A DNA stretch of 43,167 bases from assembly GCA_028714175.1 (NCBI GenBank), contig JAQTMV010000013.1:1-43167 (forward strand), read 5' to 3'. Origin of the DNA: Methylococcales bacterium (GTDB lineage Bacteria; Pseudomonadota; Gammaproteobacteria; Methylococcales; Methylomonadaceae). This document shows positions 1-43,167 of the stretch, piece by piece. Position 1 is the first letter of the stretch. Each line of letters begins with the position of its first letter. The notes beneath the pieces were generated by a model. It ran no database searches, had not been told where the DNA came from, and saw only the letters and a program-made list of their open reading frames with translations. Both the position numbers and the translations under genes were made by a program.

Positions 1-785
1 CCTTCCTCGAGGAAGATGAAATTCTTAAAAATTCCCTAAACTTCTCTTTGATTCTGGCGATCCCACTGTCATAGGAAAATTCCTTTAGACTGGTAATTTT
101 GCGTCACCACCTTTCGATGGTTTTGCCTTTTTCAGATTAATGTGCCTATATCAGGCGATGACAGGATGGATTTTTGCCGATGCTTTCTGCCATTCCTGTT
201 GCTTTAAATCATAGTGGAATATTTGGTTATTACAATTGACTGTTAAAAAATTCATGTCCGTTTATGCGCCAACTTAAGGATAAACAGCCAAAATCCGCTA
301 CTAACCCACTATAAGGAACTCGTGTCTGGAGATGAGTAAGATCATAAAACCATACTGAAGACTAGTTGATAAGGCACGATAAGGTAAGGGATAAATGAAC
401 CGGCCTGCGCCGTTTCCCGATCGCTGATCTATACGGACGCTATAATCTGTACAAGGTTCCTGCGGTGGCGAGCTGGCACTCGGCGCATGATTTGGCATGA
501 GGAACATCGGTAAGTTTTCCGGTGGCCCCGATTTATCTTGATTTGACTCGTCCCGTCCCATCAAGTAGATTGGGATTTCGCTACGCAATAATTTGATGCC
601 GAGTCGCGATGCCTTGCATTTTTTCCGCACGTTCCGAAAAATGCCCGGCGCCAGGGCCATCGGCGACTAAAAATCTTTGCTTCACTTCGAAGATTTTCAG
701 CGTTTAAAAAACTGCCATCTGTCGAATACCAAAAATAGCGCACAATGTGTTTTTCACTAGGCATTTGATTTTACATATCAAATTT
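1..785. other. No recognisable gene
   Basis: I see no credible gene here. Two minus-strand open frames (about 301-660 and 561-764) overlap each other, match no family I know and have unnatural composition. The stretch lies 3' of a decayed glycosyltransferase and is probably eroded sequence at the edge of the polysaccharide cluster. Bases 9-41 resemble 36944-36976 (27 of 33 identical). Confidence 0.5.
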
Positions 786-1190
786 CTATTCAATATTAGG
801 AATGTTACAATAATATGCTAGTAACAAGGACATCCAATTAAGATCATGTCCAGTTTCCACCGAGAGACAGCTGTCGTAAAGCCTTAGTGTTTTCTCAGCT
901 ATGTCCTGCCAGTCATAACGCCGTGTTACTCACATTCGAGTACTTTCCCGCGCGTAACAGGTGGTTAGACCTTCAATCAACTGCAGTCTGATTCGATCTG
1001 CAAGCACTTCGATATTACCCAGTGGGAAGTAAAGCTCGGCTGACAAACCCACCTCAAGATTTGCTGGGATGTCACTTGCTAACACCGGCGCAGCCCATAA
1101 CTCAATGCCGCCAGGAGGCTGCCCGAAAATAGTATACTCGCCATCTATGCCCTGAAAACTACCAACCGATGAACATTCCCTTCCCCCCCT
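786..1190 (-). pseudogene. Glycosyltransferase (GT-B) C-terminal remnant, frameshifted
   Basis: The minus strand encodes the C-terminal part of a GT4-like glycosyltransferase. After a region resembling the E-x7-E donor-site loop it reads PVLASDIPANLEVGL and then an acidic tail, a pattern typical of these enzymes. The frame stops with TGA at about 931. Shifting frame there continues plausibly as RYDWQDIAEKTLRLYD to a stop at 786, so one indel splits the gene. The 5' part is missing: upstream sequence from about 1194 belongs to a transposase relic on the other strand. It is the last gene of the minus-strand polysaccharide cluster. The family is fairly sure; the substrate is unknown. Confidence 0.6.
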
Positions 1191-1193
1191 TGC

Positions 1194-1378
1194 CTTTAAG
1201 ATACTGAGCGATTTTCGCAAAGACCACGCCGAACAAGTTAAACGTTGCGACAAAGAAGGGAATCAGGGCAACCCAAGAGAAAACCGGTTACGAACTTCCG
1301 GAAAACCTTAAATACAAACAAGAAAGGCTGAACAAGATCAAATCCGCTAAAGAAGCCCTTGAACAGTACAAAGAATAG
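1194..1378 (+). mobile_element. IS1182-like transposase relic
   Basis: Two plus-strand fragments in different frames resemble an IS1182-type DDE transposase. The first reads LSDFRKDHAEQV (near 1200-1235), like the conserved ISDFRK region. The second (1247-1378) reads TGYELPENLKYKQERL and then KIKSAKEALEQ, like the linker of these transposases. The sequence between them is deleted. It abuts the truncated glycosyltransferase, so insertion probably removed that gene's 5' end. No terminal repeats were recognised. Confidence 0.5.
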
Positions 1379-1787
1379 TCTGGACTGCCGGGACTTGCAC
1401 TCACTAGAATACGCGAACTTGCCAAGCCGCACTGACTCCTTTGATACAAGATGCCGCTGAAGCGCTTGTCGATGAGACTGTTGATAACGATAACCACATT
1501 GTTCACGATTGCGATTAAGCTCCTGACTCAGCGTCGATTTGTGTTGCCCATCCTTTGGGCAATTTTCCCGAGTTATACTTTCTGCTTCCTCATGATTTCA
1601 ATTTGCTATCTTTCCTCTTGGGTTAGATGGGCATAGGATTTCTTGCAATACCCCGTTAGTGCCTGTTTTGGTCAATTGAAACTATAGCATCTAACCTTTT
1701 TCAAGGTGCTGCACTGATTATATGAATTCGTGAACTCTAAACTTTTTTTCGATAGCCAAACAAACGTAAAATTTTTTAGCATCAGGC
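1379..1787. other. No clear gene
   Basis: This is about 400 bases between the transposase relic and the glycosyltransferase stop at 1788. Short open frames on both strands match nothing I know. The half next to 1788 is AT-rich. It is probably debris from the insertion sequence plus the 3' region of the cluster. Confidence 0.4.
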
Positions 1788-2879
1788 TCAAGGTAATAAT
1801 TTTCTATAAAGGTCGATTAAGGCCAAGTTCAATCTTTCTGATGTAAAGAAAGTCTCAAATCGCTGCCGCGACGCATTTCCCATAACAACTACATCTTGAT
1901 CAGAAATACTTCGCATCGCTATCACAAGCTCATCTACTGAGTTTGGATCGATCAAAATACCATTAACTCCTTCTGTTACAAGTTCAGGTAAACCACCCAC
2001 GCGCGAGGCTATTACTGGTCGGCCAGCACGCATTGCCTCAAGAGCAGAAAGTCCAAACCCTTCCCAGCGGGACGGCATGACAAAAACATCGCATGTTTCA
2101 AAATATGCTTGAACAACATCTCTAGGCAACCACCCGGTGAATATCACATTCTCAGGTAAGTTAAGTATAGCTACATCACCTACAGATGGATCACCAATGG
2201 CATATGCGAACCCTTCGGCTCCAATCTGGTGCATAGCTTCAATAAACAAATCCATCCCTTTTTGTCGATCGAAACGTCCAGCAAAAAGAAAACGTCTTTT
2301 TCCTTCTGGCCAATCAACATTACCTTGCGACTTAAAGTCACGAGAAATTGCATTTTTTATCGTGATAATTTTTTCTTTCGGTATGCCAATTCGAACCGCA
2401 GATTGGTAATCATGATCTGATATACAAACGATTACATCAGTCCAGTAAGAAAGTGATCTCTCTATAAATCCAATGATCCTGTTTTTCCATGGTGCAGACT
2501 CTCTATCAAAAGCCCAGCCATGAGCACAATAAACAAATTTCGGTCGTCTCTTCTTCCAGCCAAAAAACAACCGGACTGCAAAGCCAGTAAAAGTCCCATG
2601 AATGTGCACAATATCAAAATCATGCTTATTAATAAGTTGCTGGAACTTCTGACGAATTTTCAATACATTACTTAGCCTCGATGATTTATCCTTAAAACCA
2701 TGAAAAGAAATTTTCCCCGAATTCGTTAAGTAACCCGCTTGGCTTTCAGGCAAGAGTGCATAGATATTCTCAGTCCCAAATTTTTCTGACTGATACTCCA
2801 GCAGTTCATCAATATATGAAGCCGTTCCCCCCTTTAAAATCTCAGCGACATGAAGAATTAATAAATTTGTGGAGCTCAT
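1788..2879 (-). CDS. Glycosyltransferase family 4 (GT-B)
   Basis: This 363-residue GT-B enzyme probably transfers a sugar from a nucleotide donor to a growing exopolysaccharide or lipid-linked glycan at the cytoplasmic membrane. The N-terminal fold starts LLILHVAEILKGGTASYIDEL, with the Gly-rich acceptor loop. The C-terminal half has FAGRFDRQKG (donor phosphate binding), then VMPSRWEGFGLSALEAM with the E-x7-E motif, then ASRVGGLPELV. The length is normal. The ATG at 2879 overlaps the TGA of the upstream epimerase fragment (ATGA), indicating translational coupling. It is intact although its neighbours on both sides are damaged. Sugar specificity cannot be read from sequence. Confidence 0.9.
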   Translation of the reverse strand: MSSTNLLILHVAEILKGGTASYIDELLEYQSEKFGTENIYALLPESQAGYLTNSGKISFHGFKDKSSRLSNVLKIRQKFQQLINKHDFDIVHIHGTFTGFAVRLFFGWKKRRPKFVYCAHGWAFDRESAPWKNRIIGFIERSLSYWTDVIVCISDHDYQSAVRIGIPKEKIITIKNAISRDFKSQGNVDWPEGKRRFLFAGRFDRQKGMDLFIEAMHQIGAEGFAYAIGDPSVGDVAILNLPENVIFTGWLPRDVVQAYFETCDVFVMPSRWEGFGLSALEAMRAGRPVIASRVGGLPELVTEGVNGILIDPNSVDELVIAMRSISDQDVVVMGNASRQRFETFFTSERLNLALIDLYRKLLP

Positions 2880-3220
2880 TTGAAATCTTCCGGACCGTAA
2901 TTCCGCCAGTGCTCTAGCGATTTTGCAAAGGAATAGTTGAATTTAAACCCCATATCAATGAGTCTTTGCGGAATAATGTTTGTTGGTAAGCCTGCCTTCT
3001 TCACTCTTACAGGGTGTGTAGGGTTTTTGTCGCCGGTAAAAAACTGAATCCTGTGTGCCAAAGGCAATAAAATGGCCGTTAGCACGCCCAAAATCGGCGC
3101 TTTTGTATCCACAAACTGATTCACCTGTTGGACAATTGCACTAATGGTTACCATTGGCATCTTCATATAATTATGTCGGATAAATCTCTCTCCAGAGGCA
3201 ATATCAAAATCTATGCTTTC
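2876..3220 (-). pseudogene. NAD-dependent epimerase/dehydratase, C-terminal fragment
   Basis: The frame encodes only the C-terminal part of an extended SDR sugar-nucleotide epimerase. It reads from DIASGERFIRHNYMKM through a helix and then HPVRVKKAGLPTNIIPQRL, as at the end of such enzymes. The Rossmann half with GxxGxxG and the YxxxK catalytic pair are absent, and a TAG lies just upstream at 3221. A possible ATG at 3166 would give 96 residues. Its stop overlaps the next gene's start (ATGA), so it was once a full member of the operon. It cannot be an active epimerase. Confidence 0.65.
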
Positions 3221-3434
3221 CTAAAGACCAAAAATATATGTAAATGAATCTCTTGCAAAATTACCGACTAGCATAAAGAATAATTAAAACCTTCTCCATC
3301 ATCACACCTCGTTCCCAAGCAGCAAACTAGTCTAAATATTCTAACAAACAGTATCAAATTGGGTTGCCCTAAATCATTTCATGCACCAAAGTCAACACTT
3401 GCCAGAGCCCCACTCCTTAATCAGATTGAATCTA

Positions 3435-4511
3435 TTACTCGCGTAATGCGGCGAGTATCTGACGCGCCGCCCTCTCCCAGGAAAACTGCGCCGCACGTGC
3501 ATGCCCCTTTATCGCAAGTTCAGCGCGCAGAGCAGTGTCATTGGCCATGCGCAACAGTAAAGAAGCAAGTTCATCAGCATTATGCGGATCAAAATACAGA
3601 GCAGCATCCCCACACACCTCAGGGATAGACGCAGCCCGAGAGGCCAATACCGGGCATCCGCAGTTCATCGCTTCAAGCAACGGAATTCCAAACCCTTCAT
3701 ATAGCGAAGGGAACACAAAGCACATTGCAGATTGGTACAACGCACGCAACTCCGCATCACTTACATATCCTAGCCACTTCACGCGCTCGCAATCCACCAT
3801 GCCAGCGACACCAAACACACGTGAGTTCGCCCCGCCTGCTATCGCAACATCGAACGGGAGATTCCCAAGACAAGAAATTGCGTCCAGTACCAACTGGAAG
3901 TTCTTGTGTGCCGCCATACTACTAACTGCCAGCACATACGGACGACTTGATAACCCGAAATGCTGGATAGCAGTTGTATCTGCGGGAATACGTAGAATGT
4001 GTTCGCCACCCTCTACTACCACTGAAACCTTATCACGCGGCACACCGAAGGCTGACACAATCTCTTCCTTAGAGAATTCAGAGACCGTCAATACCTTTCG
4101 GGAAATCCTGCCAAGCAACGGCATCAATACCCGATACCAAAGACGAAACATCCGACTGAATGCCATGGGCATCTTCACCGTAGCCGCATCGTGGATGACC
4201 ACTACCTGCTGGCACGATAGGACCGGGCCGGTATTGCAAAGGCTCAACAGCAAACTCTCCCGTGGCACCGCACGCGACAAATCCCACTGCTCCCACAATT
4301 GGCCACGACTACGTCCCACAGTTTCCGTCGGAATATTTGAGAACTCCTGCTCCGGTGTAACACCGGGCGGTAACATAATTTTGAAGCTCAAGCCTCGAAC
4401 GGCAGGATCACTCGCTCCAATCAAGTCATTGATTGATGAAAGTACCTCGTAAGCAAAACGATCGACGCCGGTAGGGCGGCGAGAGAAGAAACGGCCGTTG
4501 ATTGTAATCAT
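3435..4511 (-). CDS. Glycosyltransferase family 4 (GT-B)
   Basis: This 358-residue GT-B glycosyltransferase begins MITINGRFFSRRPTGVDRFA, the usual start of mannosyl/rhamnosyl-type GT4 enzymes that carry an early RPTGVDRF-like loop. The C-terminal domain has VFPSLYEGFGIPLLEAM (E-x7-E) and then CPVLASRAASIPEVCGDAA, both typical donor-site segments. The start ATG overlaps the stop of the upstream glycoside hydrolase pseudogene by four bases (ATGA), as in a tightly packed operon. It probably builds the repeat unit of an exported polysaccharide. Donor and acceptor are unknown. Confidence 0.9.
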   Translation of the reverse strand: MITINGRFFSRRPTGVDRFAYEVLSSINDLIGASDPAVRGLSFKIMLPPGVTPEQEFSNIPTETVGRSRGQLWEQWDLSRAVPRESLLLSLCNTGPVLSCQQVVVIHDAATVKMPMAFSRMFRLWYRVLMPLLGRISRKVLTVSEFSKEEIVSAFGVPRDKVSVVVEGGEHILRIPADTTAIQHFGLSSRPYVLAVSSMAAHKNFQLVLDAISCLGNLPFDVAIAGGANSRVFGVAGMVDCERVKWLGYVSDAELRALYQSAMCFVFPSLYEGFGIPLLEAMNCGCPVLASRAASIPEVCGDAALYFDPHNADELASLLLRMANDTALRAELAIKGHARAAQFSWERAARQILAALRE

Positions 4512-5614
4512 CGATTTAGCTCCATTCCGGCAAGTTTAACGTCACCCTCCATCCAAACCAGAGTAGGGTAAGTTTCGGCCCGAATTTGAATAGCATTTGC
4601 ACTCGCATCCTTGAATCCGTCTATTACCCTGTCACCACAAACTTGATCGAAAGCTTTCACGCTCCCGAATCTTCCTGTAACCGTAATATTGGAAAAACGA
4701 TGCTCCCTGTTATACGGATTGTCACCAACATCTGCGAAATCATACCACCAAATACCAGCAAGATCTTCTACAGTCTGAGCCTCTAACAATAATCGAGCGT
4801 CCTGTTCAGCTGCTACCTTTTCGGAAACGCCACCCGATCCCACATACGTTGGGCATCCGGTTTCGGTAACATAGATTGGAACGGGTTTTCCACCGTTGCT
4901 TGCTCTTAGTAGGGTTTGTAATGTTCGTAAACTGTTAACGACTTCAGACACCCATGCTTGGCTTGGAGGCATACTATGGTCATACAGGGGTACCGAAACA
5001 CCATCAGCGCTCACCAACAATCCAGCATTGATTGCCGCTGTCAGCCACGGCCATCCATTCAAATCGTCGGCAAGCGCGCCCACAATCACTTTTGCAGCAG
5101 GATTAGCACTCTTTAATGGCATTATATGACGTCCGGGCAAGCTTGACATAATTTACAGAGTTTCCAAAGATTATTTTCGAGTTTGTACCAAACCCACTAT
5201 TCCATTCGTTCCAGATTTCAAAATTCACGACTTTGCCCTTGAGTTGTGTTGCCAGCCAGTCGGCATATGCGGCAAAAGCAGATCTCCCTGCTGCTGTATA
5301 AGGTTGCGGCCCATCATCATAAAGCTGGTTCCCATAGCTCAGAATCAATACGGGATTAATACCCGCGCTCTTGGCGTCAGAATATACCTGCAAGACTTGA
5401 GTTCATTCTTATTAGGTCCATACACACCAGTCTGGTGCTCTACACTATCCCAATAGATTTCATCACGGAATGAACTCATTTCGGCAGATTTCATACATTC
5501 GAAAGTAGACGTTGGATAGCTGCACCCTTGTCCAAAATGCGTCCCCACACCAAGTTCGAACGCGAAACCATTATTAAAAACAAAGGTTATTATTAAGGCG
5601 CAAAAAGATCGCAC
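4508..5614 (-). pseudogene. PslG-like clan-A glycoside hydrolase, two frameshifts
   Basis: Three consecutive minus-strand frames (5345-5614, 5103-5393, 4508-5149) together make one secreted TIM-barrel glycosidase of about 365 residues. It has a signal-like N-terminus (SFCALIITFVFNNGFA). The general acid/base sits in FEIWNEWN and the nucleophile in YVTETGCP, the clan A arrangement seen in GH39/GH5 enzymes such as PslG of polysaccharide clusters. Frameshifts fall near 5400 (CTCAAGTCTTGCAGG) and near 5120 (ATTAAAGAGTGC). The two joined readings, ending ...YNAIK and continuing SANPAAKVIVG, are seamless, so each break is a single indel. It probably trimmed the polymer in the periplasm. A draft-assembly error is possible but would need two events. 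Confidence 0.75.
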
Positions 5615-5629
5615 TTTTAGTTTTAGTGT

Positions 5630-6550
5630 TCATACATGCCGTTGAGGAGGATGTATCCAAATTGATCTGGGATCCAAATTTACGAAAGATTTATCCAAAT
5701 TGATCTGTGATCCAAATTCAAAATCAAGATTTGTTGGTTTAATAGCATCCGACCCCGCCGCTGGAAAACAAGTCATCTCCCCAAAATAAACATCATGACC
5801 GATAAGATATAAGTCAACCCGGATGAAATCAAAAGGCGCTGACAATTGCTCAGCAATGCGAATGGCATCCTTAAAACAAGAAGGTTCATCTATCTCAGGG
5901 GTTTGACGATAATCGTAATCCATCGACAGATCAGGGAGCCGAGTAAAATCACGCAAATAAAAAGTGTCATATTCGCTCGTTTCATCACGATCCGTATTCA
6001 ACATCACCAAAAACACTTTCCCGTTCGCGCAGAAAAATTTCCAATCGGGTGGGATTTTGCCATCGATGCTGAGTTTCTCTTCCGCAATCAATACCCGTTG
6101 AAGATTCTGATATACCCATTCGCCGAAATTTAATGAGTAGTCTGTGGTCAGCCATATTCCTGACATTTTAACAATTTCATCAAACGTATGATGCCGCTTG
6201 TCGACAACGCAGGTCATATGACTGCCATGATTGGCTTTTAAAACGAATTCCCTGGGCAATTCATTCCATATATCCGAGTTCAAAGAATCACCAATCCATA
6301 ATTGTTTTGGGGACATGCAAGTTGGGGCATGTTCATGCACGAATTCCCTAACTTTGATTCGATCTGCTACGCTGGCTCTTAATGGATTGCTATCCCAAAC
6401 CATAAGCCACAAAATTTTCTCCGTCAATGATCGCGGAACATTCACATTAGGCCAATACCTGTGCTTCCAAAAAAAGCGCAGACGGAAAACAACTGGATTT
6501 GGAAGCATGTATACGAAATTTTTGACAAAAGAATTTAATTCTATCTTCAT
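5630..6550 (-). CDS. TupA-like ATP-grasp protein of polysaccharide synthesis
   Basis: This 306-residue protein has the hallmarks of the TupA-like ATP-grasp family found in capsule and teichuronopeptide clusters. These are LTEKILWL near residue 42, FVLKANHGSHMT (ATP-binding strand, near 122), DWKFFCANGKVFLV (about 187), and DFIRVDLYLIGHDVYFGEMT with the metal-binding acidic residues near 257. The family is thought to ligate an amino acid or similar group to a glycan, though it is often annotated as a glycosyltransferase. The frame is intact, starts with ATG and follows an AT-rich leader. It is probably the first surviving gene of the downstream polysaccharide operon. Confidence 0.8.
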   Translation of the reverse strand: MKIELNSFVKNFVYMLPNPVVFRLRFFWKHRYWPNVNVPRSLTEKILWLMVWDSNPLRASVADRIKVREFVHEHAPTCMSPKQLWIGDSLNSDIWNELPREFVLKANHGSHMTCVVDKRHHTFDEIVKMSGIWLTTDYSLNFGEWVYQNLQRVLIAEEKLSIDGKIPPDWKFFCANGKVFLVMLNTDRDETSEYDTFYLRDFTRLPDLSMDYDYRQTPEIDEPSCFKDAIRIAEQLSAPFDFIRVDLYLIGHDVYFGEMTCFPAAGSDAIKPTNLDFEFGSQINLDKSFVNLDPRSIWIHPPQRHV

Positions 6551-6833
6551 TTAAAACTCCAAAATCTACTTGTGGTGTATTCTAACACAACAGAAACCAG
6601 TACTTCACTCCTTTCCTTGTTGAGACATTTGCGCTGTAACGCTTTCCAGATTCACTGGCGAAAAAGGGGCGGATATTTCATCTCAGAAATTATTTTTTGG
6701 AGGGCTCACTAACACGGCATTTGACGATTTTAGGTGCCGAATATCGAAAAAAATTCATCGGAGCCTGTTTTTAGGCAGTAGGTTCCTCTTGCCGGCGTCA
6801 TCAGCTTTTGCTGGGAAACGTCTCAGTATGAAT

Positions 6834-7298
6834 TTAACCGGTTTGTCGAATCGGCTGAACTAGCGAGCGCATCTGCTCGATGCGTCCCGACTTCACATGA
6901 CCTGGCGCCATGGCCATCATAACCGCCAGCGCCAGCCCCATGCGCGTTTTCATTTTGGCCTGACCGCGTTCAAAACCGAAGCTATTGTCGATGCGGTTGT
7001 TGATACGCTCCAACGCACTCCTGCGTGCATAGCCGCGCTTCCAGGTGGGACTGCCGTAAGGCGTCGGGACGAAGATGCGCCGCTTCTGTTCAGTGATGTC
7101 GATGCGGATAATGCGTCCATAGTCGCCCGGATTCACTTGCCCTGCAGTGTGGCATTGGGCTTGGCATTCCAGGCCATAAGCCGCCGCAGGACAGCGATAT
7201 TTCAAGGTGTTCCGATCGGCTTCGAAACCCTGAAACGCTAAATCACGTTGTGTACCGGTAGCTAACCCATCTTCGTGACTTTTACTGGCAATTACTTG
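6834..7298 (-). pseudogene. DDE transposase, C-terminal fragment
   Basis: The minus frame, open from about 7298, reads KSHEDGLATGTQRDLAFQGF, then TLKYRCPAAAYGLEC, and ends in RRSALERINNRIDNSFGFE followed by a short helical tail. This is the C-terminal third of an IS-type DDE transposase: the ALERINNRID helix with the catalytic glutamate is typical. The N-terminal two thirds are absent. It ends next to the IS1634 relic at 7320, suggesting insertion of one element into another. From 6551 to 6833 there is no gene, only what may be the eroded end of this element. Confidence 0.6.
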
Positions 7299-7319
7299 TT
7301 ATTTCAATAACTTAAGAGT

Positions 7320-9202
7320 TCAATTTGTCTCAAATGACACTACAGATTTTTTATTATCAATAATCGTTTTAGATTTACCTATGGGGTCGGGTTTGATACT
7401 CAAGGCAGCATGAAGTTGTTTCTGCCGGGCTTCGGCTTGGGTTGTTGTGCGCAGGTAAATCGTTTTATTGTCATCTGTCGGCAAGGTGATGGTGATGCGT
7501 TGTTGAGTCGACATGATATTATGAATGCTGTCCCAGCTTAACTGGATGCCCTGCTGTTTAAGTTGATAGCGCAGGGTATGCACCAGATGGTAGGCCAGTA
7601 AAGTAATAAACAAGTGGCCGGTGACGCGATCTTCTTTATGGTGGTAAACCGGACGTAAACCGAGGTCGGTTTTCAAGCTTCTAAAGGTAGCTTCGATCTC
7701 GGTCAGCATCGTATAGGTTGTCCACAATTGCTGTTCCGACCAGTCCGGTATATTGGTTCTCAGGCAGCGAACGCCACAGTGCCGGTCTTTTTGTTCGCTT
7801 CGCGGTTCACGCTTCCATTCAATACGGATGGCGTTGTCTTTTTTGTCATCGGCAATGACTTCAATACGGTAGTCTTGCGCAACACGGCTGTTTTTTCGCC
7901 CAGTCGGCCAATGCGTTCGAGTATTTTCGCATAGTTTTTAATGGTGCTTTTTTTGTCCAAGCCAGCATTGAGCTTGTCGATCCCCTCTTCCAGACGAACG
8001 TGTTAGCGGTTGCGGATGGCCTGTTCTTTTTTAGCTTTTTGATCGGAATAACAATAGAGCCGGGTTTCCCCGGTTTCTGCATCGACTCTGCGGTAAACGC
8101 TGACCTTGTTCTGTCCGGTGTCCCTTACCAGGACGGCATTATTCTGGTCTCCGGGATCTTGTACGTCGCGTTCCCGACTGACCACCAGGTAAAGATAACC
8201 GCGCTCGATCAACCAGGCGATGTTGTCAGCGCTGGCAATGCCGGCATCCATGATAATCACCGGTTTTTCAGAGGGTAATGGATTTTTCCCCGGCAACCCG
8301 TCCAGCATCAACGCCAACGTGGCTGGCTCACTGGCATTATTTGGAAATAGCTGGCTGCTGAGCGGGAAGACGTCGCCATCCAGAACCAAACCTAAGGTAA
8401 CCAGCGGACAACACTTAAGTTTTTCTTTGGAGCGGCCGAACTGGGCTTTGGGGTTCTGGGCGCACTGGCCTTCAAAATAGGTGTTGGTCAAGTCATACAA
8501 CACGATGCTTCGGTTTAAATCGAATAAGGTCTGCTCCTGAACGGCCAGAAACGCTTCCAGCGCCGCTTGGTGTTTGAGCAACGTATCGCTGATCGTATAC
8601 AAGCGCGTCAGACTGGTGCTGCCGTAATCATGATCAAGCAGTTCGCCCAAGCAGGTGCGCGATTGCAGCCAATCATGGGTCTGCAGTTCGCTGCCGGGTG
8701 ATATCATACGGCCTATAATGCTACCCGGTGCGGCCGCGGCATCGATTTTATTAAAACCGAGCGCGGTGAGTTTCTGATCCAGTTGCAAGTGGGTGACCGC
8801 ATGGCATGCCAACGTTTCCACGCCGATGCTACGAGCTTGAACAGCGTCGATATGGTTAATATCGACGCTATGATAATCCTGCTCGGGCGTCGCTATCGCC
8901 ATCGGTTGTGCCAGTTTCGCGATGATGAGACCGCTATAACGCTCGGCGGCGGCTTCCAGTAGTTGACCAACATCATCCGCTAAAGCAAACAACTCCGTTT
9001 GGTGCGGTTCTGAGCGGTGCAGAAACTGTGCAATTCTGGCGGCGAGCAACGGCCAATACGTCGGCTCAATGGCAAAGTCTTTGCCCAGATTGAGTAACGT
9101 GCGTTGCTTGACTTGCGTGCCTAAGCGAACAGATTCAACGATCCGATAGGTATAGGAATCTTCGCCATGCTCCGCTGTTTTAGTTTTGGTTCTTCGAATA
9201 TA
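7320..9202 (-). mobile_element. IS1634-family insertion sequence relic (broken transposase)
   Basis: Three frames join into a single IS1634-type transposase of about 600 residues. The N-terminus reads from IRRTKTKTAEHGEDSYTYR through VKQRTLLNLG. The catalytic core has VLYDLTNTYFEG and IIMDAGIAS. The C-terminus has MLTEIEATFRSLKTDLGL with the catalytic Glu. Frameshifts lie near 8005 (after KEQAIRNR) and near 7890 (before AQDYRIEVIADD). The start codon is also missing: a TAG stands where an ATG before TATATT would be expected. The element therefore cannot make a full transposase. No clear terminal inverted repeats were found. Confidence 0.8.
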
Positions 9203-9263
9203 CTAGGCTCTAGCATGGGCGCAATTCCGGAAAAAATCAAGATACCAGAATAAATAGATGGCA

Positions 9264-9518
9264 CTAGAAGAGAGGGCGAAAAATGACCATTGGTTTTAAA
9301 GGATTTTTTCGAAATGAAAAACACTGGCAACCAACTATCAATAGCTTAGGGAGTCTGGAGTCACGAAGATGGGTTACGATGCGGTCTTTCAAAATTATCT
9401 CGATAACATCCTTTTGATAAGGAAATGAACTTGTAAGGCGAATTAGCGCTAGCATTCCTTCGTAAGCGGAGCGCACACGCTCGGACACTGATATGAATTT
9501 GCCAAACCTGGCTGGCAT
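9264..9518 (-). CDS. Uncharacterised short open frame
   Basis: This is an 84-residue frame with an ATG but no good ribosome binding site, between the IS1634 relic and the capA pseudogene. It has ordinary composition (SAYEGMLALIRLTSSFPYQ) but no motif I recognise. It may be the start of a polysaccharide gene cut off by the insertion element, since a further open frame overlaps its end. It could also be spurious. Confidence 0.2.
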   Translation of the reverse strand: MPARFGKFISVSERVRSAYEGMLALIRLTSSFPYQKDVIEIILKDRIVTHLRDSRLPKLLIVGCQCFSFRKNPLKPMVIFRPLF

Positions 9519-9544
9519 TGCTTATTTACTCACTGTTTTTATCT

Positions 9545-9576
9545 GTAAACGGTGGGCAAACGAGAAATCCGTTTAC
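9545..9576 (-). terminator. Possible terminator after capA
   Basis: Arms GTAAACGG (9545-9552) and CCGTTTAC (9569-9576) are perfectly complementary. They lie immediately beyond the capA stop. On the minus strand the stem is followed by an A-rich rather than U-rich run, so termination is uncertain. Confidence 0.3.
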
Positions 9577-10850
9577 TCACGCTATGACCGATAAGGCCAT
9601 ACGGTATTTATCGACCAATTCGATCCTCCCGCCCAGCGGCCGGCTTTCCCTGTCCAAAACCTGCTGTAGCCAGTGAATATCATCAGGGCGTGCGTAATTC
9701 AAGCGGAAACGTCTGATTTGCATGGGCGTCATGGTCAAGCCGGCAAGCTTTCCTGTCGCAGAGTCCATAGTTACAAAGTACATCAGGCTCAGATCGCCGC
9801 GAAATTCCTCGTATCCCGAAATTCCCTCGTAGTCGTTCAGAAAATCGCCGCAGCCGTAGAGAATCGGTTTGCCCCGGTATATCTCGATGCCTTTGGGATG
9901 GTGCGATGAGTGACCATGCACTACATCCACATGGGCCTGGTCTATCAACCGGTGTGCAAATTCGCTTTGTGCATTTTCTATCTCGTAACCCCAGTTGCCG
10001 CCCCAGTGTAGCGAGGCCACCACCCAATCGCCTTTCTGTTTATGACCTGAGATCCGCTCAGCGACGCGGTCCACCGTGCCTTCGGATAAATCCGGCAGTA
10101 AATTAACGCCTGGCCTGTTGCTGCGGGCGCCCCACTGCCAGGGAATACCGCTGCTTTTATCGCCGAAACCGAACACCAGCACGCGCCCTTTCCCTGCCAC
10201 ATCTATAATCGCCGGAGCTTCGGCTTTTCTTAGGTTGCGGCCTGCCCCGGCAACTTTGAGTTTCGCGCCGGTCAGCGTCGTCAAGGTCTCGGTCAAACCG
10301 GCATAACCCCAATCCAGGACATGGTTGTTGGCCAGGACGCAGCAGTCGATCTTCGCAGCGGTTATGCAGGGGATATTCGATGGATGCATCCGGTAATTGA
10401 TTACCCTTCCCTGCCCAAAATTCAGAACTGGTTGTTACCGCCGTCTCTAGATTTATGATGCGGACGTTGGGCGCAATGCGCCGGAGTTCTTCAAGCGCAT
10501 CCCCCCAGATATAGGCAAAGTCAACCGGTTTCGGAATAGAGCCGTTGGCTTTCTCCGCGATTTTCACATAGCCTTGGGCAGAAGTCATATAAGATTCGTA
10601 AATCCGCGGATCACTGGGATACGGCAGTATCTGGTCGATGCCCCGCCAGGTCATCACATCACCGCACAGAAACAGTGTAATCGTTTGGGTAGCGCGAGAA
10701 GATGTCTGAGCTGAAAAGTTTTGATCGAAAATCATTTTGTTTCTGTCCGGCGTTGGGTTCGTTTTTTGCCATTCCCAGCGCGACCACAGTGATCCCGGCT
10801 AATTTAAGAAAATCCCTTCGCGTCCCCGGTTTTAGCCTATAATCATTCAC
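9577..10850 (-). pseudogene. CapA-family (PGA_cap) exported protein, two frameshifts
   Basis: Three overlapping minus frames make one CapA/PgsA-like protein of about 420 residues. It starts with a Tat signal (GTRRDFLKLAGITVVALGM). The metallophosphoesterase-like core follows: TLFLCGDVMTW, INLETAVTT, CVLANNHVLDWG, VVASLHWGGNWG and VVHGHSSHHPKG. These are the usual CapA metal-site motifs. One frameshift falls between about 10690 and 10740, before the GDVM motif, and the second near 10405 (GGGCAGGGAAGGGTAATC). The family takes part in capsule or poly-gamma-glutamate export and attachment. Here it probably headed the polysaccharide cluster but is now broken. Confidence 0.75.
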
Positions 10851-10927
10851 GCCGTCGATATCTGCAGATCATAAAAATTAATAGTGTCATATCCGCACAA
10901 ACTTTGTAACTCATTTGTCGCATTCAT

Positions 10928-11476
10928 TTAAAACGCCGGTTTATGTACCAACGCGTTATAACGCGCAATGCTTGAGAGAATTTCTTCCAGTGCCTCTTCT
11001 ATGCCAAACCAACCCTCAACCTTCACCCATTTCTCCTGTTCCAGGTCTTTGTAATGCTGGAAGAAATGTTCGATTTTTTCCAATCTGTTTGCAGAAACAT
11101 CCTGGTAGGTTTTGATGCGGTCATAAGCGGAAGTCAGTTGTTGCACAGGAACTGCCAATACTTTGGAATCTTCACCGGATTCATCAATCATTTTCAGTAG
11201 GCCGATGGGGCGGCAACGCACTACACAGCCGCCTAATACAGGATCGGGTGTAATAACCAATACATCAACAGGATCGCCATCGCCTGCAAGACTATGGGGA
11301 ATATAGCCATAATTGGTCGGATATTGCATCGCAGTTCCCATAAAACGGTCAACTGTCAGTGCGCCGGAGTCTTTATCCATTTCATATTTAACCGGCTTGC
11401 TATAAGCGGGTATTTCGATAATAACATTAATATCCAGTGGAATATTTATTCCTGATGAGACTTTCATTAGTGACAT
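10928..11476 (-). CDS. ppa: Soluble inorganic pyrophosphatase (family I)
   Basis: This 182-residue cytosolic family I pyrophosphatase hydrolyses pyrophosphate to phosphate and so drives biosynthetic reactions. It shows [19 protein letters not shown] (substrate lysine and tyrosine), [11 protein letters not shown], and the signature DGDPVDVLV with its metal-binding aspartates. The length is usual for bacteria. It is transcribed divergently from the DUF2797 gene, with an AT-rich 80-base spacer that presumably holds both promoters. The frame is clean, marking the border between the decayed polysaccharide region and the core genome. Confidence 0.97.
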
Positions 11477-11557
11477 AGTGCGCTCTTTAAGTAAATTATA
11501 AGATAATGTCGATAATGTCAGTATAGTTGTTATTTGCTTCTTTTGAGGAATGCCTGA

Positions 11558-12373
11558 ATGCGGGGACCATTAAAAAAAATGCACGCCCGTCTGGACAGCC
11601 CGGTTCAATACCACTTACCCTTAGGCGATCAAAGCATTGCCTTGAATCCACTAATCGGCAAACCGATTAAGCTGATATACACCGGTCATATTTTTTGTGT
11701 ACATTGCAACAGATCGATAAAAAAAACTTTCAATCAGGGTTATTGTTACCCCTGTTTTATCTCATTAGCGCAATGTGATTTGTGTATTATGAAGCCGGAA
11801 ACTTGCCACTATGCAGAGGGCACATGCAGAGAACCCGACTGGGGCCTGGCGTTCTGCTTTCAACCGCATATTGTTTATCTCGCCAATTCCAGCGGCATTA
11901 AAGTTGGCATTACCCGACAAACACAAATCCCGACACGCTGGATGGATCAAGGCGCGGCTCAGGCATTGCCGATATTTAAAGTGCAGTCGCGCTACATGGC
12001 TGGATTGATAGAGGTTGTCATTGCCAAATACATCAGTGATAAAACCAGCTGGCAACAAATGCTGAAAAATCAGGTTGAGTCTATTGATCTGGCGGCAAAA
12101 CGTGATGAATTACTGGGGAAATGTGAAGCGGAGCTGGCTGGAATTAAGCAGCGTTTTGGTCAACAGGCTATAGAATCCCTGACCGGAGAACAGCCTGTTG
12201 ATATACATTTTCCAGTAGACAATTATCCGGTAAAAATAAAATCATTTAACCTTGACAAGAACGCTGAAGTATCAGGTGTGCTGCACGGCATTAAAGGCCA
12301 ATATCTGTTGCTGGATACCGGTGTCATTAATGTCCGCAAGTTCTCCGGTTACGAGTGTGAATTTTCGATGTAG
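11558..12373 (+). CDS. DUF2797 zinc-ribbon protein
   Basis: This 271-residue protein matches DUF2797. The N-terminal part has cysteine pairs FCVHC, CYPCF and CDLC plus further Cys/His (CHYAEGTC), probably a double zinc site. The middle has [15 protein letters not shown] and then TRWMDQGA, which recalls the GIY-YIG nuclease core in layout. Function is unknown. The ATG at 11558 follows GAGG at a fair distance; an in-frame ATG at 11579 is an alternative start. The gene is convergent with the next one, 20 bases apart. Confidence 0.8.
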
Positions 12374-12393
12374 AATGCGTTTACGGGGGACAG

Positions 12394-13227
12394 TTAATCT
12401 TTCAAATTAACCAGACCTTCAACCAGCATCCGCACTTTATTTTGAATGATGCGGGTATTTTCAGGCCCCATGCGTATCATCTGTTTTTGGACCGGGCCTA
12501 ATGCTTCAAGCTTTTGATCGGCGAATTTATAACTTACCGTAGGCCTTACCAAAGCAATGCGTTCGTCAATAACCGGAGCCGCTAAAATCTCAGCTGCCGC
12601 TTTTGTGAAAATATCTTCCAGGCGATATTGTTCAGGATAACTAAACCCTGTAAAAACCTGCAACAACAAAGGCCTGAATTTTTTGTATACCGTTAGTGAT
12701 GCCTGTACATCCATTGCATCTATCGCCGCCGCCAGTTTGTCATAGCGTTGATAACTTCTGGCTGCGATAAACAGCCCCGCTTCATCCTGATCAGCGACAA
12801 ACGGCTGATCAGGATGAAGGAAACGCATATGCTTTTCAAGTCTCAATCCCTGAGAAAAATCATTGGCAATTACAACATATTTTCTGATTAATTGGTCAGT
12901 ATTCAGCCAGTGTGAAAGTTGGGGCGAAAGCTGAAGCATAGCCTCGCGGAAAACCCCGTCACTGGTGTCAAGCGTTGGCAGAACAACTTGCTCTTCTTCC
13001 TGTTGCAGTTCTTCAAGCTTATCAATTGCAGTTTCTGTATCCTCATCTGCACCCATTTCTTCAACAGCTGGAACCGCCAATGCCTGTGCATCAGGTTCTG
13101 CTACGTTGTCAGGCTGCTGTTTAGCAAAATAAAACCAACCTGCGCCCGCAAGAATAATCAAAACAATGACAACAGCTGCGAGTAATCCGCTGAATTTTTT
13201 ATCTTTTCTTTGATCGTATCGTCCCAT
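12394..13227 (-). CDS. DUF3014 membrane-anchored protein
   Basis: This 277-residue protein has a short basic N-terminus, one transmembrane segment (LLAAVVIVLIILAGAGWFYF, residues about 14-33) and an acidic, Gln/Glu-rich linker. A periplasmic domain follows, with LSHWLNTDQLIRKYVVIAND and later PVIDERIALVRPTVSYKFAD. This matches the DUF3014 family, whose function is unknown. It lies alone, convergent with the DUF2797 gene and divergent from the sensor gene. It is probably a single-pass inner-membrane protein facing the periplasm. Confidence 0.8.
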   Translation of the reverse strand: MGRYDQRKDKKFSGLLAAVVIVLIILAGAGWFYFAKQQPDNVAEPDAQALAVPAVEEMGADEDTETAIDKLEELQQEEEQVVLPTLDTSDGVFREAMLQLSPQLSHWLNTDQLIRKYVVIANDFSQGLRLEKHMRFLHPDQPFVADQDEAGLFIAARSYQRYDKLAAAIDAMDVQASLTVYKKFRPLLLQVFTGFSYPEQYRLEDIFTKAAAEILAAPVIDERIALVRPTVSYKFADQKLEALGPVQKQMIRMGPENTRIIQNKVRMLVEGLVNLKD

Positions 13228-13447
13228 GGCTTAAGATCCTTTTTGGTTACAGGTTAAAATGGCTAATTTTCGGTTATTTTACAACCTGTAATTCTTTTTA
13301 ATCCATCATGAACCCAAAAAATAATCTGTCAACGGGATCAAAAGAACCATAAACTGCTTAGTGGCAGGGAAAATCTTATCGGCCTGGACTTCTTTAAAGT
13401 CATTGTGGGGGTAATCAGCCGCCAGGCGTAGGCGCCTATTATTTGAA

Positions 13448-15928
13448 TTGACCCCTGATAGACAAAAAGGGATAATCAAATGCGACAATACATTAAACCA
13501 TGCATACATTAAATTTTACTTACGACAACAACCCGCAGGCGACAGCACATTGAACACAGCTATTGAGATGTTTCTGCAAATTGTGCCGCGAGAGATTGGC
13601 AAGCTTCGATTCGCATTGGAAAGCAATGATGCCGGAAACCTCACAAAATTTGCCCATAGCTTTAAATTATCTTGCGCCAATCTGGGCGTCCAACCCTTGA
13701 TAAATTACGCCAGGTCTCTTGAAGAAATCGGTGCACAAGGCCACACAAAAGGCGCCAATGATCTGTTGGCAGCAATGGAGTCCGAGTTGCCGAGCGTAAT
13801 TGCTGCATTGCTTGATGACTTCGCCAGAACACCTGCCGGTCAAGCCGAGTTAGCATCGAACCGAATTCTGTTGATCAGCGACACTCCCGATTTTCAATTA
13901 GTCATCGCCGAAGCCTTCCGAGCATCGGCATTTTTGCTTGATAAAGCAACCAATAGTTCACAAGCCCTTGAACACATAAGGCATCGCTTGCCTGATATTG
14001 TACTGATTGATGCAGTAACGGGGAGTCTCGATGCCTTGCAAACTTGCAGGTTATTGAAGACAAATCCTGCACTGGCTGATACGCCGATACTTATATTAAC
14101 CGAATCGGGCGATGCAGCGACTATAAATAGCATATACGCAGCAGGAGCCACCGATTTTATCGTTAAACTCATAGACTATCCGGTACTTATACAGCGATTG
14201 CATTTTATTTTACGGGCTGGCCGGAACACTGCAAAACTTAGAAAAAGTCTGCTCCAGCTTACCGATCTGACCGCGATTTCACAAATGACGCGTCTGGGCT
14301 ACTGGATCTGGAATACAAGGAACAATCAATTTCAGATCTCGGTACACCTGGCTAACTTGTGCGGCATTAGTCTGGAACAATTCGATGGGACACTGGATGG
14401 TTTTATGCAATTAATTCATCCGCAAGACCGTGATTTCGTCAAAGACATTATCGTTGCTGCTGCTTATAGCTCATCCTTTAAATGCATCGAATATCGATTG
14501 CAAACGGAGCAATCGGAAACCATTTATGTACATCAGGACATAGAAGCGCTATCGGATAAAAACGAGCGCATTATTACCGGTACTGTGCTGGACGTTACCC
14601 GGAAAAAAGAAACCGGAAAACAATTTCACCACAGGACCTTATTTGACAACCTGACCGGCCTGGCAAGCAGAACCAACTACCATGAACGTATCGAGGATTT
14701 TATCAGGAATGCCCGTAGTCGTAATCAGCAATTTGCCTTTCTTTTTATTGATCTGGATGACTTTAATGAGATCAATGACAAATCCGGCCATTACATTGGC
14801 GATCAATTTCTTAAGGCCATTGCCCGGCGCTTAAAACTTGTCGTACGCGAAATTGACTTTATCGCTCGCCTGGGAGGCGATGAATTTTGTATTATCCTGG
14901 CTAATATTTGCGATGATGAAGGCGTTTGTGATGTGGCTAACCGTTGCCTGCAGAAAATAAACCAGCCTCTATCATTAAACCATCACCCGATAATACCAAG
15001 AGCCAGCATCGGTATCGCTATTTTTCCGCGTGATGGACAAAATGAAAGCGAACTGATTAAAGCCGCTGAAATGGCCAAGTATTCCGCTAGACAGGCAGGA
15101 AAACAATGCTATGTTTTCTATTCCCCTGACATGTCCCGGCAGGCGACGCAACGCCGAAAAAACGAAGATATGTTGCGGGAAGCCTTTAGGAAAAAACAGT
15201 TCATACTCCATTATCAACCCCAGGTATCAATAAGTACGGGGCGGATAACCGGTGTAGAAGCATTGGTACGCTGGCAACATCCGGAAAAAGGCATAGTATA
15301 CCCTGATGGGTTTATCACTCTTACCGAACGCCTTGGCTTGATCGTAGATCTGGGCAACTGGGTACTTAAAACGGTCTGTGAGCAAATGTCATTGTGGCAT
15401 CGTTCAGGCACACCATTACTTCAAATCGCCGTCAATCTTTCGCCTTCTCATTTTCAAGATCCGGCTTTAGTTAATACGATAAGAAATTTAATGGCTGAAA
15501 ACAATATTCCCGCTCACTATCTGGAACTGGAAGTCACCGAGAATGCAATGCAAACAAAAGGACATATCGAAGTATTCAATCAATTAAGAGAACTTGGCGT
15601 AAAAATTGCTATAGACGATTTTGGCACTGGTTTTTCTTGCCTGGCATCATTACAAAAACTCCCGCTCGATTGTTTAAAAATCGATAAAATTTTTGTCGAC
15701 GAAATGCTCTATAATCCACATACCTCGTTACTGTTGGGAACCATCATCGGGTTGGCCAATGCGCTCGGTTATACGATAGTTGCAGAGGGTGTGGAAACCA
15801 GGGATCAGGCCACAGCAATACAAGAACTGGGCTGTAATATCATGCAAGGCTTTCTTTATAGCCCGGCAGTCCCCGCCAATGAGATTCCTGCATTAATAAA
15901 TACCCATCTTGCGAACGCTTCATGTTAA
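13448..15928 (+). CDS. HPt-REC-PAS-GGDEF-EAL signalling protein
   Basis: This is a multidomain cyclic-di-GMP protein of up to 826 residues. In order: HPt (AHSFKLSCANLG, with the phosphorylatable His, near residue 68), REC (phospho-acceptor Asp in IVLIDAVTG near 190, Lys in FIVKLID), PAS (near 275-390), GGDEF (ARLGGDEFCIIL, catalytic form), and EAL (GVEALVRWQHP, NLSPSHF, EVTEN, DDFGTGFS, VAEGVET). Both GGDEF and EAL motifs look catalytic, so it may make or break cyclic di-GMP under phosphorelay control. The start is doubtful. TTG at 13448 has no Shine-Dalgarno site. A well-placed AAAGGGA precedes an ATG at 13480 that is in another frame and stops after 10 codons. TTG at 13550 or ATG at 13568 would keep a near-complete HPt. 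Confidence 0.9.
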   Translation: MTPDRQKGIIKCDNTLNHAYIKFYLRQQPAGDSTLNTAIEMFLQIVPREIGKLRFALESNDAGNLTKFAHSFKLSCANLGVQPLINYARSLEEIGAQGHTKGANDLLAAMESELPSVIAALLDDFARTPAGQAELASNRILLISDTPDFQLVIAEAFRASAFLLDKATNSSQALEHIRHRLPDIVLIDAVTGSLDALQTCRLLKTNPALADTPILILTESGDAATINSIYAAGATDFIVKLIDYPVLIQRLHFILRAGRNTAKLRKSLLQLTDLTAISQMTRLGYWIWNTRNNQFQISVHLANLCGISLEQFDGTLDGFMQLIHPQDRDFVKDIIVAAAYSSSFKCIEYRLQTEQSETIYVHQDIEALSDKNERIITGTVLDVTRKKETGKQFHHRTLFDNLTGLASRTNYHERIEDFIRNARSRNQQFAFLFIDLDDFNEINDKSGHYIGDQFLKAIARRLKLVVREIDFIARLGGDEFCIILANICDDEGVCDVANRCLQKINQPLSLNHHPIIPRASIGIAIFPRDGQNESELIKAAEMAKYSARQAGKQCYVFYSPDMSRQATQRRKNEDMLREAFRKKQFILHYQPQVSISTGRITGVEALVRWQHPEKGIVYPDGFITLTERLGLIVDLGNWVLKTVCEQMSLWHRSGTPLLQIAVNLSPSHFQDPALVNTIRNLMAENNIPAHYLELEVTENAMQTKGHIEVFNQLRELGVKIAIDDFGTGFSCLASLQKLPLDCLKIDKIFVDEMLYNPHTSLLLGTIIGLANALGYTIVAEGVETRDQATAIQELGCNIMQGFLYSPAVPANEIPALINTHLANASC

Positions 15929-16014
15929 CTTCTCATTCGACGCAGGTAATAGTTGCTGGACCCGCGAGGTTTTTAAAACCTCGCAGGTCTAAATCCGGCA
16001 AATAATGAGAAGTT
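15927..16014. repeat. Nested inverted repeat between convergent genes
   Basis: Outer arms AACTTCTCATT (15927-15937) and AATGAGAAGTT (16004-16014) are perfect. An inner perfect palindrome, GCGAGGTTTT with AAAACCTCGC, spans 15964-15984. It starts at the stop codon of the signalling gene and ends 8 bases before the stop of the LpxA-type gene. It may act as a bidirectional terminator. The inner palindrome resembles widely dispersed REP-like repeats. Confidence 0.65.
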
Positions 16015-16022
16015 ATCCTGAA

Positions 16023-16796
16023 CTAACCCGACACATCAATAAACCCATGCAAACCGCGCCTGGATTTTACCGCAAGCCACTCCTTCAATTGCTTTAGCTC
16101 GTCGGTTTCTTCCAAGGCATCCAGGCTTTGTTTGCTTTTTAACAGGCGGAATGCCGCTGCAAGTACTTTGTAGCGATCTCCGGTAATGCCCGCACGCCTT
16201 AAGCCTACCGTATTCAATTTGTAGTGCCGGGCAGGCCGTCCGCCAATCAGCATAAACGGAATAACATCCATATTGAGTCCGGTAGTCCCCTGAACTATCG
16301 CGTACGAACCGACCCGGCAGAATTGATGCACCACCACAGCGCCGCCCATAAAGACGTTATTGCCCACTTCAACATGCCCGCCTATCGCGACATTATTGGC
16401 AAATATTGTGTTATTGCCGATAGTGCAATCATGGGCAACATGGCTGTTATTCATAAAGTAACAGCCTGAACCGATACGGGTCGCTGCATTTTCTTTAGAA
16501 GCCCGGTGAGCGGTAAAGCCTTCCCTGAATACATTATTATCGCCAATAATCAACCAGGAAACCGTCTCCGCCTTAAAACCGGTGTCTTGCGGCAGACCGC
16601 CTAATACTGCATGTGGATGTAATATATTGCCGGCGCCCATTTTTACATGACTGTGTACCACGGCATGAGCGCCCACCTGACAGTCAGCGCCCAGCAAGGC
16701 ACCTGCTTCAATCACGGCAAAAGGCCCTACTGTAACATTGTCTCCGAGCGTTACATCGGATGCTATAAAAGCTGTCGGATGAATGTTTTGTGCCAT
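16023..16796 (-). CDS. lpxA: LpxA-type acyl-ACP:UDP-GlcNAc O-acyltransferase
   Basis: This 257-residue left-handed beta-helix protein is built of hexapeptide repeats (for example IASDVTLGDNVTVGPFAVI). It has the LpxA-type C-terminal helical tail and the catalytic His in NSHVAHDCTIGN, plus VVHQFCRVGSYAIVQG. LpxA adds a 3-hydroxyacyl chain to UDP-GlcNAc in the first step of lipid A synthesis. Two points are unusual. The usual HRGT motif reads HRAS here, and the gene stands apart from lpxD, fabZ and lpxB. It may be the main LpxA or a divergent paralog acting on another sugar. It lies 5 bases downstream of xerD. Confidence 0.75.
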   Translation of the reverse strand: MAQNIHPTAFIASDVTLGDNVTVGPFAVIEAGALLGADCQVGAHAVVHSHVKMGAGNILHPHAVLGGLPQDTGFKAETVSWLIIGDNNVFREGFTAHRASKENAATRIGSGCYFMNNSHVAHDCTIGNNTIFANNVAIGGHVEVGNNVFMGGAVVVHQFCRVGSYAIVQGTTGLNMDVIPFMLIGGRPARHYKLNTVGLRRAGITGDRYKVLAAAFRLLKSKQSLDALEETDELKQLKEWLAVKSRRGLHGFIDVSG

Positions 16797-16801
16797 CTTG
16801 A

Positions 16802-17686
16802 CTATCCTCGGGGATGAAATTTTGAATGTAATTCTTTTAAGCGTTCGCGTGCAATATGCGTATAAATTTGCGTAGTCGATAAATCGGCATGACCCAACAA
16901 TAATTGCACAACGCGCAAATCTGCGCCGTGATTTAATAAATGCGTAGCGAATGCGTGCCTTAAGGTATGCGGTGATAATTCTTTATTGATCCCCGCTTTC
17001 TTTGCATGACGTTTGATGATATGCCAAAAAGTCTGTCTTGTCATACCGTCTGCGCGCTTGGTCACGAATAAATAATCGCATTGCCGTTCACCAAGAATGG
17101 ATTTTCTGGCCTGGCTCATATAGCCTTCCAACCAGCTCATGGCTTCTTCACCGACCGGTACCAGCCGCTCCTTATTACCTTTTCCGGTAATTCTGACCAC
17201 GCCTTGCCTGAAACTGATTTGTTCAAATTTTAAGCCAACCAGCTCCGATACTCTAAGTCCCGTTGCATAAAGCATTTCCAGCATGGTTTTATCCCTGAAT
17301 CCCAACGCATTCGTCACTTCCGGCGCATCCAGCAACAACTCAACATCTTTTTCAGAAAGCGATATTGGCAAAGGCCGGCCAATATGGGGTGATTCTATCA
17401 ATGCGGTAGGATCGATTGTTATGCGGTTTTCCCTGATGTAATAGCCATAAAAGCGCCGCAAACTGGACAGAATTCGTGCCGACGATCGATTGCCTATACC
17501 TGCTTTATAGCGACTCGCCAGGAACTTGGATAGCTCGCCTGTATCGACCTCCAGCATCGATTTACCTGCCAGCCATTTGGCAAAAATCCTCAAGTCGCTG
17601 CTATAGGCGGAAAGGGTATTCTCGCTCAAACCTTGTTCTACCCAGACGGCATCGAGAAACTGGTCTATCAAGGTAAAAGCACTCAT
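16802..17686 (-). CDS. xerD: Site-specific tyrosine recombinase XerD
   Basis: This 294-residue tyrosine recombinase has an N-terminal SAM-like core-binding domain and a complete catalytic set: Arg in ATGLRVSELVGL, Lys in TGKGNKERLVP, HTLRHAFATHLLNHG, LLGHADLSTTQ and the nucleophile Tyr in IYTHIA. Together with XerC it resolves chromosome dimers at dif during division. The length and lack of linked transposon ends fit the housekeeping enzyme rather than an integrase. Its ATG overlaps the stop of ogt (ATGA), so the two are translationally coupled. Confidence 0.93.
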   Translation of the reverse strand: MSAFTLIDQFLDAVWVEQGLSENTLSAYSSDLRIFAKWLAGKSMLEVDTGELSKFLASRYKAGIGNRSSARILSSLRRFYGYYIRENRITIDPTALIESPHIGRPLPISLSEKDVELLLDAPEVTNALGFRDKTMLEMLYATGLRVSELVGLKFEQISFRQGVVRITGKGNKERLVPVGEEAMSWLEGYMSQARKSILGERQCDYLFVTKRADGMTRQTFWHIIKRHAKKAGINKELSPHTLRHAFATHLLNHGADLRVVQLLLGHADLSTTQIYTHIARERLKELHSKFHPRG

Positions 17687-18177
17687 TGTTTATGAGCCGC
17701 TTCATAGTCCAGCAATTTACATTTGATCGCGATAAAATCACCTTCTGTTTTTCCGCAATAGCCGCCCATCCCGGAAACCGAAACGACCCGATGGCAAGGA
17801 ATAATCACGGGATAAGGGTTATCCCTGCAGGCATTGCCGACAGCTCGCGCTGACGAGCCTATTTTTCCGGCTAATGCTGAATAAGTCACGGTTTCTCCGA
17901 AGGGAATTTTGCACAGTTCAGCCCAAACTTTATGCCGGAAGGCGCTACCTTGTCTTAACAGCTTGATATCAATGAGGTTATCGGAATTTAACCAATACTG
18001 CTTGAATTGTCGCTGTATTTCATGGTCTTGCGGGAAAATGCCCTCATCGGGTCCCCAGTCTGCTTTAATGATAACGTCCTGCTGACTGCATAACACCAAA
18101 TTACCTGCGGGCGTTTTAATTTTTATAACGTCCCCAGCTCCAGAGCAATTATCTATCCAGTGAATTACAAATGGCAT
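17683..18177 (-). CDS. ogt: Methylated-DNA--protein-cysteine methyltransferase
   Basis: This 164-residue DNA repair protein transfers the alkyl group from O6-alkylguanine to its own cysteine. The signature VIIPCHRVVS carries the acceptor Cys. GNACRDNPYPV and the winged-helix segment VTYSALAGKIGSSARAVGNA precede it. The N-terminal half is a short Ogt-type domain without the AraC-like region of Ada. It is first in an ogt-xerD operon with a 4-base overlap, and possibly includes the lpxA-type gene. Confidence 0.93.
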   Translation of the reverse strand: MPFVIHWIDNCSGAGDVIKIKTPAGNLVLCSQQDVIIKADWGPDEGIFPQDHEIQRQFKQYWLNSDNLIDIKLLRQGSAFRHKVWAELCKIPFGETVTYSALAGKIGSSARAVGNACRDNPYPVIIPCHRVVSVSGMGGYCGKTEGDFIAIKCKLLDYEAAHKQ

Positions 18178-18426
18178 TAAACAATATCCGAATAGTTGAT
18201 TAACCGATTGAATGCAAGTGTACCAACAAGCTCGAAGAATAGGTAGAGCAAAGCGAAGGCGATTCTAACTGACTTCCAACCAAGGTGGCACCATGGCGTT
18301 GTATTGACGATTAGGCTATCAATGATATTTATAACTAAAGTTTAGGCCAACTGCCAAATAAATCCGGATTCAACTGCGAATTATAGGATAATGTTAATCA
18401 CTCAATTTTCCTGAGAAACAAAGTTT
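18178..18426. other. Divergent intergenic region
   Basis: This is about 250 bases between the divergent ogt and the secreted-protein gene. I see no open frame of note. It presumably holds the promoters of both genes. Confidence 0.4.
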
Positions 18427-19515
18427 ATGAACAAGCTTTTTATTACGACGGCTTTCATGCTGCTGTTGATGTTTGCAAGAAGTGGCATGGCCGATCAATT
18501 CAGTCTACCTGTACAACTGAACTATAGCCTTATTAAAAAAGCCTTGATAACGCAACTTTATACAGATACAGGGAATGTTGCAGAGCTTTGGAATGACCGG
18601 CAGGGATGCAGTTATCTTAAGCTTTCCAATCCCCGGATTAGCGGTCAACAGGGCCAAGTCAAACTGTTAAATGATATTGATGCCCGGTTTGGAACAGGGA
18701 TGGGCGGGCAATGCGTCACGGTTTTTGAATGGGGAGGCGTTTTGGAAACCTTGCAGCAGCCCACAATCAACAGTACACAGTCTGTCTTGAGTTTGCCTGT
18801 TACCAAAGTTAGCGCTTCTGACCGGCATGGACGACAACTGATCAACAGTCAGCTTCAGGGATTAATTAAACGCGTTGCCGAACCCAAGCTGTCCGAAGTC
18901 AAGATTGATCTAAACAAATCGCGTGCGGACATCGAAAAAACGGTGGCTGAATTTTTGCCTAAAGAGAATGCGGTTGAAGTCAAGGAGGCACTCAATACGT
19001 TAAAATTCAGCAGTGTTGATGCTACCGATACTGGAATTGCCATTAAGCTCGCCTTTAATGCACCTGCTAAATTGGCAGCCAAAAAATCGGCTGCAGCATT
19101 AAGCAATGCCGAACAGCAACAATGGCAGGCTAGCTGGCAGGAATGGGATGGGTTTTTGAGTAAAGCCATTCAACAGGCATCCGATGATGCCAAATCTCCC
19201 GAATTGCGTGATACCTTGATGGAAATTCTGGGGGAAGCGCGCAGCGCCTTTCAGTCCGGTTTAAAAGAGCATGACGCTAATGGCGATGATCCGGTCCGGT
19301 TATTTTTTACCCGGACCTGGCAGCGTCTGGCGCCTGCATTGGATGCTCTGGCCAAGGAGTTGCCGGAAATACAGGGCTTGCGCTATTTAACCTTTATAGC
19401 GGCTACCGATGTGATTTATGAACTTGACAATATCGGTGCTCCTTTTGGCCTGGATATTTCTTCCGACGGACTGCGCAGATTGGCGCGCATTCTGATAGCC
19501 GGAAAACAGCATTAA
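18427..19515 (+). CDS. Secreted protein of unknown function
   Basis: This 362-residue protein has a clear Sec signal peptide (MNKLFITTAFMLLLMFARSG, cleavage probably after GMA). The mature part is soluble-looking, alpha-helical towards the C-terminus, with no cofactor or catalytic motif that I recognise. One cysteine pair (GCSYLKLSN and GGQCVTVFEW) could form a disulfide. Helical stretches such as NAVEVKEALNTL and ALDALAKELPEIQGLR suggest a helical bundle. It is a single gene between divergent ogt and convergent gshA. The frame is clean. The role is unknown. Confidence 0.7.
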   Translation: MNKLFITTAFMLLLMFARSGMADQFSLPVQLNYSLIKKALITQLYTDTGNVAELWNDRQGCSYLKLSNPRISGQQGQVKLLNDIDARFGTGMGGQCVTVFEWGGVLETLQQPTINSTQSVLSLPVTKVSASDRHGRQLINSQLQGLIKRVAEPKLSEVKIDLNKSRADIEKTVAEFLPKENAVEVKEALNTLKFSSVDATDTGIAIKLAFNAPAKLAAKKSAAALSNAEQQQWQASWQEWDGFLSKAIQQASDDAKSPELRDTLMEILGEARSAFQSGLKEHDANGDDPVRLFFTRTWQRLAPALDALAKELPEIQGLRYLTFIAATDVIYELDNIGAPFGLDISSDGLRRLARILIAGKQH

Positions 19516-19602
19516 AGGCGGTGAAAGCCAAGTAGGGTACTCTGTGCGTACCTTTTAGGCTATTTTTCTCTGCGTTCTTCGTGTCTCTGTGGTGATAAAG
19601 TG

Positions 19603-21189
19603 TTATTTTTGTGAAAAATACAGCTTCAGGAATTCATCGAAAGGGATTTGTTCCTTGCTTTCGAGTTCTTTCTGTCTGGCAAGGGATTGTTCAGCCAGCT
19701 CGGTAAACTGCTTGGTAAGGGTGCCGTCCAGTTTATTGCGGCTGAAATACTGAGCATGTTCGGCAGACTTATTTAACGCGAAACGACTGAATGGTTGCCG
19801 GGTTTGCGTCATGTTTTCCAGCATTCTTGCCGATGCGGTCAAATCCTGGTTTTCGACTAGCAGCCGTTGCTGCGCCAGGGCGGAGCTATAAGGTTTGGCG
19901 GAATCATCTTGATCAAGAATTGCACATACGGGTTGCATGGAGTCAAGAATTTCCATCGCCCAATCCTGTAACGGAATTTTTTGCTTGCCTTGATCGAGTT
20001 CCAGCCCCGGTTTTCTGCCAAAATTTGCGACCGCTAACTGATTGGCGTTATTAGTATGTTGATCCTGGTTCGAAACTCCGGGGCTGTCTTTGAGCAGACA
20101 GGTAAGTAGCAGAGCTTCTATAAAGCGGGCTTTTGTTTCATCTATGCCGATAGGGTTAAATAAATCCAGATCAAGCGAGCGCATTTCTATATAGCGTATC
20201 CCCCGGCGTTTAAGCGCCAGCGTCGGTTTTTCGCCGGATTTGATAATTTGCTTGGGCCGGATGGTACTATAAAACTCGTTTTCAATTTGCAATATATTGC
20301 TGTTAAGCTGGCGGTACCGGCCATCAACAATAACACCGATTTTTTCATAATCAGGGTAGGGTGTTTCAATGGCTTTACTTAAACTACTAACGTATCCGGA
20401 TAAAGAATTGTAATCAATTTTCAGATTAGCCTGATTTTTACTTTTATAACCAATATCACTCATGCGTAATGAAGTTGCGAATGGATGATATAACGTACCC
20501 TGGTCGAATTCTTCAAATTGCGCCATCAATGCCGGACGGCTTTTGAAGAAACTTTTGCAAATCGCTGGTGATGCGCCGAATAAATACAGGATCAGCCAGC
20601 CCAGCCGCTGAAAATTTCTGATTAAACCAAAGTAGGCATCAGCCGTAAACTGTTCCGGACTGAGTTGACTGTTTTCTTGCCGGTGCAAAGCGACCCACAG
20701 GGCTTCAGGCACCGAATAATTAAAATGTATGCCGGCAATGGCCTGCATGGTTCTACCGTAGCGATGCCATAAGCCATGCCGGTAAACATGCTTCATCCGG
20801 CCAATGTTGGACGATCCGTATGTGGCAATGGGAATGCTTTCATCACCATCGATGCCGCAAGGCATACTGGCTCCCAGTAGTATTTCATGATCCAGGTGTT
20901 CGTAAACAAACTGGTGAATATTATGCAGATAATCCAGCGTATCTTTTACATCAGCAAACGGCGGCGTAATTAATTCAATCAGCGCTTCGGAATAATCCGT
21001 GGTAATGGCTGGATGTGTCAGCGCCGAACCTAATGCTTTTGGGTGGGGGGTTTGGGCAATAAAACCATCTACGGCTATACGCAGGCTTTCTTTTTCAATC
21101 CCTTTAAGTCCTCCGCAAAGCAGATGCTGATGATCGTTTGCCAGAAGTTGATCCAGGCGCGTTGAAAGCTTATTAGTAAAATGAGTCAT
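19603..21189 (-). CDS. gshA: Glutamate--cysteine ligase
   Basis: This proteobacterial-type GshA joins glutamate and cysteine with ATP, the first and limiting step of glutathione synthesis. Starting at the internal ATG at 21189 gives 528 residues, close to the E. coli length (about 518). An upstream ATG at 21279 would add 30 residues with no family match. Recognisable segments are GGLKGIEKESLRI at the start, TDYSEALIELITPP (glutamate/ATP region), GIHFNYSVPEALW, LRMSDIGYKSK and YIEMRSLDLDLFNP. It is divergent from recQ. Confidence 0.95.
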   Translation of the reverse strand: MTHFTNKLSTRLDQLLANDHQHLLCGGLKGIEKESLRIAVDGFIAQTPHPKALGSALTHPAITTDYSEALIELITPPFADVKDTLDYLHNIHQFVYEHLDHEILLGASMPCGIDGDESIPIATYGSSNIGRMKHVYRHGLWHRYGRTMQAIAGIHFNYSVPEALWVALHRQENSQLSPEQFTADAYFGLIRNFQRLGWLILYLFGASPAICKSFFKSRPALMAQFEEFDQGTLYHPFATSLRMSDIGYKSKNQANLKIDYNSLSGYVSSLSKAIETPYPDYEKIGVIVDGRYRQLNSNILQIENEFYSTIRPKQIIKSGEKPTLALKRRGIRYIEMRSLDLDLFNPIGIDETKARFIEALLLTCLLKDSPGVSNQDQHTNNANQLAVANFGRKPGLELDQGKQKIPLQDWAMEILDSMQPVCAILDQDDSAKPYSSALAQQRLLVENQDLTASARMLENMTQTRQPFSRFALNKSAEHAQYFSRNKLDGTLTKQFTELAEQSLARQKELESKEQIPFDEFLKLYFSQK

Positions 21190-21345
21190 GGAGTGTGCGT
21201 GTGTTCCCTGCGATTTTGTATGACTTAGGTTATGCAATGGCCAGAAAAACCCATCATGCAGAAGACGACGAAGCATCAAATAAAAAACTTCGTGTATTCG
21301 GCGTCCTTTGCGGTGGATTTATGAATTTTTTCGTAACATCATCTG

Positions 21346-21351
21346 TATAAT
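21346..21351 (+). promoter_or_regulatory. Candidate -10 box for recQ
   Basis: A perfect TATAAT, preceded by TG, lies 56 bases upstream of the recQ start in the divergent gshA-recQ spacer. No strong -35 hexamer sits 17 bases upstream, so this is tentative. Confidence 0.3.
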
Positions 21352-21406
21352 CGTACTATTATAAAGAGTTTAATTGATTGAAGAAATATTATCATAGCGA
21401 GGATGT

Positions 21407-23536
21407 GTGAACAGCAGGTCAAGTGAAATTCTAAAGACGGTGTTTGGCTATGATAGTTTTAGAGGTCAGCAACAGGAGGTGATCGAACAGCTTTTAGCTG
21501 GACAGGATGCTTTGGTATTAATGCCGACAGGCGGCGGCAAATCATTGTGCTATCAGATTCCCGCCTTAATCAGACCAGGGGTCGGCATCGTCATTTCTCC
21601 GCTGATCGCATTAATGCAGGATCAGGTGAGCGCATTGCTTCAACTGGGCGTAAAAGCCGCTTTTCTTAATTCCACATTGTCTCAGGAAGAAGCGCGCAAG
21701 ATTGAAAAACAGCTGCTTGATGGCGATCTGGACCTGCTCTACATCGCCCCGGAAAGACTTACCTCAGACCGTACTTTAGCCCTGTTTGCCAGAATAAGAA
21801 TTGCCCTGTTTGCGATTGATGAGGCGCATTGTGTGTCTCAATGGGGACACGATTTTCGGGTGGATTATTTACAGCTTTCGATGTTGCATCAGCAATTCCC
21901 GGCTATTCCCCGTATTGCACTGACGGCAACCGCAGACGAAAAAACCCGGCAAGAAATCATCCTGCGTTTACAACTGGAACAGGCCCCGGTTTTTCTCAGC
22001 GGTTTTGACCGTCCCAATATCCGCTACCGGATTGTGCAAAAACAAAATGCCCGGCAACAATTAATTGACTTTATTCATGCGGAACATGCAGGGGACGCCG
22101 GCATCGTTTATTGTCTGTCGCGTAAAAAAGTGGATGAAACTTCCGAATGGCTGAGAACCAAAGGCATTAATGCCTTGCCTTATCACGCAGGGATGGCCGG
22201 CGATTTGCGGCAAAAACATCAGCACCGGTTTTTAATGCAGGACGGTCTGGTGATTGTTGCGACCATTGCTTTTGGCATGGGTATCGATAAACCCAATGTG
22301 CGCTTTGTCGCCCATCTGGATTTGCCTAAAAGCGTTGAAGCGTATTATCAGGAAACCGGCAGAGCAGGACGTGATGGCTTACCCGCCAATGCGTGGATGG
22401 CTTATGGTTTGCAAGATGTTATCACACTGCGGCGAATGCTGGCCGATTCTAATGCCGATGAAGCCCATAAGCGGCTGGAATTGCATAAACTCGATGCCAT
22501 GCTGGCATTATGTGAACAAGTGCATTGCCGGCGGCAGGCTTTGTTACAGTATTTTGGCGATCATCTTGAAGAGCCCTGTAATAATTGCGACACCTGTCTG
22601 GAAACTGTGCAAACCTGGGATGGAACACTGGTTGCACAACAGGCGTTGTCCTGTATTTATCGCACCGGCCAACGCTTTGGTGTCGGCTATCTGATTGATG
22701 TTCTGCGCGGCAAACTGACCGAGAGGATTATCCACTTTGGCCATGATAAACAATCAACGTTTGGCATAAACAAGGAACTGGATGAACAGCAATGGTCTTC
22801 GGTATTCAGACAGCTGGTTGCACGCGGTCTGGTTGCCGTCAATTTTGATCATTTTGGCGTGCTGCAATTGACCGACGCCTGTCGTCCGATTCTGCGCGGC
22901 GAACAACAGCTGATTTTACGCAAGGATATAAAACCGGAAAAAAGCAAGCCCGGTAAAAAAGGCGCAAGTAAATCGGTTAGCAAGAGCGAGAAAAATATCG
23001 CGTTGTGGGAGGCTTTACGCGCCAAGCGTCGTGAGATTGCTGATGAACAGGATGTCCCGCCCTACATTATTTTTCATGATGCAACCCTGATGGCCATGCT
23101 TGAAGCCAGACCGGCCAATCGCCAGCAAATGGCTTTATTGCCAGGAGTTGGCGAACAAAAACTAAAACTTTATGCTGATCAATTTTTAGCCGTCATCAAG
23201 GAATATGCCGGTGACCCCAACGTGCCGGATACGGTGGTCGATTCGGTGGATTTGTTCAAACTGGGTTACAGCGTGCAGCAGATTGCCGAAAAACGAGGCT
23301 ATAAAGAAGACACCATTTATAATCATCTTTCGCAAGCTCTGGAGCAGGGTATGCTGGTATTGACTGATGTTGTTGAATTATCTGAGCAGGACATCAAGCG
23401 GATAGAAGCAGCAATCCTGAGTTTGCCAATAGAGCAACAGAACGCGCTCAAGCCTGTCTATGATCTGTTTGATGGTCAATACAGTTACAGTGTGTTGCGT
23501 TGTATAAGGGCGGCCTTGCAGTATCAGACGGCGTAA
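21407..23536 (+). CDS. recQ: ATP-dependent DNA helicase RecQ
   Basis: This 709-residue 3'-5' superfamily 2 helicase has Walker [15 protein letters not shown], the DEAH box [15 protein letters not shown], motif [12 protein letters not shown] and four RQC zinc cysteines (the Cys of EQVHCRRQ, then CNNCDTC). A winged helix, a linker, and an HRDC domain ([21 protein letters not shown], near 520-600) follow. It ends with a further helix-turn-helix tail ([20 protein letters not shown]), which makes it about 100 residues longer than E. coli RecQ. It acts in recombinational repair and fork rescue. The GTG start follows GAGG at 21398-21402. Confidence 0.96.
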
Positions 23537-23952
23537 GGGAACCTGTAAAGATACCGCACTTCGACTGGCTTAGGAGCGCACCTGAACATGCTTTAGATAA
23601 ATGTACGTTTTTCAAAGTAGCGTACCGTAGCACTCTATTTTCAAAAAAACGGTAAAACAGAAATCCTGAACAGGCGACTATTCATTTTATGCTTCACCCT
23701 GTATCGCTATTGCGCCCTGCCCTGTGCGCTTCATGAAAAAACAATCGCCAACCTGGAGTTAAGGCTTGGCCTTGGCTAGCGGCGGTTATCTGGTGTATCT
23801 GGCGACCAGCCGCGTGAATCTGAAATTGACCGGAGAACGCTGGCCGGATATCCGTTTTAGTGCGACGCGGGAGTTGTTGTAGAGTACCCAACACGCGCAG
23901 CCTACAGCGCCGCAAGATTCACGTACATTCGAAACGATACGCGCTGCTTATC
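23537..23952. other. Gap with a short unassigned relic
   Basis: These 416 bases between recQ and the pentapeptide gene hold no complete gene. A plus-strand frame at 23763-23882 reads [18 protein letters not shown] and ends in RFSATRELL. It looks like the tail of a membrane protein but has no start and no family that I can name. The rest shows nothing clear. Confidence 0.35.
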
Positions 23953-24336
23953 CTACGGAGTTTTCTTTACTCTCAACAGCAAGATTTTTTTCAATTTGTC
24001 GTCTAAACCCGCCAGGCCAGGGCACTCATCCGGTGTTTGCAACTTGGCGGCGAGCAGCGGGGCAAAGTTCCAGAAACGGTAGTCGAATGCCCGTTCAATC
24101 ATACGCACAGCTACCCAGTGTTTTTCGGTGCTGTCCTTACAAGCCAGACGTACCCGGGCTTCATAAGCGGTTTTTAGCGCTTCGGGGTCGTCTATTTTTT
24201 TGCAAGGCCGTAAATGTTCCGGCGCCGATTCTTCGCCCCAGCCGCCTTCGCTATCGGGGTCGTATATTTTTTTGTAAGGCCATACATGTTCTTTGACCAA
24301 GCAGCCTTCGCTAGCTGCAAGTTTGGAAAAATCCAC
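23953..24336 (-). CDS. C-terminal part of split pentapeptide-repeat protein
   Basis: This 127-residue frame reads DFSKLAASEGCLVKEHVW, then a region with two similar segments (PYKKIYDPDSEGGWGEES and PCKKIDDPEALKTAY), and ends in a helical Lys-rich tail (LDDKLKKILLLRVKKTP). It is continuous with the upstream pentapeptide frame if one base is gained or lost at the run of nine A on the coding strand (24347-24355). It therefore probably encodes the C-terminal domain of that protein rather than a separate gene. It has no clear ribosome binding site. Function is unknown. Confidence 0.5.
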   Translation of the reverse strand: MDFSKLAASEGCLVKEHVWPYKKIYDPDSEGGWGEESAPEHLRPCKKIDDPEALKTAYEARVRLACKDSTEKHWVAVRMIERAFDYRFWNFAPLLAAKLQTPDECPGLAGLDDKLKKILLLRVKKTP

Positions 24337-24865
24337 TGAACTGGTGTTTTTTTTTGCGAAATTTGTCCATTGTTTCTGCCAACGCGGCTTGGCCGCTATC
24401 TCCTTGGTACCGAGGTAAATCCTTCAATGCACTGTAGAGCTTGTCTGCCTGTGCATTTGCTACCTCCTTATCTACGTGTGCGATAGTTATGTATTCTAGG
24501 ATTATGCCGGGGAGTTGGGCCCCGGTCAAACCCGCGCCGGGGAATTCGGCCCCGGACAAATCCGCGCCGGGGAGTTGTGCCCCGCGCAAATCCGCGCCGG
24601 GGAATTCGGCCCCGGACAAATTCGCGCCGGGGAGTTGTGCCCCGCGCAAATCCGCGCCGGGGAATTCGGCCCCGGACAAATTCGTGCCGGGGAATTCGGC
24701 TCCGGACAAATCCGCGCCGGGGAGTTGTGCCCCGCGCAAATTCGCGCCGGGGAATTCGGCTCCGGACAAATTCGCGCCGGGGAGTTGTGCCCCGGTCAAA
24801 TACGCGCCGGGGAGTTGGGCCGCTGACAAATTCGCGCCGGGGAGTTTAGCTTGCTCAAAACGGGC
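24311..24865 (-). CDS. Pentapeptide-repeat segment of split membrane protein
   Basis: Directly after an in-frame TAA (24866-24868) the same frame resumes with ARFEQAKLPGANLSAAQLPG and runs through about 24 pentapeptides, in which A(D/N)L(S/R/T)G alternates with A(E/Q)(F/L)PG. A helical segment (HVDKEVANAQADKLYSALK) follows. The first ATG-like start in this frame would be near 24829. Pentapeptide repeats fold as a right-handed quadrilateral helix. The ten-residue period reflects a 30-bp DNA repeat. The frame ends soon after a run of nine A that leads into the 23953-24336 frame. It is probably the middle part of one damaged gene. Confidence 0.6.
   Translation of the reverse strand, partial: ARFEQAKLPGANLSAAQLPGAYLTGAQLPGANLSGAEFPGANLRGAQLPGADLSGAEFPGTNLSGAEFPGADLRGAQLPGANLSGAEFPGADLRGAQLPGADLSGAEFPGAGLTGAQLPGIILEYITIAHVDKEVANAQADKLYSALKDLPRYQGDSGQAALAETMDKFRKKKHQFSGFFQTCS
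24505..24845. repeat. 30-bp tandem repeats encoding pentapeptides
   Basis: About eleven head-to-tail 30-bp units lie here, each starting like GGGGAATTCGGCCCCGGAC on the plus strand and differing at few positions. Two unit types alternate, giving AEFPG or AQLPG in the protein. Near-identity at the DNA level, including third codon positions, suggests recent expansion. Several long plus-strand frames across it are by-products of the repeat. Confidence 0.9.
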
Positions 24866-26395
24866 TTATTCCAATTTGGCCCTAGATAAGTTTGCCACTT
24901 TCAAGCGGGCGCGGCGCAAGTCGGCATTCGGCAAGCTGGATTGCGAGAGATCGGCGTATTCCAAATGCCGTCCTTGCAGGCTCAGCCCTTCAGCCTTGGC
25001 GAGGTCGTCCGCTTTGGTCGTGCCGACTGCGGCGGACAAACCGGCCTGAACTTCCGCAGCCAAGCCCTTGTTGGCAATCAGCAGTTTTTCGCGCAGAATC
25101 AGGTTGCGAGGAAACGGACTGTCAATCCAGTAACATTTCCGGGGTGATTCCGGTTTTGCCCCTGGCTTAGCGTTTGCCGTTTTTTCGTCAGCCGCCTTGG
25201 ATTGCTTGTCTGCTGCGTTTTCCTCTCTGCATTCGCTAATGCGAGCCGGGTCATAATCGTTGCGCTCGTCATCGTCCATGGTTATACGACGCTGTTCATG
25301 TAGCCTGGAGGTCCAATCAAATAGGCGGCGGTTGCCCTGCTCTACCGACTCGAATATAAACGACTTGGCGGCATCATAGGTCCCATCAAATAGGATGCGG
25401 TTGCCCTGCTCTACCGGCACAGTAGTGATCCAGCTATCCGGTAACCGTGCAAGCAGCCATTGTTCTTCGGGAGAATCGGGAATAGCGGCTACCATGAAGC
25501 TTAAGAACAGCATTGACAGTAGAAAGACCGCCAGCAACCAACGGTCGAGCACCGCCGCCAAACTCACCGGATTGGGCGTCGCTGTGGGTACGTCCGCGCC
25601 ATTGCCAAACCGTGGCCGCAGCCAGTCGATGATCCGGCGCGGCCATTGTCGGCTCACCCAAACCGCCAACCAAGTTTGCCGACTTAACCAGCGTATTGCC
25701 CGGCGAACCACTGCCTTGACAGGCTTGGTCAAGCCATAAAAAAACGGCGCCAGCCATAGCTTCCACCAGCGCCCGGCATCGTCCTGATCGTCCAGAATTT
25801 TTGCCCACAAATAGGCCAGCAGTGCGGCATCCAATAATAGGAACGCGCGCTGCGTCCAGACAATGCCGTTGTCGTGGTAAGGCAGAAAGGCGGCTTGCAG
25901 CCACCAGAAAGTCAACACCGGCCAGATAATCAGCGAAACCACGGTGATCGCCGTCATCAGGAAGTTCATGAAGCCGCCGTGTTGTCCCGCCAGCCAATGC
26001 AGGAACGGCAGGTTGCCGAGACTCCGGCGCAGATGGTTTTTGGTTTCCTCGTCCGTTTCACGCTCCAGTGCGGCGCGGAAACGAAACGCCCGCTGCGAAA
26101 ACAAATAATGCTGCAAAAGGATGTACAGGTGCAGGAAAAAAAGGAAGCCCGGCATGAACCAGAAAAAACCGACGATGGGGATGTCCACGTTCAGCAGCGG
26201 CAGCTTGACCGGATCGATACGCAGGATTTGTTCGTGGCTGGTGGAGGAGATGATGATCGCCACATACAGCAGCAGCGACATGAAAGTGATCGTGAAGCTG
26301 CGCAGCTCCGCCGCTTCCGCCCGCACCCGCTCCAGCATGTCGCCGGCTTTCGGCAGTCCCGGTATTATTTGGGGTGGCGTTGTGTCCATGGACAT
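24866..26395 (-). CDS. Polytopic membrane protein with pentapeptide tail (N-terminal part)
   Basis: This 509-residue frame has an N-terminal membrane domain with about five transmembrane segments: TFMSLLLYVAIIIS near 38, GFFWFMPGFLFFLHLYILL near 78, FLMTAITVVSLIIWPVLTFW near 145, AFLLLDAALLAYLW near 185, and LAVFLLSMLFLSFMVAAI near 290. A soluble, charged region follows, and then the first pentapeptides (HLEYADLSQSSLPNADLRRA). It stops at a TAA, but the frame continues downstream with more pentapeptides, so the original protein was about 815 residues. As it stands a truncated membrane protein may still be made. I know no function for the family. Confidence 0.8.
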   Translation of the reverse strand: MSMDTTPPQIIPGLPKAGDMLERVRAEAAELRSFTITFMSLLLYVAIIISSTSHEQILRIDPVKLPLLNVDIPIVGFFWFMPGFLFFLHLYILLQHYLFSQRAFRFRAALERETDEETKNHLRRSLGNLPFLHWLAGQHGGFMNFLMTAITVVSLIIWPVLTFWWLQAAFLPYHDNGIVWTQRAFLLLDAALLAYLWAKILDDQDDAGRWWKLWLAPFFYGLTKPVKAVVRRAIRWLSRQTWLAVWVSRQWPRRIIDWLRPRFGNGADVPTATPNPVSLAAVLDRWLLAVFLLSMLFLSFMVAAIPDSPEEQWLLARLPDSWITTVPVEQGNRILFDGTYDAAKSFIFESVEQGNRRLFDWTSRLHEQRRITMDDDERNDYDPARISECREENAADKQSKAADEKTANAKPGAKPESPRKCYWIDSPFPRNLILREKLLIANKGLAAEVQAGLSAAVGTTKADDLAKAEGLSLQGRHLEYADLSQSSLPNADLRRARLKVANLSRAKLE

Positions 26396-26519
26396 GCTCC
26401 ACGTTCAGGTTGACTTGTTAAATGCGTAAGGCTAAATCAAAACAGCCAGATAGCGTGAACACATGCTTTTCGTTCCCACGCGGATCGGGCACCACTATCT
26501 ACAACAAACGCCGGAAAAT

Positions 26520-26543
26520 GGTGGGCAAAAAAGCTTGCCCACC
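26520..26543. repeat. Perfect hairpin, possible terminator or REP
   Basis: Arms GGTGGGCAA (26520-26528) and TTGCCCACC (26535-26543) flank a 6-base loop in a gene-free stretch (26396-26826). It lies upstream of the pentapeptide gene and downstream of the membrane-protein gene. There is no U-run beyond either arm, so a dispersed palindrome is as likely as a terminator. Confidence 0.5.
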
Positions 26544-26583
26544 CTACCCTTCAATCCTGACTTTTTATCACGGAAGCGGGTAA

Positions 26584-26812
26584 TTCTACTTTGTCAGATT
26601 ATGTGATCGATATTCTCCAACATCGTCATTCCGGCAGGGATTCACGTCAGGCTATCCTGCCTGACACCCTTCGGGTTAATGCAAATCTGTTGCTGACAGA
26701 TTTGTGCCGGAATCCAGGCTCCATGGATGGGTTTAAGCTTACCATCAATGGCACTGGATACCCGCTTCCCGGCGAGTATGACGAGCTTTCGCATTAATCT
26801 GACAAAGTAGAA
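26584..26812. mobile_element. MITE-like element with 18-bp inverted ends
   Basis: TTCTACTTTGTCAGATTA (26584-26601) and its perfect complement (26795-26812) bound a 229-bp non-coding unit. GTAA flanks both sides (26580-26583, 26813-26816) as a candidate target duplication. The interior holds nested complementary arms: TCGTCAT/ATGACGA (26623-26629, 26778-26784) and ATTCCGGCA/TGCCGGAAT (26628-26636, 26705-26713). The latter pair encloses three hairpins at 26646-26665, 26666-26676 and 26682-26704. A near-identical copy of one end stands alone at 40231-40249. No transposase is encoded. Confidence 0.75.
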
Positions 26813-26826
26813 GTAAAAAACTAATC

Positions 26827-27873
26827 TCATTTAGCAAAGGCAATAAAACGCCGGTAAGGCGACCCCTGTTTCCAGGTAAAAGCCTCAGTGTAATAGTGCA
26901 TTAAAGCCAGATAACCCAACAACCCCAGAGTAACCGCTTTACGAATCTGTACGCCAAAAAAGAATTCTGTTATCGCATTAACAATGCCGTCGCCATAAGC
27001 CTGCAATGCAAACGCGAGCATAAATGAACACACCGGCAATACAATAAAGATAGGCACGTGGCAACGCGCGGCACAGCGGTAAATAAAATTCTGCGGATGC
27101 TGGCGATGCCTGTTGTAATCATGCGTTACATAGAAAATGTAAGCCGTCGCATCGTGCACAAGTCGTGGCGTCAGAATCGCCAGAAAATAATACTGCTGCA
27201 AATAAAGATAAAAACTGCTTAATACCAGGAAGATATTGGACCAGAAAAAGCACTTGCCGAATACAGTGGTCACATAGTGTTGACAGAAAGCCGCACTGAA
27301 AACCAGTGCCACGCATAAACCGGCGGCAATTTGCTTTATCCATTCCGCCTGCTGGGCATCAAGGCTGTTTTTCAGAAAAATGCCGATATAAATAAAAACA
27401 CCTGCCGCCACACTCAGCCACAATAACAGATAAAATGCCCACGGCGGCAGGCGGCAAATACCACGGGCTACGCCATGCTGTTGCTTGAGCACATGATATA
27501 CCGTCCAGGCTGCAACCAGCACATAAAACACCCGGTAAGGAATAATTAAACTGCCCACGCCAAAGACAATCGCAAGTGCGGTCGTCATCAGTATAATGTT
27601 GCGCTGATAAAACTTCAGATATTCGGTGTTACTCACCAACACAATGGCGCTGGCAACTATATGCGGCGTTCCGAACAGGATTTGGAACAAAATAAAGTGC
27701 GTCGGACTACTGGGTAAATTATTCCTTAAAAATCCTTGCCAATACCAGCCGTCAAACAACTGCAATAATAGACAAACGGGAATGATTGCATACAGCCCCA
27801 ACAATAACCGGAATGAGACCGCCAGCGTGTGCTCATTGCTTAAATCCTCGGTGGCAGCGATTTGTGCAGACAT
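26827..27873 (-). CDS. Histidine-rich polytopic membrane protein
   Basis: This 348-residue integral membrane protein has about nine predicted transmembrane segments, for example LLLGLYAIIPVCLLLQLF, MTTALAIVFGVGSLIIPY, AFYLLLWLSVAAGVFIYIG and PIFIVLPVCSFMLAFALQ. Histidines cluster near membrane edges: FGTPHIVAS, YHVLKQQHGVARG, RLVHDATAY, YVTHDYNRHRQH and ALMHYYTEAFTWK. The spacing recalls membrane di-iron or haem-binding proteins such as desaturases or carotenoid oxygenases, but no family signature is certain. It is a single minus-strand gene, divergent from the HIT-BLUF pair. Function unknown. Confidence 0.7.
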   Translation of the reverse strand: MSAQIAATEDLSNEHTLAVSFRLLLGLYAIIPVCLLLQLFDGWYWQGFLRNNLPSSPTHFILFQILFGTPHIVASAIVLVSNTEYLKFYQRNIILMTTALAIVFGVGSLIIPYRVFYVLVAAWTVYHVLKQQHGVARGICRLPPWAFYLLLWLSVAAGVFIYIGIFLKNSLDAQQAEWIKQIAAGLCVALVFSAAFCQHYVTTVFGKCFFWSNIFLVLSSFYLYLQQYYFLAILTPRLVHDATAYIFYVTHDYNRHRQHPQNFIYRCAARCHVPIFIVLPVCSFMLAFALQAYGDGIVNAITEFFFGVQIRKAVTLGLLGYLALMHYYTEAFTWKQGSPYRRFIAFAK

Positions 27874-27967
27874 GGAACATTACCTTTTGTGTGTGTTCTT
27901 GGCAAAATATAAGTTACACTGATTATTCCGCTGTTTTCAAGCATTGCTTTTTATTTTTTACAAAAAC

Positions 27968-28381
27968 ATGACGGCACCATTTCAGTTACATCCACGCCTC
28001 AAGCAAGACGGCATAATTATTGGCCGCTTTGATCTATGCCAATTACTGATGATAAATGACAGTCATTACCCCTGGTTTATCCTGGTGCCGGAAAAAGCCG
28101 GTATAAAGGAAATTTATCAGCTCGCCAAACCGGAGCAGCACACACTGCTTGAAGAATCCAGCTACCTTGCAGAAAACCTGGCGGCGCTTTACCAAGCGGA
28201 TAAAATGAATATTGCCGCGATAGGCAATCTGGTGCCGCAACTGCACATCCACCATATAGTCCGCTACCGGAGCGATAAAGCCTGGCCTGATCCGGTGTGG
28301 GGAAAATTTGCAGCCATTCCCTACACGCAGCAGCAAATTGCTGATAATATCACGCTTATCAAAAAGCAGTTAAACATATAA
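27968..28381 (+). CDS. HIT-family protein
   Basis: This is a histidine-triad protein of 137 residues from the ATG at 27968; an upstream in-frame ATG at 27944 would add 8. The triad reads QLHIHHIVRY (H-x-H-x-H-type with the nucleophilic His). The N-terminal part has FDLCQLLMIND and YPWFILVPE, typical of the HIT fold. HIT proteins hydrolyse or transfer nucleotides from dinucleoside polyphosphates and nucleotide adducts. It lies 8 bases upstream of the BLUF gene and is likely co-transcribed with it. Confidence 0.85.
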   Translation: MTAPFQLHPRLKQDGIIIGRFDLCQLLMINDSHYPWFILVPEKAGIKEIYQLAKPEQHTLLEESSYLAENLAALYQADKMNIAAIGNLVPQLHIHHIVRYRSDKAWPDPVWGKFAAIPYTQQQIADNITLIKKQLNI

Positions 28382-28389
28382 CAACACTA

Positions 28390-28782
28390 ATGATTAGACT
28401 GACTTACGCGAGCACGGCAACAAAGGAATATAGTTCAGAAGAGCTGTTAAAACTGTTAAAGGAATGCCGGACCAATAATGGAGCAAAAAATATAACCGGT
28501 ATTCTTCTTTATGCGAAGGGGATTTTTTTTCAAGTATTGGAAGGCGATGAAGCAACCGTTAATAGTCTATACGCGACTATAGAAAAAGATAAACGTCACA
28601 AGGGCTGTGCCGTTATTGAGGAACAACATATAACTGAACGGGCGTTTCCTCACTGGAGCATGGGTTTTGAAAAAATAAATGCCAAAGAATTAAGCACAAT
28701 GGAAGGGCTTAATGACTTTTTTGAACATGACTTACGCCCTCCGGTTTTGCCTCCCATAAACACATTATCGGTCCTTTATTGA
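28390..28782 (+). CDS. BLUF blue-light photoreceptor
   Basis: This 130-residue single-domain BLUF protein senses blue light through bound FAD. The key residues are present: Tyr6 (IRLTYAS), Asn30 (CRTNNGAKNITG), Gln48 (GIFFQVLEG) and Trp89 (FPHWSMGF). ITGILLYAKG forms the core strand, and a C-terminal helix region (ELSTMEGLNDFFEHD) probably relays the signal. There is no fused output domain, so it must act through a partner. The closest candidates are the HIT protein 8 bases upstream or a cyclic-di-GMP protein elsewhere, such as the one at 13.4-15.9 kb. Confidence 0.93.
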   Translation: MIRLTYASTATKEYSSEELLKLLKECRTNNGAKNITGILLYAKGIFFQVLEGDEATVNSLYATIEKDKRHKGCAVIEEQHITERAFPHWSMGFEKINAKELSTMEGLNDFFEHDLRPPVLPPINTLSVLY

Positions 28783-28910
28783 CGCACCTGCGCGGCAAGC
28801 TGGTAAAACCGGTTGCAGTGGAAAGTCATGAAGAATTGCCAATGGAACACGATGACCTTTTATAAAATTTTTACACCGGACCATTCGTGCCAGCGTAAAA
28901 GTATTTTCAT

Positions 28911-29108
28911 TTGTCAATAAATGAAATTCTGGAAACATTTGGTGCTTTTTTAATGGCTATTTCACGAAAAGTCATCGTTTTTGATTTTCATCTTTTGGAG
29001 CCAGCCTATGTGAGTTCTAGCGCGTTTGTTGTACTTGCTCTAGGTTTGACCTACTGGCTACTGGATAAAAACATTAACAATAAATGCAAGGAATATGAAA
29101 ATCACTAA
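28911..29108 (+). pseudogene. PsiE-family remnant
   Basis: The frame reads EILETFGAFLM followed directly by AISRKVIVFDFHLLEPAYV and ALGLTYWLLDKN. The second part matches the C-terminal half of PsiE (phosphate-starvation-inducible) membrane proteins. The first resembles their N-terminal helix, with the middle helices missing. A PsiE protein is about 135 residues, so this 65-residue frame looks like an internal deletion product. The only start is a TTG at 28911 without a ribosome site. A small expressed protein cannot be ruled out. Confidence 0.4.
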
Positions 29109-29135
29109 AGATTACAGTTTTTCTTCAGAAAAAGC

Positions 29136-30167
29136 TCATTGCATTTTCCAGTTCAGCTCCTCATTTGCTTGCAATGGGGTAATGGTTAGTTCATTAACGC
29201 CGTAAGCAGCGGGAACAGTCCATGGGGTTTTTTCCAGCGTAACCGTGCCTGAATTCCTGGGTAAGCGGTAAAAATCCGCCCCATAAAAACTGGCGAATCC
29301 TTCCAGTTTGTCCAATGAATCGGCGCGGTCAAAAACTTCGGCATAAAGTTCCAACGCTGCATGGGCGCTGTAACAACCCGCACAACCACAGGCGGTTTCT
29401 TTTAATGGTGTAATATGCGGCGCACTGTCTGTGCCTAAAAAGAATTTTGGATTACCGCTAGTTGCGGCGGCAACCAATGCCAGACGATGCTGTTCACGTT
29501 TGATAATCGGCAGACAGTAATAATGCGGGCGTATGCCGCCTGCGAGTATAGCGTTGCGATTAAATAATAAATGCTGAGGGGTTATGGTCGCGGCAATATT
29601 ATTACCACCCGCCTGCACAAACTGCACGGCTTCGGTTGTAGTAACATGCTCGACAACTATGCGTAAATTGGGGAAATTTTCGACAATTCCGGACAAGTGG
29701 GTCTCTATAAATACCCGCTCACGGTCAAAAATGTCACAGTTCTGATCGGTGACTTCACCATGAATCAGTAACGGAATGTCCTGTTTTTCCATTGCCGCCA
29801 GTAACGGATAAACAGCCTTTATATCGGCAACACCCGAATCAGAATGGGTCGTTGCGCCCGCTGGATACAATTTGAATGCATGAACATGCTCAGACTCGGC
29901 GGCCTTTTTGATTTCAGTTGCCGTCGTTGAACCCGTCAAATACAGCGTCATTAACGGTGTAAAATCACCACCTGCCGGGATAGCTTGCAAAATCTCTTCC
30001 CGATACGCCAATGCCTGAGCCACTGTAGTCACGGGTGGCTTAAGATTTGGCATTATAATAGCCCGTGCGAATTGTCTGGCAGTATGCGGCAACACGGTTT
30101 TTAAAACAGCGCCGTTTCGCACATGCGTGTGCCAGTCATCGGGGCGGGTGATGGTTAATGTTTTCAT
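29136..30167 (-). CDS. pyrC: Dihydroorotase (PyrC type)
   Basis: This 343-residue zinc amidohydrolase closes N-carbamoyl-aspartate to dihydroorotate in pyrimidine synthesis. The metal ligands are visible: DDWHTHVRNG (His13, His15), the carboxylated Lys in HAFKLYPAGATTHS, PLLIHGEVTD, VVEHVTTTEAVQ and LGTDSAPH with the metal-binding Asp. The length fits the E. coli-type PyrC (348). It is divergent from the FmdB gene. Confidence 0.97.
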   Translation of the reverse strand: MKTLTITRPDDWHTHVRNGAVLKTVLPHTARQFARAIIMPNLKPPVTTVAQALAYREEILQAIPAGGDFTPLMTLYLTGSTTATEIKKAAESEHVHAFKLYPAGATTHSDSGVADIKAVYPLLAAMEKQDIPLLIHGEVTDQNCDIFDRERVFIETHLSGIVENFPNLRIVVEHVTTTEAVQFVQAGGNNIAATITPQHLLFNRNAILAGGIRPHYYCLPIIKREQHRLALVAAATSGNPKFFLGTDSAPHITPLKETACGCAGCYSAHAALELYAEVFDRADSLDKLEGFASFYGADFYRLPRNSGTVTLEKTPWTVPAAYGVNELTITPLQANEELNWKMQ

Positions 30168-30272
30168 TGTTGCCGATGTGTCTGTAAAATAGCCTGTTAT
30201 TTTATAGTAAGTACTTGGAAAAGCTAAATACAGCCCTTATCTTAGTTATTATTTTTGTTATCGGAGTGGTCA

Positions 30273-30548
30273 ATGCCAATTTACGAATATCAATGTCAAT
30301 CCTGTGGTCATGAGCACGAAGCGTTACAGAAACTCGGTGCCGAACCCTTGCTTATTTGTCCGGCCTGCACGAGACCGGAATTAATGAAAAAAATCTCTGC
30401 TGCCGGATTCAGATTAAAAGGCAGCGGCTGGTATGAAACCGACTTTAAGAGCGGCACCAAGAAAAATGTAGCGGGCGAGGCATCTGCAACACCAAGCACT
30501 TCAACAGCCAGCAGCTGTTGTGCTGGCGGCAGCTGTAAAAGTCATTAA
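30273..30548 (+). CDS. FmdB-family zinc-ribbon protein
   Basis: This is a small 91-residue protein from the ATG at 30273, which follows GGAGTG; an upstream start at 30255 lacks family support. It begins MPIYEYQCQSCGHEHE, with a second CxxC in LLICPACTRPEL making one zinc ribbon. FRLKGSGWYETDFKSG follows, the classic FmdB/CxxC_CXXC_SSSS pattern. A low-complexity Ser/Thr/Ala tail ends in a Cys-rich segment (SSCCAGGSCKSH). It is probably a regulatory or metal-binding protein. It lies upstream of aspS, as in many proteobacteria. Confidence 0.92.
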   Translation: MPIYEYQCQSCGHEHEALQKLGAEPLLICPACTRPELMKKISAAGFRLKGSGWYETDFKSGTKKNVAGEASATPSTSTASSCCAGGSCKSH

Positions 30549-30554
30549 TAAAGT

Positions 30555-30622
30555 AGGTTCAAGGCGAAAGGCAAAAGGCGAAAAAAACACGCTTTTACCT
30601 TTTACCTTTTGCCTTTTACCTT
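30555..30622 (+). terminator. Long imperfect hairpin between fmdB-like gene and aspS
   Basis: An AAGGCGAAAGGCAAAAGGCG-type arm is followed by a TTTTACCTTTTGCCTTTTACC-type arm, forming a stem of about 23 pairs with several G-U pairs. It is made of a short AAAGGC/T unit repeated on both sides. It could end the upstream transcript or attenuate aspS. Confidence 0.5.
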
Positions 30623-30645
30623 AACTAAATACACAGGGAAAATTT

Positions 30646-32439
30646 ATGCGTACCCACAAGTGCGGGGAATTAAATACACAACAGCTAGGCGAAACCGTTG
30701 AAATTTGCGGTTGGGTACACAGACGCAGAGATCATGGCGGCGTTATTTTCATCGACCTCAGAGACCGTGCCGGACTGGTGCAAGTCGTGGTCGATCCCGA
30801 CGCCGCCGAAACATTTGCCATTGCCGAACATGTCCGCAGTGAATACGTCCTGAAAATAACAGGCGTAGTCCGTAACCGTCCGCAAGGTACAATCAACGCC
30901 AATATGCCCTCCGGCGAAATTGAAATACTGGCAAAATACATCGAAGTCTTGAATGAATCCGAAACCCCGCCGTTCCCGGTAGAAAGCGATATAGAAGTCA
31001 ACGAGGAACTGCGTTTGCGCTATCGCTATATTGACTTGCGCCGTACCGTGATGCAGGAAAAAATGAAAATTCGCCGTGATGTTACGCGTACTTTAAGAAA
31101 CTTTCTTGATGATAGCGAGTTTTATGAAATTGAAACGCCTTACCTGACCAAGGCCACGCCCGAAGGTGCGCGTGATTACATCGTACCCAGCCGTACTCAC
31201 GAAAACTCCTTTTTTGCCCTGCCGCAATCACCGCAATTGTATAAACAGATGTTGATGATCGCGGGCATGGATAGATATTACCAAGTCGTGCGTTGTTTCC
31301 GCGATGAAGACTTGCGTGCTGACAGACAGCCTGAATTTACCCAATTGGATATAGAAACGTCATTCATGAATGAAAACGAAATCATGGATGTCATGGAAGA
31401 AATGATTCGACAATTATTTGCGAAAGTGATTAATGTCGAGTTAGACGCCAAATTCCCGCGAATGAGCCACCAGGAAGCGGTATCACGCTACGGCATTGAT
31501 CGCCCTGATTTGCGGGTTCCGCTGGAACTGGTCGATATTGCCGACGACATGAAAGCCGTTGATTTCAAAGTCTTCTCCGCTCCTGCCAATGACCCGAAAG
31601 GCCGCGTGGTTGCGATGCGCGTACCTGATGGCGGCAAATTAAGCCGCAAGGACATAGATGAATTAACCAAATTTGTCAGTATTTATGGCGCAAAAGGTTT
31701 GGCATATATCAAAGTCAACGACTTGACAGCTGGCATAGACGGTTTGCAGTCACCCATCGTTAAATTTGCTCCGGCTGAAGTCTGGGCAAGTATTCTGGCA
31801 AAAACGGGCTCACAAACAGGCGATTTGATTTTCTTTGGCGCAGATAAGGCTACTATCGTTAATGAAGCGATGGGCGCATTGCGAGTCAAGCTGGGACATG
31901 ACTTAAACTTACTGCAAGGCGATTGGAAACCGGTTTGGGTGGTTGACTTCCCGATGTTCGATTGGGATGAGAAAGAAGGGCGTTATAATGCCATCCATCA
32001 CCCTTTTACCGCCCCCAGTTGCTCGGTTGAAGACCTGGTAGCCAATCCGAGTGCAGCATTATCACGCGCTTATGATCTGGTATTGAACGGCACCGAAGTC
32101 GGCGGCGGCTCCATTCGTATCAACCGCACGTCCATGCAGAAAACCGTGTTTGAAATTTTAGGCATAGGTGAAGAAGAAGCCGGAGAAAAATTCGGCTTCC
32201 TGTTGGATGCCTTGAAATATGGCGCACCACCTCATGGCGGACTGGCTTTTGGACTGGATCGTTTAGTCATGCTGATGACAGGATCCCATTCTATTCGTGA
32301 TGTGATTGCTTTCCCAAAAACCCAATCAGCCGCCTGCCCTTTAGTCAGTGCGCCTGCGGTTGTTACTGATGAACAATTGAAAGAGTTGGGAATTCGCTTG
32401 ATTAAACCTGCCGGGAAAGAGAAAGTTAAACAGGATTAA
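30646..32439 (+). CDS. aspS: Aspartate--tRNA(Asp/Asn) ligase, probably non-discriminating
   Basis: This 597-residue bacterial class II AspRS charges tRNA with aspartate. The N-terminal OB anticodon domain reads [20 protein letters not shown]. Motif 2 is in [18 protein letters not shown] and motif 3 in [16 protein letters not shown], with a GAD insertion domain between them. The His30-Gly31 pair after RRRD is the type reported for non-discriminating AspRS (Pseudomonas), whereas the E. coli discriminating enzyme has Leu there. It would then also make Asp-tRNA(Asn) for GatCAB amidation. Start ATG follows CAGGGAAAA. Confidence 0.96.
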
Positions 32440-32769
32440 CCGATTAACCTGAAAACCCCAGTTCAGCACAGGGATACAGCAATCACAGAGAAAAATTATT
32501 GGGCTGTAATGAAAAGCTTTTTTCATCCATCGGGTGAATGGTAGATGCATCGAATGCACTGATTCTCTGTGAATTTTGTACATTGTGATGGGTATACTCA
32601 TCGAACGGTGTATGTTTATTTACAAATCGTTAAGCGGCGTGTTTCTTACTTGCAGAGAAAGTCATTAGGGTACTGTAAAAACAAATCGAATTTTAACACC
32701 ATCCTTTGGCTCAATCTTTTTGATTACAATTACCGCAGAACGATAAAAGCTTACGACTTCCCGTTGATC

Positions 32770-33087
32770 AACCTGGACGTTGCTAAAGGTAGCGATTATC
32801 GTCTGCATTAAGCGTTGGATTTGGTGAGCATGACGCTTCATGAAGTCCAGGTGACCGGTGCTGACCAAGGTGAAAGCCTGAGTCGATATGATTTTGCCAG
32901 CGGTGATGTCGTGTGGGTTGATCGCGGTTATATCCATCCTGCGACCAGCGATTTAGTCAGTACACCGGTGTGGTTGCACAGTAAAGGGCGCAGCTGTTCG
33001 GGTATGGTTCATGCCCAAAGCTTGCCTTCGAGGAGACGATACCGGCTGCAACTAAATCCTTGGCAAGCTCGATGCTGTAGGCTGTGA
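32770..33087 (+). pseudogene. IS4-type transposase relic with in-frame stop
   Basis: The plus frame reads GSDYRLH, then TAA (32809-32811), then ALDLVSMTLHEVQVTGADQG and ASGDVVWVDRGYI. In IS4-like transposases the same region is continuous (RLHYALDL with the catalytic loop), so the TAA probably replaced a tyrosine codon. Both flanks of the stop are in one frame. The N-terminus and C-terminus are absent. It lies at the left border of the toxin-antitoxin region. Confidence 0.6.
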
Positions 33088-33220
33088 TTTCAAGCAGGTG
33101 AATACCTTGCAGAGCGGTGAGTCGCCTGCGGCACATTCAGTAAAGACAAGTTCCGAAGCGGACAGATCAAACTCACCGCGCCTATCCCAAAACAGGTAAG
33201 TGCTTTGCTGGTGGCCCGCC

Positions 33221-33412
33221 TCAATCACATTCTTCCATGGAACGAAGCTCTCCTTGCACCAAGCGCTCGGCGATGACACGAAGAGCGAGGGCTTCAGCCT
33301 TGACCATAGCCTCTTCGGCATCTGCGCCATAGACAAGAACCCCTGGCAATTCAGGAACCTCCGCAAGCCAGCGCCCGTCTTCTTCTTGCTCGTGTTCAAT
33401 GCTGAAATTCAT
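33221..33412 (-). CDS. HicB-like antitoxin, 3'-truncated, toxin lost
   Basis: This 63-residue HicB-like antitoxin fold reads MNFSIEHEQEEDGRWLAEVP, then ELPGVLVYGADAEEAMVKAE and LALRVIAERL. This is the partial RNase H-like domain of the family. It is nearly identical to the decayed copy at 34830-35039 up to residue 52, after which the sequences part (GELRSMEECD here). No hicA follows on the minus strand. It is therefore an orphan antitoxin with an altered tail. Without the C-terminal DNA-binding part it may not regulate anything. Confidence 0.65.
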   Translation of the reverse strand: MNFSIEHEQEEDGRWLAEVPELPGVLVYGADAEEAMVKAEALALRVIAERLVQGELRSMEECD

Positions 33413-33494
33413 AATTGCTTTGATTAGGTTTAAGCAGGAGACGTAATGCTTCCCCTGCGTACTTGATTGTTAAGTCAAGATAGATTATTGTTTT

Positions 33495-33520
33495 GTTGGG
33501 GCTCGCAAGCTCATCCCAAT
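33495..33520. repeat. REP-like palindrome, copy 1
   Basis: GTTGGGGCTCGCAAGCTCAT and following bases form an imperfect palindrome that recurs at 34277-34303 and 35124-35149. The repeat around copies 1 and 3 is longer (33459-33552 and 35091-35183), including GCGCTGGATGTG and GATTGCAAGACTTGACC. Confidence 0.7.
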
Positions 33521-33610
33521 CTACGCGCTGGATGTGTGATTGCAAGACTTGACCTTGTAGTTGTTTCAATTGACGAGTTTAAGCCCAAGCCGGGTACACT
33601 GGCCGCGCTC

Positions 33611-33632
33611 CGGTTGAGCGTTGGGTCAGGTT
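33611..33632. repeat. Boundary repeat, copy 1
   Basis: CGGTTGAGCGTTGGGTCAGG lies 40 bases beyond the hicA pseudogene. Variant copies stand at 34126-34147 (GGATTGAGCGTTAGATCAGA) and 35806-35832 (sharing CCGCGCTCCGGTTGAG with 33603-33618). Copies 1 and 2 contain GTTGGGT and GTTAGAT, which fit GTTRRRY. Confidence 0.55.
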
Positions 33633-33670
33633 GGCATGAATAATTACAAAATCTAACCATGCTGTTTTGT

Positions 33671-33896
33671 TTAAAGAAGTTTTTGAAACTGTTCACGGTA
33701 TATATCACAGTTACGGAGAATTTTAGCAAACAGTCCCGGTCCAATGGTTTCACCAGAGTGAACTGGCACTACAGTTAATCGCCCATCAGGATGATCAAGA
33801 AAATGGTGACTTCCTTTCAATGTGGAGTATCTCAAAACCTGCTTTCTTTAAAGCGGACAATATTTTTTTGCTTATCAAACTCGGGACAGATGTCAT
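33671..33896 (-). pseudogene. hicA: HicA toxin pseudogene (frameshift)
   Basis: The ATG at 33896 overlaps the hicB stop (ATGA). The frame reads SLISKKILSALKKAGFEI and then runs out of frame. One base away it continues RYSTLKGSHHFLDHP, then LTVVPVHSGETIGPG, and ends REQFQKLL at 33671. That is a complete HicA (dsRBD-like mRNA interferase) with the catalytic His in KGSHHFL, broken by a single indel at GGTTTTGAGATAC. The total of 226 nt equals 75 codons plus one base. As it stands only a 35-residue peptide is made, so the toxin is inactive. Confidence 0.8.
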
Positions 33897-34108
33897 GCTG
33901 CAACTGATATTCGTTGAATACCCACGAAGTCAAGTTGTTCCGGTACTTCACCTTGAACTTCGAGAAAAAGCTCAATAGCCTCGCGGATGCGTTCCATTAA
34001 CTCATCAAGGGACTTCGCCTGTGTGTGGCATCCAGTCAGTACAGGAACAGAAGCCACAAAATATCCTTCGGAATCTCTTTCAACAATCACATAAAATTGG
34101 TGCGTCAT
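33893..34108 (-). CDS. hicB: HicB antitoxin
   Basis: This 71-residue HicB antitoxin reads MTHQFYVIVERDSEGYFVAS, VLTGCHTQAKSLDELMERI and EAIELFLEVQGEV. The frame is intact and the length is typical for short HicB proteins. Its stop overlaps the start of hicA (ATGA), so the pair was translationally coupled, with the antitoxin gene first. HicB normally blocks HicA and represses the operon. With its partner broken it may remain only as a regulator or as protection against related toxins. Confidence 0.88.
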   Translation of the reverse strand: MTHQFYVIVERDSEGYFVASVPVLTGCHTQAKSLDELMERIREAIELFLEVQGEVPEQLDFVGIQRISVAA

Positions 34109-34125
34109 ACAGTAATCTCGTAGCA

Positions 34126-34147
34126 GGATTGAGCGTTAGATCAGATT
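34126..34147. repeat. Boundary repeat, copy 2
   Basis: This variant of the 33611-33632 repeat lies 17 bases upstream of the hicB start. Together the two copies bracket the hicB-hicA module. Confidence 0.5.
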
Positions 34148-34276
34148 AAATTTTAGCACTGCCCACTAAGCACAGCATGAACAAATCCGTGTGACAATCA
34201 ACTCCCTCCGCTCCGTTTATGGCGATTTGCCTGTCAGCAACCGTACAGCTTTATTAATTAGTTAATAATTGTTTTT

Positions 34277-34303
34277 GTTCGGGGTTCGCAAGCTCTCCCC
34301 AAC
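34277..34303. repeat. REP-like palindrome, copy 2, after parD
   Basis: The palindrome arms GGGG and CCCC surround TTCGCAAGCTCT. It begins where the body of parE would be expected: on the minus strand parD is followed by ATGAGCCAGTA (34315-34305) and then the palindrome. Confidence 0.65.
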
Positions 34304-34317
34304 TTACTGGCTCATGC

Positions 34318-34602
34318 TCAATACCTACCACCTCGTTGATTTATCGTATTTCTTGCTGCCCGTCTTTTGCGGCCTTCCTGCTTAACTTCTTCAGGATTCC
34401 AAACGGTAGCCGCGCCGCTGTCTAAGCCTTCCTGTATATCTTGCCGCAGTTGAATAAGCTTGGTTTCTCTGATGCGATCCTGTGCATCCATCAAGCGCAA
34501 TGCTTCCCGCACAACCTCGCTAGCCGAGGTGTAAAAACCAGATGCAACCTTGTTTCTAACCAGCTCTTCCAGTTGGGGGGATAAATTGATATTCATAGTC
34601 AT
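34318..34602 (-). CDS. parD: ParD-family antitoxin, no partner toxin
   Basis: This is a 94-residue ribbon-helix-helix antitoxin of the ParD (CC2985) type. NINLSPQLEELVRNKVASG forms the DNA-binding strand and helix, YTSASEVVREALRLMD the second helix, and RETKLIQLRQDIQEGLDSG leads into the toxin-binding tail. The frame is intact. ParE should follow within a few bases. Instead, after its stop there are only ATG AGC CAG TAA and a palindrome, so the toxin has been lost. ParD normally neutralises a gyrase inhibitor and represses its own operon. Confidence 0.9.
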   Translation of the reverse strand: MTMNINLSPQLEELVRNKVASGFYTSASEVVREALRLMDAQDRIRETKLIQLRQDIQEGLDSGAATVWNPEEVKQEGRKRRAARNTINQRGGRY

Positions 34603-34683
34603 AACACCCTCTATTTTCTGTAGATATATTTATATATACGCCGATTGTCAATAATTGGCAATCCTTGACAATAAGAATATATT

Positions 34684-34833
34684 TCAGGGCTTTTCGGACA
34701 TCCTAACGTGCCGCATAACCTTACTGGGTGTGCAAGGGTTTAATGATAACCGGTTTGTCTCTTGGATCTGCCGGCCGTTGCGCAAGAGCGCGGCCAAAAT
34801 ACGCTTGGTTTTGACCGACGGCCATTGACTCAT
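34684..34833 (-). pseudogene. HicA toxin stub
   Basis: The ATG at 34833 overlaps the stop of the hicB pseudogene (ATGA). The frame reads MSQWPSVKTKRILAALLRNG, which matches the start of a HicA subfamily (SQWPSxKAKRVLAALLRIGW). After residue 24 the family match ends: no GSH motif follows, and the frame ends at 34684 after 49 residues. Its 3' two thirds have been deleted or replaced, so no toxin can be made. Confidence 0.6.
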
Positions 34834-35039
34834 GCCGACGCTGCAAGAGAAAAATGAATTGGTATGGGGTGGCTCTCCCCTTGCTCCAAACGTTCGGTGA
34901 TGACACGAAGAGCGAGGGCTTCAACCTTGACCATAGCCTCTTAGGCATCTGCGCCATAAGCAAGAACCCCTGGCAATTCAGGAACCTCTGCAAGGCAATG
35001 CCCGTCTTCTTCTTGCTCGTTCTCAATGCTGAAATTCAT
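34830..35039 (-). pseudogene. HicB-like antitoxin pseudogene (nonsense)
   Basis: This is the second copy of the 33221-33412 antitoxin: MNFSIENEQEEDGHCLAEVP, ELPGVLAYGADA, then TAA at codon 33 (34941-34943), where the other copy has GAA. The frame continues normally past the stop (EAMVKVEALALRVITERL) to a TGA at 34830-34832 that overlaps the hicA stub. It was once a full hicBA module. Both genes are now broken. Confidence 0.8.
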
Positions 35040-35123
35040 AATTGCTCCGATTAGGTTTAAGCAGGAGGCGCAATGCGTCCTTTACATAATTAATTGTTAA
35101 GTCAAGATTAGATTATTGTTTTT

Positions 35124-35149
35124 GTTGGGGTTCGCAAGCTCACCTCACT
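35124..35149. repeat. REP-like palindrome, copy 3
   Basis: GTTGGGGTTCGCAAGCTCAC continues into CTCACT. It is part of a direct repeat of about 90 bases shared with 33459-33552. Confidence 0.7.
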
Positions 35150-35260
35150 CTACGCGCTGGATGTGCGATTGCAAGACTTGACCCAGCAGTTGTTTGTGTG
35201 GCTGGGTGCGTGATTGCAAAGCCTGACTCTGTTGTTTCGTTGCTTAGCCCAACCTGCGCG

Positions 35261-35485
35261 TTACACCGCTGCTACAAATTCGGCTACCGTCAAGCCCGCC
35301 GCGCGAATGAGGCTTCGTAGCGTACCTTTTGCGACTTCCCGGTGATCGGGTATTGACAACGTGACAATTTCTCCTGCTTTGATCATGACAATGTGGCTTC
35401 CACTCTGCCGCGCAACGTGCCATCCCAATGACTCGAATACATGGACAACCTCGCGTCAGCTGAGAACGGGAAGCGAAAACGGCAT
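35261..35485 (-). pseudogene. hicA: HicA toxin pseudogene (nonsense codon 10)
   Basis: The minus frame reads MPFSLPVLS, TGA (35456-35458), REVVHVFESLGWHVARQSGS, HIVMIKAGEIVTLSIPDHRE and VAKGTLRSLIRAAGLTVAEF, ending at 35261. Apart from the stop this is a full-length HicA of 74 residues with the catalytic His (SGSHIV). The family has LSGREVV here, so a Gly codon probably became TGA. Its ATG overlaps the hicB stop by one base (TAATG). Product activity would require stop read-through. Confidence 0.88.
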
Positions 35486-35691
35486 TATACAGCCACCTCG
35501 ACTTGCCGGGTTTCGATAGTCAAAGGCAACCCGCGTTCCGCGCGCACCTGAAGGCACTGATAAATTGCATCCCGGATGTTTTCTAATGCCTCATCCTTAG
35601 TCTGACCTTGACTAACGCAACCGGGGATGGACGGACATTCGACGACCCAGATGCCATCCCTGTCACGGTCGATTATCACGCTGAATCTCAT
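35485..35691 (-). CDS. hicB: HicB antitoxin
   Basis: This 68-residue HicB starts at the internal ATG at 35691 (MRFSVIIDRDRDGIWVVECP). An upstream in-frame start at 35784 would add 31 residues with no family match. SIPGCVSQGQTKDEALENIR and DAIYQCLQVRAERGLP are typical of HicB proteins. The gene is intact and precedes the stop-bearing hicA, overlapping it by one base. It keeps the antitoxin half of a module whose toxin is dead. Confidence 0.9.
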   Translation of the reverse strand: MRFSVIIDRDRDGIWVVECPSIPGCVSQGQTKDEALENIRDAIYQCLQVRAERGLPLTIETRQVEVAV

Positions 35692-35862
35692 ATGATTTCT
35701 CCAAGTTTTCTCTTTTTGACAATAAAGGTAGGGTTCCCGGTAGCTTAAGGTAAAACTAATCGGGCGCGACACACGAAAGCTCAAAAATGAGAAATGGCCT
35801 CATTACCGCGCTCCGGTTGAGTGCAATGTCAGGCATTTAATTTTACTCCGACCCCAATTATT

Positions 35863-36765
35863 TTAATCTGCATCATTTCCATCTTTGTAATCCTGCAAAG
35901 GCCAGCCTTTGCTGGGGACATATTTTCCATTAATAATTTTGAATTTGACGAACTTGGATTTTCTAAACATATCCAAATATTCTATTCCGCCCCACACACA
36001 AAAGCCCATAAGGCCATCTTTCATTTTTTGAAGATCGTCAGCATTCAAAGACAAAGTAATAGGTTTTATATGCATGCTAGTACCAGAGCCGATGATAGAA
36101 CGTGAATCCCTTTCTTTTGTAATGTCCTCGGTTAGGTTATGGGATATAAAATGCTGGATGTCAGCAAATTGCAATATACACCATACACTTACAGAATAAG
36201 CAGGGGTTTGCCCGGTGTTTTTTATAACAATATTAATATCGATATTGTTCACGCTTCCGCTTTCTTTGAGGGTAATAAACCCGCCTTCTATTCCAAGATA
36301 AGCCCTCAATTGCCGTTCGGCAGTTTCCTCGGCGGACTCGCGCAGCCCGGTAGTGGCAGTCCACAAACGATACGTGAAGAGAACGAGCAATCCATTAAAA
36401 ATGGAGAGTAGCCATTCCGTAGGATTATCGAGAAAAGTATCGTACCAATTATGCTTCTCGTATCCATCGGATTTGGGTTCTTGATTTTTTGGCTTGGGGA
36501 TAGGCTCCGTAAGTTTGGGCGGAAGCTCTTGGTGAGAAGAGTCGTTTTTTATGGCCTTTTCTGCTGTGCCTTTGGCTGGATTATCGTTTTGTTGCTTGCC
36601 GCCTTCTTGAATGGTCGTTTGTGATAGCGCGTTCGCAGCCCACGCCAGAGAAAAACAAATTAAGAAAGCTCTTAATATGCTCTTATTGCTGCGCCGACTA
36701 TGTGAAGTGGCAATGAGTTTCATGATCTCTAACAAATGATTATAAAGTTTCCGCATATTTACCAT
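35863..36765 (-). CDS. Single-pass membrane protein of unknown function
   Basis: This protein of up to 300 residues has a hydrophobic signal-like segment (ILRAFLICFSLAWAANALSQ, residues about 29-48) and a long Lys/Pro/Glu-rich linker. A second hydrophobic stretch (WLLSIFNGLLVLFTYRLW) is followed by ESAEETAERQLRAYLGIEGG and a C-terminal beta-rich domain (NIDINIVIKNTGQTPAYSVS). The TM-plus-RAYLGI layout is common among uncharacterised proteins of accessory regions. The start is uncertain: ATG at 36765, 36756 or 36723. It lies just upstream of the toxin-antitoxin region on the same strand. Confidence 0.65.
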   Translation of the reverse strand: MVNMRKLYNHLLEIMKLIATSHSRRSNKSILRAFLICFSLAWAANALSQTTIQEGGKQQNDNPAKGTAEKAIKNDSSHQELPPKLTEPIPKPKNQEPKSDGYEKHNWYDTFLDNPTEWLLSIFNGLLVLFTYRLWTATTGLRESAEETAERQLRAYLGIEGGFITLKESGSVNNIDINIVIKNTGQTPAYSVSVWCILQFADIQHFISHNLTEDITKERDSRSIIGSGTSMHIKPITLSLNADDLQKMKDGLMGFCVWGGIEYLDMFRKSKFVKFKIINGKYVPSKGWPLQDYKDGNDAD

Positions 36766-36970
36766 TTTTAAGGCCTTAATAACAATAAAATTGTAATTTT
36801 ACCCCGATTTTTTGACTGTATATCATCCTAAAACAACTTGATAGATTTTCCGTAGATCATGACATGGTGGCTATTTCACCCGATTATTTGACCCTCTGTT
36901 TTAAAATTAAAGGCTTGGTCACTTATATAGATATCTACGCCCTGAGGAAGAGGGAATTCTTAGAAGTCTC

Positions 36971-37534
36971 CTAAACAATCCCCAAAACTTCCGGCAAAAA
37001 AAACTCACTGACCAGTAGTTGCTTGTGGGCAATGGCGTAGACGGTTCTTCTGCCCCATATCGGCTGGTCAATAGCGGCTTCAGCAAGCGCCGGCTGTGTC
37101 CATGTGGAGGGATTAATCAAGGTAATATCCATAGTCATGCGTTCCAGATTGGGATAGGAAAAAATTATTTCACCCAGCGGACGATTGCCCAGGTGGGACA
37201 AGTTATTTTTCGCTGCCTTGATGGTTGCTGCCGGAATAATGGTTCTTGCCAGAATCAGCAGCTTGCCGTCGGCATAAAGCAATACCTCGCGAATCAAGCT
37301 GTACTGGTATTCTGGTAGTTTGAGCAAACGCCGTTCAGTTAAAAAAGGCTTATGCCAGCGCTGAAGCAGGATTTTAACCGCAATGGCATCGCCATAGTAA
37401 CTGCGCAAACGCTGAGTTAGCGAACCTGATTCATAAGTCCATGATTGGACGTTGTCAGGCAGTTTATGACGTAGCCCTTGATGATTTTCCAGCCATAACG
37501 GTTCGCTGTTAAATAAAAAGCTGTTGTTGGTCAA
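36971..37534 (-). CDS. ubiC: Chorismate lyase
   Basis: This 187-residue UbiC-type chorismate pyruvate-lyase makes 4-hydroxybenzoate, the first committed precursor of ubiquinone. It has LRSYYGDAIAVKILLQRWHK, LIREVLLYADGKLLILARTI with the substrate-contacting Arg, RPLGEIIF, and the end IWGRRTVYAIAHKQLLVSEF followed by FLPEV. The start is TTG at 37534. A GAGG lies within the last codons of recG, whose stop is only 6 bases upstream, so the two are co-translated. Confidence 0.9.
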   Translation of the reverse strand: MTNNSFLFNSEPLWLENHQGLRHKLPDNVQSWTYESGSLTQRLRSYYGDAIAVKILLQRWHKPFLTERRLLKLPEYQYSLIREVLLYADGKLLILARTIIPAATIKAAKNNLSHLGNRPLGEIIFSYPNLERMTMDITLINPSTWTQPALAEAAIDQPIWGRRTVYAIAHKQLLVSEFFLPEVLGIV

Positions 37535-37540
37535 ATTGAA

Positions 37541-39622
37541 CTAAACCTCGGAATATTCGGTGGCTGTGCCCAGCCAACGGTCACACAAAGGCTGTATGGC
37601 GTCGGGCGATTCGATGAAAAATTGATCGCCTGTCTGCTGGATTTTATCCAGCAAATCGGCATCTCTGGCTAAATCGGCAATCCGAAAGTGCATCTGTCCG
37701 GTCTGGCGGGTACCCATCACCTCGCCGGGGCCGCGTAATTGCAGGTCTTTTTCGGCAATGACAAAGCCGTCATTACTGTCTCTTAAAATACCCAGACGCT
37801 GACGGGCGATGTCCGACAATGGCGATTGATACATCAGCAAGCAGTAACTGTCGCTCTCCCCTCGTCCGACCCGCCCGCGTAATTGATGCAACTGGGAAAG
37901 TCCCAGCCGTTCCGGGTTTTCGATAATCATTAAACCCGCATTAGGCACATCGACACCGACTTCAATCACTGTGGTGGCGACCAGCAAATCAATCTGATGA
38001 TTTTTAAACGCCTGCATGACGGTATCCTTGTCAGTGCTTTTGAGGCGCCCGTGAATCAGGGCAACACGCACATTTGGCAAGGCCTGTGCTAAAATTTCGG
38101 CGGTTTTTTCCGCGGCTTCGCATTGCAAGACTTCCGACTCTTCAATCAGTGTACAGACCCAATAAACCTGTCTTTTTTTGCCTACCCAATTGTTAATTCT
38201 GTCGATAACTTCAGCGCGGCGCTCGGCGGGAATCACGCTGGTTACAATGGGTTTTCTGCCGGGCGGCAGTTCATCAATAATGGATATATCCAGATCAGAA
38301 TATTGCAGCATTGCCAGAGTACGCGGAATTGGCGTGGCGGTCATGACCAATTGATGCGGTCTGATACCTGCCTGTTGACCTTTTTCTCTCAGCGCCAGTC
38401 GTTGATGCACGCCGAAACGGTGTTGTTCATCAATAATAATCAGGCCGAGGCGATGAAACAGCACACCCTCCTGAAATAAGGCGTGAGTACCGATAATAAT
38501 ACCCGCAGAGCCATCCTCCAGGTCTTGTAAAACAGCTTTGCGGACATTGCCTTTCAGTTGTCCGGTCAAAAACACTACTTGCGTCTGAAAATCTTCAAAC
38601 CAAGTGCTGAAATTGCGTTTGTGCTGTTCCGCCAACAATTCTGTCGGTGCCATTATTGCAACCTGATAACCGGCCGTTAACGCCAGTAATGCCGCATAGG
38701 CAGAAACAATGGTTTTACCCGAGCCGACATCGCCCTGAACCAGTCGCATCATCGGATGCTGTTGGCGGCAGTCTGCTTCAATTTCTGTGATGACGCGTTG
38801 CTGCGCGCCCGTCAGTTTGAAGGGCAAGGCGCGCAGAAACCGCTCTGCGGCGGTTTTATCACCGGTGAATGCGGGTGCTTGCCAGACTTTGGCCTTGTTT
38901 CTGGTTTTTCGCAAAGTCAGATGATGAGCCAGTAATTCTTCAAACGCCAACCGTTTTAGCGCGGGTACGCTGCCGTTTTGTAACGCCTCCATCGAAACCG
39001 ATTCATCGGGTGCGTGCAGCGTTTGTAGCGCCTCCGCCAAAGAGGGGTAATGGTATTGCTTTAAAATCGACTCGGGAATCCAGTCTACTAATAACCGGGG
39101 TTCACTGTTGCAGAGACCTAACGCGTGTTTTACCGCTTTTCTTATCGTGCTTTGGCTGAGACCTTCCGTTAGCGGATAAACCGGGGTTAAACGGGTTTCT
39201 GTAACATAGGCATCCGGATTTGAAATAACCTGATAGTCAGGATGAACCATTTCCAGTCCGGCAAAACCGTGCCGCACTTCGGCAAAACAGCTGATTAATG
39301 TCCCCGGCTTCAGTATATTGTGCTGGCTGGCGCTGAAATGAAAAAACTTTAACGAGATAAAACCGGTGTCATCGCTGATTCTGCAAATCAGACTTTTGCG
39401 ACCCCTGGGTAAAATATCAATGAATTCGACTCTGCCGCAGATTAGCGCTGTCATGCCCACCGTCAGTGAGCCGATAGCATAGATCCGGGTCCGGTCTTCA
39501 TAGCGGTGAGGCAAATGAAAAATAAGATCCTGAATAACACGGATGCCAAGCTTTTCCAAACGATTTACCGTTTGAGGGCCTATTCCCGTCAATTTTGCGA
39601 CCGGTTGATTAAGGTAATTCAC
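37541..39622 (-). CDS. recG: ATP-dependent DNA helicase RecG
   Basis: This branched-DNA helicase reverses stalled forks and processes D-loops. From the GTG at 39622 it has 693 residues, the same as E. coli RecG; a GTG at 39682 would overlap the upstream gene. It has an N-terminal wedge/OB domain (LTGIGPQTVNRLEKLGIRV, HLPHRYEDRT), Walker A QGDVGSGKTIVSA, the DEQH box IIDEQHRFGVHQRL, TATPIPRTLAM and motif VI QLRGRVGRG, followed by the TRG-type C-terminus. It is the middle gene of ridA-recG-ubiC. Confidence 0.96.
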   Translation of the reverse strand: MNYLNQPVAKLTGIGPQTVNRLEKLGIRVIQDLIFHLPHRYEDRTRIYAIGSLTVGMTALICGRVEFIDILPRGRKSLICRISDDTGFISLKFFHFSASQHNILKPGTLISCFAEVRHGFAGLEMVHPDYQVISNPDAYVTETRLTPVYPLTEGLSQSTIRKAVKHALGLCNSEPRLLVDWIPESILKQYHYPSLAEALQTLHAPDESVSMEALQNGSVPALKRLAFEELLAHHLTLRKTRNKAKVWQAPAFTGDKTAAERFLRALPFKLTGAQQRVITEIEADCRQQHPMMRLVQGDVGSGKTIVSAYAALLALTAGYQVAIMAPTELLAEQHKRNFSTWFEDFQTQVVFLTGQLKGNVRKAVLQDLEDGSAGIIIGTHALFQEGVLFHRLGLIIIDEQHRFGVHQRLALREKGQQAGIRPHQLVMTATPIPRTLAMLQYSDLDISIIDELPPGRKPIVTSVIPAERRAEVIDRINNWVGKKRQVYWVCTLIEESEVLQCEAAEKTAEILAQALPNVRVALIHGRLKSTDKDTVMQAFKNHQIDLLVATTVIEVGVDVPNAGLMIIENPERLGLSQLHQLRGRVGRGESDSYCLLMYQSPLSDIARQRLGILRDSNDGFVIAEKDLQLRGPGEVMGTRQTGQMHFRIADLARDADLLDKIQQTGDQFFIESPDAIQPLCDRWLGTATEYSEV

Positions 39623-39648
39623 TCTCTGCAGGCTGAAAATTTTAAGGG

Positions 39649-40053
39649 TTAAGAAGCCGGATATTCCTGCGGCTTCAGACACATAATTGCATCCATTTCC
39701 ACGTCGGCGGCTTTAGGCAAAGCGGCAACGCCAATAGCTGCGCGCGCGGGGTAAGGCGCTTGAAAATAAAGCCCCATGATTTCGTTGACTATGGGAAAGT
39801 GTGCTAAATCGGTTAGAAAAACATTCAATTTAACTATGTCGCCTAGGTCGCCGCCTGCAGTTTCTGCAACTGCTTTTAAGTTGTCAAATACCTGGGTAAT
39901 TTGAGCAGCAATATCACCTTCGATAATTGTCATGGTTTCAGGCACTAAAGGAATTTGTCCTGAAAGATAAACCGTGTGGCCGACTTTGACTGCTTGTGAA
40001 TAGGTCCCGATTGCCTGAGGCGCTTTGTTAGTCTGGATGATTTCTTTGGTCAT
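39649..40053 (-). CDS. ridA: RidA-family enamine/imine deaminase
   Basis: This 134-residue YjgF/RidA protein hydrolyses reactive enamine/imine intermediates such as 2-aminoacrylate released by PLP enzymes. It has [30 protein letters not shown], and the Arg-containing site [14 protein letters not shown] with EMDAIMCL at the end. The length is typical and the protein forms trimers in the family. It heads a ridA-recG-ubiC arrangement common in gammaproteobacteria. Confidence 0.94.
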
Positions 40054-40338
40054 TTTTGTTTGAGTGTAGTTTTTGTCTATGGGCTGCTGTTATTTATTAA
40101 TCAGTGTATTATATAGACTATTGTTAACGGTTAAAAAGACTTAAGCTGGCAAGTATCAAATTACTGGTATTTGCTTAAATCTGGAGGGGTCATTGCTATA
40201 GCAATGGGCAGTAAAGAACGTGGCTTTACATTAATCTGATAAAGTAGAATTAACCTATATATTAACTTAAAAACTGCAATTGCTTTTTTCAGGATTAACA
40301 ACGATGCACATTCGCTTCAATCAAAGCAGGAGTTATCT
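40054..40338. other. Intergenic region with solo MITE end
   Basis: These 285 bases between divergent ridA and icd contain a perfect ATTGCTATAGCAAT palindrome (40194-40207). A 19-base sequence (40231-40249) equals the right end of the 26584-26812 element with one mismatch. AGGAG at 40328-40332 is the icd ribosome binding site. The icd promoter presumably lies here. Confidence 0.6.
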
Positions 40339-41631
40339 ATGACCAGTCTCACCCCACCCTCAAACGGCAGCCCCATCACGATGCAGAACGGAAAACTCAT
40401 CCTACCAGATAACCCTGTCATCCCGTATATTGAAGGGGACGGAACCGGGCCGGATATATGGCGGGCCACTGTTCGAGTTTTGGATGCTGCTGTTGCAAGC
40501 GCCTACTCCGGGCAAAGAAAAATCCACTGGCTGGAAGTTTATGCCGGGGGAAAGGCCAATCGGCTATTAAATACCTGGCTCCCGGATGAAACAGTTGCTG
40601 CCTGCAGGGACTATCTGGTATCCATTAAAGGCCCGTTGACCACGCCAATAGGCGGCGGTATCCGGTCTTTAAATGTGGCGTTGCGGCAATTGCTGGATAT
40701 GTATGTTTGTCTGCGTCCGGTCAGATGGTTTCAAGGCGTCCCTTCACCGGTAAAAAACCCTGGCGCCGTTGATATGGTTATTTTCAGGGAAAATACTGAA
40801 GATATTTATGCCGGTGTGGAATTCGAGCAAGGCAGCGACGACAACAAACTGTTCATGCGCCTATTGCAGGAAAACTTCCCCGCACAGTTCAGTAAAATTC
40901 GTTTTCCGGAAACATCGGGTATTGGTATCAAACCTGTTTCACAAGAAGGGACGGAACGTCTGATACGTTCTGCGATCGACTATTGCCTGACCAATAAACG
41001 CAAAAGCCTGACGATTGTCCATAAGGGCAACATTATGAAATTTACCGAAGGGGCATTTCGTAATTGGGCTTATGCCGTGGCCGAACGTGAATATGCCGGA
41101 CAAACCTATACCTGGGGGCAATGGGAAAAAACCCGTGCGCAATCAGGTGAAGCCGCAGCGAATAAAGAACAGGCAGACGCTTTGGCAAGTGGCCGCATTT
41201 TAATTAAAGATGCCATCGCTGATATTGCCTTGCAACAGGTTTTAACCCGGCCTGAAGATTTTGATGTGATCGCCACATTGAATCTGAATGGCGATTATTT
41301 ATCCGATGCCCTGGCCGCGCAAGTCGGCGGTATTGGTATTGCTCCAGGAGGTAACATCAATTATCAATCCGGCACGGCTGTTTTTGAGGCCACTCACGGC
41401 ACGGCGCCCAAATACGCCGACCTGGATAAAGTCAATCCCGGTTCATTAATATTATCGGGTGAAATGATGTTGCGTTACATGGGCTGGTTTGAGGCGGCTG
41501 ATGCCATCATTCGCGCGATGGATGGCGCTATCGCCAGCAAACGTGTAACCTACGATTTTGCACGATTGATGGATAACGCAATAGAAGTCAAGTGCAGCGA
41601 ATTTGCCGATGTGTTGATTGAGAGCTTATAG
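40339..41631 (+). CDS. icd: Isocitrate dehydrogenase [NADP]
   Basis: This 430-residue prokaryotic NADP-isocitrate dehydrogenase converts isocitrate to 2-oxoglutarate and CO2 in the TCA cycle. It shows [15 protein letters not shown], the substrate Ser loop [13 protein letters not shown] (target of AceK in enterics), [27 protein letters not shown] and [35 protein letters not shown] carries the Lys-Tyr pair that marks NADP preference. The ATG follows AGGAG at a good distance. Confidence 0.97.
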
Positions 41632-41939
41632 AACGGCTGGGCGGAGCTCTCCTTAAAGAAGCTGCCGCCTCGCAGATTCTGTCATAAACAGATAGCCGGG
41701 AGTCTTTTAGCGCCCCACTCACCACGCAAAGCGCGAAGTTTTATGTTTTTCTTCATGATCGCCGTGTCCCTAGCGAATGAAGAACAATGTTTTTTCATTT
41801 TGTTAAAAGACTTTTGATTGATTATTTAGGCTTTATGATAGGATTGATGTCCCCTCCTCGCAGATTAAAATAGCATGATTCTAGTGTAATCAAGATGCAG
41901 GTTGCGCATCTCTTATGAAAAAAATGGCCCGGAATCGAA
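41632..41939. other. No gene seen
   Basis: This is about 300 bases after icd. Part of it resembles generic dispersed intergenic sequence (CACCACGCAAAGCGCGAAG). There is no convincing open frame or strong terminator. Confidence 0.4.
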
Positions 41940-42575
41940 GTGACGAATACAAACTCAAAAATTGCAGTAGTGATACCCAGCTACAAGGTCCGCAATCACA
42001 TTCTCGGCGTAATCAGTCAGATTGGACGGATTTATGATATCGATGACTGCTGCCCGGACGGCTCGGGGGATTTTGTTGAAAGCAACTACAGGGACGAGCG
42101 CGTCTGGGTAATCCGAAATCCCGAAAATCAAAGCGTTGGCGGCACGGTAATGTCGGGCTACCAGGCCGCAATTGCCGGCGGAAGGGACATTATTGTCAAG
42201 GTTGACGGTTACGGTCAGATGGACCCAAGGCTGATTCCTGATTTTGTAGCACTGATTCTAGATGGCGAGGCCGACTACACCAAAGGCAATCACTTTTTCG
42301 ATCTTGAAGAAATTCATGCCATGCCAAAGGTGCGCATAGTTGGCAACGCCGCACTGACGTTTATGACCAAGCTTTCGCCGGCTATTGGGATTTATTTGAC
42401 CCCACCAATGGCAACACAGCGACCCACAGGGATGTCGCACGGGCACCTTCCGTTCAAGAAAATAAGCCGCCGCAACTTTTTGGAAACAGACATGCTGATT
42501 CGGCTTAACACGCTGCGCGCTGTCGTCGTCGATTTTCTCTTCTCACAGGGCAATGGCTGGACCTCCACCAGCTAG
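41940..42575 (+). pseudogene. Family 2 glycosyltransferase, decayed
   Basis: The frame has the GT2 core of a dolichyl-phosphate-mannose-synthase-like enzyme: IAVVIPSYKVRNHILGVI, DDCCPDGSGDFVE, NPENQSVGGTVMSGYQAA, IIVKVDGYGQMDP. Then the reading is wrong between about 42380 and 42450. The correct sequence there, GYWDLFDPTNGNTATH, lies in another frame. The first frame returns as LPFKKISRRNFLETDMLIRL. After LRAVVVDF the family sequence ends abruptly, and a few residues seem missing before DDCC. Two compensating indels plus a lost C-terminus with its membrane helices mean it is not functional. Confidence 0.75.
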
Positions 42576-42628
42576 CTGACTACCATGCCAGTGGCACCGC
42601 TATCGCTCGCACAATCTAACCTTATTCG

Positions 42629-43021
42629 TTAGAGCACACGTAGACCGTTATACACAGCGTAAGCGAGATTAGCAAATGCCAATCCGATTAAAGTATAGAT
42701 GGTCACCTGCATTCCCAGCACGCGGTAACGAAGACTTCTGGTCAGTAAGCCCCTTGCATGCAAGATACGGCCGGCGAGCATAGCAATACCGCCGGAATGC
42801 ACAAGGGCTGTGTGAGCTCCGCTTAACTCAAGCAGCACGAGCAGGATAAGAGAAATAGGGACATATTCTGTTGCGTTTCCCTGGGCTCGGATCGCAATCT
42901 GAAGTTCTGGTTCGCCTCCATCTCCGAAACGCACTTTCTTTAACCGGCGCAATTTTATGACCCGAAGCGTTAACCAGACGATCAATAGCGCCAACATCGC
43001 AGCATACAAAGAACTGATCAC
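42629..43021 (-). CDS. MAPEG-family membrane protein
   Basis: This 130-residue protein with four hydrophobic helices fits the MAPEG family. It has MISSLYAAMLALLIVWLTLR, then ELQIAIRAQGNATEYVPISL with the family's R-x-x-GN-x-x-E motif, HARGLLTRSLRYRVLGM and a last helix. Bacterial MAPEG proteins are related to microsomal glutathione transferases, but the activity here is unknown. The GTG start at 43021 has a good GGGAGGA site. Confidence 0.85.
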   Translation of the reverse strand: MISSLYAAMLALLIVWLTLRVIKLRRLKKVRFGDGGEPELQIAIRAQGNATEYVPISLILLVLLELSGAHTALVHSGGIAMLAGRILHARGLLTRSLRYRVLGMQVTIYTLIGLAFANLAYAVYNGLRVL

Positions 43022-43045
43022 ATTTCCTCCCAGTGATGCACATCA

Positions 43046-43120
43046 AGGTAGGACAGCCAGTTGCCCGACTGCCCCCTCACAAATCCCGGCGTGCGGAATT
43101 ACCGCACCGGGCTTTTCAAC
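43046..43120 (-). ncRNA. Probable group II intron fragment
   Basis: On the minus strand a stem (GCCCGGTGCGG with CCGCACGCCGGG, loop TAATT) is followed by GATTTGTGAGGGGG and a short hairpin (CAGTCGGGCAACTGGCTG). This series is characteristic of the segment just before the reverse-transcriptase gene in bacterial group II introns. No reverse transcriptase follows: the MAPEG gene does. It is therefore a fragment, or the intron continues beyond the window on the other side. Confidence 0.45.
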
Positions 43121-43167
43121 GTTGTTCGCTTCGCACACAGCATATAGATACTTAGAAATCATGACAA

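Follow-up and report, generated by a model that had tools for sequence, protein, structure and literature searches.

The window analysed here, a 43,167-nucleotide stretch of DNA from a Methylococcales bacterium, holds a 229-nt element with the inverted ends of a MITE and an interior that folds like a cloverleaf. This raises the question of whether the fold belongs to the MITE or is a repeat in its own right, and, if so, where it comes from. Comparisons of copies show that the window element consists of three nested repeats: a 63-nt unit of three hairpins lies in a REP-like palindrome, which in turn lies in a MITE (Table 1). The unit is probably a DNA hairpin element that inserts at [G/C]A^A, and it is homologous to RrA/RrB/RrF of E. 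coli and to the tRNA-linked repeats.

Table 1. Features of the nested element, from left to right in window coordinates
Feature	Position	Strand	Basis or remark
Left target duplication GTAA	26580..26583	.	same 4 bp flank the right end
Left TIR of the MITE, TTCTACTTTGTCAGATTA	26584..26601	+	
REP-like palindrome 1, left half, CGTCATTCCGGCAGGGAT	26624..26641	+	host of the unit; empty-site alignment
63-nt three-hairpin mobile unit	26642..26704	- (strand with GGA loops)	insertion boundaries, structure, model R1
Hairpin 1, GTCAGGC / GCCTGAC, loop TATCCT (minus strand AGGATA)	26646..26665	.	
Hairpin 2, CCC-TTC-GGG	26667..26675	.	
Hairpin 3, CAAATCTGT / ACAGATTTG, loop TGCTG	26682..26704	.	
REP-like palindrome 1, right half, TGCCGGAATCCAGG	26705..26718	+	empty-site alignment
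Central imperfect inverted repeat CCATGGATGG ... CCATCAATGG	26721..26751	.	links the two palindromes
REP-like palindrome 2, CTGGATACCCGCTTCCCGGCGAGTATGACG	26754..26783	.	
Right TIR of the MITE	26795..26812	-	
Right target duplication GTAA	26813..26816	.	matches left flank

The outer layer has the perfect 18-bp inverted ends and the GTAA flanks described in the original prediction, and the arms can be lengthened (26581-26601/26795-26815) with 20 of 21 positions matching. The TIR pattern is found three times in the window against 0.03 expected by chance, and the 18-bp TIR is common to dozens of copies. Paired TIRs in the own genome have 67-316 bp between their ends, so the MITE is too short for a transposase gene. 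In over half of the TIR pairs the 4 bp to the left and right are identical, with the form NTAN; other copies are flanked on both sides by identical CTAA, TTAG, CTAC, TTAC or TTAA, and ATAA and CTAG are also listed. With TIRs, an NTAN duplication, a short length, multiple copies and no transposase gene, the outer layer is a non-autonomous DDE-type MITE, a new MITE of the usual kind without a known parent element. No inverted TIR pair of transposon size was found among the matches listed for six relatives, and no pair longer than 320 bp in the fetched loci. A solo TIR with one mismatch, followed by TTAA, lies at 40232-40249 of the window, about 90 bp upstream of an isocitrate dehydrogenase-like gene at 40339. 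At two other loci (L037 and L040) a MITE TIR adjoins what by eye is group II intron-like sequence, and Rfam reports a group II intron at a locus in the own genome (L351).

Inside the MITE two REP-like palindromes, CATTCCGGCATGGATTGCCGGAATCC and CTGGATACCCGCTTCCCGGCGGGTATGACG, lie back to back, and both are also found without a MITE. The 9-bp stem and the three hairpins of the original prediction are present, with perfect arms seen for hairpins 1 and 3 and the short CCC-TTC-GGG as hairpin 2, but the stem (26628-26636/26705-26713) does not close the cloverleaf and is part of the host, REP-like palindrome 1. Compared with its dinucleotide shuffles, the 229-nt element forms a much more stable fold, with z -8.7 in DNA folding and z -9.3 in RNA folding (0 of 200 shuffles as good in each). 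In the own genome (4.86 Mb in 307 contigs) the outer parts, the palindromes and the cloverleaf recur separately, and the element is a mosaic.

The insertion of 63 nt is shown directly by empty and filled versions of one MITE. When the MITEs are aligned, the empty form is 164-166 bp and the filled form 226-229 bp; the empty site reads GGCATGGAT^TGCCGG (GGAT^TGCC) and the filled site GGAT[TCA...GATTTG]TGCCGG. The filled MITE equals the empty one plus exactly 63 nt without target duplication, or plus 62 nt with a 1-nt duplication. Because the three-hairpin unit is missing from otherwise similar MITEs, the cloverleaf is a repeat separate from the MITE; most of its copies have no MITE around them, and in one relative (G005) units stand in tandem, with a 63-bp pitch, and inverted side by side within a MITE. 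The earlier view of a MITE with a folded interior was correct about the MITE and about the structure, but the structure is not the MITE's own. An ordinary MITE with the cloverleaf as a part that folds by chance would have TIRs, an NTAN duplication and multiple copies just as observed, but this can hardly be right because it is refuted by the many MITE copies that are empty and by the many MITE-free sites at which the unit is present. Part of the spread of the unit is passive, as cargo of MITEs and REPs.

The window copy scores 91 bits with model R1, which was built from 23 Methylococcales copies only and has this copy in its training set. R1 finds the unit in 33 of 61 relatives. The own genome has 32 copies; G005 has no fewer than 81 and G039 about 63-65. 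Among the matches listed, an exact-pattern scan of named genomes gave Methylococcales and one MAG named only Gammaproteobacteria, including Methylobacter, Methylomonas, Methylococcus capsulatus Texas and Ca. Methylumidiphilus. There was no match to the whole window element in phages, to the pattern in IMG/VR or to the unit in plasmids. Hairpins 1 and 3 are end hairpins of like design in direct, not inverted, orientation, with TCC in the loop (GGA on the opposite strand). This motif is present in both end loops in 70 of 79, 62 of 72 and 29 of 30 copies in three alignments, giving 161 of 181 as a sum over alignments that perhaps share a few copies. The window copy has lost the motif from hairpin 3, where the loop (26691-26695) reads TGCTG against a family consensus of TCCNG, and has GGA in one loop only. 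Conservation of the loops, the CCC-TTC-GGG hairpin, the linker AATG and the ends of the unit extends across genera and, if an optional extra hairpin is allowed for, as far as E. coli. At two loci in G005 (L089 and L339) one of the end hairpins has given way to another (GTACAAGGATGTATATTGTG type) in variant or hybrid units, which suggests hairpin exchange between subfamilies.

The tRNA resemblance suggested by the cloverleaf shape did not hold: tRNA or tmRNA identity was rejected since ARAGORN finds none in the window, and Rfam gives no family above threshold for the element region, only sub-threshold chance matches. BoxC was likewise rejected as the identity of the unit, which by inspection differs in sequence and lacks the purine-rich triplex motif; a BoxC-like repeat is one of its hosts. 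In the literature on methanotrophs the unit was not found described, and relatives were found only in PMC8144298.

The original prediction had proposed a search for further copies with covarying stems; there are many copies, and the stems covary. In 23 copies, 12 of 20 pairs have double changes. Double-change cells amount to 202 in 79 copies and to 234 in 72 copies. In all three sets 0 of 500 shuffles reach the observed number, and slid structures stay far below it; alignments A2 and A5 were fitted to R1 and are therefore biased towards the structure, and the MAFFT alignment A1 agrees. In an RNA helix, G-U pairs read on the RNA's own strand are tolerated and A-C pairs are not. Among 149 distinct copies with about 2,950 pair cells, G-T was counted 27 times and A-C 39 times; read on the GGA strand this becomes 39 G-U against 27 A-C, a small G-U excess on that strand, with both kinds infrequent. 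G-T is no commoner than A-C and the pairing is strand-symmetric, which points to DNA hairpins. The covariation without wobble fits selection, or template correction, acting on DNA hairpins.

Relatives of the unit extend well beyond the methanotrophs. R1 was positive in 71 of 369 gammaproteobacterial genomes, three of them Methylococcales, and its matches were weaker in most of the 71. These relatives have the same hairpins and an optional fourth, and in their alignment (A4) 21 of 25 pairs have double changes. A BLAST search with the wider consensus led to the rrn T1-T2 spacers of E. coli, Salmonella and Klebsiella, on which R1 gives 40-48 bits with rough E-values of 6e-11 to 2.5e-13. On RrA/RrB/RrF of E. 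coli the E-value, again rough, is about 6e-12 with R1, which had no enterobacterial sequence in its training, and 8.7e-21 with R2, whose training included close rrn copies. R2 has matches in 92 of 398 Pseudomonadota genomes, non-gammaproteobacterial ones included, and no Rfam family covers the element in the class- and phylum-level loci tested. RrA/RrB/RrF are sRNAs of the rrnA, rrnB and rrnD T1-T2 spacers of E. coli (Stenum et al. 2021, PMC8144298). The spacer is transcribed with the rRNA and processed, with Hfq and CsrA binding in vitro, the latter in RrB via GGA motifs; RrB was reported in Enterobacterales only and is a member of the tRNA-linked repeats (PMC8144298). RrA/RrB/RrF share with the window family the hairpins, their order and orientation and the GGA loops, and they too interrupt a repeat, in their case a duplicated 3' end of 5S split as GGA^ACTGCC. 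RrB differs in its fourth hairpin, its fixed place in rRNA operons and its transcription, whereas the window unit has no fourth hairpin, lies away from tRNA and rRNA genes within a MITE-borne REP, and shows GGA in a single loop. The 63-nt unit is homologous to RrA/RrB/RrF and the tRNA-linked repeats, and this link is new.

The sites of insertion follow a rule. Among 141 distinct sites, T stands before the unit in 135 and after it in 134, the latter usually followed by C or G, which on the opposite (GGA) strand gives [G/C]A^A. The hosts include REPs in both orientations, GGGGCGAAT/ATTCGCCCC and GGGCGAAT/ATTCGCCC palindromes, the CCCTNAGGG repeat (BoxC-like by look) and GC-rich hairpins, together with the tRNA T-loop (GGTTCGA^ATCC) and the 3' end of 5S rRNA (GGA^ACTGCC). 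Of 56 class- and phylum-level loci, 13 have a tRNA gene no more than about 250 bp away. At several of these loci the element splits a second, partial copy of the tRNA 3' end at the T-loop, as GGTTCGA^element^ATCC...CCA (for example at L308, L361 and L366), and at L315 the T-loop is split by an element in the other orientation. The E. coli RtT repeat is interrupted at the same point, GGTTCGA^...^ATCC...CCA, and has a weak R2 match (E 0.0045, a rough value). For the E. coli rrn spacer, joining the two flanks gives GAGTAGGA and ACTGCCAGGCATC, compared with GAGTAGGGAACTGCCAGGCATC in 5S. At L350 (1449-1585) a further copy sits within the T-arm of a tRNA-Ala-like pseudogene and divides it, about 240 bp upstream of an intact tRNA-Ala.

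The tRNA-linked repeats, such as RtT of tyrT, were described by Egan and Landy 1978 and Rudd 1999, and their hallmark is an 18-19-bp copy of the 3' end of the upstream RNA (as described in PMC8144298). Since the breaks lie in copies of tRNA and 5S 3' ends, this 18-19-bp repeat appears to be the half of an interrupted RNA 3' end that lies downstream of the insertion. Among 94 Methylococcales copies there is none with a tRNA less than 400 bp away. The window lacks the RNA-end repeat that defines the tRNA-linked repeats, and its copy is therefore not classed with them; the 63-nt unit is a dispersed variant of the RrB/tRNA-linked-repeat family, and there is evidence that this family moves.

We infer that this mobility is at the DNA level and carried out by a trans-acting enzyme. 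Against this stand the lack of an autonomous partner, found in the loci examined neither for the unit nor for the MITE, and the lack of a significant replication-strand bias. The unit would move as a non-autonomous DNA hairpin element with the enzyme supplied in trans and would insert cleanly at [G/C]A^A on the GGA strand, duplicating 1 nt of the target at most and favouring the loops or feet of other hairpins. One protein would recognise folded single strands at both ends, and direct copies of one hairpin design at both ends are what such recognition would lead to. RrA/RrB/RrF and the tRNA-linked repeats appear to be copies that became fixed behind stable RNA genes. The lack of TIRs and of a target duplication and the direct end hairpins with GGA loops make the unit resemble IS200/IS605 and REPs more than DDE transposons. 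Like the unit, REP/BIME and REPINs are short palindromic DNA repeats with many copies in tandem and inverted arrays, and the host palindromes are REP-like; the unit differs from them in having three different hairpins in a fixed order and no RAYT gene linked in 30 loci. IS200/IS605-derived MITEs (PATEs) resemble it in their direct hairpin ends without TIRs or target duplication, but for the unit no parent transposase was found and the strand bias is not significant. Rickettsia palindromic elements are short palindromic units with a length that is a multiple of three and are tolerated inside ORFs. The unit is like them, by description only, in that one copy (L013, G000:C35:21860-21931) lies in a long membrane-protein ORF with the frame unbroken, 63 nt being 21 codons, and thirteen other copies fall within predicted ORFs.

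Three further readings bear on how the unit spreads and what it does. A narrower form of the DNA hairpin explanation, which we regard as doubtful, makes the unit a non-autonomous IS200/IS605- or RAYT-type (Y1 HUH) element like the haloarchaeal PATEs and REPs; in this reading TnpA would cut folded single strands on the 3' side of one short motif, shared by the target and the right end of the element. The absence of TIRs and target duplication, the direct end hairpins with a shared loop motif, a right end T[G/C]A that resembles the target [G/C]A, and the presence of Y1 genes in 54 of the 61 relatives all agree with this. However, the unit is absent from all of the 30 best Y1 loci in the 61 genomes, some bearing genomes are without a Y1 match (G030 has 7 units and no Y1), and in three genomes 19 units are oriented as lagging and 13 as leading strand, a bias that is not significant. 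It is improbable that the palindromes are merely passive, without recognition or function, and that template switching at quasi-palindromes copies arm onto arm. DNA palindromes are known to undergo such template-switch correction, and it accounts for covariation without wobble, but the conserved loops, CCC-TTC-GGG, linker and unit ends are not explained by it, and clean 63-nt insertions with a target rule require an insertion process.

The unit could also be primarily an RNA element, a CsrA/Hfq-binding sRNA or an mRNA hairpin pair that spreads by adding CsrA-binding sites, which we think unlikely to be its main role. GGA is present in both loops of most copies, and the hairpin hpC often reads CACAGGGATGTG, which we take to resemble the SELEX consensus for CsrA reportedly obtained by Dubey et al. 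2005. CsrA is encoded in 33 of 34 element-bearing genomes, a count over bearing genomes only, and an absence of CsrA fails as a refutation of the RNA role. Next to tRNA or rRNA genes, a hand count gave the GGA strand as the sense strand in 12 of the 14 cases. At four methanotroph loci (L106, L107, L179 and L203) from four species, the end of the unit, often in a tandem array, coincides with the hypA start codon (...GGCAGGGATAGCC ATGCATGA), which means that the terminal hairpin carries the AGGGA-like ribosome-binding site of hypA. RrB, which R1 and R2 detect, is transcribed, processed and bound by CsrA via GGA in vitro, but its deletion phenotypes are weak (PMC8144298). Also against a primary RNA role, the GGA strand is sense in only 10 of 29 Methylococcales cases (p=0.14, no preference), G-U pairs are rare and not clearly above A-C, unlike in RNA-selected helices, and the window copy has lost the GGA of hairpin 3.

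The DNA hairpin element may have a wider meaning, for which we see a chance somewhat below even: it would be phylum-wide in Pseudomonadota, with the tRNA-linked repeats and RrA/B/F as domesticated copies, and a source of mobile CsrA-binding hairpins. The comparisons suggest that the RrB sRNA began as a mobile element. Repeats of the tRNA-linked type have been on record since 1978, and no function was known for them until RrB (PMC8144298). If the unit is mobile with a defined target rule, the origin of the tRNA-linked repeats is explained as insertion into a duplicated RNA 3' end. It would then become possible to test by which enzyme such a triple hairpin of 63 nt is placed into hairpin loops and whether every new copy brings a CsrA site, and it would show how sRNAs with a protein-binding fold can come to be scattered over genomes. 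One concrete consequence is suggested by the copies at hypA, which provide the ribosome-binding hairpin of that gene in four methanotrophs.

In the window the unit lies directly 3' of the stop codon of a gene at 26827-27873 (no Pfam family), with the GGA strand as sense. Two minus-strand ORFs at 7320-9049 look like a broken IS1634/IS4-like transposase, with DDE_Tnp_1 in 8003-9049, and the TIR pattern of the MITE is absent from this region. Adjacent pentapeptide-repeat ORFs occupy 24311-26395 on the minus strand; one has four repeat stretches and the other a membrane-like N-terminal part and a short C-terminal repeat, and they are possibly one frameshifted gene. Antitoxin genes of ParD-like and HicB-like type are found on the minus strand at 34318-34602 and 35485-35784, respectively.
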